A stretch of DNA of 46,662 nt from Pseudomonadota bacterium (GTDB lineage Bacteria > Pseudomonadota > Gammaproteobacteria > Burkholderiales > Burkholderiaceae_C), in NCBI GenBank assembly GCA_021847345.1, contig JAJZTW010000027.1, positions 1-46,662 of the forward strand, in the 5' to 3' direction. Positions within the stretch are counted from its first letter, which is position 1; every line of letters begins with the position of its first letter. Below the pieces are notes generated by a model. That model had not been told where the DNA came from and ran no database searches. It saw only the letters and a list, made by a program, of their open reading frames with translations. A program made the translations under genes and the position numbers. Positions 1 through 46,662 of the stretch are shown in pieces.

Positions 1-2981
1 AGCAGCGCGAGCAGGAGCTGCTCGAGTTGCAGGGCACGCTGCTGGACCACACGCTGGCCGGTATCCTGATCAAGCGCGAGCGGCGCATCGTCAGCCTGAA
101 CCGACGTTTCGCCGCGATGCTCGGCCATGACGATCCGCGGGAACTGGAGGGGCAGCCGGCGCGCATGCTCTACCCGGACGAGGCCGAATACGCGCGCGTG
201 ACCCGCCTGCACGACGATCTCACGCGGCAGGGCCTGGCGCGCGCCATGGACGTGCGCCTGCGCCGCCGAGACGGCAGCGAGCTGCTGTGCGACGTGGCCG
301 CCGGCATGGTGCGCAGGGGCGTGCCCGGCACCATGGTCTGGACCTTCGTCGACGTCACCGAGCGGGCTCGTCTGCAGCGCGAACTGCGCCACGAGGCGCG
401 GCACGACGCGTTGAGCGAGCTTCCCAACCGCCGCGCGCTGGAGGAGCACCTTCCGCGGGCGCTTGCGCGCGCGCATCGCGCCGGCAAGGTGGTGGCGGTC
501 GGAGTGATCGACCTGGATGATTTCAAGCCGGTCAACGATGCCCTGGGCCATGAGGCGGGCGACGAGTTGCTGCGCCGCTTCGCGCGGCGCCTGGGCGGGC
601 TCATGCGCGACGCCGACATGCTGGCCCGCCTGGGCGGCGACGAGTTCGTCGTCGTGCTGGAGGGCCTGGACGAGGGTGAGCTGCACGCGCAGCTGGCAGG
701 GATTCTCGCTCGCCTGCACCAGGCCGTGGAAACGCCCTTCGAGCTCGGCGCCGGCCAGCCCGCGCGCGTGGGCATGACCCTCGGGCTGGCCGTCTGGCCG
801 CGCGACGGCCGCGACGCGGATTCGCTGCTGCGCGAGGCAGACGCCGCGCTGTACCAGCTCAAGGCGCGCAAGCTCGACCGCCCCGACTGGTGGCAGCTCG
901 GCCTGAGCGGCGAGGACGAGGCCGAGCCGCGGGAGTTCCCGGCTTACGGAGCCGACGCCGACGCGCTTGTGCGAGCCCATGGCGGGATCCTGCGCCACGC
1001 GGTGGCTCGCTTCGTGGAGCAGTGCCGGCAGGAGCTGGCGGACCCCCCCGGGCGTGACGCCGCGTGGGCCGATCGACTGAGCCTTCTGCACGAGGGCGAG
1101 CTGCCGAGCCTGGCTCGCAGCTACGCCGACCACCTGGGGGCCCTGGTCTCGGCCGGGCTCACGGCGCAGGTCGTGCAGCAGCGTGCCGAGCCGCTGGGGC
1201 AGCTGCAGGCGCTGGTCGGCATCGAGGCGGCCGAGCTGATCCCGCCGATGGCCCTGCTGCGGCGCACGGCCATGGAATGCGCGCTGGCGTCGCGCCTGAG
1301 CTCGCGCATGCGCTACCGGCTGCTGCGCCTGCTCGAGGAGCGCCTGGAGGACGATCTGCAGGCCCAGCTGCGGGCGGCGAGTCGCACCGTGGGGGCCTAT
1401 TTCGGGTCCCTGACTCTGCACGGCTCGCCCGATCCGGGCATGCCGTGGCGTGACGTGCTGCGCGCGCTCATCGACCCGGTGGGTGCGCTGCCGGGAATCG
1501 TCGCGTGCTCGGTGCTGCGCCCCAACGCGCAGGAAATGTTCGAGGTCGAGGCCTCGGCCGGGCCCGGCGCGGATGCACTGGTGGCCTTGTCGCGATCAGG
1601 CAGGCTCAGCCTGCCGCTGCAGAGCGACAAGCGCGAGGGGCCGGGCCTGGTGCTGCCGGCGTGGCGCACCCATCAGGTACAGACCTCGGCCGACATGCAG
1701 CGCGACGCCAGGCTGGCGCGCTGGCAGGAAGTGGCGCGCGTGCTGGGTGCGCGCAGCGCGGCGGCGATTCCGGTGGCCCCCAATCCCGGCTGCTGCGCGA
1801 TGGTGATCGTGCTGCTGGGCCGTCATCCCGGGCAGTTCGAATCGCCCTGGATGCGCGAGTTCATCCGCGGCCTGCAGTCGCGGGCCAGCCACGCCTGGCG
1901 TGGCGCGCGCGCGCCGGCGGCGGCGCTGATGGTGCCGCGGGACCAGGCGCAGACCTACCGCGAGCGCCTGTTCGACGGCGGGCTGCAGATGCACATGCAA
2001 CCGGTGGTCGATCTTCATTCGGGGGAGTGCGTGCGGGTCGAGGCGCTGGCGCGCCTGCAACTGGCCGACGGGCGCATGGTGCCTCCGGGGCTGTTCCTGC
2101 CCGTGCTCGGCGAGACCGAACTGGACCGGCTGTTCCGTCGCGGCCTGGAGCAGGTGTGCAGGCAGTTGCGCGCCTGGGACGACAGCGGACTGAGGGTCGA
2201 TGCGGCCATCAACCTGCCGCCGTCGTCGTTGCTGGACGCGCAGTGCGCACGTTGGGTCGAGTCCACGCTCGCTCGCCACGGGGTGGCGCCGCAGCGCCTG
2301 ACCCTGGAGTTGCTGGAGACCCAGGACATCGACTTCAAGGTGCAGAGTTCGGCGCTGCACAACCTGAAGACCCTGGGCGTGCGCCTGGCCATGGACGATC
2401 TCGGCGCCGGCTACAGCAGCCTGCAGCGACTGGCGCAGCTTCCCTTCGACGTGATCAAGCTCGACCAGAGCATTTCCCTGAACGTGCGCAAGGACCCGCT
2501 GCAGACCCTGGGGCTGATGCGCTCGATCGTGCGCCTTGCCGCCGAGCTCGGGCGTGCCCTCGTGGTCGAGGGCGTGGAGGATCAGGGCATCATCGAGGCT
2601 GCGCTGGAGTGCGGCGCGCGCTATGGCCAGGGCTACGGCATCGCACGGCCCATGCCGGCGGCGATGGTCCCGTCCTGGCTGCGCGACTTCCAGCCGTGCG
2701 CGCGCCCGGGAAGGATCACGACCTACCTGGGCATGCTCGCGCGCTGCGCCAACTTGCGCCAACCGCTGCGGTCGGCCCCGCCGGGCGGCGACGACGAAGA
2801 CCCGGTGCAGCGCTTCCTGGCCGAACGGGGCATGGCGCAAGGCGCGCTGGCCGCGTGGTATGCCGGCCTGCTGTCCCGCGGCGGACTGCACGGGCGGCAG
2901 GCCGACAGCTGGCTGGACTGGCTGGTGCAGCAGGCGCGTTCCGAAGGCGCGGACCTGCGCGGCGCGCCCCCGCCCAACTGA
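1..2981 (+). CDS. PAS-GGDEF-globin-like-GAF-EAL c-di-GMP protein (5' partial)
   Basis: Multidomain cyclic-di-GMP enzyme, open at the left edge: the frame continues upstream of the TTG at 27 with a charged, coiled-coil-like stretch. Numbering from that TTG: PAS about 5-115; GGDEF about 125-285 with intact GGDEF at 203-207 and an RxxD inhibitory-site motif (RDAD, 194-197) five residues before it; an all-helical segment about 310-450 that resembles a sensor globin; a GAF-like region about 455-625; EAL about 645-888 with EAL at 672-674, DDLGAGYSS near 790, VIKLDQS near 809, EGVE near 848 and the GQG before the final loop. The residues that bind substrate and metal in EAL phosphodiesterases look kept, so both synthase and hydrolase activity are possible. 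In the globin-like part the position expected for the heme-binding His is Gln394. The HD-GYP gene follows after 18 bp, suggesting one c-di-GMP operon. Domain limits are by eye. Confidence 0.9.
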   Translation, partial: QREQELLELQGTLLDHTLAGILIKRERRIVSLNRRFAAMLGHDDPRELEGQPARMLYPDEAEYARVTRLHDDLTRQGLARAMDVRLRRRDGSELLCDVAAGMVRRGVPGTMVWTFVDVTERARLQRELRHEARHDALSELPNRRALEEHLPRALARAHRAGKVVAVGVIDLDDFKPVNDALGHEAGDELLRRFARRLGGLMRDADMLARLGGDEFVVVLEGLDEGELHAQLAGILARLHQAVETPFELGAGQPARVGMTLGLAVWPRDGRDADSLLREADAALYQLKARKLDRPDWWQLGLSGEDEAEPREFPAYGADADALVRAHGGILRHAVARFVEQCRQELADPPGRDAAWADRLSLLHEGELPSLARSYADHLGALVSAGLTAQVVQQRAEPLGQLQALVGIEAAELIPPMALLRRTAMECALASRLSSRMRYRLLRLLEERLEDDLQAQLRAASRTVGAYFGSLTLHGSPDPGMPWRDVLRALIDPVGALPGIVACSVLRPNAQEMFEVEASAGPGADALVALSRSGRLSLPLQSDKREGPGLVLPAWRTHQVQTSADMQRDARLARWQEVARVLGARSAAAIPVAPNPGCCAMVIVLLGRHPGQFESPWMREFIRGLQSRASHAWRGARAPAAALMVPRDQAQTYRERLFDGGLQMHMQPVVDLHSGECVRVEALARLQLADGRMVPPGLFLPVLGETELDRLFRRGLEQVCRQLRAWDDSGLRVDAAINLPPSSLLDAQCARWVESTLARHGVAPQRLTLELLETQDIDFKVQSSALHNLKTLGVRLAMDDLGAGYSSLQRLAQLPFDVIKLDQSISLNVRKDPLQTLGLMRSIVRLAAELGRALVVEGVEDQGIIEAALECGARYGQGYGIARPMPAAMVPSWLRDFQPCARPGRITTYLGMLARCANLRQPLRSAPPGGDDEDPVQRFLAERGMAQGALAAWYAGLLSRGGLHGRQADSWLDWLVQQARSEGADLRGAPPPN

Positions 2982-2999
2982 TCGCTCCGAGGAATTCCC

Positions 3000-3908
3000 A
3001 TGCCCTTGATCCAAGGCACGCCTCCCAGTGGCGGTGTCATCGGGATGGCCAACCGGCTGGCGCGAGACGTGCGCACCCTGGCCGACGATCGCGAAAACCT
3101 GCAGGCGCAGGTCACTGCCAATCGCTCGGGCGTGGAAGCCATGCTGTGCGGCCTGCTCGACACCTTCAACCCGCATCTGGGCGGGCATGGCCGGCGCGTC
3201 GCCCGCCTGGTGGACCTGCTGGCCGTTCGCTTCAAGGTGTCCTACCCGGCCCATCAGGCGCTGCGCCATGCCGCGCTGTTCCACGATATCGGCATGCTGG
3301 GGATGCAACGCGCGGTGCTGTTCACGCCGTGGAGCGAGCTGTCGGAGACCGACCGCGGGCTGATCCTGTCGCATCCGGAAATCGGCGCATCGCTTCTGCG
3401 CGGGGTTCCCTGGTACGAGGCATCTGCCGCCGCGGTCGCCGCGCACCACGAGCATTGGGACGGATCCGGCTTCCCCGGTCGACTGGCCGGCGAGGACATT
3501 CCGATCGGCGCGCGCATCCTCTCGGTGTGCGACACCTACGACGAGATGCTCAACAAGCCGGCCGATGCCCCCGCGCAGTTCAGCGAACCCGAGGTGCTGG
3601 ACCACCTGCGCCAGCACCGCGGGCACAAGTTCGACCCCCGCGTCGTGGACATGTTCCTGGGCATCGTCGAGGAGGCCTCCCCGCACGAGGAGGAGCGCAG
3701 GCGCCCCGATGGGGAGATGCCGCTGTCGCTGTCCGAGTTGCGCGAGGGCCATCGCCTGGCGCGCGACCTGTTGAACGTGGCGGGGCTGGTGCTGCTGACC
3801 AAGGGAACCCTGCTCGCCGAGTCCAACGTGCTGAGGCTGCGAGCCCTGCGGGGAATGAACGCCGTCGTGGAGCCGGTGTACGTGCACGAATCCACGCCGC
3901 CGGGTTGA
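3000..3908 (+). CDS. HD-GYP domain c-di-GMP phosphodiesterase
   Basis: 302-residue HD-GYP protein, predicted to hydrolyse cyclic di-GMP. Metal-ligand candidates are visible: H63, the HD pair H95-D96 in LFHDIG, H125 in SHPEIG, and HHEHWDGSGFP at 149-159, which is the GYP signature with Phe replacing Tyr. The first 50 residues form a short helical lead. About 60 C-terminal residues after the HD domain, containing LARDLLNVAGLVLLTKG, resemble the small beta module that often trails HD-GYP response regulators. There is no receiver domain, so input may come from the upstream GGDEF/EAL protein. The ATG is supported by GAGGA ending six bases before it. It lies 18 bp behind the upstream gene and is probably co-transcribed. 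Confidence 0.9.
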   Translation: MPLIQGTPPSGGVIGMANRLARDVRTLADDRENLQAQVTANRSGVEAMLCGLLDTFNPHLGGHGRRVARLVDLLAVRFKVSYPAHQALRHAALFHDIGMLGMQRAVLFTPWSELSETDRGLILSHPEIGASLLRGVPWYEASAAAVAAHHEHWDGSGFPGRLAGEDIPIGARILSVCDTYDEMLNKPADAPAQFSEPEVLDHLRQHRGHKFDPRVVDMFLGIVEEASPHEEERRRPDGEMPLSLSELREGHRLARDLLNVAGLVLLTKGTLLAESNVLRLRALRGMNAVVEPVYVHESTPPG

Positions 3909-4007
3909 GCAGCCAGTGTTGCGGGAACGCGTCCCGGCGTGCGCGGGCGAGGCCCAGCCGCCGGCGCATACGCGAGGGCATCGCGGCGGCAGTGCGGCAT
4001 CCGGCGC

Positions 4008-4697
4008 TCACTCCAGCGGCAAGCCGTCCTCGAAGCACCCGCCCGACGGGCCGTCCGCCGGCAACTGCACTCCCCACAGCAGGCTTGCCGCGCCTTGCCG
4101 CAGCGAGCGCGGCGCGTTGGCGCCTCCCATGTCGCTGCGCACCCAGCCGGGGCTGATCGCGTTGACCAGGATGCCGCGATCGCGCAGGCGGTCCGCGAAC
4201 AGGCGCGCCATGGCCGTGAGAGCGGCCTTGCTCGCTCCATAGCCGCCCGGCGCCTCGCGCGCCATGCTGTCCAGGTCGTCGAGGCTCAGCCCCGGCGCGC
4301 CCAGGCGCCTGACCAGCTCCGGGGGCTGCGCCGACAAGCTGCCGAGCCCGCTCGTGACCATCACCACGCGCGCGCCCGGGGCGAGCAGGTCCTCGAGGGC
4401 CAGGGTCAGGCGCAAGGGGCCGAGCACGTTGACATCCCAGATCAGGCGCCGCGCCTGTTCGTACACCCCGGCGTTGTTCACCAGTGCGTCGAGCGCCTGG
4501 CCTCGGGCCCGCAGGCGCCGCGCCAGCGCCTCGATGGACTCGGCGTCGGCCATGTCGACGCGCTCTGCATGGGTGCCGGCAGGCGCCGCAAGCGGGTCGC
4601 GCACCCCCGCCAGCACCTGCCAGCCCTGCGCCGCGAGCGTGACGGCCAGTTCGCGGCCGATGCCCCGGCTGGCTCCCGTGATCAGTACAGTGGGCAT
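4008..4697 (-). CDS. Short-chain dehydrogenase/reductase (SDR)
   Basis: 229-residue classical SDR. The chosen ATG gives MPTVLITGASRGIG at the N-terminus; a longer open frame upstream is only GC-driven and reads into a repeat. Visible family features are the TGxxxGIG nucleotide-binding loop, the NNAG motif (LVNNAGVYEQ), the catalytic Ser in VTSGLGS, and the YGASK catalytic Tyr/Lys pair, followed by NAISPGWVRSDM. SDR enzymes of this type are NAD(P)H-dependent oxidoreductases. The substrate cannot be read from sequence. It is similar in layout to CsgA/sniffer-like carbonyl reductases. It lies alone between the HD-GYP gene (opposite strand) and a repeat block, so neighbours give no pathway. Confidence 0.9.
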   Translation of the reverse strand: MPTVLITGASRGIGRELAVTLAAQGWQVLAGVRDPLAAPAGTHAERVDMADAESIEALARRLRARGQALDALVNNAGVYEQARRLIWDVNVLGPLRLTLALEDLLAPGARVVMVTSGLGSLSAQPPELVRRLGAPGLSLDDLDSMAREAPGGYGASKAALTAMARLFADRLRDRGILVNAISPGWVRSDMGGANAPRSLRQGAASLLWGVQLPADGPSGGCFEDGLPLE

Positions 4698-4782
4698 TGC
4701 TTCGGGTTCGCGATGGTGGGCTTGCGTGGAGGTGTCCAGCGTACACCCGCGGCAACGGGGCCGGGCCGCCCGTTCACGCATT

Positions 4783-4949
4783 CTCACGAGAAAACGCAGG
4801 GCCGCCCCAAGTTTTCTCGCCCCCCTCGGGGGGGCGGGTCGGGCCCCAGGCCCGGCCCTGGGGGCGCTCACGAGAAAACGCAGGGCCGCCCCAAGTTTTC
4901 TCGACCCCCTCGGGGGGCGGGTCGGGCCCCAGGCCCGGCCCTGGGGGCG
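4783..4949. repeat. Two tandem copies of an 84-bp GC-rich repeat with internal hairpins
   Basis: Copy 1 is 4783-4866 (84 bp) and copy 2 is 4867-4949 (83 bp). They differ at one substitution (C/A) and one G fewer in a G-run. A third start, CTCA, at 4950 coincides with the stop of the next gene. Each unit contains an inverted repeat GAGAAAAC...GTTTTCTC (8-bp stem, 15-nt loop), then C-run/G-run and GGGCCC/CCTGGGG type palindromes. It sits downstream of the gene at 4951-5250 and upstream of the SDR gene, both on the minus strand. It could act as a transcription attenuator or be an interspersed repeat; no protein is encoded. Confidence 0.8.
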
Positions 4950-4950
4950 C

Positions 4951-5250
4951 TCAGATCAGCGAGAACGCGAGCAGCACGCTGCACGCCGCCATGATGGTCA
5001 GCCCGGTCATGAAGGCCAGGTCGGCCTGGGCCTCCAGCGCCTCGGCCGGGCGCCGGCGCAGCGACAGGTACGACAGCAGCGCGCTGAGCAGGAACAGCAG
5101 GCTGTCGAGCGCGAGGAAGCGGTCGACCAGGGTCGCGAAATGCCCGAGGTGCAGCAACTGGATGATCGACACGACGGTCATGCACACCCCGACCATCGTT
5201 GCCGAGGTCGGCAGGATGTGGCCGGCAAGCTCGCGGTTCGCGTGGCGCAT
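4951..5250 (-). CDS. Small three-helix membrane protein, unknown function
   Basis: 99 residues starting at the ATG giving MRHANRELAGHILPTSA. Three hydrophobic segments are visible: around SATMVGVCMTVVSIIQLL, LALDSLLFLLSALLSYLSL, and a C-terminal FMTGLTIMAACSVLLAFSLI, with a positively charged RRRP loop between helices two and three. No enzyme motif or known family could be named with confidence. A longer start at 5361 would begin inside the 5315-5358 palindrome and add a 37-residue non-membrane lead; I consider the shorter form more likely. The gene is followed directly by the 84-bp repeat array. Confidence 0.6.
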   Translation of the reverse strand: MRHANRELAGHILPTSATMVGVCMTVVSIIQLLHLGHFATLVDRFLALDSLLFLLSALLSYLSLRRRPAEALEAQADLAFMTGLTIMAACSVLLAFSLI

Positions 5251-5314
5251 GGCAGCGGGGGTGCGGGGGGCAGGGACGGCGCGGATTGTGGGTGGCGCTG
5301 CTGAACCCACGCTT

Positions 5315-5358
5315 AACAGGCCGTTGAAATACCAAATGGGGTATTTCAACGGCCTGTT
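5315..5358. repeat. Perfect 19-bp inverted repeat with 6-nt loop
   Basis: Left arm 5315-5333 and right arm 5340-5358 are exact reverse complements, separated by AAATGG. The arms are less GC-rich than the surroundings (TTGAAATACC inner part). It lies in the 179-bp gap between two divergently oriented genes (start at 5250 on minus, remnant start at 5430 on plus), so it is not placed as an ordinary terminator. An operator, a bidirectional terminator for unseen transcripts, or a relic of a mobile-element end are all possible. Confidence 0.85.
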
Positions 5359-5429
5359 CATGAAGCATCGTGGCGAGCCGTCGACCCGCAGCGGCCGCTA
5401 TGCTGCCGCCTGGACCCCTCGAGCGCCGC

Positions 5430-5684
5430 ATGGAACCCCGCCCTTCGTATCCCCCGTTGCATCGCATCGCCACTTCGAGTGCCGAATGGGCTGCCGAGGC
5501 CTGCGACATCCGGCGCGGCATGCGCCTGGCGGCCGAGCTGAACCGGCTGTCGATGGACGACGCGGACGCGATCCGCCGGGTCTTCAGCGAGCTGATCGGG
5601 CGCCAGGTCGACGACACCTTCAGCCTGATCCCGCCTTTCTGCACCTCGGGCGGGCGGCGCATACGCTCATGCAAGCTCCTCTGA
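5430..5684 (+). pseudogene. Truncated sugar O-acetyltransferase remnant (5' end only)
   Basis: 84 residues starting MEPRPSYPPLHR. The visible pattern, LAAELNRLSMDDADAIRRVFSELIGRQVDDTFSLIPPF, then a GGRRIR stretch, matches the N-terminal part of maltose/galactoside O-acetyltransferase-type hexapeptide proteins, where the PPF segment is followed by a glycine-rich turn and then the left-handed beta-helix. Here the frame stops just after that turn; the whole catalytic helix (about 100 or more residues in the family) is missing and the MFS gene begins at 5669 inside the remnant. I infer a deletion scar. An alternative is a small functional protein, which is less likely. The family match is from memory of conserved pattern only. 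Confidence 0.6.
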
Positions 5685-6952
5685 TTCGCGGTCGCCTGCG
5701 GGTTCATCGCGCCTGGGTCGTGCTCGCCGTGACCTTCCTGGTCATGCTGGTCACCGCCGGCACGCGCGCGGCCCCCAGCGTGATGCTCGTGCCGCTGCAG
5801 CGGGCCTTCGGCTGGGATCTTGCCGCGATTTCCGGCGCGTTGTCCCTGAACCTGGCGTTGTTCGGCCTGATGGGGCCTTTTGCCGCCGCGGCCATGCAGC
5901 ATTTCGGGTTGCGCAGGACCGTGCTGGGCGCGCTCATGGTGCTGGCGGGTGCCGTGCTGTGGTCCAGCCTGATGCGCCACAGCTGGCAGATGTGGCTGAT
6001 CTGGGGCCTGGTGGTCGGAAGCACCACGGGTGTGACGGCGATGACCCTGGGCGCGGTCGTGGTCAACCGCTGGTTCGTTGCCAGGCGTGGCCTGGCGATG
6101 GGGCTTCTCACCGCCAGCTCGGCGACCGGCCAGCTCGTGTTCCTCCCTCTTCTGGCCTATGTGGTCGAGCACCTCGGGTGGCGCCCCGTGATCTGGACCG
6201 TGGCCGGCGGCGCGGCACTGGTGATCCCGCTGGTGTACTGGCTGCTGCCGGAACAGCCGTCGTCGCTGGGCCTGCGACGCTTCGGCGAAGCCGACGACGC
6301 ACCGGAGCAGGGCGCCACGGTACGAAGCAACCCGGTGTCCATGGCCTTCGGCGCGCTCGCCAGCGCGGTGAAGGTGGGCGACTTCTGGCTGCTGTTCTTC
6401 AGCTTTTTCATTTGCGGCGCGACGACCAACGGTTTCATCGGGACCTTTTTCATCGCCATGTGCGGCGACCATGGCCTGACCCCGGTGCAGGGGGCCGGAA
6501 TCCTCGCCAGCATGGGCGCGCTCGACCTGGTGGGCACGACGATGTCCGGCTGGTTGTCGGACCGGTTCAACAGCCGCATCCTGCTGTTCTTCTATTACGC
6601 GCTGCGCGGCCTGGCCTTGATCTACCTGCCCTATTCCTTCGGCCTCGGACAGCTCGGACTGTCGGTGTTCGCGCTGTTCTACGGTCTCGACTGGGTGGCC
6701 ACGGTGCCGCCCACGGTGCGGCTCACGCACGATGCCTTCGGCAGTCGCGATGCGCCGATCGTGTTCGGCTGGATTGTCGCCGGGCACCAGCTCGGCGCGG
6801 CCTTCGCGGCCCTGACCGGGGGCATGCTGCGCAGCAGCTACGGCAGCTACACCTTGTCGACGGTGGCCTTCGGGGCGCTCGGCCTGGTCGCCGCCGTGCT
6901 GGTGCTGCGCGTGCGCGCGAGCGCCGCCCGGGTGCCCGTCGCCGTTGCCTGA
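5669..6952 (+). CDS. MFS transporter (monocarboxylate/oxalate-formate antiporter-like)
   Basis: 427-residue major facilitator carrier with about 12 hydrophobic segments. Start chosen at the ATG giving MQAPLIRGRLRVHRAWVVLA, immediately before helix 1; the frame is open far upstream but that part is not protein-like. Family marks include the helix 4 region with GLMGPFAAAAMQHFGLRR in the loop between helices 2 and 3 (G-x3-D/H-x-x-GRR-type motif), a long central loop around LGLRRFGEADDA, and SGWLSDRFNSR in the repeat of that motif in the second half. The pattern is like the oxalate/formate or monocarboxylate MFS subgroup; the substrate is not determinable. It overlaps the acetyltransferase remnant by 16 bp and lacks a clear ribosome site. 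Confidence 0.88.
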   Translation: MQAPLIRGRLRVHRAWVVLAVTFLVMLVTAGTRAAPSVMLVPLQRAFGWDLAAISGALSLNLALFGLMGPFAAAAMQHFGLRRTVLGALMVLAGAVLWSSLMRHSWQMWLIWGLVVGSTTGVTAMTLGAVVVNRWFVARRGLAMGLLTASSATGQLVFLPLLAYVVEHLGWRPVIWTVAGGAALVIPLVYWLLPEQPSSLGLRRFGEADDAPEQGATVRSNPVSMAFGALASAVKVGDFWLLFFSFFICGATTNGFIGTFFIAMCGDHGLTPVQGAGILASMGALDLVGTTMSGWLSDRFNSRILLFFYYALRGLALIYLPYSFGLGQLGLSVFALFYGLDWVATVPPTVRLTHDAFGSRDAPIVFGWIVAGHQLGAAFAALTGGMLRSSYGSYTLSTVAFGALGLVAAVLVLRVRASAARVPVAVA

Positions 6953-6974
6953 GCAGCTCGGCTGCCGGGCGCGT

Positions 6975-7424
6975 TCAGCGGGGCCGTTCGATGGGAGTCG
7001 GCGTCGGGTGCGGCCGCGGCTGGACCTGCACGGTGCCGAAGGGCGGCAGCGCGTATTCGTCCATGCAGCGGGCCCAGCCGTAGTCGTAGGCGCCTTGCGC
7101 GCTCGCGGCGCGCGTGAACGCGTGCACGGCGGTTTCCCGGATGATCTGGCCTTCGCGCCCGGCGGGAATGGGTTGCAGCGTGTTCATCTGCTCCAGCCAG
7201 GTTCGCGCGGCCGCCTGCAGCTCGAACGAGTCCATGATTGCGGCCGTCGACGGACGCGCGGCGAACGCGCTCGCGCCCAGTTCGGCGATGGAGCGGCAGG
7301 CTTGCTGGACCCGCACCGCATCCATGTAGGCGCCGGCGTGCGCAGCCGGGAACGCGGCAGGGAACGTGGCAGGGAACGTGGCGATGAGGCCGCTCGAAAG
7401 CAGGATGGCGCGGAGGTGTCGCAT
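6975..7424 (-). CDS. Exported protein of unknown function
   Basis: 149 residues with an N-terminal export signal: MRHLRAILLSSGLIA followed by a FPATFPAAFPAAHA stretch and a likely cleavage near AHA. The mature part contains two Cys (in VQQACRSI and GWARCMDEY) and ends in a Pro-rich tail (PRPHPTPTPIERPR). No known domain recognised. The odd signal region is generated by a 12-bp tandem repeat at 7344-7379. It is convergent with the MFS gene (22-bp gap) and divergent from the TPR-like gene at 7677. Longer starts upstream exist in the open frame but would place the hydrophobic signal internally. Confidence 0.65.
   Translation of the reverse strand: MRHLRAILLSSGLIATFPATFPAAFPAAHAGAYMDAVRVQQACRSIAELGASAFAARPSTAAIMDSFELQAAARTWLEQMNTLQPIPAGREGQIIRETAVHAFTRAASAQGAYDYGWARCMDEYALPPFGTVQVQPRPHPTPTPIERPR
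7344..7379. repeat. 12-bp tandem repeat inside a signal-peptide coding region
   Basis: Three units of GGCAGGGAACGT-like sequence: two exact copies at 7356-7367 and 7368-7379, and a degenerate one at 7344-7355. On the minus strand it encodes the repeated FPAT/FPAA residues in the signal peptide of the 6975-7424 gene. In-frame unit length (four codons) means copy changes would preserve the reading frame. Confidence 0.75.
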
Positions 7425-7676
7425 GGCGTTGCTTCGTGGGCTCCAGGCATGCGGGCCTGTGCTCGCCGGTCCGCGGCTGCGGGAGATGACCCATTGTGCG
7501 GCAGGCACTTCGCCCCGGGGCGATCGCTCGTGCAAAGCCCGCGAATCGGGCGTGGTCTCGCCGTGAGCTGGGCGCTGCAGGGCTGCCGGCAGGGCCTGCG
7601 CGCCCAGGGCAGGGTCGATGCACCGAGGTGTAGTAAGGTCGAGGGTCTTGCCGCATTTTCGAGTCTCCCGCGAACC

Positions 7677-8156
7677 ATGTCCGTATTCCGCATTGCGTTG
7701 CCGCTCCGCTGCCGCTGCTCGTGGCTGCTCGTGTCCATCGGCCTCGGCTTGCTGCTGGTGGCCGGCGGCGCGCGGGCAGCGAGCCTCGAGCAGGCCGAGG
7801 CGCTGCTCGCTGCGGGGCACCCGGCGCAGGCCGACCATGCGGTGGCCGAGTTCCTGGCCGAGCAGCCGAATTCGGCCCGGGCGCATTACGTCGACGCACG
7901 AATCCTGGCCGCCGAGCACAAATGGCCGCTCGCCGAGCAGGAGTTGGAACGCGCGCGCCGGCTCGACCCGGCGCTGGGTTTTGCGCCGGCAGCACAGGTG
8001 CAGGCGCTGGCCGACGAGGTGATCCGGCATCGATGGAAGAACCCCAGCGGGCTTGCAGGCTATGGTCAAGCCGCGCTGGCGGCCGTGTTCGTGCTCGTCT
8101 CCGGCTACCTGTTCTGGGGCATCCTGCGCGCCAAGCGGCGCCCGCCCCGCGCCTGA
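7677..8156 (+). CDS. TPR-like membrane-anchored protein
   Basis: 159 residues. A signal or anchor helix (WLLVSIGLGLLLVAGGARA) occupies about residues 16-35. Next comes a TPR-like pair of helices (LEQAEALLAAGHPAQADHAV, then ARAHYVDARILAAEHKWPLAEQELERARRLDP), and a C-terminal transmembrane segment (AALAAVFVLVSGYLFWGIL) followed by KRRPPRA, a positive-inside end. This suggests a periplasmic TPR hairpin tethered to the inner membrane at the C-terminus, likely a protein-protein contact. The partner is unknown. A strong hairpin at 8161-8196 follows the stop. Confidence 0.75.
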   Translation: MSVFRIALPLRCRCSWLLVSIGLGLLLVAGGARAASLEQAEALLAAGHPAQADHAVAEFLAEQPNSARAHYVDARILAAEHKWPLAEQELERARRLDPALGFAPAAQVQALADEVIRHRWKNPSGLAGYGQAALAAVFVLVSGYLFWGILRAKRRPPRA

Positions 8157-8160
8157 GCGA

Positions 8161-8196
8161 CGCATGAGCCGAGCCCGAGCGGGCCCGGCTCATGCG
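8161..8196 (+). terminator. Strong GC-rich hairpin after TPR-like gene
   Basis: Arms 8161-8171 and 8186-8196 are exact 11-bp complements, and the interior (GCCC...GGGC around GAGC) pairs further. It begins five bases after the TGA at 8154-8156. There is no T-run after the stem, so rho-independent function is uncertain. Confidence 0.6.
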
Positions 8197-8443
8197 TGAA
8201 ACACGCGCGATGCATCGCGCATAAACCTATTCCCAACAGGCGTCGCCCCCGGGCGCCGCGGCCTTGTCTACAGTGCAGCTACCGGCGAACCGGCTCGCGC
8301 AAGGGCTGGTGGGCCGGGTTCCGAGTCTGCGCGTGCGCGCGTCGCAGGCTGCCGATGCAGCCGATGGCGTAAGCGCGCAGCCGCCGTCCAATGCGTCGCA
8401 TGGTCGGCATCCTGTAACCGATTGCTTCCTGTCGGGGTTGGCC

Positions 8444-8956
8444 ATGAAAAAACACTTGCTTGGTTTGTTCTTGCTGCTCGGCATGGGCGCCGCCCATGCC
8501 GGCACCGGCTGGTACGTGACCTTCGTCAACAAGAACGACTATCCGATCTATCTGAGCTTTGGCGGGCAGGACCACTGGCATTGCAACGATTTCGCCAACA
8601 ACAACACGGTCCCGGCTCGGGGCAGCATCACGCTGTACACCGAGGCCGTGGAGCAGAGCGCGGGCATCTGCGGCCTGAATGTGTCCGGGGGCGCGTTCGA
8701 TCGCGCGCACATCGAGGTCTGGCAGAACGACCATCCGTATTCGGTGACCGACAATATCTCGCAGGCGGACAATACGGGTGGAAGTTCGGCGCCCACCGGC
8801 TCCGGCGCTCCCGCCCGGGCACTTCTTCGCGCCAAGGCTCCCCAGAACCACGTCACCTACAACATCGGGACCAACCGCTCGTCGATCACCACGTCGGTGA
8901 AGTCCCTGAACAAGGGCATCTACGACACCGTGGAGGCCACCGTGACCTTCGATTGA
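8444..8956 (+). CDS. Exported small protein, unknown family
   Basis: 170 residues with a clean signal peptide: MKKHLLGLFLLLGMGAAHA, cleaved before GTGWYV. The mature protein has two Cys (HWHCND, AGICGLNV) that could form a disulfide, many Asn/Asp/Gly residues, and alternating beta-like stretches ending in IYDTVEATVTFD. The look is of a small secreted beta-sandwich. I could not assign it to a family; a ligand-binding or surface protein is possible but not shown. Upstream (8197-8443) holds no gene. It is convergent with the MoaD-like gene, with a hairpin between. Confidence 0.75.
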   Translation: MKKHLLGLFLLLGMGAAHAGTGWYVTFVNKNDYPIYLSFGGQDHWHCNDFANNNTVPARGSITLYTEAVEQSAGICGLNVSGGAFDRAHIEVWQNDHPYSVTDNISQADNTGGSSAPTGSGAPARALLRAKAPQNHVTYNIGTNRSSITTSVKSLNKGIYDTVEATVTFD

Positions 8957-8965
8957 GTTCGGGGT

Positions 8966-8992
8966 GGGGGCTGCCTGCTTGCATCAGCCCCC
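8966..8992. terminator. Hairpin between convergent genes
   Basis: GGGGGCTG at 8966-8973 pairs with CAGCCCCC at 8985-8992, across an 11-nt loop that includes the start of the MoaD-like stop codon. Position between two convergent genes fits a bidirectional terminator. No T-tract on either side. Confidence 0.45.
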
Positions 8993-9262
8993 CGTGAGAG
9001 CCTGGAATACATGCACGACCGCGCCCTCCGGCACGCGGTCGGTCAGCGTCCGGCGATCGACCACGACCCGCCGGTCGATGCTCAGCGCCACATGCCGGCG
9101 CACCGCGCCGCGCTCGTCCAGCACGTAGTCGGTGAAGCCGGGGGCTACGCGGTCCACCGCCCGCAAGACCTCGGCGACCGAGCCGGCCGGCACGTCGACA
9201 CCACCATCCCGCAGGGCCGGGAAGAACCGGTGCAGGTGGCGCGTGACTTCGACCGTGGGCAT
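8984..9262 (-). CDS. MoaD/ThiS-family ubiquitin-like protein
   Basis: 92 residues, MPTVEVTRHLHRFFP at the N-terminus and ending FQALTGG. The terminal Gly-Gly is the hallmark of MoaD/ThiS sulfur carriers, whose C-terminus is adenylated and thiocarboxylated, and of related beta-grasp modifiers. The pattern of a hydrophobic beta-hairpin, a helix with AEVLRAVDRVAPGF, and DGAVVHVFQALTGG-like end fits the family. No moaE, thiG or E1-like gene is in the window. It starts five bases after the stop of the BNR propeller gene, so the two are almost certainly one transcript; the partner gene may define its role more than molybdopterin synthesis does. Confidence 0.85.
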   Translation of the reverse strand: MPTVEVTRHLHRFFPALRDGGVDVPAGSVAEVLRAVDRVAPGFTDYVLDERGAVRRHVALSIDRRVVVDRRTLTDRVPEGAVVHVFQALTGG

Positions 9263-9267
9263 GGCGC

Positions 9268-10452
9268 TCAGCCGAAGCGCACCGAATACACGGGCGGGAA
9301 ATGGCTGCCCAGGCAGTTCCAGGATTCTCCACGATCGTCCGAGACGAACACGTTGCCGCTTGTGCTGCCGAAGCACAGGTGATCTCCGGCGGCATCCAGC
9401 CCATGGCGCAGCACGATGTCGTAGCAGTGCTCCTGCGGCAGTCCCTTGCGCAGCGAGATCCACGACTGCCCGCCGTCGTCGGTGCGGGCGACGAACAGTC
9501 CCGCGCCGATGGCCATGCGCTGGGAGTCGGCCTGTGCCGGCACCACCCATGCGGTGTTCCCGTCGCGCCGGTCGGCCGCGATCGCGAACCCGAAATGCAC
9601 CCCGGCCTCGTGGCGACTGACCTTGCTCCAGTTCGCGGCGCCGTCGCTGCTGCGGAACACCCCGCAGTGATTCTGCTGCCACAGGTGCTCCGGTTGACCG
9701 GCGCACAGCGCCAGGCAATGCGTGTCGTGTCCCCATTCGGCCTCGGGGTCGGGCAGGTAGTCGTTGGTCATGCCGCGGTTGCGCCCGGCCCAGCTTGCGC
9801 CGCCATCGGTCGTCTCGAGGATCCCGGCGGTGGATACACCCACCAGCAGGCGCCTGTCGTCCCGGGGGTCGACGGCGATGGAGTGGATGCCCGGCTCGAA
9901 CACCCCGTAGTCGACGCTCGCCGGCGTGCCTTGCCAGTGGTTTTCGCGGGTCGCGGCGCCGTCGAACAGGTTGCCGCCACGGCTCGGATGGTTCCACAGC
10001 GGACGGTTGAGTTCCCAGGTGTCGCCGCCGTCGTCGCTGATGAACAGACCTCCGGGAATCGTTCCCGCATACAGGCGGCCCGCCTGCCCGGCATTGCCAG
10101 CCACCACGGTCCAGATCTTGTAGACCGTGGCGTCCTTGTATTCGGGCTGCGCGCTCGGTGCGCCCGGGTCGAAATCCGGGGTCGGCAGGTACTTGACGAT
10201 GTAGCGCGCGCCGCCGGGATATTTCAGCGACAGCACGTCGTGCCATGAAGCGCCGTCGTCGCTCGAGCGCGACAGCTTGGGGCCCCAGTGGCCGTGGTCG
10301 AGCGAGGCCCACAAGGTGCCGTCGCGGGGGTCGCGCATCGCGTAGCAAACGGGAATGCCGGCGTGTTCGATCGCGCGCGGCCGCCAGCTCGAGCCCTTGC
10401 GGTCGACGATGATGGTCCCCTTGCGCGTGCCCAGCAGGATCAGGCGAGCCAT
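9268..10452 (-). CDS. BNR/sialidase-like beta-propeller protein
   Basis: 394 residues without a signal peptide, starting MARLILLGTRKG. Repeated Asp-box type motifs S-x-D-x-G-x-x-W are obvious: SSDDGASWHDV, SDDGGDTWELN, TTDGGASWAGR, SSDGAANWSKV, TDDGGQSWISL and SDDRGESWNCL, spaced by about 50-80 residues, indicating a six- or seven-blade propeller of the sialidase/YCF48-like type. The catalytic Arg triad of true sialidases cannot be established by eye, so hydrolase activity is not claimed. It is cytoplasmic by sequence. Paired with the MoaD-like gene five bases downstream, which makes a protein-modifier or carrier partnership a reasonable inference. Confidence 0.85.
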   Translation of the reverse strand: MARLILLGTRKGTIIVDRKGSSWRPRAIEHAGIPVCYAMRDPRDGTLWASLDHGHWGPKLSRSSDDGASWHDVLSLKYPGGARYIVKYLPTPDFDPGAPSAQPEYKDATVYKIWTVVAGNAGQAGRLYAGTIPGGLFISDDGGDTWELNRPLWNHPSRGGNLFDGAATRENHWQGTPASVDYGVFEPGIHSIAVDPRDDRRLLVGVSTAGILETTDGGASWAGRNRGMTNDYLPDPEAEWGHDTHCLALCAGQPEHLWQQNHCGVFRSSDGAANWSKVSRHEAGVHFGFAIAADRRDGNTAWVVPAQADSQRMAIGAGLFVARTDDGGQSWISLRKGLPQEHCYDIVLRHGLDAAGDHLCFGSTSGNVFVSDDRGESWNCLGSHFPPVYSVRFG

Positions 10453-10693
10453 GCCGCGTCCCTCCCTGGCCGGGGCCGCGTGCGGCGCCGGCTCGGCTTG
10501 TGCGCGGCGTGGTGCGCCGCCGCGCGGGCGCTTGCCGGGCGCGCAAGCTGCGTCGTCGGCGGAGCCATTTTAGTCCACTGCGTCAGGGAATTGGCCCCCC
10601 GCCCCAGACTCCCAGGCGCGGGCGCGCCGGCCACTAACATGCCGCATCGAATCGCCGGGCGCGCCCCGGGAGCGACAACATGGAGAGCCAAGC

Positions 10694-11575
10694 ATGAGCA
10701 CGAATCAAGCGCCCCGCCGCATCGGTTTCATCGGCCTGGGCATCATGGGGCGCAGCATGGCCGGCCACATCCTGGCGGCGGGCCATGAGCTGCATGTGTA
10801 CAACCGCTCGCGCGACAAGGCGCGCGAACTGCTCGAGCGCGGAGCCCACTGGTGCGACAGCCCCGGCGACGTGGCGGCGGCCTGCGACATGGTCATCACC
10901 ATGGTCGGCTACCCGTCGGACGTCGAGCAGATCTACCTCGGCGCCGCGGGAATCGTCGAGCGAGCGGCGCCGGGAACCCTGCTGGTGGACATGACCACCT
11001 CCAGCCCGTCGCTGGCGCGGCGCATCGCCGAGGCGGCTGCGGCCCGGGGCTGCCACGCGCTGGACGCGCCGGTGTCGGGAGGCGACGTCGGCGCGCGCGA
11101 AGCTCGCCTGTCGATCATGGTCGGCGGCGCGCAGGCGGATCTCGATCGCGCGTTGCCCGTGTTGTCGCTGATGGGGCCCAACATCGTGCTGCTCGGTGGG
11201 CCGGGCACCGGTCAGCACACCAAGATGTGCAACCAGATCGTCATCGCCTCGACCATCGTCGGGGTCACCGAGGGCCTGGCCTACGCGCGCCGCGCGGGAC
11301 TGGATCCGGCCACGGTGCTCAAGGCCATCGGCGGCGGCGCGGCGTCGGGATTCCAGCTCAACGTGCTGGGTCCGCGCATCATCGCCGGCGACGATGCACC
11401 GGGCTTTTTCATCGAGCATTTCCTCAAGGACCTGGGCATCGCGCTGGGCGAGGCCGAGCAGATGGGCTTGCAGTTGCCCGGCCTGTCGCTGGCGCGCAAG
11501 CTGTACGAGCAGATGGCCGAGCGCGGCCTCGGACGCAACGGCACCCAGGCGCTGTTCAAGCTGTACGAATCCTGA
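10694..11575 (+). CDS. Beta-hydroxyacid dehydrogenase (3-hydroxyisobutyrate dehydrogenase/tartronate semialdehyde reductase family)
   Basis: 293 residues, the usual length for this NAD(P)-dependent family. An N-terminal Rossmann motif GLGIMG at 14-19 lies within IGFIGLGIMGRSMAGHIL. Substrate-binding DAPVSGG is at 124-130, and the catalytic Lys is K177 in GTGQHTKMCNQ. The C-terminal all-helical domain includes FLKDLGIALGEAEQMG, the family's conserved KDL segment. Members oxidise 3-hydroxyisobutyrate or reduce tartronate semialdehyde or related beta-semialdehydes; exact substrate is open. The ATG has GGAGAG six bases upstream. A 3-hydroxyisobutyryl-CoA-hydrolase-like gene at 31974 could belong to the same valine pathway but is 20 kb away. 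Confidence 0.92.
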   Translation: MSTNQAPRRIGFIGLGIMGRSMAGHILAAGHELHVYNRSRDKARELLERGAHWCDSPGDVAAACDMVITMVGYPSDVEQIYLGAAGIVERAAPGTLLVDMTTSSPSLARRIAEAAAARGCHALDAPVSGGDVGAREARLSIMVGGAQADLDRALPVLSLMGPNIVLLGGPGTGQHTKMCNQIVIASTIVGVTEGLAYARRAGLDPATVLKAIGGGAASGFQLNVLGPRIIAGDDAPGFFIEHFLKDLGIALGEAEQMGLQLPGLSLARKLYEQMAERGLGRNGTQALFKLYES

Positions 11576-11586
11576 GCTGAGCGGCT

Positions 11587-11617
11587 CGGGCCGGGGCGGC
11601 TTCGCGCGGCCGGCCCG
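11587..11617. terminator. Hairpin between convergent genes
   Basis: CGGGCCGG at 11587-11594 pairs with CCGGCCCG at 11610-11617 around a 15-nt GC-rich loop. It fills the 44-bp gap between the dehydrogenase stop and the stop of the FmdE-like gene, the expected place for a bidirectional terminator; no T-run. Confidence 0.4.
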
Positions 11618-11619
11618 GC

Positions 11620-12501
11620 TCACGGCCCGGGATCGACCGGGCTGCTGCGATAGGGATGGTTCTTCAGGCGCACGTCGGTGCGCTCGACGGGGGCGCGCAC
11701 GGTCTTCGCGGGGTCGATCCACTGCGACCATTCGAAATCCGGGATCACCTGGGCGGTGTAGCTTTCGCTCAGCGGGTGTTGCAGGATGTCGTTGACCAGT
11801 TCCCATTGCTGGTAGCGCATCAGGTCCACCTGGTAGGGCGTGGGCTTGCCGCCGGCTTTTTTCACGACGCCCTTGAGCGCCTCGATCTCGGCCGAGCTCA
11901 CCCTGGGTTTCCAGTCGATGCTGCCGGGGAGCATGACGGGTTCGCCCGGGATGTTGTTGATGCCGCGTTTCCATGTCGCCAGCACGGCGACCCGGGTGTC
12001 CGTGCGGTACAGCACGATGGCGTGCCCGTAGCGCCTGTCGCGGAAAAAGCCGAGGTTTCCGTATTGCACCCGCGCGCCGGTGAGGTAGGCCACGGCGTCG
12101 GACCAGCATGGCGAATCGCCGCTGATGCCCCACAGCACGCTGCGATCGATGATGCCGTCGGGGAACAGGGTCCGCAACGCCAGCCACGCCGCATCGGCTG
12201 CGTGGATCGTTCCTTCGCAGTCGTGGCCGTGGAAGCGGATCAGGTCCTTCAGGGTCACCGGGTAGGTGTAGGGGTAGTAGCGCCCCTGCGTGCCCTGCGT
12301 GGCCAGCATCTGGAACACGGGCGCATAGGGCTTGTCGACCATCGATGCGTACCAGGTCGGCGAGCGATCGGGAGCCTCGACACCGGTCTCGATGAAAATG
12401 TTGCGCCCTTCCACGAAGGTCGGTTCGCCTGCCTGCGCACAGCTGCAGGCCGCACCCAGCAGCCAGAGCCAGATCCAGCGCTTGCCCAGGAGCCATCGCA
12501 T
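11620..12501 (-). CDS. Exported FmdE-family-like protein
   Basis: 293 residues. The N-terminus MRWLLGKRWIWLWLLGAACSCAQAGE is a signal peptide (cleavage near AQA). The central part has the FmdE pattern: FHGHDCEGT with the GHxC metal-binding motif, a second Cys in DSPCWSDAVAYLTGARVQYGNLGF, and a hydrophobic strand HAIVLYRTDTRVAV. FmdE was named for formylmethanofuran dehydrogenase subunit E, but many bacterial members are uncharacterised metal-binding proteins. An exported copy implies a periplasmic or envelope location. C-terminal half (about 200-293) has no recognised domain. A GGGGG stretch upstream could serve as ribosome site. Not linked to an obvious operon. Confidence 0.75.
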   Translation of the reverse strand: MRWLLGKRWIWLWLLGAACSCAQAGEPTFVEGRNIFIETGVEAPDRSPTWYASMVDKPYAPVFQMLATQGTQGRYYPYTYPVTLKDLIRFHGHDCEGTIHAADAAWLALRTLFPDGIIDRSVLWGISGDSPCWSDAVAYLTGARVQYGNLGFFRDRRYGHAIVLYRTDTRVAVLATWKRGINNIPGEPVMLPGSIDWKPRVSSAEIEALKGVVKKAGGKPTPYQVDLMRYQQWELVNDILQHPLSESYTAQVIPDFEWSQWIDPAKTVRAPVERTDVRLKNHPYRSSPVDPGP

Positions 12502-12787
12502 GGCTGCACCCCCTTGTTCGCGAGTCGGGCGCGCCGGGACGGTGCGCCACGCCGACCAGTATCCGGCGGAGAAGGCCGCATTGCGTTGCGCCAGCGCAAG
12601 CGCGGCAACAGGATTGCTGGCGCCCGGGGCGCATTGCCCTTGTGTCCGGCGATTGGAAATTGTGCCTACGGCGATGGCGACAGTGTCATAATTGTGTCAG
12701 CTTGGCGGTGTAGGGCCAGTGGGCGGGCGTCGACCGCGCTCGGTGGCGGCCAGGCCTGTCCCCGGGAACCCACTGCATCCATCGACC

Positions 12788-14392
12788 ATGCTGCAACGTC
12801 TTCGCATCGGCTCGCGCCTGTCCCTGGCCTTCGGGCTGCTCATGCTGTTGCTGCTGGCGACCAGCGCCTTCGGCGTGATCCAGGCGCGCCACATCCAGGC
12901 CAATCTGAAGGACATCGTCGGCAGCCGCGTCGCTGCCGAACGCCAGGCCAATACCGCGTTCACCAATTTCCAGAGCACCACCCGCGTGACCCTGGTGTGC
13001 CTGCTGCAGTACAACTGCCCGCAGTCGTCGCTGCAGCAGATCCACGTCAACCAGCTGTCGACGAATGCCGCGATGCACGCGCTGTCGACCATGAAGCTGG
13101 ACCCGACGGCAGCCGCCGACGTGCACGCGCTCAAGGGCGTGCTGCGCGACAGCCGGGGCGCCGAGCAGGAGGTGCTGAGGGAGATGTCCGCCGGCAACTT
13201 CGCCGCCGCCAGCGACAGCTGGCTGAAGAAGTCGCGTGCCCACGTGCACGCACTGGGCGTGGCCATGCAAAGGCTGCTGGATGACCAGCAGCGTGGCATG
13301 GATGCGATGTACGCGGGCAGCCAGGCCGACTATCAGCATGCGTTGCGCACCAGCATCGCGACCGCGGCGCTGGCGCTGGTGCTGGCCATCGCGCTGGCGT
13401 GGAGCATCACCCGCTCCATCACGCGGCCGCTGGGCCAGGCCGTCGACGTGGTGCAGCGCATCGCCGACGGCGATCTCACGGTGCACGTGCCCCCCGGCTC
13501 GCGCGACGAGACCGGGCAACTGCTGCGCGCGATGGGGCAGATGACCCAGCGCCTGACGACGGTGATCGGATCGGTGCGCCAGTCGGCGGCCCAATTGCTG
13601 GCTGCCTCGTCGCAGGTGTCGGCGACGTCGCAAAGCCTTTCGCAGGCGGCTTCCGAGCAGGCGGCGTCGGTGGAACAGACCTCGGCCACGCTGGAGCAGG
13701 CCAGCGTGTCGATCCGGCGCAATGCCGACAACGCCAGCCTGACCGACACCACGGCGCAGCAGGTCGCGCGTCAGGCGCAGCAGGGCGGGGACGCGGTGCA
13801 GGGAACCGTGTCGGCCATGCAGTCGATCGCCGAGCGCATTTCGCTGGTGGACGACATCGCCTACCAGACCAACATGCTGGCGCTCAACGCAGCGATCGAG
13901 GCGGCACGCGCCGGGGAGCACGGCAAGGGCTTCGCCGTGGTCGCCGCGGAAGTGCGCAAGCTGGCCGAGAAGAGCCAGGCCGCGGCCAGGGAAATCGGCG
14001 ATCTCGCGGCCTCGTCGGTGAGCCAGGCGGAGGCGGCCGGCAGGCTGCTGGGCGAGGTGCTGCCGGCGATCGGCAAGACCTCCGAGCTGGTGCGGGAGAT
14101 CAATTCCGCGTCGGAGGAACAGGCCACCGGGATCCAGCAGATCAACCAGGCCGTCGCGCAGCTGTCGTCGGTGACCCAGCAGAATGCGTCGGCTTCCGAG
14201 CAGCTCGCCGCGAACGCCGAGGAGATGAACGCGCAGGCCGCGGCGCTCCAGGACACGGCGTCCCAGTTCCGCCTCGAGCCGGGCGAGCGCGGCTCGACGG
14301 GGCCTTACGGCGATTCCGGCACGGCGACCGAAACCGGCGACCAGCGCGCGTTGGGCCCGTTCGACACGCCCGCGGCGTTCGGCGCGCGCTGA
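12788..14392 (+). CDS. Methyl-accepting chemotaxis protein
   Basis: 534 residues. TM1 is about 11-31 ([20 protein letters not shown]), followed by a periplasmic four-helix-bundle type sensor (about 35-185, with two Cys in [10 protein letters not shown]). TM2 is about 188-206, then HAMP ([21 protein letters not shown]). The long coiled-coil signalling domain has the hairpin tip [20 protein letters not shown], then [20 protein letters not shown]. It transmits ligand information to CheA/CheW. The C-terminus lacks the NWETF-like CheR-binding pentapeptide. No che genes in the window. Ligand unknown; no clear ribosome site before the ATG. Confidence 0.93.
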
Positions 14393-14428
14393 GGCGGTGG
14401 ACTGAGCCGTTGCCCGGGCGGCGCCCCG

Positions 14429-14456
14429 GAGCCCGTGCTCAGGGGGCCACGGGCTC
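14429..14456. terminator. Bidirectional terminator hairpin overlapping a stop codon
   Basis: GAGCCCGTG (14429-14437) pairs exactly with CACGGGCTC (14448-14456); the ten-base loop carries the TCA that is the stop of the minus-strand permease. It separates two convergent genes. No T-run. Confidence 0.55.
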
Positions 14457-16037
14457 GGATTCCTTGCGGGAGATCTCGCGCAGGTACGCGTTGGTGTCCT
14501 CGGCGCTCAGTCCGATGCCCAGCGCGATGCCGAGAATCACCAGGCTGAACAGCGCGCCGGCGGCGAGCGACTCGTAGAAGCTCATGGCGCCGTCACCTCC
14601 CATGGCCCTGGGCCCAAGCACCAGCAGCAGCCACAGACCGCCGAAGTACGGGAACAGCCACCAGCCCTGGCGCCAGCCGAAGCTTGCCGAGCGCTGCGAG
14701 CCGCTGCCGTAGAAGTACACGACGTAGACCGCGAACAGCACGGCGATGGCGCCGAACAGGAAGTCGCCGGTGGCCAGCCCGGTCCATTGCACGATCCACG
14801 TCGACACGATGAACGACAGCGGGGCGATCAGCCACGCGCCGCCGAGCTTGAAGGGGCGCCGTGCGTCCGGCGCCGCGCGACGCAGGTGCAGCAGCACGAT
14901 GCCGCCCAGGCCGTAGGTCAGCACGGTGATCGACGAGATGTAGCCGACCAGTTTCTGCCACGACGGGAAGGGAAAGAAGAACACCAGCCCGACCAGGTAG
15001 GTCACGATCAGCGCGGCCATCGGAACGCCGTTGCCGTTGATGCGCGAGAGCATGTCGGGGAACGAGCCCATCTCGCCATTGGCCATGGTGATGCGTGACG
15101 TGGCCGTCGAGTAGATGAATCCGGTGGCGCCTGGCGAGACGATGGCGTCGGCATACAGGATCACCCCCCACCAGGCCGCGCCCACGCTGACGGCGATGGC
15201 GGCCAGCGGCCCGGTGATGCCGGCGAAGTGCAGGTGGTTCCAGCCATTGGCGATGTCCGCCGGCCGCAGCGCCAGCAGGAACGCCACCTGCAGCGCGATG
15301 TAGATCACCGACGCGAGCACCACCGAGCCGATCACCGCCAGCGGGATGTTGCGCGCCGGGTTGGCGGTCTCGCCCGCCATGTCGATGGCCTGGCGAAAGC
15401 CGAGCAGGCTGAAGATCACGCCGGCCGTCGCCACCGCCGAGAACATGCCCGTGACGCCGCCGTCGCCCTTGACGATGTGCAGGTTGCCCGGATGGTCGGA
15501 CAGGCTCACCAGCACGACGATGGTCAAAACCGGAATCGCGATCTTCCACCAGGTCGCCACGGTGTTGATCATCAGCACCCAGCGGATGATCAGCATGTTG
15601 AGCAGCACGAACACCGCCAGCAGCACCGCGGCCCAGATGAAGCCCATCGAGGTGAGAACCCCGGTCTGCGTGTCCACCAGGCCCGGCAGGTAGTTGTTCG
15701 CGTAGGTCAGCACCGCTTCGACCTCCACCGGCGCGACCGACACGTAGGCGAAGAACAGCAGCCAGCCCCAGACCCTGCCGACCATCAGCCCGTGACTGAC
15801 GTAGCTCATGTGCACCAGCGCGCCGCTCTTGGGCATCATCGTGGTGATCTCGGAGAACACCAGTGCGAGCAGCAGCACGGCCACCGCGCCGATCACCCAC
15901 GACCCGATGGCGCCCGGTCCCGCGGTGGTCGCCGCGTGCAGGCCGGCGAACAGCCAGCCTGAACCGATCATCGCGCTGACACTGGCGAACAGCAGGCCAA
16001 TCGCGCCCGCCTCCTTGCGTAGGCTTGCTTGCGGCAT
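14439..16037 (-). CDS. APC-superfamily amino-acid permease (aspartate:proton symporter-like)
   Basis: 532 residues with roughly 12 or more membrane helices. The N-terminal motif GLLFASVSAMIGSGWLFAG is the helix 1 unwinding region of APC transporters, and GETANPARNIPLAV after helix 6 is the classical APC E-x-x-NP-R-x-x-P signature. Overall layout resembles the YveA-type aspartate:proton symporter group. The start at 16037 is supported by GGGAGG six bases upstream; an earlier start (16109) would add a polar lead without ribosome site. The C-terminus is cytoplasmic and charged. Regulation is unclear; the LysR gene lies upstream on the same strand. Confidence 0.9.
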   Translation of the reverse strand: MPQASLRKEAGAIGLLFASVSAMIGSGWLFAGLHAATTAGPGAIGSWVIGAVAVLLLALVFSEITTMMPKSGALVHMSYVSHGLMVGRVWGWLLFFAYVSVAPVEVEAVLTYANNYLPGLVDTQTGVLTSMGFIWAAVLLAVFVLLNMLIIRWVLMINTVATWWKIAIPVLTIVVLVSLSDHPGNLHIVKGDGGVTGMFSAVATAGVIFSLLGFRQAIDMAGETANPARNIPLAVIGSVVLASVIYIALQVAFLLALRPADIANGWNHLHFAGITGPLAAIAVSVGAAWWGVILYADAIVSPGATGFIYSTATSRITMANGEMGSFPDMLSRINGNGVPMAALIVTYLVGLVFFFPFPSWQKLVGYISSITVLTYGLGGIVLLHLRRAAPDARRPFKLGGAWLIAPLSFIVSTWIVQWTGLATGDFLFGAIAVLFAVYVVYFYGSGSQRSASFGWRQGWWLFPYFGGLWLLLVLGPRAMGGDGAMSFYESLAAGALFSLVILGIALGIGLSAEDTNAYLREISRKESEPVAP

Positions 16038-16224
16038 GGAATGCCTCCCCTGCTTGTTGGAATGCGTTCGATGTGCAAAAAAGAATAATTCGCGACCTGC
16101 TGGCGTCAAGTTCGCGAATGTGTCGAATCGGGTCAGCGCGCGACGCAGCAGGCGCGGGCGCCCGCATCGTGTCTCGTGGCTTCACGCATCGTTGCATCCG
16201 CTCACGATGCGTCGGCAGTCGGAG

Positions 16225-17097
16225 CTACAGTCGGTCCCCGTTGGCCTGGATCAGCGCCGCCAGCGAGCGGGCCGCCGGGCTCGAGCCCGACAGGCGCTCG
16301 ACGACGACGAACTCGACGTCGCCGAGTTCGGGAAGGCGCAGCGCCTCGGCGCCGCCGCGCAGCGCTGGCGGCACCAGGGTGTCGTTCTGCGCGGTCACGC
16401 CCAGCCCGGCCAGCGTGGCCGCCATGAGTCCGCCGAAGCTTCCGCTGGTGCAAACGATGCGCCAGGCCAGTCCTGCCTTGTCCAGCGCCTCGACCGCCAG
16501 GTCGCGGGTGATGCTGGGCGGTGCGTAGACGATCAGGGGAATCGCCTGCCCCGGCTCGAGCGCGAAGCCCGGGGCGGCGACCCAGCGCAGGCGCCGCCGC
16601 GCGATCAACTGCCCGCGCCCGATGCTGCGCCGACGCTTGGCGAACACCAGGTCGAGATCGCCGGCGTCGAGCTTGTCGAGCAGGCCGGCGCTCAGTCCCA
16701 CGGTGAGTTCCAGGTCCACGCGCGGATGGCTGCGCGCGAACTCGCGCAGGATGTCGGGAAGGCGCGACGACACGAGGTCGTCGCCGACGCCGAAGCGCAG
16801 GCTGCCGCGAAGTTCCGAGCCGCTGAAATGCGCCTTCGCACGCTGCTGCAATTCGAGCATCGAGCGCGCGAAGCCCACCATGGCCTCGCCGTCGTGGGTC
16901 AGCGACACGCCATGGGTGTCGCGCGCCAGCAGGCGGCGCCCGGCCTGTTGCTCGAGACGCCGCACATGCTGGCTGACGGTGGATTGGGTCAGGCCCAGGC
17001 GCCGCCCGGCTTCCGTGAAATGCCGCATCTGCGCCACGGCCAGGTAGGTGCGCAGCAGCAGCGGGTCGAACAGCGGCCCCTTGTCATCGTCGTCCAT
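16225..17097 (-). CDS. LysR-family transcriptional regulator
   Basis: About 290 residues. The N-terminal winged helix-turn-helix (FDPLLLRTYLAVAQMRHFTEAGRRLGLTQSTVSQHVRRLEQQAG) is typical. The effector domain begins near GSLRFGVGDDLVSSRLPDIL. The start is uncertain: ATG at 17097 (MDDDDKG), ATG at 17118, or TTG at 17130 are all in frame and none has an ideal ribosome site. It is divergent from the BASS-family carrier at 17188, the usual layout for a LysR regulator and its target, so it probably controls that gene and itself. The short intergenic gap includes an imperfect ATTG...CAAT dyad around 17107-17132, a weak operator candidate. Confidence 0.9.
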   Translation of the reverse strand: MDDDDKGPLFDPLLLRTYLAVAQMRHFTEAGRRLGLTQSTVSQHVRRLEQQAGRRLLARDTHGVSLTHDGEAMVGFARSMLELQQRAKAHFSGSELRGSLRFGVGDDLVSSRLPDILREFARSHPRVDLELTVGLSAGLLDKLDAGDLDLVFAKRRRSIGRGQLIARRRLRWVAAPGFALEPGQAIPLIVYAPPSITRDLAVEALDKAGLAWRIVCTSGSFGGLMAATLAGLGVTAQNDTLVPPALRGGAEALRLPELGDVEFVVVERLSGSSPAARSLAALIQANGDRL

Positions 17098-17187
17098 GAT
17101 GACTGATATTGTGGTCATGCCTCTTGCCAATTACAAGCTGGCGCGCGAACATCGTCCTCCCGCAATCGCGAACCCCGATCCCTTCCC

Positions 17188-18237
17188 ATGGCAGCCCCTT
17201 CCTTCCTGGCACGCTGGAACCTCGATCCCTACATCCTGGCCATTTTCGGCACGGTCGGCCTGGCCTCCGTGATGCCGGCAAGCGGCGAGGGCGCGGTGGT
17301 GGTGGGGCATGTCACCCAGGGGGTGATCGCGCTGCTGTTCTTCCTGTACGGCTCGCGCCTGTCGCGCGAAGCGGTGGTGGCCGGGTTGACCCATTGGCGC
17401 CTGCAGTTGCTGGTGTTCGCCAGCAGCTTCGTGCTGTTCCCTCTGCTGGGCCTCGGCCTGGGCTGGCTGGTGCGCGGGCTGCTGGCTCCGCCGCTGGTGC
17501 TCGGGCTGATCTTCCTGTCGATGCTGCCGTCGACCATCCAGTCGTCCATCGCGTTCACGTCCATCGGCCGCGGCAACGTGCCGGCCGCGGTGTGCAGCGC
17601 ATCGCTGTCGAACCTGCTGGGCATCGTCATCACGCCGCTGCTCGTCGGCCTTGTGCTCAGCGTCGGCGGTCGAGGCTTCTCGCTGCATGCGGTGTGGGAC
17701 ATCACGCGCCAATTGTTCGTGCCGTTCCTCGCCGGGCAGCTGTCGCGGCCGTGGCTGGGCGCATGGATGTCGCGCAACCGGCGGGTGCTGGGACTGGTCG
17801 ACCGGGGCTCCATCCTGCTGGTGGTCTACACGGCGTTTTCCGAAAGCGTCGTTCGCGGCCTGTGGCACCAGATCGGTGTCGGTTCGCTGCTCTTGCTGCT
17901 GGGGCTGGCGGCGCTGCTGCTGGCCGTGGTGCTGGCCATCACCACCTGGCTCAGCCGGCGCCTGGGCTTCAGCACGCAGGACGAGGTGAGCATCGTGTTC
18001 TGCGGATCCAAGAAGAGCCTGGCCAGCGGCCTGCCGATGGCCAACATCCTGTTCGCGGGCTCTTCGGTAGGCCTGATCGTGCTTCCGCTGATGCTGTTTC
18101 ACCAGATCCAGCTCATGGCCTGCGCGGTGCTGGCCCAGCGCTATGCGCGGCGGGCCGCTGCGCCTGCAGCACAATGCGTGCAGGCGGGATCCGACGTCGT
18201 GCCGGCAGCGGCGGCCGCGGGCCCCGTGCAACCCTGA
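17188..18237 (+). CDS. Bile acid:sodium symporter (BASS/SBF-like) family transporter
   Basis: 349 residues, about 10 hydrophobic segments. Family features are FLYGSRLSREAVVAGL near helix 2, FLSMLPSTIQSSIAFTSIGRGNVPAAVCSASLSN with the conserved Ser/Thr-Gln crossover, and VFCGSKKSLASGLPMANILF near helix 9. This matches the YfeH-type SBF-like subgroup, whose members move organic anions, although substrates are poorly known. The C-terminal 30 residues are Ala-rich and look dispensable. It is probably regulated by the divergent LysR gene. The cytochrome c gene follows after 20 bp and may share the transcript. Confidence 0.88.
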   Translation: MAAPSFLARWNLDPYILAIFGTVGLASVMPASGEGAVVVGHVTQGVIALLFFLYGSRLSREAVVAGLTHWRLQLLVFASSFVLFPLLGLGLGWLVRGLLAPPLVLGLIFLSMLPSTIQSSIAFTSIGRGNVPAAVCSASLSNLLGIVITPLLVGLVLSVGGRGFSLHAVWDITRQLFVPFLAGQLSRPWLGAWMSRNRRVLGLVDRGSILLVVYTAFSESVVRGLWHQIGVGSLLLLLGLAALLLAVVLAITTWLSRRLGFSTQDEVSIVFCGSKKSLASGLPMANILFAGSSVGLIVLPLMLFHQIQLMACAVLAQRYARRAAAPAAQCVQAGSDVVPAAAAAGPVQP

Positions 18238-18257
18238 CTCGATCCGGAGACTCACGC

Positions 18258-18713
18258 ATGCACCCCCTCACGATCGCGGCCGCCCGTTCTCGCGGCACGT
18301 GCCTGCGCATGGGCCTGGCACTGGCCCTGCTGTGCGGCAGCGTCATGGCCGCCGCCGCGCAGCAGCCCGGCGCGGACTCGTCGCAGGTGCGGCTCGGGCG
18401 CTACCTGGTCATGCACGTGGCGATGTGCGCCGATTGCCACACCCCGCGCGGCCCCGGCGGCAGGCTCGACATGTCGCGCTGGCTGCAGGGAGCCCCGATC
18501 GGCTCGCGTCCGCTGCACCCGCGGCCCTGGGCCGTGCGCGCGCCGGCGATCGCCGGCTTGCCGGCGGGCTGGACCACGGCGCAGGTCGTGCACCTGCTGC
18601 GCACCGGCGAGCGCCCCGACGGCAGCCACCCGCTGCCACCGATGCCTCCGTACCGCATGGACGCGCGCGACGCGCGCGCGGTGGCGGCCTACCTGGCGTC
18701 GCTTGCGCACTGA
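18258..18713 (+). CDS. Small monoheme cytochrome c
   Basis: 151 residues. A long N-terminal export signal ends near AAAAQQPGA. A single heme site, CADCH, lies around residues 57-61 after RLGRYLVMHVAM, and the likely axial Met is in LPPMPPYRM near the C-terminus; Asp-Arg-Ala-Val-Ala-Ala-Tyr-Leu at the end is the usual final helix. It is similar to c-type subunits of dehydrogenases that read (C)xxCHTPRGPGG. Periplasmic electron transfer is expected. CCGGAGA seven bases upstream supports the ATG. The redox partner is not adjacent; the BASS carrier precedes it, the AzlC gene follows. Confidence 0.88.
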   Translation: MHPLTIAAARSRGTCLRMGLALALLCGSVMAAAAQQPGADSSQVRLGRYLVMHVAMCADCHTPRGPGGRLDMSRWLQGAPIGSRPLHPRPWAVRAPAIAGLPAGWTTAQVVHLLRTGERPDGSHPLPPMPPYRMDARDARAVAAYLASLAH

Positions 18714-18840
18714 CAGCGGTGCGGCGGCAGGGGCCGCGTTTGCGCGAGCCGATGTCGCGCCGTAGCCGGGCGTTGAAGCAGGCGTAGAGCAGCGCGAACC
18801 CCGACACAGGTGCTGGGATCCGGCCGAGAATGGGTCGCCG

Positions 18841-19599
18841 ATGGATCCCGAGATGAGCAACCTGCATGCACCAGCTGCCGCAGCCCCGCCGTCGGGGCTC
18901 GGCGCCTCCCCGGCGAGCGAGTTCCGGCGCGGACTCGTCGACTCGCTGCCGCTGCAGATCGGCTTCGCTCCGGTGGCGCTGGTGCTCGGCGCGCGCGCTG
19001 CCGAGCGCGGGCTCGGCATGCTCAGCGTCGCGCTGCTGACCGGACTGAACTTCGCGGGTGGCTCGGAGTTCGCGGCCTTGCGGGTGTGGAGCCACCCGCC
19101 GGACGTGCTGCTGATCGTCGCCATGACCCTGCTGATCAACAGTCGGCACATCCTGCTCGGCGCCGCGTTGGCGCCGCTGATGCGCCACCTGCCGCGCCGC
19201 CGCGCGCTGGCGGCCCTTTTCCTGATGAGCGACGAGAGCTGGGCCCTCGCGTATGGCGATGCGCAGCGCCATGCGCGGCCCCGGATCAGCACGCTGTACT
19301 ACCTCGGCGCGGCCGCCGGGCTGTACGTTTCGTGGGTGGGGTGCGCGACTCTGGGCGCGCGACTCGGGCCGCTGGTCGGAGATCCCAGGCGCTACGGTTT
19401 CGACATGGCCTTCGTCGCCGTGTTCCTGCTGCTGCTGCGCAGCATGTGGCAAGGGCGTCGAACCGCTCGCCCCTGGCTGGTCAGCCTGTTCTGCGCCGGC
19501 CTGCTCAGCCGTGTGCTTGCCGGCCCCTGGTATCTGCCGATCGGCGCCGGCGCCGGTGTGCTGAGCGCCTTGTGGTGGTCCTATCGGGACGGGGTGTGA
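18841..19599 (+). CDS. azlC: AzlC-family branched-chain amino acid exporter, large subunit
   Basis: 252 residues with multiple membrane segments. AzlC hallmarks: EFRRGLVDSLPLQIGFAPVALVLG at the first helix, LLTGLNFAGGSEFAAL in the second, MTLLINSRHILLGAALAP and LFLMSDESWALAY. With the small AzlD partner it exports branched-chain or related amino acids. The first ATG (18841) is used; a second in-frame ATG at 18853 is equally possible, with no decisive ribosome site. The TGA overlaps the AzlD ATG by one base, showing translational coupling. Confidence 0.92.
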   Translation: MDPEMSNLHAPAAAAPPSGLGASPASEFRRGLVDSLPLQIGFAPVALVLGARAAERGLGMLSVALLTGLNFAGGSEFAALRVWSHPPDVLLIVAMTLLINSRHILLGAALAPLMRHLPRRRALAALFLMSDESWALAYGDAQRHARPRISTLYYLGAAAGLYVSWVGCATLGARLGPLVGDPRRYGFDMAFVAVFLLLLRSMWQGRRTARPWLVSLFCAGLLSRVLAGPWYLPIGAGAGVLSALWWSYRDGV

Positions 19600-19904
19600 T
19601 GGGCCTGGCGAGCCTCGTCACCATCGTGCTCATGGGGGTTGCAACCTACGCAACGCGCATCCTGGGTTATCTGCTGCTCGGGGACCGCGTACCGAACCCG
19701 CGGCTGCGCGCATTGATGCAGGTCGCGCCCGGCTGCGTTCTCGTGTCGGCGATCGCTCCGTCCTTCGCGACGACCAATCTCGCCGATCTGCTCGGCCTGG
19801 GGATCACCGTGTTGGCCGCCACGCGCCTGCCGACGCTGCCCACCGTGCTCGTCGGCGTGGTCTGCACGGGTCTGCTGCGCCACTGGCTGCCGGGGGCGTT
19901 GTAG
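19599..19904 (+). CDS. azlD: AzlD-family small subunit of branched-chain amino acid exporter
   Basis: 101 residues, about four helices, beginning MGLASLVTIVLMGVATYATRILGYLLLG; the TYATR segment and the LRALMQVAPGCVLVSAIAP stretch are typical for AzlD. The start codon overlaps the azlC stop (TGATG), so the two subunits are produced together. The gene ends 12 bp from the stop of cadR, in convergent orientation, with no terminator hairpin that I could see. Confidence 0.9.
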   Translation: MGLASLVTIVLMGVATYATRILGYLLLGDRVPNPRLRALMQVAPGCVLVSAIAPSFATTNLADLLGLGITVLAATRLPTLPTVLVGVVCTGLLRHWLPGAL

Positions 19905-19916
19905 ACATTCGCCGGA

Positions 19917-20369
19917 TCAACCGGCGACGTGCGACGGGCGTTCCGGGGCGGCCACGGGGGCGTCGTGAGCGGCCCGTGTGAGCCCGCGCAGGATGCCGCA
20001 GTGCCCGGCGCTGCGGGCTGCGCCGCAATGCCCGCGCAGTTCACGCAACTGGCGTTGCAGCGCGCGCAGCTGGCGAATGCGCCGCGATACATGCTCCAGG
20101 TGCTCGTCGAGCAGCGCATTGACATCGCCGCAATCTCGCTCGGGGGCGTCCTTGAAACGCAGCAGCAGGCGCACTTCATCGAGCGACATGTCGAGGCTGC
20201 GGCAATAGCGGATGAACTGCAGGCGCTCGCGATGCCGCGTGTCGTAGAGCCGAAAGTTGCCGCTGCTGCGCGGCGGCTGCGGCAGCAGGCCCTCGTGTTC
20301 GTAATAGCGGATGGTCTCGATGGGGGTCGAGCAGGCGCTGGCCAACTCGCCGATTCGCATGGTCGCCAT
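19917..20369 (-). CDS. cadR: MerR-family Cd/Pb-responsive regulator CadR
   Basis: 150 residues. An N-terminal MerR DNA-binding domain (MRIGELASACSTPIETIRYYEHEGLLP) leads into the dimerisation helix and metal-binding C-terminus. Numbered from the second Met (MRIGEL), Cys77 in ERDCGDVN, Cys112 in LRGHC and a Cys at 121 match the three-Cys site of CadR/PbrR proteins. A His-containing tail (AAHDAP...PSHVAG) also fits CadR. The start at 20369 has GAGGAG seven bases upstream; the internal ATG at 20360 is the alternative. It is divergent from the metal ATPase and expected to bind the promoter at 20405-20435, activating cadA when Cd, Pb or Zn is bound. Confidence 0.93.
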   Translation of the reverse strand: MATMRIGELASACSTPIETIRYYEHEGLLPQPPRSSGNFRLYDTRHRERLQFIRYCRSLDMSLDEVRLLLRFKDAPERDCGDVNALLDEHLEHVSRRIRQLRALQRQLRELRGHCGAARSAGHCGILRGLTRAAHDAPVAAPERPSHVAG

Positions 20370-20404
20370 GGTCTTACTCCTCGCAGGGCCTTCAGTGTAG
20401 GTCC

Positions 20405-20435
20405 TTGACTCTGTAGTTGCTTCAGGTTTTCCAAT
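20405..20435 (+). promoter_or_regulatory. MerR-type promoter/operator of cadA
   Basis: TTGACT (-35, 20405-20410), a 19-bp spacer and TCCAAT (-10, 20430-20435). The over-long spacer carries the dyad CTGTAGTTGCTTCAG, the layout typical of MerR-family targets, where the regulator untwists DNA to align the two hexamers. It is very close in appearance to published cadA/pbrA promoters. Expected transcription start is at or within a few bases of the cadA ATG at 20442. Confidence 0.85.
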
Positions 20436-20441
20436 CTCCTC

Positions 20442-22715
<2,274 letters not shown>

Positions 22716-22817
22716 CGCAGGCCGCCCAGCGGCGGCGCCGGTCGGTGCTTGCGTCGCACGCGTACACTGCGCCCTCCGGCGCATCCGCCTTCCGGGGGCG
22801 CCGGCCACGACCCCGCC

Positions 22818-23822
22818 GTGACCCACGACACCTCCGAAATTCCCTACGCCGACCTGACCCCCGACGCCGTGCTCAACGCCGTCGACAGCGTCGGGCCGCG
22901 CTGCGACGGCCGCCTGTTGCAGCTCAACAGCTTCGAGAACCGCGTGTTCCAGGTCGGGCTCGACGAAGGCGGGCTGCTGATCGCCAAGTTCTACCGACCC
23001 GGGCGCTGGAGCGACGCGCAGATCGCCGAGGAGCACGCCTTCACGCGCGAGCTGGCGCAGCGCGAGATCCCGGCGGTGCCGCCGCTCGAGCTGGGTGGGC
23101 GCACGCTGCACGCCTGGGGGCGGCACCGTTTCGCACTGTTCCCGCGCCAGGGCGGGCGTGCCCCGGAGCTGGACGACGAACACACGCTGGAATGGCTGGG
23201 GCGCTACCTCGGACGCATGCACGCGGTCGGCGCCGGCAGCTCCTACCGGCATCGGCCGGCCCTGGACATCGAAAGCTTCGGTACGCGATCGCGCGATTTC
23301 CTGCTTCAGGGCAAGTGGGTTCCCGAGTCCCTGCTCGCGGCCTGGAGCAGCGTGGCCGAGCAGGCGCTGCAGGGGGCGCGCGAGGCCTGGCAGCGGGCGG
23401 GCCAGCCGCAGTCGTTGCGCCTGCATGGAGACTGCCATGTCGGCAACCTGCACTGGACCGACGACGGCCCGCATTTCGTCGATTTCGACGACAGCCGCAG
23501 CGGCCCAGCGGTGCAGGACCTGTGGATGCTGCTGTCCGGCGACGAGCACGACATGCGAGCGCAGTTCGCCGCCCTGCTGCGCGGCTACGAGATGTTCCGC
23601 GAGTTCGATCGCCGCGAGCTGCATCTGGTGGAGCCCCTGCGAACCCTGCGCCTGTTGCACTACAGCGCGTGGATCGCGCAGCGCTGGCACGATCCTGCGT
23701 TCCCCGCCGCGTTCCCGTGGTTCGGCAGCGAGCGCTACTGGCAGGACCGCATCCTGGAACTGCGCGAGCAGGTCGCGCTGATGGCCGAGCCGCCGCTGCT
23801 GGGGTCGGGTTACCAAGGCTGA
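22818..23822 (+). CDS. srkA: SrkA/YihE-type protein kinase
   Basis: 334 residues from a GTG (VTHDTSEIPYADL), which matches the family's usual length (about 328); the upstream open frame looks non-coding. Kinase features: LNSFENRVFQVGLDEGGLLIAKFYRPGRW with the catalytic Lys in AKFY, RLHGDCHVGNLHW (catalytic Asp, Asn) and HFVDFDDSRSGP (metal-binding DFD). These aminoglycoside-phosphotransferase-like Ser/Thr kinases (stress response kinase A) help with envelope stress and growth recovery. No matching dsbA follows, unlike in enterobacteria. It precedes a small membrane protein gene. Confidence 0.9.
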   Translation: MTHDTSEIPYADLTPDAVLNAVDSVGPRCDGRLLQLNSFENRVFQVGLDEGGLLIAKFYRPGRWSDAQIAEEHAFTRELAQREIPAVPPLELGGRTLHAWGRHRFALFPRQGGRAPELDDEHTLEWLGRYLGRMHAVGAGSSYRHRPALDIESFGTRSRDFLLQGKWVPESLLAAWSSVAEQALQGAREAWQRAGQPQSLRLHGDCHVGNLHWTDDGPHFVDFDDSRSGPAVQDLWMLLSGDEHDMRAQFAALLRGYEMFREFDRRELHLVEPLRTLRLLHYSAWIAQRWHDPAFPAAFPWFGSERYWQDRILELREQVALMAEPPLLGSGYQG

Positions 23823-23882
23823 GGGCGTCGAACGGGACGCTCGCGTTCCTACAATCGGCACAACCCGACCCGCGCCCATCCC

Positions 23883-24101
23883 ATGTACTCCCTGCTGCTG
23901 TCGATCGTGGCCTACCCCATCGTGGCCTGGTGGCTGCATCGCCGCCTGGAGGACTGGCTCGAACCCGGGCTGGTGCGCCGCATGCTCGTGTTCCTGCTGG
24001 CCAGCATCGCCTGCTGGGCGCTGTCGAGCGTGATCGACTGGGCCTTTCCCGGCCAGGCCATCCACTTGATGGGAGCCCTGCGCGCCGGAGCGTCGCGCTG
24101 A
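23883..24101 (+). CDS. Small two-helix membrane protein
   Basis: 72 residues, MYSLLLSIVAYPIVAWWLHRRLEDWLEPG then a second hydrophobic segment VFLLASIACWALSSVIDWAF. Between the helices lies a charged loop. The frame is uninterrupted and uses the host codon pattern, and the ATG follows a short spacer. No family recognised. It lies between the kinase gene (60-bp gap) and the MacA-like gene (73-bp gap), same strand. Confidence 0.6.
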   Translation: MYSLLLSIVAYPIVAWWLHRRLEDWLEPGLVRRMLVFLLASIACWALSSVIDWAFPGQAIHLMGALRAGASR

Positions 24102-24174
24102 TCTGGGTCAACGCGCGGCGCCTGCTGCCGGGCGTACAAGACAGGATGTCACCGAAGATTTCGGGAGGTCATCC

Positions 24175-25386
24175 GTGTCGCGCTGGAAAACAGCATCGCT
24201 GCAGCGCCGCCTGGCGTGGATCGGCGGGCTCGCCGGGGTGGTGCTGGCCGCGCTGGCCGTCGCGTGGTGGGCCGGGCATCGCAGCCCTGCCGTGCAATAC
24301 CTGCGCGCGCCGGTCACGCGCGGCACGGTGGCACGCAGCATCAGCGCCACGGGCACCGTCAATCCGGTGCTCACGGTCATCGTCGGCTCGTATGTGTCGG
24401 GGGTGATCCAGGCCCAGTACTGCGACTTCAACACCCGCGTGCGCAAGGGACAGCTGTGCGCGCGCATCGATCCGCGCCCCTACCAGACCGTGGTCGACCA
24501 GAACACCGCGCAGCTCGGCGTGGCTCGGGCTCAATTGCAGAAGGACCGCGCGAACCTGGAGTACGCGCGCATCAACGAGGCCCGCCAGGCCGGGCTGGTC
24601 GGGCGCGGCGTGGTGTCGCAGGACGTGGTCGATGCCGCGCGCAACGCCCTGCGCCAGGCCCGCGCGCAGGTGTTGCTCGACCAGGCCACGGTGCGCGAGC
24701 GCGAGGCCTCGCTGGAGGCGGCCCGCGTCAACCTCGGCTACACCGACATCGTCTCGCCGGTCGACGGCACCGTGGTGTCGCGCAATGTCACCATCGGCCA
24801 GACGGTTGCAGCCAGTTTCCAGACCCCCACGCTGTTCCTGATCGCCACCGACCTGACACGCATGCAGGTCGACGCCAATGTCAGCGAAAGCGACATCGGC
24901 AGCGTGCACACCGGCGACACCGCACGCTTCAGCGTGGAGGCCTGGCCGGGGCGGGTGTTCGACGCCCGCGTGGTGCAGGTGCGCCAGGCGCCGCAGGCGG
25001 TGCAGAACGTCATCACCTACGACGTCGTGGTCGCCGTAGACAACCCGCAGCTGCTGCTCAAGCCGGGCATGACCGCCACCGTGAGCATCGTCACCGCGCA
25101 GCGCGACGGCGTGTTGCGCGTGCCCGACCAGGCGCTGCGCTTCCAGCCTTCCGGCATGCCGCAGGGCGCGACCGGCGCGGGCCGCGGCGCCGCGGCGCAG
25201 CAGCGTGTGTGGATGCTGCGCGACGGTCGTCCGGTGGCGGTGCCGGTACGCATCGGGCTCGACGACGACACCCATGCCGAGCTGCTCGGCGGCGCGCTGG
25301 CGCAGGGCGACGAGGTGATCGTGGGCGAGCAGCGGCCGTCGGCCGCCGCGGCGCGCGCGGCCACGCCGATGCGCTTCGGGCTGTAG
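24175..25386 (+). CDS. macA: MacA-type periplasmic adaptor subunit of tripartite efflux pump
   Basis: 403 residues. An N-terminal transmembrane anchor (LAWIGGLAGVVLAALAVAWWAG, about 11-33) precedes the membrane-fusion domain: biotinyl-lipoyl halves (GTVARSISATGTVNPVLTVIVGSYVSGVI and LGYTDIVSPVDGTVVSRNVTIGQTVAA), a long coiled-coil hairpin between them, and beta-barrel and membrane-proximal domains (VLRVPDQALRFQP). It connects the MacB ABC transporter to the outer-membrane factor. The GTG start has GGGAGG six bases before it. The macB gene begins 24 bp after the stop. Substrate could be a macrolide, lipopeptide or siderophore; not determinable. Confidence 0.9.
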   Translation: MSRWKTASLQRRLAWIGGLAGVVLAALAVAWWAGHRSPAVQYLRAPVTRGTVARSISATGTVNPVLTVIVGSYVSGVIQAQYCDFNTRVRKGQLCARIDPRPYQTVVDQNTAQLGVARAQLQKDRANLEYARINEARQAGLVGRGVVSQDVVDAARNALRQARAQVLLDQATVREREASLEAARVNLGYTDIVSPVDGTVVSRNVTIGQTVAASFQTPTLFLIATDLTRMQVDANVSESDIGSVHTGDTARFSVEAWPGRVFDARVVQVRQAPQAVQNVITYDVVVAVDNPQLLLKPGMTATVSIVTAQRDGVLRVPDQALRFQPSGMPQGATGAGRGAAAQQRVWMLRDGRPVAVPVRIGLDDDTHAELLGGALAQGDEVIVGEQRPSAAAARAATPMRFGL

Positions 25387-25410
25387 GCGCGAAGCTCGGG
25401 GAGATCGGGC

Positions 25411-27567
25411 ATGTCGAGCGCGCCGCCCGCGGTCATCGAACTGCGCCAGGTCTCGCGGGTCTACGTGGCCGGCGGCACCGAGGTGCGCGCGCTCGATGCC
25501 GTCGACCTGCGGGTGGCGCGCGGCGAATTCCTCGCCATCATGGGTTCGTCGGGTTCGGGAAAATCCACGCTGATGCACCTTTGCGGCTGCCTCGACCGCG
25601 CCAGCGGCGGCAGCTACCGCTTCGACGGGGTCGATGTCGCCGGGCTCGACGAACCGGCGCTGGCGCGCCTGCGCGGCGAGCGCATCGGATTCGTGTTCCA
25701 GAGCTTCAACCTGCTGGCGCGCACCAGCGCGCTGGACAACGTGGCGCTGCCGCTGCTGTATGGCAGTGGCGGGCCGGCGCGGCGGCGCGAGCGGGTGCAG
25801 CGCGCGCGCGAGGCGCTGGCGCGCCTGGGCCTGAGCGGACGCGAGTCCAACACGCCGGGGCAGCTCTCCGGTGGTCAGCAGCAGCGCGTGGCCATCGCCC
25901 GTGCGCTGATCAACCGCCCGGCGCTGCTGCTGGCCGACGAGCCGACCGGCAACCTCGACACCCGCACGTCGCACGAGATCATGCACACCCTGCGCAGGCT
26001 CAACGTCGAGCAGGGCGTGACCGTGGTGGTGGTGACCCACGAAAGCGATATCGCCGCCTACGCCGACCGCGTGATCACGATGCGCGACGGACGCATCGTG
26101 TCCGACCTGCGCAATGCCCATCCGACCGACGTCGACGGCGGCGCGCCGACGGCCGAGCCGGCACAGGAATCGGCACGGGCGTCGGCGCCGGACGCAGCAC
26201 CGTCCGCGTTGAGCGGCAGCGGTTTCGCCGGCATGATCGTGGCCGCCGCCGCGCAGGCCATCGCGCGCAACAAGATGCGCTCGGCGCTGACCATGCTCGG
26301 GGTGTTCATCGGCGTGGCGGCGCTGATCGTGATGGTCGCGGTGGGGCAGGGCGCCAACGCCGCGGTGCGCCGGCAGATCGAGAGCCTGGGCACCAATCTG
26401 CTGGTCGTCGTGCCTGGTGCGACGACGCGCACGGGGGTGCGCGCGGGCTTCGGCAGCGCGTCCACGCTGACCACCGCCGACGCGCGCGCGTTGCGCCGCG
26501 ATGCCAGCGCGGTGTCCGGCGTGGCCTGGATGATCCGCCAGCTCGGCCAGGTGCAGTACGCCAGCAACAACTGGAGCACCAGCATCCAGGGCGTGACCCC
26601 GGCCTACCTGCCGATGACCAACTGGCACGTGGCGAGCGGGCGCGGCCTCGAGGCGGCCGACGAGCGCTCGGCAGCCATGGTGGCGGTGATCGGACAGACC
26701 GTGGCGCGCGAATTGTTCGGCGCGCACGAGAACCCGCTGGGGGCCGGCATGCTGGTCAAGGGCCGCAGCGTGCGCATCGTCGGCCTGCTCGCGGCGAAGG
26801 GCCAGACGCCCTACGGCCAGGACCAGGACGACCTCGTGATGCTGCCCTTCAGCGCCGCGCAGCAGAAGATCCTGGGGGTGGCCGCTCCGAGCCAGTCGCA
26901 GGCAGTGGCGGTGACCGCTCTGGGAAGCGCCAGCGTGCCGGTGAGCAACACGGCGGCGGCGTTCCCGGCGCCGCCCAACCCCTACAACATTCCGCCGCGC
27001 CTGAGTGGCTACGTCAACGTGATCTTCGTGCAGGCGGCCAGCCCCGAGCAGGTGGGCGAGGCCATGCGCCAGGTCACCGAGGTGCTGCGCCGCCGGCACC
27101 GCATCCGCGCCGGTGACACCGCGGACTTCTCGGTGCGCAACCTGAGCCAGATCGCCGAGACCGCGCAGAGCTCGTCGGCCATCATGGCCCTGCTGCTCGC
27201 GGTCGTGGCGTCGATCTCGCTGCTGGTCGGAGGCATCGGCATCATGAACATCCTGCTGGTGTCGGTGACCGAGCGCACGCGCGAGATCGGCTTGCGCATG
27301 GCCATCGGCGCGCGGCGCCTGCACGTGCTGTGGCAGTTCCTGGCCGAGGCGGTGTTCCTCAGCGCCACCGGTGGAGTGGCAGGCATCGCCTGCGGCGTGG
27401 CGCTGTCGGCCGCGGTATCGATGCTGGCCCACTGGCCCACGCTGCTGTCGCCGGCGGCCATGGCCGGGGGTTTCGGCTTCGCCGCCGCCGTGGGAGTGTT
27501 CTTCGGCTACTACCCGGCGCGCAAGGCCGCGCACCTGGACCCCATCGAGGCCTTGCGCTATGAGTGA
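25411..27567 (+). CDS. macB: MacB-type ABC efflux transporter (ATPase-permease fusion)
   Basis: 718 residues. N-terminal ATPase: Walker A GSSGSGKST at 46-54 (K51), Q-loop FVFQSFN, signature LSGGQQQRVAIARAL, Walker B LLLADEPTG and the H-loop in VTHES. A linker around 240-275 leads to TM1 (ALTMLGVFIGVAALIVMVAVGQG), the large periplasmic MacB core (about 300-590), then three C-terminal helices of the FtsX type (IMNILLVSVTERTREIGLRMAIGAR). It uses mechanotransmission, pushing substrate from the periplasm through the adaptor and outer-membrane channel. The stop overlaps the next start by eight bases, so the three pump genes are one operon. Confidence 0.94.
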   Translation: MSSAPPAVIELRQVSRVYVAGGTEVRALDAVDLRVARGEFLAIMGSSGSGKSTLMHLCGCLDRASGGSYRFDGVDVAGLDEPALARLRGERIGFVFQSFNLLARTSALDNVALPLLYGSGGPARRRERVQRAREALARLGLSGRESNTPGQLSGGQQQRVAIARALINRPALLLADEPTGNLDTRTSHEIMHTLRRLNVEQGVTVVVVTHESDIAAYADRVITMRDGRIVSDLRNAHPTDVDGGAPTAEPAQESARASAPDAAPSALSGSGFAGMIVAAAAQAIARNKMRSALTMLGVFIGVAALIVMVAVGQGANAAVRRQIESLGTNLLVVVPGATTRTGVRAGFGSASTLTTADARALRRDASAVSGVAWMIRQLGQVQYASNNWSTSIQGVTPAYLPMTNWHVASGRGLEAADERSAAMVAVIGQTVARELFGAHENPLGAGMLVKGRSVRIVGLLAAKGQTPYGQDQDDLVMLPFSAAQQKILGVAAPSQSQAVAVTALGSASVPVSNTAAAFPAPPNPYNIPPRLSGYVNVIFVQAASPEQVGEAMRQVTEVLRRRHRIRAGDTADFSVRNLSQIAETAQSSSAIMALLLAVVASISLLVGGIGIMNILLVSVTERTREIGLRMAIGARRLHVLWQFLAEAVFLSATGGVAGIACGVALSAAVSMLAHWPTLLSPAAMAGGFGFAAAVGVFFGYYPARKAAHLDPIEALRYE

Positions 27568-29002
27568 GTGCCCACGCCTTCGCGGCGCCGCGCGCTGGTG
27601 CCGGGGCCTGTCCGCGCTGGTCCTGCTGCTCGGCGCCGGGGCCTGCGCCGTGGGGCCCGATTACCGTGCGCCAGGGGCCCCGTCGGCCACCGGCTACGTG
27701 CCCGGCGCCCCGCGCCTGCCCGCGCCCGGCCCGTCGGAGCCGGCGCAGCGGATCGTGCCGGGGGTCGCACTGCCGCAGTACTGGTGGCGCGGCTTCGACT
27801 CGCCGCAACTCGATGCCACGGTGCAGCGGGCCCTGCTTCGCAGTCCCACGCTGCAACAGGCGCGCGCGGTGCTCGAGCAGGCACGCGAGGCGGTGCGGGT
27901 CGCGCGCGGCGGCCTGCTGCCGCAGTTCGACGCCCAGGCAGTCGCCTCGCGCACCCGCTCGAGCCCCGTCCCGGGCGCCTCGGAGCTTTATGCGGCGGGA
28001 CCTCTGGTCAGCTACGCGCCCGATGCCTTCGGCGGCACCCGCCGCCTGGTCGAACAGCAGGCGGCGCTGGCGCGTGCGCAAGGGCACCAGCTGGATGCGG
28101 CGCGCCTGGCCCTGTCCGGGCAGGTCGTGGGGCAGGCCGTGCAGGCGGCCTCGGCGCGCGAGCAGCTGGACGCGCTCGAACAGGTGCTGCAGGCCGACCG
28201 CCGCGGGGTCGATCTGGTGGGTCTGGCGCTGCGCGCCGGCCGCGCCTCGCGTGCCGACCTGCTCAGCGCCGAGAGCCAGCTGGCCGCCGACGAGACCCTG
28301 CGCGCGCCGCTGCAGCAGCAATTGGCCCTGGCGCACGATGCGCTGGCGCGCCTGGTCGGCGACAACGCTGCCGAATGGCGCGCGCCGGATTTCCAGCTGA
28401 CGCGCTGGCGACTGCCCGACGCGCTGCCGCTGGTGGTGCCGTCGGAGCTGGTACGCCGGCGCCCGGACATCGCCGCGGCCGAGGCCGACCTGCACGCGGC
28501 CAGCGCCGCGTTGGGCGTGACCACCGCCAACCTGTACCCGCATGTCACGCTGGGCGCCGACTGGAGCGCGCAGTCGGCGACCCTGGGCGCGCTGTTCGCG
28601 GGCGGCAGCGCGTGGGGGCTTTCGGCGGCCTTGTCCGCGCCGTTGTGGCACGGGGGCGCGCTGCGCGCGCAGCGACGTGCCGCGCAGCAGGCCTACCAGG
28701 CCCAGCTCGCGGTGTACCGGCAGACCGTGCTGCTGGCGTTCAACCAGGTGGCCGACGTGCTGCAGGCGCTGGACCACGACGCCCGGCTGCTGCGCGCGCA
28801 GCAGGCGGCGCTGCGCAGCGCCGATGAATCGCTGCAGTTGCAGCGAGCGGCCTACGCCGCCGGAGCCGGCGACCTGTTGCAGGTGCTGGCCGCGCAGCGC
28901 GCCTTCGGGCAGGCGCGCCTGGGCTACGCCCGCGCCCGCGCGCAGCGCTTCGCCGACACCGCCCAGTGGTTCACGGTGATGGGCGCGGTGCCGGCGCCTT
29001 GA
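27560..29002 (+). CDS. NodT/OprM-type outer-membrane efflux lipoprotein
   Basis: 480 residues. The N-terminal signal ends in a lipobox LLLGAGAC with the lipidated Cys at 29, followed by AVGPDYRAPGAP, the common start of NodT-family proteins. Two halves of long helical hairpins with beta segments (QAREAVRVARGGLLPQFDAQ; RRPDIAAAEADLHAASAALGVTTANLYPHVTLGADW) show the internal duplication of TolC-like channels. It should form the trimeric outer-membrane exit of the MacAB pump. The ATG at 27560 lies within the macB stop region (8-bp overlap). Its 3' end overlaps the convergent MOSC gene by 32 bp. Confidence 0.9.
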   Translation: MSECPRLRGAARWCRGLSALVLLLGAGACAVGPDYRAPGAPSATGYVPGAPRLPAPGPSEPAQRIVPGVALPQYWWRGFDSPQLDATVQRALLRSPTLQQARAVLEQAREAVRVARGGLLPQFDAQAVASRTRSSPVPGASELYAAGPLVSYAPDAFGGTRRLVEQQAALARAQGHQLDAARLALSGQVVGQAVQAASAREQLDALEQVLQADRRGVDLVGLALRAGRASRADLLSAESQLAADETLRAPLQQQLALAHDALARLVGDNAAEWRAPDFQLTRWRLPDALPLVVPSELVRRRPDIAAAEADLHAASAALGVTTANLYPHVTLGADWSAQSATLGALFAGGSAWGLSAALSAPLWHGGALRAQRRAAQQAYQAQLAVYRQTVLLAFNQVADVLQALDHDARLLRAQQAALRSADESLQLQRAAYAAGAGDLLQVLAAQRAFGQARLGYARARAQRFADTAQWFTVMGAVPAP

Positions 29003-29690
29003 CCGGCGCCGGCGCCTGGCCTTCCTGCGCGGCTGCGGGCGCTTGCGCGAGCAGCCAGGCCACGCGCTGCTCGATGCGTGAGCGCCAGTGCGCGGCGATG
29101 CCCGGGGTCTGCGCCAGCCGCTGCAGATCGCCGACGCTTGGCTGCGGCGCGTGCCAGGTGTCGAGCGCCTCGCGCAGCGTGGCTGCCCGGGGGGTGCGTT
29201 GCGCCAGTTCCAGCGCGTCGCCGGGCTCGACCAGGCCCGGCTGCACGACCCTCCAGTACCAGCCGGTGATGCGCTGGGCAACGATGAATGCGGCCATGCC
29301 CTGGCAGCCGAAGCGCTCGTCGATCTTCCAGCAGGGGTTGCGCGGCTGGCAGGCCTGCAGCAGCGCGTTTCCGAGGCGCCATACGTCGCCCACCCGCACG
29401 TCGCGCTCGTCGAGCTCGGCGCTGCTCAGGTTCTCGCCGATCGAGCCGGGCACCAGCAGCGGCGCCGCATCGGGAAAGGCCCTTGCCAGCTCGGCATAGT
29501 GCCGGGCCGGGTACAGGTGCACCGCTTTTTCCGGGCCGCCATGCACGCGTGGATCGGCCTGCTGGTCCCCGGCGAGACCCAGATGTCCCAACTGCAGGGT
29601 CGCGACCACCGGCTGCTTGTACATGCCGGTGGGCCGGCCGGACTCGGGCAGCGGGCGAATCTGTCCGACGAAAAGCTGTACGCGTGCCAT
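28971..29690 (-). CDS. MOSC-domain protein (YiiM-like)
   Basis: 239 residues starting MARVQLFVGQIRPLP; GGAG eight bases ahead supports this ATG over the one two codons earlier. MOSC features: the GDQQADPRVHGGPEKAVHLYP motif, GSIGENLS, the conserved Cys in QACQPRNPCWKID, and a YiiM-like C-terminal helical stretch. MOSC proteins bind sulfur or molybdenum-cofactor-like ligands; YiiM-type members act on N-hydroxylated substrates. A molybdenum hydroxylase lies 6 kb away, but there is no direct link. The last ten residues overlap the outer-membrane factor gene antisense, an unusual but modest overlap; the tail (APAPVKAPAPRPSP) is low-complexity. Confidence 0.88.
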   Translation of the reverse strand: MARVQLFVGQIRPLPESGRPTGMYKQPVVATLQLGHLGLAGDQQADPRVHGGPEKAVHLYPARHYAELARAFPDAAPLLVPGSIGENLSSAELDERDVRVGDVWRLGNALLQACQPRNPCWKIDERFGCQGMAAFIVAQRITGWYWRVVQPGLVEPGDALELAQRTPRAATLREALDTWHAPQPSVGDLQRLAQTPGIAAHWRSRIEQRVAWLLAQAPAAAQEGQAPAPVKAPAPRPSP

Positions 29691-29856
29691 GCACATGTCT
29701 CCGGGGTAACCAGATGTGGGGCGGTTGCCCCATCAAGATAACGGTGGATTAGCATAGGCGCCGTGTTCTCGAGCGAAATACCCGTCGAACTGCCGATGCT
29801 CTTGCAAGTAGCGCCCCCTTCGCGAGTTGCCCTGCGCGGATGATGCGAAGGAAGTC

Positions 29857-30912
29857 ATGAACGAGTCCGTGGATCTCTCCCCGGCCGTCGAGGATACGAC
29901 GGCCGCGCGTGAATACGCGCAGCGCATCGACGAGGGTCTTGCCAGCGTCGAGCGCGTGCGTGGCAAGGTCACACAGCTGCTCGGCAGCGAAACGCCCGAC
30001 GCGGCCTGGCTGGAGCGCGCCCAGGGCGCGGTGGACGACCTGCTCGACATCACGCGCCGGCACGCCGACCTGGCCCTCTACTACCTGGTCAATGAAAAGG
30101 TCAACAACCCGCTGCAGTACAGTGCGCTGCACTCGATCTGCTGCGCGGTGATGGTCGTGCTGGGCGCCGACTGGCTGGAGTGGTCGCAACCCGAGATCCG
30201 CAGCATTGCTTGTGCCGCGCTGACCATGAACGTGGCCATGGGCCCGCTGCAGGACCTGCTGGCGCGCCAGGCGGAGCCGCCCAGCGCGGCGCAGCGTGAC
30301 GTGATCCGGCACCACGCCGAGCGCGGCGCCGAGGCGCTGGAGAAGGCGGGTGTCGACGATGCGTTGTGGCTGCAGGCCGTCAGGGGCCACCACACGGTGC
30401 ATGATGCGCCCGACTCCGAGCCCCTCGAGCCGGGGCCGCGCGCGGCTGAAATGCTGCGCCGGGTCGACGTCTACGCGGCCAAGCTGAGCACGCGCAAGAC
30501 GCGGGCCGCGCTGACCCCCGCGATGGCCGCACGGGGCGCGTTGCTGGGCCCTTCGGACCATCCGGACGCGATGGGGGCGACCTTGCTGCGCGTGCTCGGG
30601 CTGTACCCACCCGGGGTGTACGTGGAACTGGTCGGCGGCGAGGTCGGCGTGGTCATCGAGCGCGGCCCGCGCGCGCACACGCCGCTGGTCGCCGCGTTGC
30701 AGCGCCAGGAGGGCAACGTGTTGCTGGTGCCCCAGGCGCGCGACACCGCGCTGCGGCGTTTCGCGATACGCCGTGGAGTGGATGCGTCGGTGGTGCCGGT
30801 GCGCCCCGGGCACGCCAAGGTTCTGAGAAGCCGCCTGCAACTGGGGCTGCCGCTGGTGCAGACGCCGGCGCCGCAGACCGACGCCGAGCCGGAGCTCGAT
30901 TCCGCGACCTGA
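29857..30912 (+). CDS. Degenerate HD-GYP-like signalling protein
   Basis: About 351 residues starting MNESVDLSPAVEDT; GAAGGA upstream gives the ribosome site. It aligns by eye with HD-GYP domains: LHSICCAVMVVLG, then AALTMNVAMGP where the usual HDxG would be (HD replaced by Met124-Asn125), RHHAERGAEAL for the next metal-binding His, and VRGHHTVHDAPD where HHExxDGxGYP is expected, so GYP is lost. The C-terminal end (VYVELVGGEVGVVIERG, VVPVRPGHAKVLRSRLQLG) resembles the trailing beta module of these proteins. Likely non-catalytic, possibly a c-di-GMP or partner-protein sensor. It stands alone in the gap after the MOSC gene. Confidence 0.7.
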   Translation: MNESVDLSPAVEDTTAAREYAQRIDEGLASVERVRGKVTQLLGSETPDAAWLERAQGAVDDLLDITRRHADLALYYLVNEKVNNPLQYSALHSICCAVMVVLGADWLEWSQPEIRSIACAALTMNVAMGPLQDLLARQAEPPSAAQRDVIRHHAERGAEALEKAGVDDALWLQAVRGHHTVHDAPDSEPLEPGPRAAEMLRRVDVYAAKLSTRKTRAALTPAMAARGALLGPSDHPDAMGATLLRVLGLYPPGVYVELVGGEVGVVIERGPRAHTPLVAALQRQEGNVLLVPQARDTALRRFAIRRGVDASVVPVRPGHAKVLRSRLQLGLPLVQTPAPQTDAEPELDSAT

Positions 30913-30926
30913 TCCGAGCCGCGCGC

Positions 30927-31598
30927 TCAGCGTGGATTCGTCGTCGCTCCCAGGTGCCGCTGGAACCACGCGCAGGCCGCTGCCGCCGCCTCGGCCAGGG
31001 TTCCCGGCTCCTCGAACAGGTGCGATGCGCCGGCGACCACGTCGATCCGGTGCTCGCAGCGCAGTTGCGCCGCCGCCTCGCGGTTGAGCTCGAGCACCTC
31101 GGGGTCGTTCGCGCCGACGATGAGCAGGGTCGGCGCCTGGACCCGGGCGAGCGCCGCGCCCGCGAGGTCGGGGCGCCCGCCGCGCGAGACCACCGCGGCC
31201 ACCCGTTGCGGGCGTTCGGCCGCCGCCACCAGCGCGGCGGCGGCGCCAGTGCTCGCACCGAACAGGCCGATGTCGTGCTCGCGCAGGTTATGTCGCGCCA
31301 GGCTCCAGTCGAGCACGTCGATCACGCGCTGCGACAGCAGCCGGATGTCGAAGCGGTAGTGCCGTGTCTGCTCGTCCACCTCGGACTCGCGCGGGGTGAG
31401 CAGGTCGAACAGCAGGGTGCCCAGTTCCGCGGCACGCAACTGCTCGGCGACGAAGCGGTTGCGACGGCTGAAGCGGCTGCTGCCGCTGCCGTGCACGAAC
31501 AGCACCACGCCGCGGCAGCGCGCCGGTATTTCCAGGAACCCGCGCAGCGTGGTGCGTGGCAGGCGGATGGAGATTTCCCGGGGAGTCTGGACGAGCAT
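30927..31598 (-). CDS. Alpha/beta hydrolase (dienelactone-hydrolase-like)
   Basis: 223 residues from the ATG giving MLVQTPREISIRLPR. A longer frame to 31706 includes two further ATGs (31649-31652) but would run into the palindrome described at 31652-31816, and no start has a clear ribosome site. Visible triad: nucleophile Ser in GLFGASTGAAAAL, Asp in IVGANDPEV, His in AGASHLFEE; the oxyanion loop HGSGSSRFSRRNRFVA is near the start. This subgroup is often found attached to phosphoribosyltransferase domains; here it is a single domain. Substrate unknown; likely an esterase or lactonase. Confidence 0.85.
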   Translation of the reverse strand: MLVQTPREISIRLPRTTLRGFLEIPARCRGVVLFVHGSGSSRFSRRNRFVAEQLRAAELGTLLFDLLTPRESEVDEQTRHYRFDIRLLSQRVIDVLDWSLARHNLREHDIGLFGASTGAAAALVAAAERPQRVAAVVSRGGRPDLAGAALARVQAPTLLIVGANDPEVLELNREAAAQLRCEHRIDVVAGASHLFEEPGTLAEAAAAACAWFQRHLGATTNPR

Positions 31599-31651
31599 GA
31601 TGCGCGCAGCCTGGCGCGCCGATGGCGCGCTTGTTTCAAACGGTTTCATCA

Positions 31652-31816
31652 TAGGAGCCTGGGCGGCAGAGGTCGAGCCTGCTGCAATTCGCCAGGGACG
31701 GTCCATTCCGGCGTCGATTCGTCGCCCATAGTGCCCCTATGGGCTCCTCACCGCCGCCGAACTGTCCTCGCCCCTGGCGAATTTCGCGACGGCTCCCTCT
31801 GCCGCCCAGGCTCCTA
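31652..31816. repeat. 165-bp imperfect palindrome between divergent genes
   Basis: Left arm 31652-31697 and right arm 31772-31816 pair at both ends: TAGGAGCCTGGGCGGCAGAG outer block and AATTCGCCAGGG inner block match their complements exactly, with a 13-14 bp diverged middle. The centre carries its own perfect 8-bp hairpin (31724-31731 with 31737-31744, loop TGCCC). Whole stretch can fold into one long hairpin. It occupies most of the noncoding gap (31599-31973) that holds no gene. Could be a repeat-family member, mobile-element relic, or structured RNA. Confidence 0.8.
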
Positions 31817-31837
31817 GGCGCCGCGAGCGCGAGCATC

Positions 31838-31867
31838 CATGATCCCCGACAAGCTTCGGGGGTCATG
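31838..31867. terminator. Hairpin downstream of the palindrome
   Basis: CATGATCCCCGA (31838-31849) pairs with TCGGGGGTCATG (31856-31867) with one G-T type mismatch and a six-base loop. It lies in the leader of the 31974 gene, so may act as an attenuator or terminate transcripts entering from the palindrome side. Weak support for function. Confidence 0.35.
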
Positions 31868-31973
31868 GCCGGCGTGCCCGGCGCGCCGGGGGCTTCGTTA
31901 AACTGCCGCGCCGACCCGGCTGCGGCGCGCTCGCGGGCGCCGGGGCCGATACCCGCATCCACCGGAGACTTCG

Positions 31974-33083
31974 TTGACCTTGCCGGAAAACCCGTCGAAC
32001 GCCGGGGTCGTGGCCGAGCGCCATGGCCACATGGGCCTGCTGCGCCTGAACCGGCCGCAGGCGCTCAACGCGCTGGACCTTCAGGGCGTGCGCGTGATGA
32101 CCGAGGCGCTGCGTGCCTGGGCGGCCGACCCGGGCATCGTCGGAGTCGTGCTGCGCGGGGCCACGGCCGACGGACGGCCGCCGGCACTCTGCGCCGGCGG
32201 CGACCTCAAGTTCTTCCACCGTGCCGCACTCGCCGGCGATCCGGCACTGGACGCGTTCTTCACCGAGGAGTACGAGCTCAATCACCTGATCCACGGCTAT
32301 GCCAAGCCCTACGTGGCGCTGATGGACGGCATCGTCATGGGCGGCGGCATGGGAATCAGCCAGGGAGCACGCTGGCGCGTGGTCACCGAGCGTTCCGTGC
32401 TGGCCATGCCGGAGACCAACATCGGCCTGTTTCCCGATGTCGGCGGCGGCTGGTTCCTGGCCCGCTGCCCGGGGCGCATCGGCGAATACCTGGCGCTGAC
32501 CGGGCAGGCGCTGCACGCCGCCGACGCCATCGCCTGCGGGTTGGCCGACCTGCGGGTCGATGCCGACGAGTTGCCCGAGCTCGGCGCGCGCCTGCTGGCA
32601 GCGCGAGACGAGCAGCAGATCGAACAGCTGCTGCGCAGCGCCGCCCGCCCGGCCGACGGCGCCAGCCTGGCGCAGCGCCGCGAAACGCTGGATCGGCATT
32701 TCTCGCAGCCCGACATCGCGTCGCTGCTCGATTCGCTGCAGCGCGATGCCGACGAGTTCGCGCAGGCCACGCTGCAGCTGCTGCGCCAGCGCTCGCCGCT
32801 GATGCTGGGCGTGGCACTCGAGCAGGTGCGGCGCGCGCGAACCATGGCGCTGGCCGACGAACTGCGAATGGAGCGCGACATCATGTTCCACTGCTTCCAC
32901 CCCGGCGGCGGCGGGCATGGCGACGCGGTGGAAGGCATCCGCGCGCTGGTCATCGACAAGGACCGCCGGCCACGCTGGAACCCGGCGCGACTCGAGGACC
33001 TGGATCCGAGCGCGGTGGCCGGCTATTTCGTCAGTCCGTGGGCGCCCGCGGAGCACCCGCTGGCGCATCTGCGCGACGCCTGA
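31974..33083 (+). CDS. Enoyl-CoA hydratase family, 3-hydroxyisobutyryl-CoA hydrolase-like
   Basis: 369 residues from a TTG that has CCGGAGA ending six bases upstream. Oxyanion-hole loops CAGGDLK (73-79) and the MDGIVMGGGMGIS segment (about 118-129) are typical, and MPETNIGLFPDVGGGWFLAR with Glu147 matches the catalytic region of HIBYL-CoA hydrolases, which hydrolyse 3-hydroxyisobutyryl-CoA in valine catabolism. The length (about 350-385 in the family) and C-terminal FVSPWAPAEHPLA segment agree. No other valine genes adjoin. The last 53 bp overlap the 3' end of the DMT gene on the opposite strand. Confidence 0.88.
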   Translation: MTLPENPSNAGVVAERHGHMGLLRLNRPQALNALDLQGVRVMTEALRAWAADPGIVGVVLRGATADGRPPALCAGGDLKFFHRAALAGDPALDAFFTEEYELNHLIHGYAKPYVALMDGIVMGGGMGISQGARWRVVTERSVLAMPETNIGLFPDVGGGWFLARCPGRIGEYLALTGQALHAADAIACGLADLRVDADELPELGARLLAARDEQQIEQLLRSAARPADGASLAQRRETLDRHFSQPDIASLLDSLQRDADEFAQATLQLLRQRSPLMLGVALEQVRRARTMALADELRMERDIMFHCFHPGGGGHGDAVEGIRALVIDKDRRPRWNPARLEDLDPSAVAGYFVSPWAPAEHPLAHLRDA

Positions 33084-33981
33084 GGGAACGCCCGGCAGCA
33101 GGCTGTCGCATCACCAGCCACAATCCCCCTCCGGCCAGGGCCATGCCCGGCCAGGCCAGGCCCGGCACGCGTTCACCCAGCACGGCGTAGGCGATCAGCG
33201 CCGTGCAAGGCGGGACCAGGAAGAACAGCGCGGACACCCGCGAGGCCTCGCCATGGCGGATCATGGTCAACAGCAGGGTCAGCGCGACGATGGAGTTGCC
33301 CAGCACCAGGTAGGCCAGCGACATCAGCATGCCGGGGGCCCACTGCACGTGCATCGGCTCCAGCGTCCAGGCCAGCGGCGCGACCACCGCCAGGCTGACC
33401 GTGAACTGCACCAGGTTGGACACCAGCGGGCTGGTCGGTTCGCCAAAGCGCTTTTCCCACAAGGTGCCGCAGGTCATCGACAGCAGCGCGCTCAGCGCGA
33501 AACCCAGGCCCAGCGGCGATCCGACGCTGATGGACGACTTGGCCAGGATCACCACCATCGCGCCACCGACGCCCAGGGCCAGCCCGAGCCAGCGCATGCG
33601 ATCCACGCGTTCGCCGGCAAGCGCCGGGGCCAGCAGGCCGATGAGAATCGGCTGCTGCGAAGTGATCAGCGCCAGCGCTCCCGCCGACATGCCGTGGTCG
33701 AGGCTGAGGTACGTGGAGCAGAAGTAGCCGGCCTGCACGAACAGCCCCACCATCGCCAGGTGAAGCCATTGCGAGGCGCGGCGCGGAAAGCGCGGGCGCA
33801 GCCACAGGCAGGCCAGCCCCAGCAACGTGACCACGCAGGCGTAGCGCAGCGCCAGGAAGGTCAGCGGATCGGCGTAACGCAGCCCGAACTTCAGGAACAC
33901 GAAGCCGCAGGACCAAAGCAGCAGGAACATTCCCGGAGCAGCGCGCAACCAGGGTGGGGCGGTGGAGGGCGGCGAGTTCAC
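33031..33981 (-). CDS. EamA/DMT-family transporter
   Basis: 316 residues with 10 predicted helices in two repeats. First repeat begins MFLLLWSCGFVFLKFGLRYADPLTFLALRY, the EamA N-terminal motif; the end of each half has AGERVDRMRWLGLALGVGGAMVV and LGERVPGLAWPGMALAGGGL, the classical DMT helix 4-5 segment. Likely an exporter of amino acids, nucleobases or other metabolites. The C-terminal 25 residues are polar (RRRADAPAGAPRAPTD) and overlap the hydratase-like gene antisense. Confidence 0.9.
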   Translation of the reverse strand: MNSPPSTAPPWLRAAPGMFLLLWSCGFVFLKFGLRYADPLTFLALRYACVVTLLGLACLWLRPRFPRRASQWLHLAMVGLFVQAGYFCSTYLSLDHGMSAGALALITSQQPILIGLLAPALAGERVDRMRWLGLALGVGGAMVVILAKSSISVGSPLGLGFALSALLSMTCGTLWEKRFGEPTSPLVSNLVQFTVSLAVVAPLAWTLEPMHVQWAPGMLMSLAYLVLGNSIVALTLLLTMIRHGEASRVSALFFLVPPCTALIAYAVLGERVPGLAWPGMALAGGGLWLVMRQPAAGRSLRRRADAPAGAPRAPTD

Positions 33982-34170
33982 GGAGGCAGCGCGGAAGGAC
34001 CGCCCGGCATGGTAATGCGCCCCAGCCCTGGATCAAGGGCATTTCGCTGATTCGTGCTCGATGTGGCAAGCCGCGGAATCGGGCGAATCCTCGATGCCTG
34101 CGGAAGCCGTCTGTGGAACAATCGGCGGCAACTTCGACAGCGAGCCCGCGCCGCCTTCGCGCCCGCCACC

Positions 34171-34767
34171 ATGCCGCCACCTTCCACGTCCAGCGTCGAC
34201 GCCGAGCAGCAAGCCCAATGGCTGTCACGCATCGAAGCCATGCAGCCGACGCTGATGCGCCTGGCGCAATTGCAGTTGCGCAACCGCGCATGGGCCGAGG
34301 ACGCGGTCTCGGAAGCCGTGCTGGCGGCCATCGAGGCACTGCCGCGTTTTGCCGGCCGGGCGCAGTTGCAGACCTGGGTGGTGGGAATTCTCAAGCACAA
34401 GGTGCTGGACCAGTTGCGCCGTCGGCAGCGCGAGGTGGTGCTCGACGAGTCGGCCGGGGACGACGACGAAACGGCCGCGATGTTCCGCGACGACGGCGAG
34501 TTCGCCCATGCCCCGCAGGCCTGGACTGCGCCGGCCGAGGCGTTGCGCCAGAAGCAGTTCTTCGAGGTGCTGGAGGCCTGCATGGAACTGCTGCCCGGGC
34601 GCCTCGGGCGGGTGTTCCTGATGCGCGAATGGCTCGAACTCAGCACCGAAGAGATCTGTCAGGAACTCGCGCTGAGCTCGACCAATGTGTGGCAGACCCT
34701 GGCGCGCGCTCGACTGCGCTTGCGGGAGTGTCTGCAACTACGCTGGTTCGGCGAGCAAAAGCCATGA
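34171..34767 (+). CDS. ECF-type RNA polymerase sigma factor
   Basis: 198 residues starting MPPPSTSSVDAEQQAQ. Region 2 is RLAQLQLRNRAWAEDAVSEAVLAAIEALPRFAGRAQLQTWVVGILKHKVLDQLRRRQ; region 4 is LLPGRLGRVFLMREWLELSTEEICQELALSSTNVWQTLARARLRLRECL, with the helix-turn-helix. There is a 40-residue acidic linker (DESAGDDDETAAMF). The open frame extends to 34054, but that part is not sigma-like. The stop overlaps the next ATG (ATGA), coupling it to a zinc-finger partner. A GGAAC followed about 15 bases later by TC near 34115-34135 might be an autoregulatory ECF promoter; this is only a suggestion. Confidence 0.9.
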   Translation: MPPPSTSSVDAEQQAQWLSRIEAMQPTLMRLAQLQLRNRAWAEDAVSEAVLAAIEALPRFAGRAQLQTWVVGILKHKVLDQLRRRQREVVLDESAGDDDETAAMFRDDGEFAHAPQAWTAPAEALRQKQFFEVLEACMELLPGRLGRVFLMREWLELSTEEICQELALSSTNVWQTLARARLRLRECLQLRWFGEQKP

Positions 34768-34976
34768 CGTTCAATCTTTTCCGAAGCTGCCGCGAGGTCA
34801 CCGCCCTGGTGCTGGCGCGCGAGGATCGTCATCTGGCGCTGCGCGAACGTGCGGTGATCCGACTCCATTTCCTGGTGTGCAAGGCCTGTCCGGTGTTCGA
34901 GGAGCAGGTGCTGACGATGCGGCAGGCGCTCGACGGCTGGAGGCATTACCGGGAGGCCGAGCCGGGCGAGGATTGA
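34764..34976 (+). CDS. Short zinc-finger anti-sigma factor
   Basis: 70 residues: MTFNLFRSCREVTALVLAREDRHLALRERAVIRLHFLVCKACPVFEEQVL. Cys9 and the H-x3-CxxC (HFLVCKAC) make the zinc-binding anti-sigma (ZAS) motif. There is no transmembrane segment, so this is a soluble partner that may sense redox or metal change. It overlaps the sigma gene stop by four bases (ATGA), the usual layout for a sigma/anti-sigma pair. Function is inferred from motif plus position. Confidence 0.85.
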   Translation: MTFNLFRSCREVTALVLAREDRHLALRERAVIRLHFLVCKACPVFEEQVLTMRQALDGWRHYREAEPGED

Positions 34977-35151
34977 TGCTCTGCCGGGCGTGTCGGTGTT
35001 ACAAAAAATCACGTCTGAGTGCTGCCGCGCAAGAATTCGCGGTCGTTCTTAAGATTCGCTCAAAGCGGCGCCACCGGCCCTGTCGCACGGGGTGTCCACT
35101 GCGCATCGCGCGCCGACCCGGCGCGAGCGACGCGAATCCACGGAGACCGAC

Positions 35152-35616
35152 ATGATCGAATTCACCGTCAACGGGGAGCGGCGCTCCCTCGACGCGAGCC
35201 CCGACACGCCCCTGTTGTGGGCCATCCGGGATCACCTGCAGCTCACCGGCACCAAGTTTGGCTGCGGCATCGCCGCCTGCGGCGCCTGTACCGTGCACCT
35301 CGACGGCAACGCCGTGCGCTCCTGCCAGATCCCGCTGTCCTCCGTGCAGGGCTCGCACGTGACCACCATCGAAGGCCTGCACACCCGCGAAGCGCAGGCC
35401 GTGCGCGCGGCCTGGGTGGAGCACCAGGTTCCCCAGTGCGGCTACTGCCAGTCCGGCCAGATCATGTCGGCGAGCGCGCTGCTCAAGAGCAACCCCAAGC
35501 CCAGCGATGGCGACATCGACGCCTTCATGGCGGGCAACATCTGCCGCTGCGGCACCTATCCGCGCATTCGCGCGGCCATCCACGAGGCCGCCCACGCGCT
35601 GGCGAAGGAGGCCTGA
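35152..35616 (+). CDS. [2Fe-2S] subunit of a molybdenum hydroxylase (IorA-like)
   Basis: 154 residues, [29 protein letters not shown]. Two [2Fe-2S] clusters: C38, C43, C46 ([10 protein letters not shown]) and C58 for the first plant-ferredoxin-like site; C96, C99 (CGYC) and C131, C133 (CRCG) for the helical second. It passes electrons from the molybdenum cofactor of the large subunit. Homologues belong to isoquinoline 1-oxidoreductase or aldehyde dehydrogenase type enzymes. GGAGA five bases before the ATG. The catalytic subunit follows after one base. Confidence 0.93.
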
Positions 35617-35617
35617 C

Positions 35618-37831
35618 ATGCAATCTCCCGACCAATTCGGCGCGACTCCCGACGTCCCGGAGCGCCGGCATTTCCTCAAGGCTTCCGCGCTTGCCGGAGG
35701 AGGTCTGCTGCTCGGGCTGTACCTGCCGGTGCAGGCGCGCGCCGGCCAACCGGCTGTCGCGCCCGCCAACCCGCTGGCCGAGGCCGGCGCGTTCTCCCCC
35801 AACGCCTACATCCGCGTGACCCCGGACAACCAGGTGACCCTGGTGGTCGACAAGTCGGAGATGGGCCAGGGCGTGATGACCTCGCTGCCCACGCTGCTGG
35901 CCGAGGAGATGGACGCCGACTGGTCCGCCGTGCACATCGAGCAGGCGGGGGCTCATGCCGCGTACAAGAACCCGCAGCTGGGCATGCAGGCCACCGGCGG
36001 CAGCACCAGCGTGCGCAGTTCGTGGCTGCCGCTGCGCCAGGCCGGAGCCACCGCGCGCGCTTTGCTGGTGCAGGCCGCGGCGCAGCGCTGGAAGGTCGAA
36101 CCGGGGGCGTGCAGCGTGTCCTCCGGCGTGGTGCGCGGTCCGGCCGGCCAGCAAGCCACCTTCGGCGAACTGGCCAGCGAGGCCGCACGCCTGCCGATGC
36201 CGAAGCAGGTGGCGCTGAAGCAGGCGCAGGATTTCCGGCTGGTGGGCCGGCCGCTGGCGCGCGTCGACGTTCCCGAGAAGACCACCGGCCAGGCCGTGTT
36301 CGGGCTCGACGTGCAGGCTCCCGGCATGCTCATCGCCAGCGTGGCCCAGCCGCCGGCCTTCGGTGCGCGCGTGCGCTCGGTCGACGACAGCGCCGCGCGC
36401 GCGCTCAAGGGCGTGCATTCGGTCGTGCGCACCAGCGACGGCGTGGCCGTGCTGGCCAGCGATTTCTGGACTGCGCGCAAGGGGCGCGATGCGCTGCGCA
36501 TCGACTGGGACCTGGGGCCCAACGCCGGGCTCGACGACGCCGCGATCGCCGCGATGTTCCGCAAGGCCGCCGAGCAGCCAGGTGCCACGGCGTGGAAGGT
36601 GGGCGAGGGCGAGGCCGCGCTGGCCCCGGCCGCCGCACGGCCCGGTGCGCGCATGCTGGAGGCCAGCTACTCGCTGCCTTTCCTGGCGCACGCCACGATG
36701 GAGCCGATGAACTGCACGGCGCATGTGCGCAAGGACCGCGTGGACATCTGGGGCCCCACCCAGGCGCAGACCCTGAACCAGATCGTCGCCGGCAGGATCA
36801 CCGGCCTGCCGCCGGAGGCGGTGCACGTGCACACGACCCTGCTGGGGGGAGGCTTCGGCAGGCGCTTCGAGCAGGACTTCGTGGCCCAGGCCGTCGAGCT
36901 GTCCAAGGCCACGGGCCGCCCGGTGAAGGTGGTGTGGACGCGCGAGGACGACACGCGTCACGATTTCTATCGCCCGGCCAACCTGCACCGCCTGCGCGCA
37001 GTGATCGATGGACACGGACGCCTGCAGGCGTGGGCTCACCAGATCGTCGGCCCGTCGATCTTCTCCCGCGTGTTCCCGCAGTATGTCAAGGACGGCATCG
37101 ACGACACGTCGGTGCAGGGCGCGGTCAAGCTGCCGTACGCGCTGCCCAATGCGCAGACCAACTACGTGATGTGCAACACGCCAGTGCCGGTGGGCTTCTG
37201 GCGCTCGGTCGGGCACTCGATCACCGCCTTCACGGTGGAGTCGTTCATGGACGAGCTCGCCCACGCCGCGCATGCCGACCCGTACGCGTTCCGGCGCGAA
37301 CTCCTGGTGCACGGCGGCGACGCGCGCGCGCTGGCGACGCTGGACCTGGCGGCGCGCGAGGCCGGCTGGGGCAAGCCGCTGCCGCAGGGGCACTACCACG
37401 GCATCGCCATGCACCACTCCTTCGGCACCTACGTCACCGAGGTGGCCGAGGTCTCGGTGAGCCCGCAGGGCGAGGTGCGCGTGCACCGGGTCACCTGCGC
37501 CGTCGACTGCGGCCACGTGATCAACCCCGACACGGTGCGCGCGCAGGTGCAGAGCGCCGTGGTGTACGGGCTGACGGCGGCGCTGCTCGACCGCATCACG
37601 CTGCGCTACGGAGGCGTGGTCGAGGGCAACTTCGACAAGTACCGCATGCTGCGCATCGACACCGCGCCGCGGGTCGACGTGCACATCGTGCCCAGCCACG
37701 AGGCTCCGGGAGGCATGGGCGAGCCGGGTACGCCGCCGATCGCGCCGGCCGTGGCCAACGCCGTGTTCGCGGCCACCGGCAAGCGCCTGCGGGAACTGCC
37801 CATCCGCCCCGGCGAGCTGCGCGCGAGCTGA
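35618..37831 (+). CDS. Molybdopterin-binding catalytic subunit (IorB-like), Tat-exported
   Basis: 737 residues. The N-terminus has a Tat motif [22 protein letters not shown] (R16-R17), so the holoenzyme is likely exported. Family segments include the N-terminal [26 protein letters not shown] (conserved GQG), [56 protein letters not shown] and the C-terminal [20 protein letters not shown], with [15 protein letters not shown] bearing the active Glu. Substrate may be an N-heterocycle or aldehyde; not determined. There is one base between it and the [2Fe-2S] gene. A good hairpin follows the stop. No XdhC-type maturation gene is in the window. Confidence 0.93.
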
Positions 37832-37837
37832 GCGCGG

Positions 37838-37864
37838 GGCCCTGGCGTTGCGCTCGCCAGGGCC
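37838..37864 (+). terminator. Terminator of the IorAB-like operon
   Basis: GGCCCTGGCG (37838-37847) pairs with CGCCAGGGCC (37855-37864), a perfect 10-bp stem with a 7-nt loop, seven bases after the TGA, followed by TTGAAAA. A rho-independent terminator is likely though the T-run is short. Confidence 0.7.
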
Positions 37865-37967
37865 TTGAAAACCCTCGGAATGGACGTATCTGAGGGCCAG
37901 GAGCGTGGGCGGCTGGGGGAGCCCGCCGCCACCCACGCTCGCAGTCGATTTCCTGTCCTGCATCGTC

Positions 37968-38315
37968 ATGCCACAATCCCAAGCTTCCGCCCAGGGCCTG
38001 CTGTGTCTGCCGCCGCAGCTGCACGGACTGGCCGCGCTGGCCTCGCTGCTCGAGCGCATCGAGCAGGGAAAGGCCCGTCCCGATGCCTCTCAGTACCGGC
38101 TTCTCGTCGAGCGAATTCGCGAGCAGCTGGACCAGCTCCCGATGGAGCCGGCGCTGAGCGCGCTGCTCGACGCGTTTCCGGCTGCCGCCGAGGTCTACGA
38201 GAACCTGCGCTACGACCGCGCAGGCCTGTGCCGCACCGCGCTGGACCGCTCGGTGGCCAGCGAGCGCCTGGCGCGCGATGCGCTGCGGCGGGCGGCTGGG
38301 AGCGTGGGCGGCTGA
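37968..38315 (+). CDS. Hypothetical helical cytoplasmic protein
   Basis: 115 residues, MPQSQASAQGLLCLPPQLHGLAALASLLERIEQGK. Predicted mainly helical, with no membrane segment, signal or metal motif. Two regularly spaced leucine-rich stretches (LVERIREQLDQLPMEPALSALLDAFPAAAEVYENL) suggest a small helix bundle or dimerisation module. The frame stays open upstream to 37905 but the ATG at 37968 starts the conserved-looking part. Its short gap before the operator at 38325 means it may be separate from the YeeE pair. Confidence 0.6.
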   Translation: MPQSQASAQGLLCLPPQLHGLAALASLLERIEQGKARPDASQYRLLVERIREQLDQLPMEPALSALLDAFPAAAEVYENLRYDRAGLCRTALDRSVASERLARDALRRAAGSVGG

Positions 38316-38324
38316 GCGCGGCCC

Positions 38325-38358
38325 ATACTCGTATAAATACGGATACCTGTATAAGTAT
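38325..38358 (+). promoter_or_regulatory. AT-rich operator-like array upstream of the YeeE/YedE pair
   Basis: Six ATAC/GTAT tetramers every six bases: ATAC 38325, GTAT 38331, ATAC 38337, ATAC 38343, GTAT 38349, GTAT 38355. The last four (38337-38358) form a palindrome ATACnnATACnnGTATnnGTAT. TATAAG at 38350 fits a -10 element. The AT-rich block is a striking exception to the local composition, sits 80 bp before the YeeE-like ATG, and suits an ArsR/BigR-type repressor site; no such repressor is adjacent, so the regulator is inferred. Confidence 0.6.
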
Positions 38359-38437
38359 CAACGCAGCCACAATTCCCCCAGTCCATCGCGCGTTTCCGCG
38401 CGTTGCGCACGGATCCACGCTACCCCGGGGGAACTGC

Positions 38438-38884
38438 ATGGCGTCGATGATCGAGTTTTCCCAGGTGCATGTCGTCGCAGCGCTGGTCGGCGGGGTGTTG
38501 ATCGGAAGCGCCGCCGGAGCGCTGGCCCTGGGCGCGGGCAAGGTCATGGGCTGCAGCGGCATCGTCGGTGCCCTGCTGCACGACATGTTCCACGGCGACA
38601 ATCCGCAGGCCTGGCGCGCCTGGTTCATGGGCGGCGCGCTGCTCGGCGGCGCGCTGTGGCTGATGGTGCGCGGACCGTTCCCGGGCGCCACCCACGCGCT
38701 GCCGGGGGCCTGGATCGTTCCCGCCGGGCTGCTCACGGGATTCGGCACCCGGCTGGGGTCGGGTTGCACCAGCGGGCATGGGGTCTGCGGCATTCCGCGC
38801 CTGTCGGCGCGCTCGTTGGTGGCTGTGGCGCTGTTCATGGGCAGTGGCATGCTCACCGTCTATCTGCGCAGGCACCTGGGGTGA
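38438..38884 (+). CDS. YeeE/YedE-family sulfur transport protein, first half
   Basis: 148 residues, about four membrane helices. Starts MASMIEFSQVHVVAALVGGVLIG. Conserved Cys positions are C39 in KVMGCSGI and the GSGCTSGHGVCGIPRLS motif (C110, C117), typical for the PmpA-type half of YeeE/YedE transporters, which move thiosulfate or similar reduced-sulfur species. The partner gene begins five bases after the stop. Control is likely by the operator-like array upstream. Confidence 0.88.
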   Translation: MASMIEFSQVHVVAALVGGVLIGSAAGALALGAGKVMGCSGIVGALLHDMFHGDNPQAWRAWFMGGALLGGALWLMVRGPFPGATHALPGAWIVPAGLLTGFGTRLGSGCTSGHGVCGIPRLSARSLVAVALFMGSGMLTVYLRRHLG

Positions 38885-38889
38885 GCAGC

Positions 38890-39354
38890 ATGAGCAAGCG
38901 CGCGACCAATCTGCTGGCCATGGGCTGTGGCATGCTGTTCGGCACCGGCCTGATGGTGTCCGGCATGGCCGATCCCCGGCGGGTGCTGGGCTTTCTCGAC
39001 GTGGCCGCGCGCTGGGATCCGACGCTGTTGCTGGTCATGGGCGGGGCGGTCGCCACCGCGCTGGTGCCGGTGCGCTTGGCCATGCGCCGCAAGCACGCGC
39101 TTCTGGGCGGCATGGTCGAGTTCCCGAGTCTGCGCGACATCACCGCCAGGCTCGTGCTCGGCAGCGTGATGTTCGGTGTCGGTTGGGGCCTGTGCGGCGT
39201 GTGCCCGGGCCCGGCGTGGTTGAACCTGCTCAGTCTTCGAGCCGACCGCTGGGAGTTCTTCGGCTGCATGCTCGCCGGCATGGTGCTGTTCGATCTGTGG
39301 CACCGGCGCAGCGCCGCAGTCGCCAGGCGCCGCGTGGCGGCAACGGCGCGCTGA
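38890..39354 (+). CDS. YeeE/YedE-family sulfur transport protein, second half
   Basis: 154 residues, about four helices, starting MSKRATNLLAMGCGMLFGTGLMVSGMADPRRVLGFLD. The signature GWGLCGVCPGPAWLNL (C102, C105) marks the PmpB-type partner of the upstream gene. Together the two halves correspond to one full-length YeeE. A C-terminal basic tail (RRSAAVARRRVAATAR) ends the protein. It is likely to import sulfur-containing ions or participate in sulfide detoxification, as in PmpAB/BigR operons; here no sulfur-transferase gene is adjacent. Confidence 0.88.
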   Translation: MSKRATNLLAMGCGMLFGTGLMVSGMADPRRVLGFLDVAARWDPTLLLVMGGAVATALVPVRLAMRRKHALLGGMVEFPSLRDITARLVLGSVMFGVGWGLCGVCPGPAWLNLLSLRADRWEFFGCMLAGMVLFDLWHRRSAAVARRRVAATAR

Positions 39355-39425
39355 TCCGCCCGCGGCTGGCCGAACCCTTGATTCCACGGGGTTGCGCGTC
39401 GGCGCGTTGCGGCGAGAATCGGCGC

Positions 39426-40703
39426 ATGAACCTGAGCATCGCCGAACCTCTGGGCTGGGTGGCCGCGCTGGCCGCCGGCCTGCTGATCGGAATCGAGCGC
39501 GAACGCAGCCACCCGGACGAGCAGTCCAGCGCCGGGGTGCGCAGTTTCGCGCTTGCCGCGCTGGCCGGCGCGGTCGCCGAGCGCTTCGGCTCGGCGACGC
39601 TGGTGGCCGCGCTGCTCGCCGTCGGCGCGCTGGCGGTCGCCGGATACCTGCGCACGCGCGACAAGGATCCGGGCATCACGACCGAACTGGCGCTGTTGCT
39701 CAGCCTGCTGCTGGGGGCGCTGGCGATGCGCGAGCCTGCGCTGGCCTCCGCGCTGTCCGTGCTGGCGGTGGCGCTGCTGGCGGCCAAGGCGCGCCTGCAT
39801 GGTTTCGTTCGCCGCGTGCTCAGCGAGCAGGAACTGCAGCATGGCCTGCTGCTCGCAGCGTCCGTGCTGGTGGTGCTGCCGCTGCTGCCCAACCGAGCGC
39901 TGGCCGGACTCGGCGGGCTCAACCCCCATGTGCTGTGGACCCTGGCCGTGCTGCTGATGAGCATCCAGAGCATGGGGCACATCGCGTTGCGCTGGCTCGG
40001 CCCGGCGCGCGGCCTGGCCTTGACCGGCCTGTTCGGCGGTTTCGTCTCCAGCACGGCCAGCATCGCGGCGATGGCCCAGCGCGCGCGCGAGCATCCGTCC
40101 TGGTTCCTGGCCTGCCTGGCAGGGGCGCTGTGGTCCAACGTGGCGACCGTGGTGCAACTCGGAGTCATGGCCTCCGTCGTGTCTCCCGGGCTGTGGCGCT
40201 GGCTGGCCCCGGCCCTCGTGCTGACCGGGGCGGTGAGCCTGGGGGCCGGTTGGTGGAGCGCGCGCGCCGCGCGGGGCGGTGGCGGCGAGGCGCCGCCGCC
40301 GCTGGGCATGGCCGGCGAGCCCTTCAGCCCGCGTGCCGCGCTGGTGTTCGCGGCCGCGGTCGGCGTGGTGCTGTTCGTCGCCGAGATGGCCCATCGCAGC
40401 TACGGCAGCCGCGGCGTGCTGGTGGCCACCGTGCTGGCCGGCTTCGCCGACGCCCATGCCTCGGCGGTCTCGGCCATGCAGTTGCATGCCAGCGGCGCGC
40501 TCGCATCGGGTTTCGCGGCGATATGCATCGGCGGCGCATTCAGTGCGAATGCGCTCAGCAAGGTGGTGGCTGCGGCTTCCGGCGGTTCGGCGCGATTCAC
40601 GCGCCTGCAGGCCGTGACCCAGGTGGGCCTGGTCGGCGCCTTCTGGGGCGGCCTGGCCGTGGCTTCGTGGCTGCAGCCACTATTGACACGCATCGCGCCT
40701 TGA
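39426..40703 (+). CDS. MgtC/DUF4010-type integral membrane protein
   Basis: 425 residues, about 12 membrane helices. The N-terminal stretch LGWVAALAAGLLIGIERERSH followed by AGVRSFALAALAGAV is the MgtC-like domain, and the second half (ALVFAAAVGVVLFVAEMAHRSYGSRGVLVATVLAGFADAHASAVSA) is the DUF4010 part. MgtC-like proteins affect magnesium and ATP homeostasis; the full-length type is of unknown function. It stands alone, with the tRNA promoter beginning in its last codons. ATG at 39426, no strong ribosome site. Confidence 0.88.
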   Translation: MNLSIAEPLGWVAALAAGLLIGIERERSHPDEQSSAGVRSFALAALAGAVAERFGSATLVAALLAVGALAVAGYLRTRDKDPGITTELALLLSLLLGALAMREPALASALSVLAVALLAAKARLHGFVRRVLSEQELQHGLLLAASVLVVLPLLPNRALAGLGGLNPHVLWTLAVLLMSIQSMGHIALRWLGPARGLALTGLFGGFVSSTASIAAMAQRAREHPSWFLACLAGALWSNVATVVQLGVMASVVSPGLWRWLAPALVLTGAVSLGAGWWSARAARGGGGEAPPPLGMAGEPFSPRAALVFAAAVGVVLFVAEMAHRSYGSRGVLVATVLAGFADAHASAVSAMQLHASGALASGFAAICIGGAFSANALSKVVAAASGGSARFTRLQAVTQVGLVGAFWGGLAVASWLQPLLTRIAP

Positions 40704-40710
40704 CGCAAAA
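40682..40710 (+). promoter_or_regulatory. Sigma-70-type promoter of the tRNA-Asp gene
   Basis: TTGACA at 40682-40687, 17-bp spacer, CAAAAT at 40705-40710. The -35 hexamer lies inside the end of the DUF4010 gene. Start of transcription would be near 40717, about 60 bases before the mature tRNA. Confidence 0.75.
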
Positions 40711-40776
40711 TGCTTGCTTTCGCCTGACGCGCTTTGCACGTTTGGGCGCAAGGCAGTCGAACAAGCAGCAAAGCAA

Positions 40777-40853
40777 GGAGTGGTAGTTCAGTTGGTTAGA
40801 ATACCGGCCTGTCACGCCGGGGGTCGCGGGTTCGAGTCCCGTCCACTCCGCCA
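40777..40853 (+). tRNA. tRNA-Asp (anticodon GTC)
   Basis: 77 nt with a full cloverleaf: acceptor GGAGTGG/CCACTCC, D-arm with AGTTGGTTAGA, anticodon stem CCGGC/GCCGG around CTGTCAC (anticodon GTC), T-arm CGGGTTCGAGTCCCG, discriminator G and an encoded CCA. It reads Asp codons GAC/GAU. A promoter at 40682 and a GNRA-capped terminator at 40861 define a single-gene unit. Apparent protein frames antisense to it are artefacts. Confidence 0.97.
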
Positions 40854-40860
40854 AGATTCG

Positions 40861-40886
40861 CAAATGCCCGCGCAAGCGGGCATTTG
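40861..40886 (+). terminator. Terminator of tRNA-Asp
   Basis: CAAATGCCCGC (40861-40871) pairs with GCGGGCATTTG (40876-40886) around a GCAA tetraloop; it ends in CACTTT. Starts seven bases after the CCA. Confidence 0.85.
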
Positions 40887-40893
40887 CACTTTG

Positions 40894-41000
40894 GGAGTGG
40901 AGCGAGGTCCCTGCGGACCTCGCGGGCGGGGCGAGAAGGGCGCGCCATGCTTGGCGCGCAGCGGCCTGCAGCATGTAGGCGAGTCCCGTCCACTCCGCCA
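40894..41000 (+). other. tRNA-Asp-like element with substituted interior
   Basis: 107 nt beginning GGAGTGG (40894-40900) and ending CCACTCC-G-CCA (40990-41000), the same acceptor stem, discriminator and CCA as the true tRNA-Asp just upstream. The last 20 nt are identical to that tRNA. The interior is unrelated but forms three perfect or near-perfect hairpins: 9 bp (40902-40910 with 40915-40923, loop CTGC), 8 bp (40940-40947 with 40952-40959, loop TGCT) and 6 bp with one G-U (40964-40969 with 40975-40980, loop AGCAT). It has no Asp anticodon arm. Could be a decayed tRNA duplicate with an inserted segment, or a functional tRNA-like RNA. It has its own terminator at 41009. Confidence 0.6.
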
Positions 41001-41008
41001 GAATTCGC

Positions 41009-41032
41009 AAATGCCCGCGCAAGCGGGCATTT
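41009..41032 (+). terminator. Second copy of the tRNA terminator
   Basis: AAATGCCCGC (41009-41018) pairs with GCGGGCATTT (41023-41032) around GCAA, followed by TCATTTGT; the T-rich tail is better than in the first copy. Confidence 0.8.
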
Positions 41033-41119
41033 TCATTTGTGCCGCGCAGCCGGCATCTCGCTGGCCCTGCTCGCGAGGACGAAAAGGGGATAAGGGCGAC
41101 GCATTTCTCGCGCCGAACC

Positions 41120-41137
41120 TCGTTACGAGCGTAACGA
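41120..41137. promoter_or_regulatory. Small inverted repeat in the 41033-41390 gene-free region
   Basis: TCGTTAC (41120-41126) pairs with GTAACGA (41131-41137) over GAGC. The surrounding 41033-41390 region is more AT-rich than the rest and holds no protein frame that looks real; apart from this repeat I see nothing else in it. Possible operator site, low certainty. Confidence 0.35.
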
Positions 41138-41390
41138 AAGGTGAAAATCGGTTCCAAAACGATCGCATCCTTGCTTTGTTCTGTCGAATATTCGTCAGCA
41201 TGGTTGACGCAACCGATTCGACGGGTATTCCGTAAATCATCATCCGGAATCCGTGCCGCGCCTGCGGCCGTCGCCAACGCCGGTTTTCGGGGGCTCCCGA
41301 GTGCGCGCCGTCGACGGTGTGTTACTGGCGTCGACGCACCCCCTGGGATCGGGGGGTGGCCCACCGGACTGTCTCCGGGTTAACGTTTGA

Positions 41391-41418
41391 TTGACACCTC
41401 CGTAATGGCGCCTAGTCT
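41391..41418 (+). promoter_or_regulatory. Probable promoter of the SapC/adhesin unit
   Basis: TTGACA (41391-41396), 16-bp spacer, TAGTCT (41413-41418). Start would be near 41425, giving a 64-base leader before the SapC ATG at 41489. The -35 is perfect, the -10 moderate. Confidence 0.55.
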
Positions 41419-41488
41419 GGAGGGACGCCCTCGCGATTCGCGCGTGCATGCGCCGGGTCGTATTTGCAAGATCCTTCTCGGGGCTGGC

Positions 41489-42361
41489 ATGGAGCCGAAT
41501 CCGCTGTTTTACAAATCGGTGGTCCCATTGAATCGGGATCGCCATCGGGACTGGACGATGCTCGATGCCGAGAACCGGTACGGCTTCGCCCGGGATACCC
41601 ACGTGATCCCGGCCGTGGTCGACGAGTTCGCCGCCGCGCTGGCCCATCTGCCGATCGTGTTCGCGCCGTCGAAGCCTTATCCGACCACAGTATTCCTCGT
41701 CGGCGTCAGGCCTTCGCGCAACCTGCTGGTGGACGACGACGGTCGCTGGAAGGGCGCCTACGTTCCGGCCTTCCTGCGGCGCTACCCGTTCATGCGCGGC
41801 GAAGTCGCCGGTGGCAACGCTGTCACCTGCATCGACGAGCACAGCGAACTGCTCGGCCGCTCCGCCGGCCAGCGCCTGTTCGACGCCGACGGCAAGGAGA
41901 CCGCGCTGCTGCGCAGCACCATCGACCTGGTCGACAAGTATTTCGTCGCAGCCAAGCGCACCGACGCCTTCCTGGCGGCGATCCACGAATTGCAGTTGCT
42001 GCGCCAGGTCACCATCGAAACCAGTATCGGCCAGGCGAGCAGCTCGGTGATCCACGGTTTCATGACCGTCGACGAACAAAGACTCGCCAAGCTGGGCGCG
42101 GACGCGCTGCTGAGGCTTCGCGACGACGGATTCCTGGCGCCGATCTACGCGCATCTTTTCAGCCTGCGCTCGGTCGACCTCCTGCGCAAGGCCCTGGTCG
42201 AGGCCGCCGGCGAGGCGGAGATCGATGGGACCAAGGGCGCCGTGGACGGCGACGCGGGCGAGCAGGGGCAGGCGCGGGCGCACGGCGCGGCCCGCGAGCC
42301 CGGGCGGCGCGACGCGGATGGATCGCGCACAGCGGCGCTCGATGCCGCGGGCGGTTCCTGA
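41489..42361 (+). CDS. SapC-family protein
   Basis: 290 residues from MEPNPLFYKSVVPLNRDRHRDW; the frame is open to 41387 but the upstream part is promoter DNA. The core, AENRYGFARDTHVIPAVVDEFAAALAHLPIVFAPS, followed by PTTVFLVGVRPSRNL, WKGAYVPAFLRRYPFM, CIDEHSELL and GQRLFDADGKET, is the SapC family pattern (named from Campylobacter S-layer-associated genes). Molecular role unknown; no signal peptide or membrane segment. About 60 C-terminal residues (DGTKGAVDGDAGEQGQARA...) are low-complexity. It is 102 bp upstream of the giant adhesin, same strand, and probably assists its surface display or modification; this is inference. Confidence 0.85.
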   Translation: MEPNPLFYKSVVPLNRDRHRDWTMLDAENRYGFARDTHVIPAVVDEFAAALAHLPIVFAPSKPYPTTVFLVGVRPSRNLLVDDDGRWKGAYVPAFLRRYPFMRGEVAGGNAVTCIDEHSELLGRSAGQRLFDADGKETALLRSTIDLVDKYFVAAKRTDAFLAAIHELQLLRQVTIETSIGQASSSVIHGFMTVDEQRLAKLGADALLRLRDDGFLAPIYAHLFSLRSVDLLRKALVEAAGEAEIDGTKGAVDGDAGEQGQARAHGAAREPGRRDADGSRTAALDAAGGS

Positions 42362-42463
42362 ACCCATTCGAACAACACGGCATCCGACCGCGGCGGAGTT
42401 CGCGGCGGAGCAGGCGCACAGACCCCGGGCGGCGTGAGATCCCGGGAGAAGGGGGGAGACACC

Positions 42464-45400
42464 ATGCGCACGGCAGACTACAGGCGCTCGGCCGCGGCTC
42501 AGCCGAGTATGGCGCGCCGCGGTGTGCAAGTCCGCGTCGCCCGGCCCGCGTGCGCAGCCGCCGCCGCAGCACGCGCGCAGCAGCAGGCTGCCGTGCTCGT
42601 GCCGGCGGCGCTGGCGGTCGCGCTGGCGATGGGCTTTGCAACGCCGGCGTGGGCCGGCGCCCCGGTGATCGCGCCCCCCGCGGGCAATGCCATCGTTCCC
42701 GACGGGCGCACGCAGACCGTCGTCTCCCAGGTCGGGCGCAACGTCACCGATATCGCGACCCGTACGATCAGCGCGGGCATCGGCTACAACAGCTTCAGCC
42801 GTTTCGTCGTCGGGCAAGGCAACGACGTCAACATGCTGCTGCCGGGCGGAACGAGCCGGCTGGTCAACATCGTCACCGGAGGCCCCGTCGACATCGAAGG
42901 GGTGCTCAGGTCCTTCAAGGACGGCGCGCTCGGCGGCAACGTCGTGTTCGCCGATTCGCAGGGACTGATCGTCGGGCGCAGCGGCGTCGTCGACGTCGGC
43001 GGCTTCACCGTCGTGACACCCACATCCTCGGTGCTCGGTCGCCTGATCGACGCATCGGGCAAGGTGGACGACGCACTGTCGCGGCGCCTGCTCGCCGGCA
43101 ACGTGCCTTTGTCCAGCGACGGATCGGTGGTGATCGACGGCAAGGTGCTGGCGCAGCACGGAGTGGCGATCTTCGCGCACGACGTGCTGGTCGGCGCGAC
43201 GCCGTCGGGCGGCCAGGCCGCGGCGCAGCAGGCGGCGCTGTTCCAGTCGACCGTGAACACCAGCGGGCTGGTGCAGGGGGCGGCCATCGTCGCCCGCGGA
43301 GGAAACATCCAGATCGTCGCCGCGCACGACGCCACGGTCGACGGCACGCTGAGCGCCGACGCGTCGAAGGGCGGTGCCGGAAGCGTGAGCATCTCCGCCG
43401 GTCACGACGTGCATGTCGGCGCGCACATTTCCACCGACGGCGCACCCGCAACGGGCGCGGGCAGCATCTCCATCCGCTCCGGCGGGGACATCGACGTCGC
43501 GGCCACGGCGGTGCTCAGCGCCGCGGGCGCGGGCGCCGGCTCCGACGGAGGGCACATTTCCATCAAGGCGGGCCGGAACCTCGACGTCGCCGACGGTGCG
43601 ACCCTGCAGGCGCAGGCCGGCTCCACCGGCAACGCCGGGGAAATCGAACTGTCAGCCAAGGACAAGGCGACGCTGGGAAGGCTCAACCTCGACCTCGGCG
43701 CGGCGCACGGCCAGGCCGGGTTGCTGCTGGTCGACCCGACCGACCTGATCGTCGACAACACCAACGACAGTGCGTACACCACGGGCGGCGGATCGGTCCA
43801 GCTCATGGCGTCGAACTCGATCACCATCGACGGCACGGGGGTCATCAACACCGAGGCTCCCGGCGGGGCGTCCGGCGGCAATATCGAGCTGGACGCGCCG
43901 TCGATCAGCCTCCTCGGCGGCGCGCAGCTGCTCGCCGGGACCGGCGCGAACGCGGGAACCATCACGCTGAACGCGCAGGCGACCGCGAGCAGCGCGGCGC
44001 AGATCGACATCGGCGACAGCAGCGGGTCGGCTGCGGTGCTGCAGGGCGGGAAGATCCTGCTCGAAGCCACGTCGGACCTCGCGCAGTCGTACGACCACGC
44101 GACGATCACCATCCAGGATGCGAAGCTGATGGCCAGCGGCGCGCTGAGCGCCAGCGCCACCGCGACCGGGGGAACCCAGGTCAACGCGGTCGCCGCCGCC
44201 GGCTCGGCCGACGTGCTCGCATCGGTGAAGATCATCGGGGCCTCCAACGTCACGTCCGCGGGTGCGATGATCCTGAGCTCGAGCGCGACGAGCACGGTCG
44301 GCGCGACCGGAGCGATTCCCGCGTCGCTGTCGCTGCCTGCCGATGCGTCGGTGGCCGTCGATCAGGTCGACAGCACGAGCACGGTGGAGATCGGTGGCAG
44401 TTCCTCGGTCAGCACCACCGGCGCGAACCATGCGCTGGAGCTCGAGGCGACCAACGACGTGACGTCGAATGTCGTCGCCGACGCATCGGGCGCCTCGGCC
44501 GGCGCCAGCGTCGCCGTGAACATCGTGAAGGTGCAGACCTCGTCGACCATCGACGGCAGTGCCAATGTCGCCTCGGCAGGCAATCTGCAGCTGTCCGGCA
44601 CGACGACGGTTGTGATGAGCACCTCGGCCAAGGCTTCGCAGGGCGGTGCGTCGTCGGCCGCGGGCGGCGGCAGCTCCACGTCGCAATACCTGTCCGATCC
44701 GCGTTTCGCGCCGGACCTCGCAACCAGCGACGGCGCGGTGACCGGCGCTGCCGCGCTGGCGATCAGCGATCTCGGATCCGCCACCACGGTGGGCATGTCG
44801 TCGACCACGCAGGCCACGGCCGCGGGGCAGCTGCAGCTGCAGTCACAGGCCGCCAACGGCGCGTCGTCCATCGCCGACGGGTCGGCGGTCGGAAGCTCTT
44901 CCGGGCAGCTCGGCATCGGCGCCGCGGTGGCGCTGAACCTGGACCATGTGTCCGACGACGCGACGCTGGCGCAGGACGTGAAGGCGGCGAGCCTCGACGT
45001 GTCCGCGCAGATGACGGGCGGCATCGCCGCCAACCGTTTTCTCACGAGCGCCACGGCCGGGGCCGGCGCCTCCGACGTCGGCGTTGCCGGCGCACTCGCG
45101 ACCAACCTGGTGGACAGCGAGTCGGTGGCGCAGGTGGCGTCGGGGTCGGTGCAGATCGCGGGCGGCGGAGCGGTGGACGTGGGCTCGGACGACCTGACGT
45201 CGAGCAGCGTGTCGGCGCTGCCGGCGGGGGCGGGTGCGAGCGGGGGCTCGGTGGGGGTGGGCGCTTCGGTGGCGCTGAACATCGTGGCCACGCGCTCGCA
45301 GGCGCAGCTGGCCGACGGCACGTCGCTGACGGGGGCCGGGGCGGTGACGCTGGAGGCCGACGGCACGCACGTGGTGAGCACGCAAGCCGACCAGGGAGCG

Positions 45401-46662
45401 GCGGGCGGGGTGGCGGTGACGCCGGTGGTGGCGCTGTCGCTGGTCAACGACCAGACGCAGGCGACGATCGGGGCGTTGGCGGGAGGGCTGCAGGCCGGCG
45501 GCGCGGTGCAGGTGAGCGCGTCGCAGACGGCCACCGAGGCCACCGAGGCCAGCGGCAGCGCGGCCGGCGGCAAGGCGGCGGTGGGGGCCGCGCTGGCGGT
45601 GTCGGTGATCGACGACTCGGTGCTGGCGACGACGTCGACGAGCGTGGACGCGGGCGGCGCGGTGGACTTCGCGGCCAGCGGGGTGTCGCTGAGCGTGGCC
45701 AGCGCGACGGCCAGCGCCAGCGGGGGCAATCAGGCCACGAGCAGCGGCTCGGCGCCGTCGGGAGAGGACTCGAGCGTCGACGCGAAGATCCAGAAGCAGT
45801 CGAACTCGGCCGAGACGAAGGCGAGTTCGGCCGGCGTGGGCAGCGCATCGCAGCAGTCGGCCGACAGCACGTCGTCGGGCGGCGAGAACGGGCAGGGCTC
45901 GACCAGCGAAGGCTCGGTGGCGGTGGCGGCGGCGATCGCGGTGGACGTGGCGAACTCGACGGTGCAGGCGTACGTGCCGGCGGCGGTGGGGGTGACGGCG
46001 AGCGGCGGGCTGGGCGTGACCGCGGTGTCGAACATGGATGCGCGCACGATCGCCGACGGCAGCCAGGTGGCGGGCGGGGGCACGTCGGTGGGGATCGGTG
46101 CGGCGGTGGCGATCACGCTGGCGCACCAGGTCAACGATGCGACGCTGGGTTCGTCGACGGCGCTGTCGTCGGCGCCGACGACGGGCACGCTGACGGCAGG
46201 GGATTACCAGGCGGGTTCGCTGACGCTGACGGCGCTGCAGACGGACCAGGGGGTGGCGTCGCCGGCGGTGCCGGGGTCGACGTCGCCGGGGCCTGCGTCG
46301 GTGGACGCGACGCTGGGCACGCAAAGCGGGCGCGAGGACCTGTACTCGGCGCAGGCCACGTCCGGCGCTGGCGCGTCGAAGGTGGGCGTGGCGGGGTCGT
46401 TGGCGCTGGACCTGGTGGACAGCGAGTCGGTGGCGCAGGTGGCGTCGGGGTCGGTGCAGATCACGGGCGGCGGAGCGGTGGACGTGGGCTCGGACGACCT
46501 GACGTCGAGCAGCGTGTCGGCGCTGCCGGCGGGGACGGGTGCGAGCGGGGGCTCGGTGGGGGTGGGCGCTTCGGTGGCGCTGAACATCGTGGCCACGCGC
46601 TCGCAGGCGCAGCTGGCCGACGGCACGTCGCTGACGGGGGCCGGGGCGGTGACGCTGGAGGC
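42464..46662 (+). CDS. Giant LktA/filamentous-haemagglutinin-type adhesin (3' partial)
   Basis: At least 1399 residues, open at the right edge. GGGGGGAGA before the ATG. A long signal region (hydrophobic AVLVPAALAVALAMGFATPAWA, cleavage near residue 64) precedes a two-partner-secretion domain: ISAGIGYNSFSRFVVGQGNDVNMLLPGGTSRLVNIV, with DIEGVLRSFKDGALGGNVVFADSQGLIVGRSGVVDVG. Then comes a beta-helix-like repeat stalk with GGNIQIVAAHDATVDG and GSISIRSGGDIDVAATAV type turns, followed by at least ten blocks resembling xGxGAAVAL...A.L. There are almost no Cys or aromatics. Such proteins are exported by a TpsB outer-membrane pore and act in adhesion or toxin-like functions. The residue range about 880-965 is nearly repeated from about 1316 on. 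No tpsB gene in the window. Confidence 0.87.
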   Translation, partial: MRTADYRRSAAAQPSMARRGVQVRVARPACAAAAAARAQQQAAVLVPAALAVALAMGFATPAWAGAPVIAPPAGNAIVPDGRTQTVVSQVGRNVTDIATRTISAGIGYNSFSRFVVGQGNDVNMLLPGGTSRLVNIVTGGPVDIEGVLRSFKDGALGGNVVFADSQGLIVGRSGVVDVGGFTVVTPTSSVLGRLIDASGKVDDALSRRLLAGNVPLSSDGSVVIDGKVLAQHGVAIFAHDVLVGATPSGGQAAAQQAALFQSTVNTSGLVQGAAIVARGGNIQIVAAHDATVDGTLSADASKGGAGSVSISAGHDVHVGAHISTDGAPATGAGSISIRSGGDIDVAATAVLSAAGAGAGSDGGHISIKAGRNLDVADGATLQAQAGSTGNAGEIELSAKDKATLGRLNLDLGAAHGQAGLLLVDPTDLIVDNTNDSAYTTGGGSVQLMASNSITIDGTGVINTEAPGGASGGNIELDAPSISLLGGAQLLAGTGANAGTITLNAQATASSAAQIDIGDSSGSAAVLQGGKILLEATSDLAQSYDHATITIQDAKLMASGALSASATATGGTQVNAVAAAGSADVLASVKIIGASNVTSAGAMILSSSATSTVGATGAIPASLSLPADASVAVDQVDSTSTVEIGGSSSVSTTGANHALELEATNDVTSNVVADASGASAGASVAVNIVKVQTSSTIDGSANVASAGNLQLSGTTTVVMSTSAKASQGGASSAAGGGSSTSQYLSDPRFAPDLATSDGAVTGAAALAISDLGSATTVGMSSTTQATAAGQLQLQSQAANGASSIADGSAVGSSSGQLGIGAAVALNLDHVSDDATLAQDVKAASLDVSAQMTGGIAANRFLTSATAGAGASDVGVAGALATNLVDSESVAQVASGSVQIAGGGAVDVGSDDLTSSSVSALPAGAGASGGSVGVGASVALNIVATRSQAQLADGTSLTGAGAVTLEADGTHVVSTQADQGAAGGVAVTPVVALSLVNDQTQATIGALAGGLQAGGAVQVSASQTATEATEASGSAAGGKAAVGAALAVSVIDDSVLATTSTSVDAGGAVDFAASGVSLSVASATASASGGNQATSSGSAPSGEDSSVDAKIQKQSNSAETKASSAGVGSASQQSADSTSSGGENGQGSTSEGSVAVAAAIAVDVANSTVQAYVPAAVGVTASGGLGVTAVSNMDARTIADGSQVAGGGTSVGIGAAVAITLAHQVNDATLGSSTALSSAPTTGTLTAGDYQAGSLTLTALQTDQGVASPAVPGSTSPGPASVDATLGTQSGREDLYSAQATSGAGASKVGVAGSLALDLVDSESVAQVASGSVQITGGGAVDVGSDDLTSSSVSALPAGTGASGGSVGVGASVALNIVATRSQAQLADGTSLTGAGAVTLE
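45105..45357 (+). repeat. 253-bp direct repeat inside the adhesin gene, copy 1
   Basis: Identical to 46410-46662 except for two single-base substitutions (G/A in the ATCGCG/ATCACG context and C/A in GGGGCGGG/GGGACGGG). The period is 1305 bp, exactly 435 codons, so frame is kept. Both copies encode LVDSESVAQVASGSVQI to LADGTSLTGAGAVTLE. Confidence 0.95.
46410..46662 (+). repeat. 253-bp direct repeat inside the adhesin gene, copy 2 (runs to window end)
   Basis: Second copy, matched to 45105-45357 at 251 of 253 positions. It continues to the last base shown, so the true repeat length is larger and unknown. The protein similarity extends upstream (AGASKVGVAGSLALDL versus AGASDVGVAGALATNL) but at lower DNA identity. 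Confidence 0.95.

Follow-up and report, generated by a model that had tools for sequence, protein, structure and literature searches.

The window, which is the whole analysed stretch of 46,662 nucleotides, contains one tRNA-Asp (GTC) gene. Downstream of this gene, beyond a hairpin spacer, lies a structured element of 107 nt with the ends of a tRNA (Table 1). The 5' end of the element, GGAGTGG, pairs with CCACTCC. Its 3' end is composed of the 3' strand of the Asp T-stem, the 3' strand of the acceptor stem, G73 (40997), and CCA (40998-41000). The predicted fold consists of the acceptor stem, hairpin H1, the T-stem-like helix P, and hairpins H2 and H3 within a split T-loop. Its minimum free energy is -68.4 kcal/mol, compared with -51.6 (sd 3.1) in 200 shuffled sequences, none of which was as low (z -5.4). 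This confirms the sequence-only reading in that both Asp acceptor strands, the discriminator G, and CCA are kept around three hairpins. The same reading considered the D arm, the anticodon arm, and most of the T arm to be replaced. Neither a D arm nor an anticodon arm is present, but the T-stem is kept, as helix P shows the same pairing as the T-stem of a tRNA.

Table 1. Features of the tRNA-Asp locus in the window
Feature	Position	Strand	Evidence
Sigma-70-like promoter TTGACA-17-CAAAAT, before tRNA-Asp	40683..40711	+	Consensus match alone
tRNA-Asp (GTC)	40777..40853	+	ARAGORN, tRNA model
Direct repeat (59 nt), copy 1: tRNA tail (CGAGTCCC...CCA) and hairpin	40833..40891	+	Repeat search
Spacer hairpin 3' of tRNA, with weak T-tail	40860..40887	+	Inverted repeat; unscored as terminator
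tRNA-tailed structured element, whole	40894..41000	+	Fold; 117.4 bits with R1 (R1 includes the window copy)
Acceptor stem, 5' strand (partner 40990-40996)	40894..40900	+	Fold, covariance model
Hairpin H1, 9 bp, loop CTGC	40902..40923	+	Fold, covariation
T-stem-like helix P, 5' strand (partner 40983-40989)	40926..40932	+	Fold, covariation
Hairpin H2, 8 bp	40940..40959	+	Fold, covariation
Hairpin H3, 7 bp, conserved G.U wobble	40964..40980	+	Fold, covariation, G.U counts
Direct repeat, copy 2: tRNA tail (to 41000) and terminator	40980..41038	+	Repeat search
Terminator-like hairpin 3' of element	41009..41032	+	Consensus scan

The two copies of the direct repeat are 93% identical. The second was thought to provide the element with its own copy of a terminator. 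The hairpin 3' of the element is the only one that scores as a terminator in the consensus scan of the window (one found versus 0.9 expected in shuffles), but the hairpin upstream of the element has a poor T-tail and does not score. With the promoter-like site and the sole scoring terminator 3' of the element, read-through into the element is plausible; RNA polymerase could pass the weak hairpin. Elsewhere in the window, at 44362-46626, two separate minus-strand ORFs contain near-identical peptide stretches (PSASCACERVATMFSATEAPTPTEPPLAP and neighbours), which suggests a long internal DNA repeat there.

Among 60 relatives searched, similar sequences were found 3' of tRNA-Asp in G024, G028, and G042. 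The tRNA acceptor stem in G028, GGAGCGG/CCGCTCC, differs from that in the window, and the element is altered in step. An HMM scan of L024-L035 found one element, which is the G028 copy. The covariance model R1, built from these three sequences and the window copy, finds matches within the order in 16 of 399 genomes and, in a family sample, in 8 of 250; the window's own genome is included in both. A second model, R2, matches 149 of 245 genomes of Oxalobacteraceae, the family of Massilia, and 56 of 200 genomes of the Burkholderia/Cupriavidus family; both families were selected because matches were already known there. R2 also matches 2 of 28 genomes of the window's genus and, in a class sample, 1 of 369 genomes, which is the window's own genome only; covariance searches over more than 40 genomes were run with stricter filters, by which weak matches are lost. 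In the own genome (93% complete), there is one model match at E<=1, and a sequence search of this genome found, beyond the element itself, the recurrence of the tRNA tail alone. REP-like dispersed repeats have many scattered copies per genome, and the single model match does not show this character.

A pattern scan, which is biased to the Asp, Ser, and Glu types, gave at least 120 stretches among the matches listed. These include Massilia, Herbaspirillum, Herminiimonas, Collimonas, Duganella, Burkholderia, Cupriavidus, and a Comamonadaceae MAG. Two pattern matches, one in an Actinobacteria MAG (L110) and the other in a viral contig (L201, the sole match in IMG/VR), have no covariance-model match. 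A match in G017:C42 has no tRNA match and appears coding-like by eye.

HMMs from the model alignments yielded 296 matches in 227 distinct contexts on 251 sequences. In 194 contexts, the element is located at most 250 nt downstream of a tRNA on the same strand. The tRNAs are Asp(GTC) in 115 contexts, Ser(CGA) in 35, Ser(GCT) in 16, Leu(CAG) in 13, Glu(TTC) in 10, and Ser(GGA) in 5. Six contexts are at 251-1200 nt from a tRNA, and 17 have less than 500 nt of upstream sequence. The other 10 have more than 500 nt of upstream sequence, yet no tRNA is predicted. Inspection of these by eye revealed a masked or broken tRNA in two contexts of L119 and in L178, and a preceding tRNA-tail fragment in L150, one context of L113, and, less clearly, L098. 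No tRNA was seen upstream by eye in the second context of L113, L047, L072, and L077.

In L150 (1430-1630) and L113 (776-976), the tRNA-tail fragment abuts the element, and unrelated DNA is found ahead of the fragment. The layout looks as if an island was inserted in the tRNA, parting the tRNA from the element. Low-scoring half-elements (H1, CGAAGG, and H2) without predicted tRNA are seen in genus g179 (L071, L075, and L077 from G645, and L072 from G445). They are possibly a related dispersed repeat.

As the fold recurs in several families and next to tRNAs of four amino-acid types, a scar with an inserted repeat, one of the origins suggested earlier, is insufficient as the whole explanation. 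Based on these distributions, the element is to be regarded as one copy of a widespread bacterial family, and not as a lone scar.

The tails of elements were compared with tRNAs in the 200 of 227 contexts that have a tRNA within 900 nt upstream. The tail is identical to the last 20 nt of the upstream tRNA in 133 contexts and has at most one mismatch in 145, while 50 show more than three mismatches. Against tRNAs of the other three amino acids, element tails always have at least four mismatches. The 3' flank of the tRNA and the 3' flank of the element are also similar, with a median similarity of 0.91 versus 0.62 for random pairs (n=149). At the sequence level, these comparisons establish that the tail copies the 3' end of the neighbouring tRNA and that the two flanks, 3' of the tRNA and 3' of the element, are alike within a locus. 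The likeness of the flanks suggests that the repeats evolve together. The core follows the tRNA as well. When neighbours at 97% identity or more were excluded, the nearest-neighbour core belonged to the same tRNA amino acid in 142 of 149 cases, with an expected fraction of 0.55.

Two-sided changes were observed in 15 of 38 pairs in the R1 alignment, and none of 500 shuffles was as high. A larger, structure-fitted alignment, A8, contains 104 copies (100 distinct) fetched by sequence search with the window copy and by covariance models, drawn from 79 sources at E<=1e-6. Duplicates, pattern-fetched loci, and weak, cut, or odd sequences (L049, L051, L059, and L070-L079) were left out. In A8, 97.2% of cells are paired, which was reached by none of 500 shuffles; with slid partners the value was 36-50%, with a maximum of 49.5%. 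Two-sided changes are seen in 31 of 38 pairs. RNAalifold on an unfitted MAFFT alignment of 23 copies predicted H1, P, and H2, with covariation in 22 of 26 pairs; from this alignment, the acceptor stem was not predicted, and H3 was predicted only at its base. The sequence-only reading had proposed a coherent, foldable interior, and compensatory changes across many genomes, found with both covariance models and RNAalifold, bear this out. The covariation demonstrates constraint on a predicted folded single strand with H1, H2, H3, and helix P, which closes on the tail.

The acceptor helix behaves differently. Of 150 copies with a clear tRNA tail, 81 have all pairs of this helix and 110 have 6 bp or more, although a fraction of 0.15-0.36 of shuffles also reaches 6 bp, depending on tRNA type. 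With a complete helix in just 81 copies, the acceptor helix is common but dispensable and does not define the family. Among the 100 distinct A8 copies, the conserved loops are CTGC in H1 (85/100) and TGCA (74/100). The linker GA is present in 98 copies, and the facing dinucleotide is TC or GA in 93. GA facing TC or GA is a Watson-Crick or tandem G.A motif. Kissing between the H1 and H3 loops was considered and dropped by eye.

The kind of molecule can be approached through wobble pairs. A G.U wobble occupies one pair of H3 in 97 of 99 A8 sequences, while the neighbouring pairs vary; in R1 itself, three of four sequences have it. An earlier count of 88 of 88 from alignment A7 was discarded in favour of A8, because the A7 pattern fixes that pair. 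The counts of G.U versus A.C in A8 are 133 versus 0 in H3, 76 versus 7 in P, 9 versus 1 in H1, 1 versus 2 in H2, and 25 versus 21 in the acceptor stem. In the pattern-fetched set, they are 4 versus 4 in H2 and 5 versus 4 in H1. The excess in helix P is partly inherited from the T-stem of the tRNA. The absence of G.U excess over A.C in H2, and the small excess in H1, are unusual for RNA helices. The counts for H3 and P favour a folded single strand, for which RNA is the simplest candidate, while H2 taken alone would fit folded DNA equally.

Tandem arrays are also present: five elements in L211 (G1052), four of them with equal score, at a period of 177 nt, and seven elements in G1397:C1:2149767-2150967. 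Such arrays could be formed if the core is a DNA-level repeat. It would then be a small, non-autonomous element of mobile or recombination type, with the 3' ends of tRNAs serving as its attachment repeats and with hairpins that are recognized as folded DNA. The direct repeats on both sides of the core in the window, the similar flanks, the patchy presence among genomes, the H2 pairing with its lack of G.U excess, and the few tRNA-less half-elements in g179 would fit this explanation too. It is considered unlikely, although with appreciable weight, since the cores sort by tRNA type, the G.U in H3 is conserved, and the own genome has one copy. In addition, the window copy as a query gave no match at E<=1e-5 among 72,556 plasmid and 50,697 phage records, and the IMG/VR pattern match has no counterpart in the covariance models.

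In a purpose-made scan, a terminator-like hairpin follows the element in 134 of 150 copies, and where the tRNA is a direct neighbour, one also separates it from the element in 117 of 133 cases. In the other 16, including the window, no terminator-like hairpin was found ahead of the element. The element and the second hairpin could therefore be a back-up 3' structure that merely stops or trims read-through transcripts of the tRNA, as the hairpin after most copies and the sole scoring terminator of the window would allow. This is improbable: a terminator already precedes the element in most loci, and neither the conserved loops and linker nor the exact tRNA tail would be explained. In two loci, L082 (Massilia horti) and L043 (G091), tRNA-Asp genes lie on both sides of the element. 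The distance from the upstream gene is 9 and 7 nt, and that to the downstream gene 18 and 16 nt, respectively, and no terminator was found there. Due to this position, the element should be co-transcribed with the tRNAs at these loci.

The upstream gene and the tRNA are common to the window and seven relatives (G024, G015, G009, G012, G018, G026, and G002). The upstream flank is 94% identical to the window in G015 and 78-82% in the others. G024 has an intact element identical to the window copy in 99 of 107 columns, against 78% identity for the upstream flank that both share. In H1, the differences include two compensated pairs, at columns 11-28 and 15-24. G015 and G009 have remnants of the element at the equivalent locus. 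In G012, G018, G026, and G002, no recognizable element was found in 190 nt 3' of the tRNA. The two remnants and the four relatives with no recognizable element indicate that copies are easily and often lost. Frequent loss is as expected from recombination between repeated tRNA tails. The intact copies are constrained.

These remnants and the loci with no recognizable element, and the tRNA-derived character of both ends, are also what a second tRNA gene would show if it were functionless, decayed, and interrupted by an insertion. Covariation, recurrence across families and tRNA types, and the conservation in G024 beyond that of its flank disfavour this origin, which is very improbable for the element, though it may apply to single remnant copies. 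The sequence-only reading had counted decay in relatives against its own proposal; such decay exists locally and is outweighed by the intact covarying copies elsewhere.

Taken together, the element probably belongs to a Burkholderiales family of structured RNAs that lie 3' of particular tRNAs, are co-transcribed with them, and are released by processing, analogous to rtT. The rtT-like reading is most likely the best one for the element, with its function unproven. By extension from the two loci between tRNA genes, the element is presumably transcribed together with its tRNA. The enzymes that mature tRNA ends would then cut it out and leave a CCA-ended RNA. This RNA might modulate the response to amino-acid starvation, as published for rtT, or might alternatively compete for tRNA-handling proteins. 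In a specific form of the latter, the family would be a decoy class, in which every copy retains precisely the CCA tail of one tRNA. It would thereby engage proteins responsible for maturing, charging, or sensing that tRNA and tune the supply or starvation signal of the tRNA; this form is quite unlikely. At the DNA level, the repeated tails would permit unequal crossing-over, by which arrays form and copies are deleted, and the patchy distribution would be explained. Recombination at tRNA tails may thus explain the gain, loss, and arrays of elements. As a second widespread tRNA-tailed family, with several tRNA types and strong covariation, the elements make the role of such RNAs testable in many strains, and natural pairs with and without the element at one locus provide test material.

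Searches of the literature, with subscription papers mostly outside their reach, and of Rfam found no earlier description of the element. The tRNA-tailed family is apparently not yet described, as far as these literature searches and Rfam go, and the element points to a family absent from the Rfam copy used. Low-threshold Rfam scans of the window and 12 relatives returned tRNA and weaker matches below gathering scores, among them sX4 over tRNA-Ser. Burkholderiales-1, a candidate motif of ambiguous class in Table 1 of PMC2864571, shares the bacterial order with the element and may be an earlier sighting of the family.

The element shares the acceptor stem, discriminator, CCA, and T-stem pairing with tRNA (RF00005), so that tRNA mimic, a term of the sequence-only reading, is apt for both of its ends. 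Unlike tRNA, it has no D arm or anticodon arm, and neither ARAGORN nor the tRNA model calls it. Islands in tRNA genes leave attL/attR scars, in which the 3' end of the tRNA is directly repeated. The element has this direct repeat in common with the scars, but it contains a conserved folded core of ~87 nt, and the window copy has no phage or plasmid match at E<=1e-5.

The closest layout is that of rtT (RF00391). According to PMC4986893, whose reference list dates the rtT report to 1991, a tRNA transcript is the source from which RtT RNA is set free, RtT RNAs modulate the stringent response, those of A. pleuropneumoniae give Northern blot signals, and RtT matches occur near Asn and Lys tRNA genes, with many tRNA operons mentioned. 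In E. coli K-12 (NC_000913.3 1285800-1287400), three rtT units come after tyrV, all of them with the 3' end of tRNA-Tyr as their tail, and the 5' strand GGGGAAGGAT-GAGAAG pairs with this tail. To our knowledge, the role of rtT remains poorly understood. RF00391 was not among the Rfam matches at E<=10 for 40700-41200 of the window. It matched none of 60 genomes of the order (own genome, G042, and G091 included) at E<=0.01, with a positive E. coli control, and R1 showed no significant match to rtT (E 0.66). By inspection, rtT has no H1-like hairpin between the acceptor and T-stem strands, whereas the element has H1. rtT overlaps the tpr reading frame, as seen in E. coli K-12. It is linked there to tRNA-Tyr, which is not strictly defining for rtT, while the elements in the 194 contexts are linked to Asp, Ser, Leu, and Glu only. 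The layout is common to both, but neither model finds the other family; thus, the element is not assigned to rtT. Both lie 3' of a tRNA gene and end in the 3' end of that tRNA with CCA, and in both the tail is paired with a strand further upstream, so that an interior of multiple hairpins is enclosed. A further common trait is that the closing helix is bordered by GAGAAG on one side and by GAG on the other, with GAGAA in 26 of 100 A8 copies. This motif may point to shared descent of the two families.
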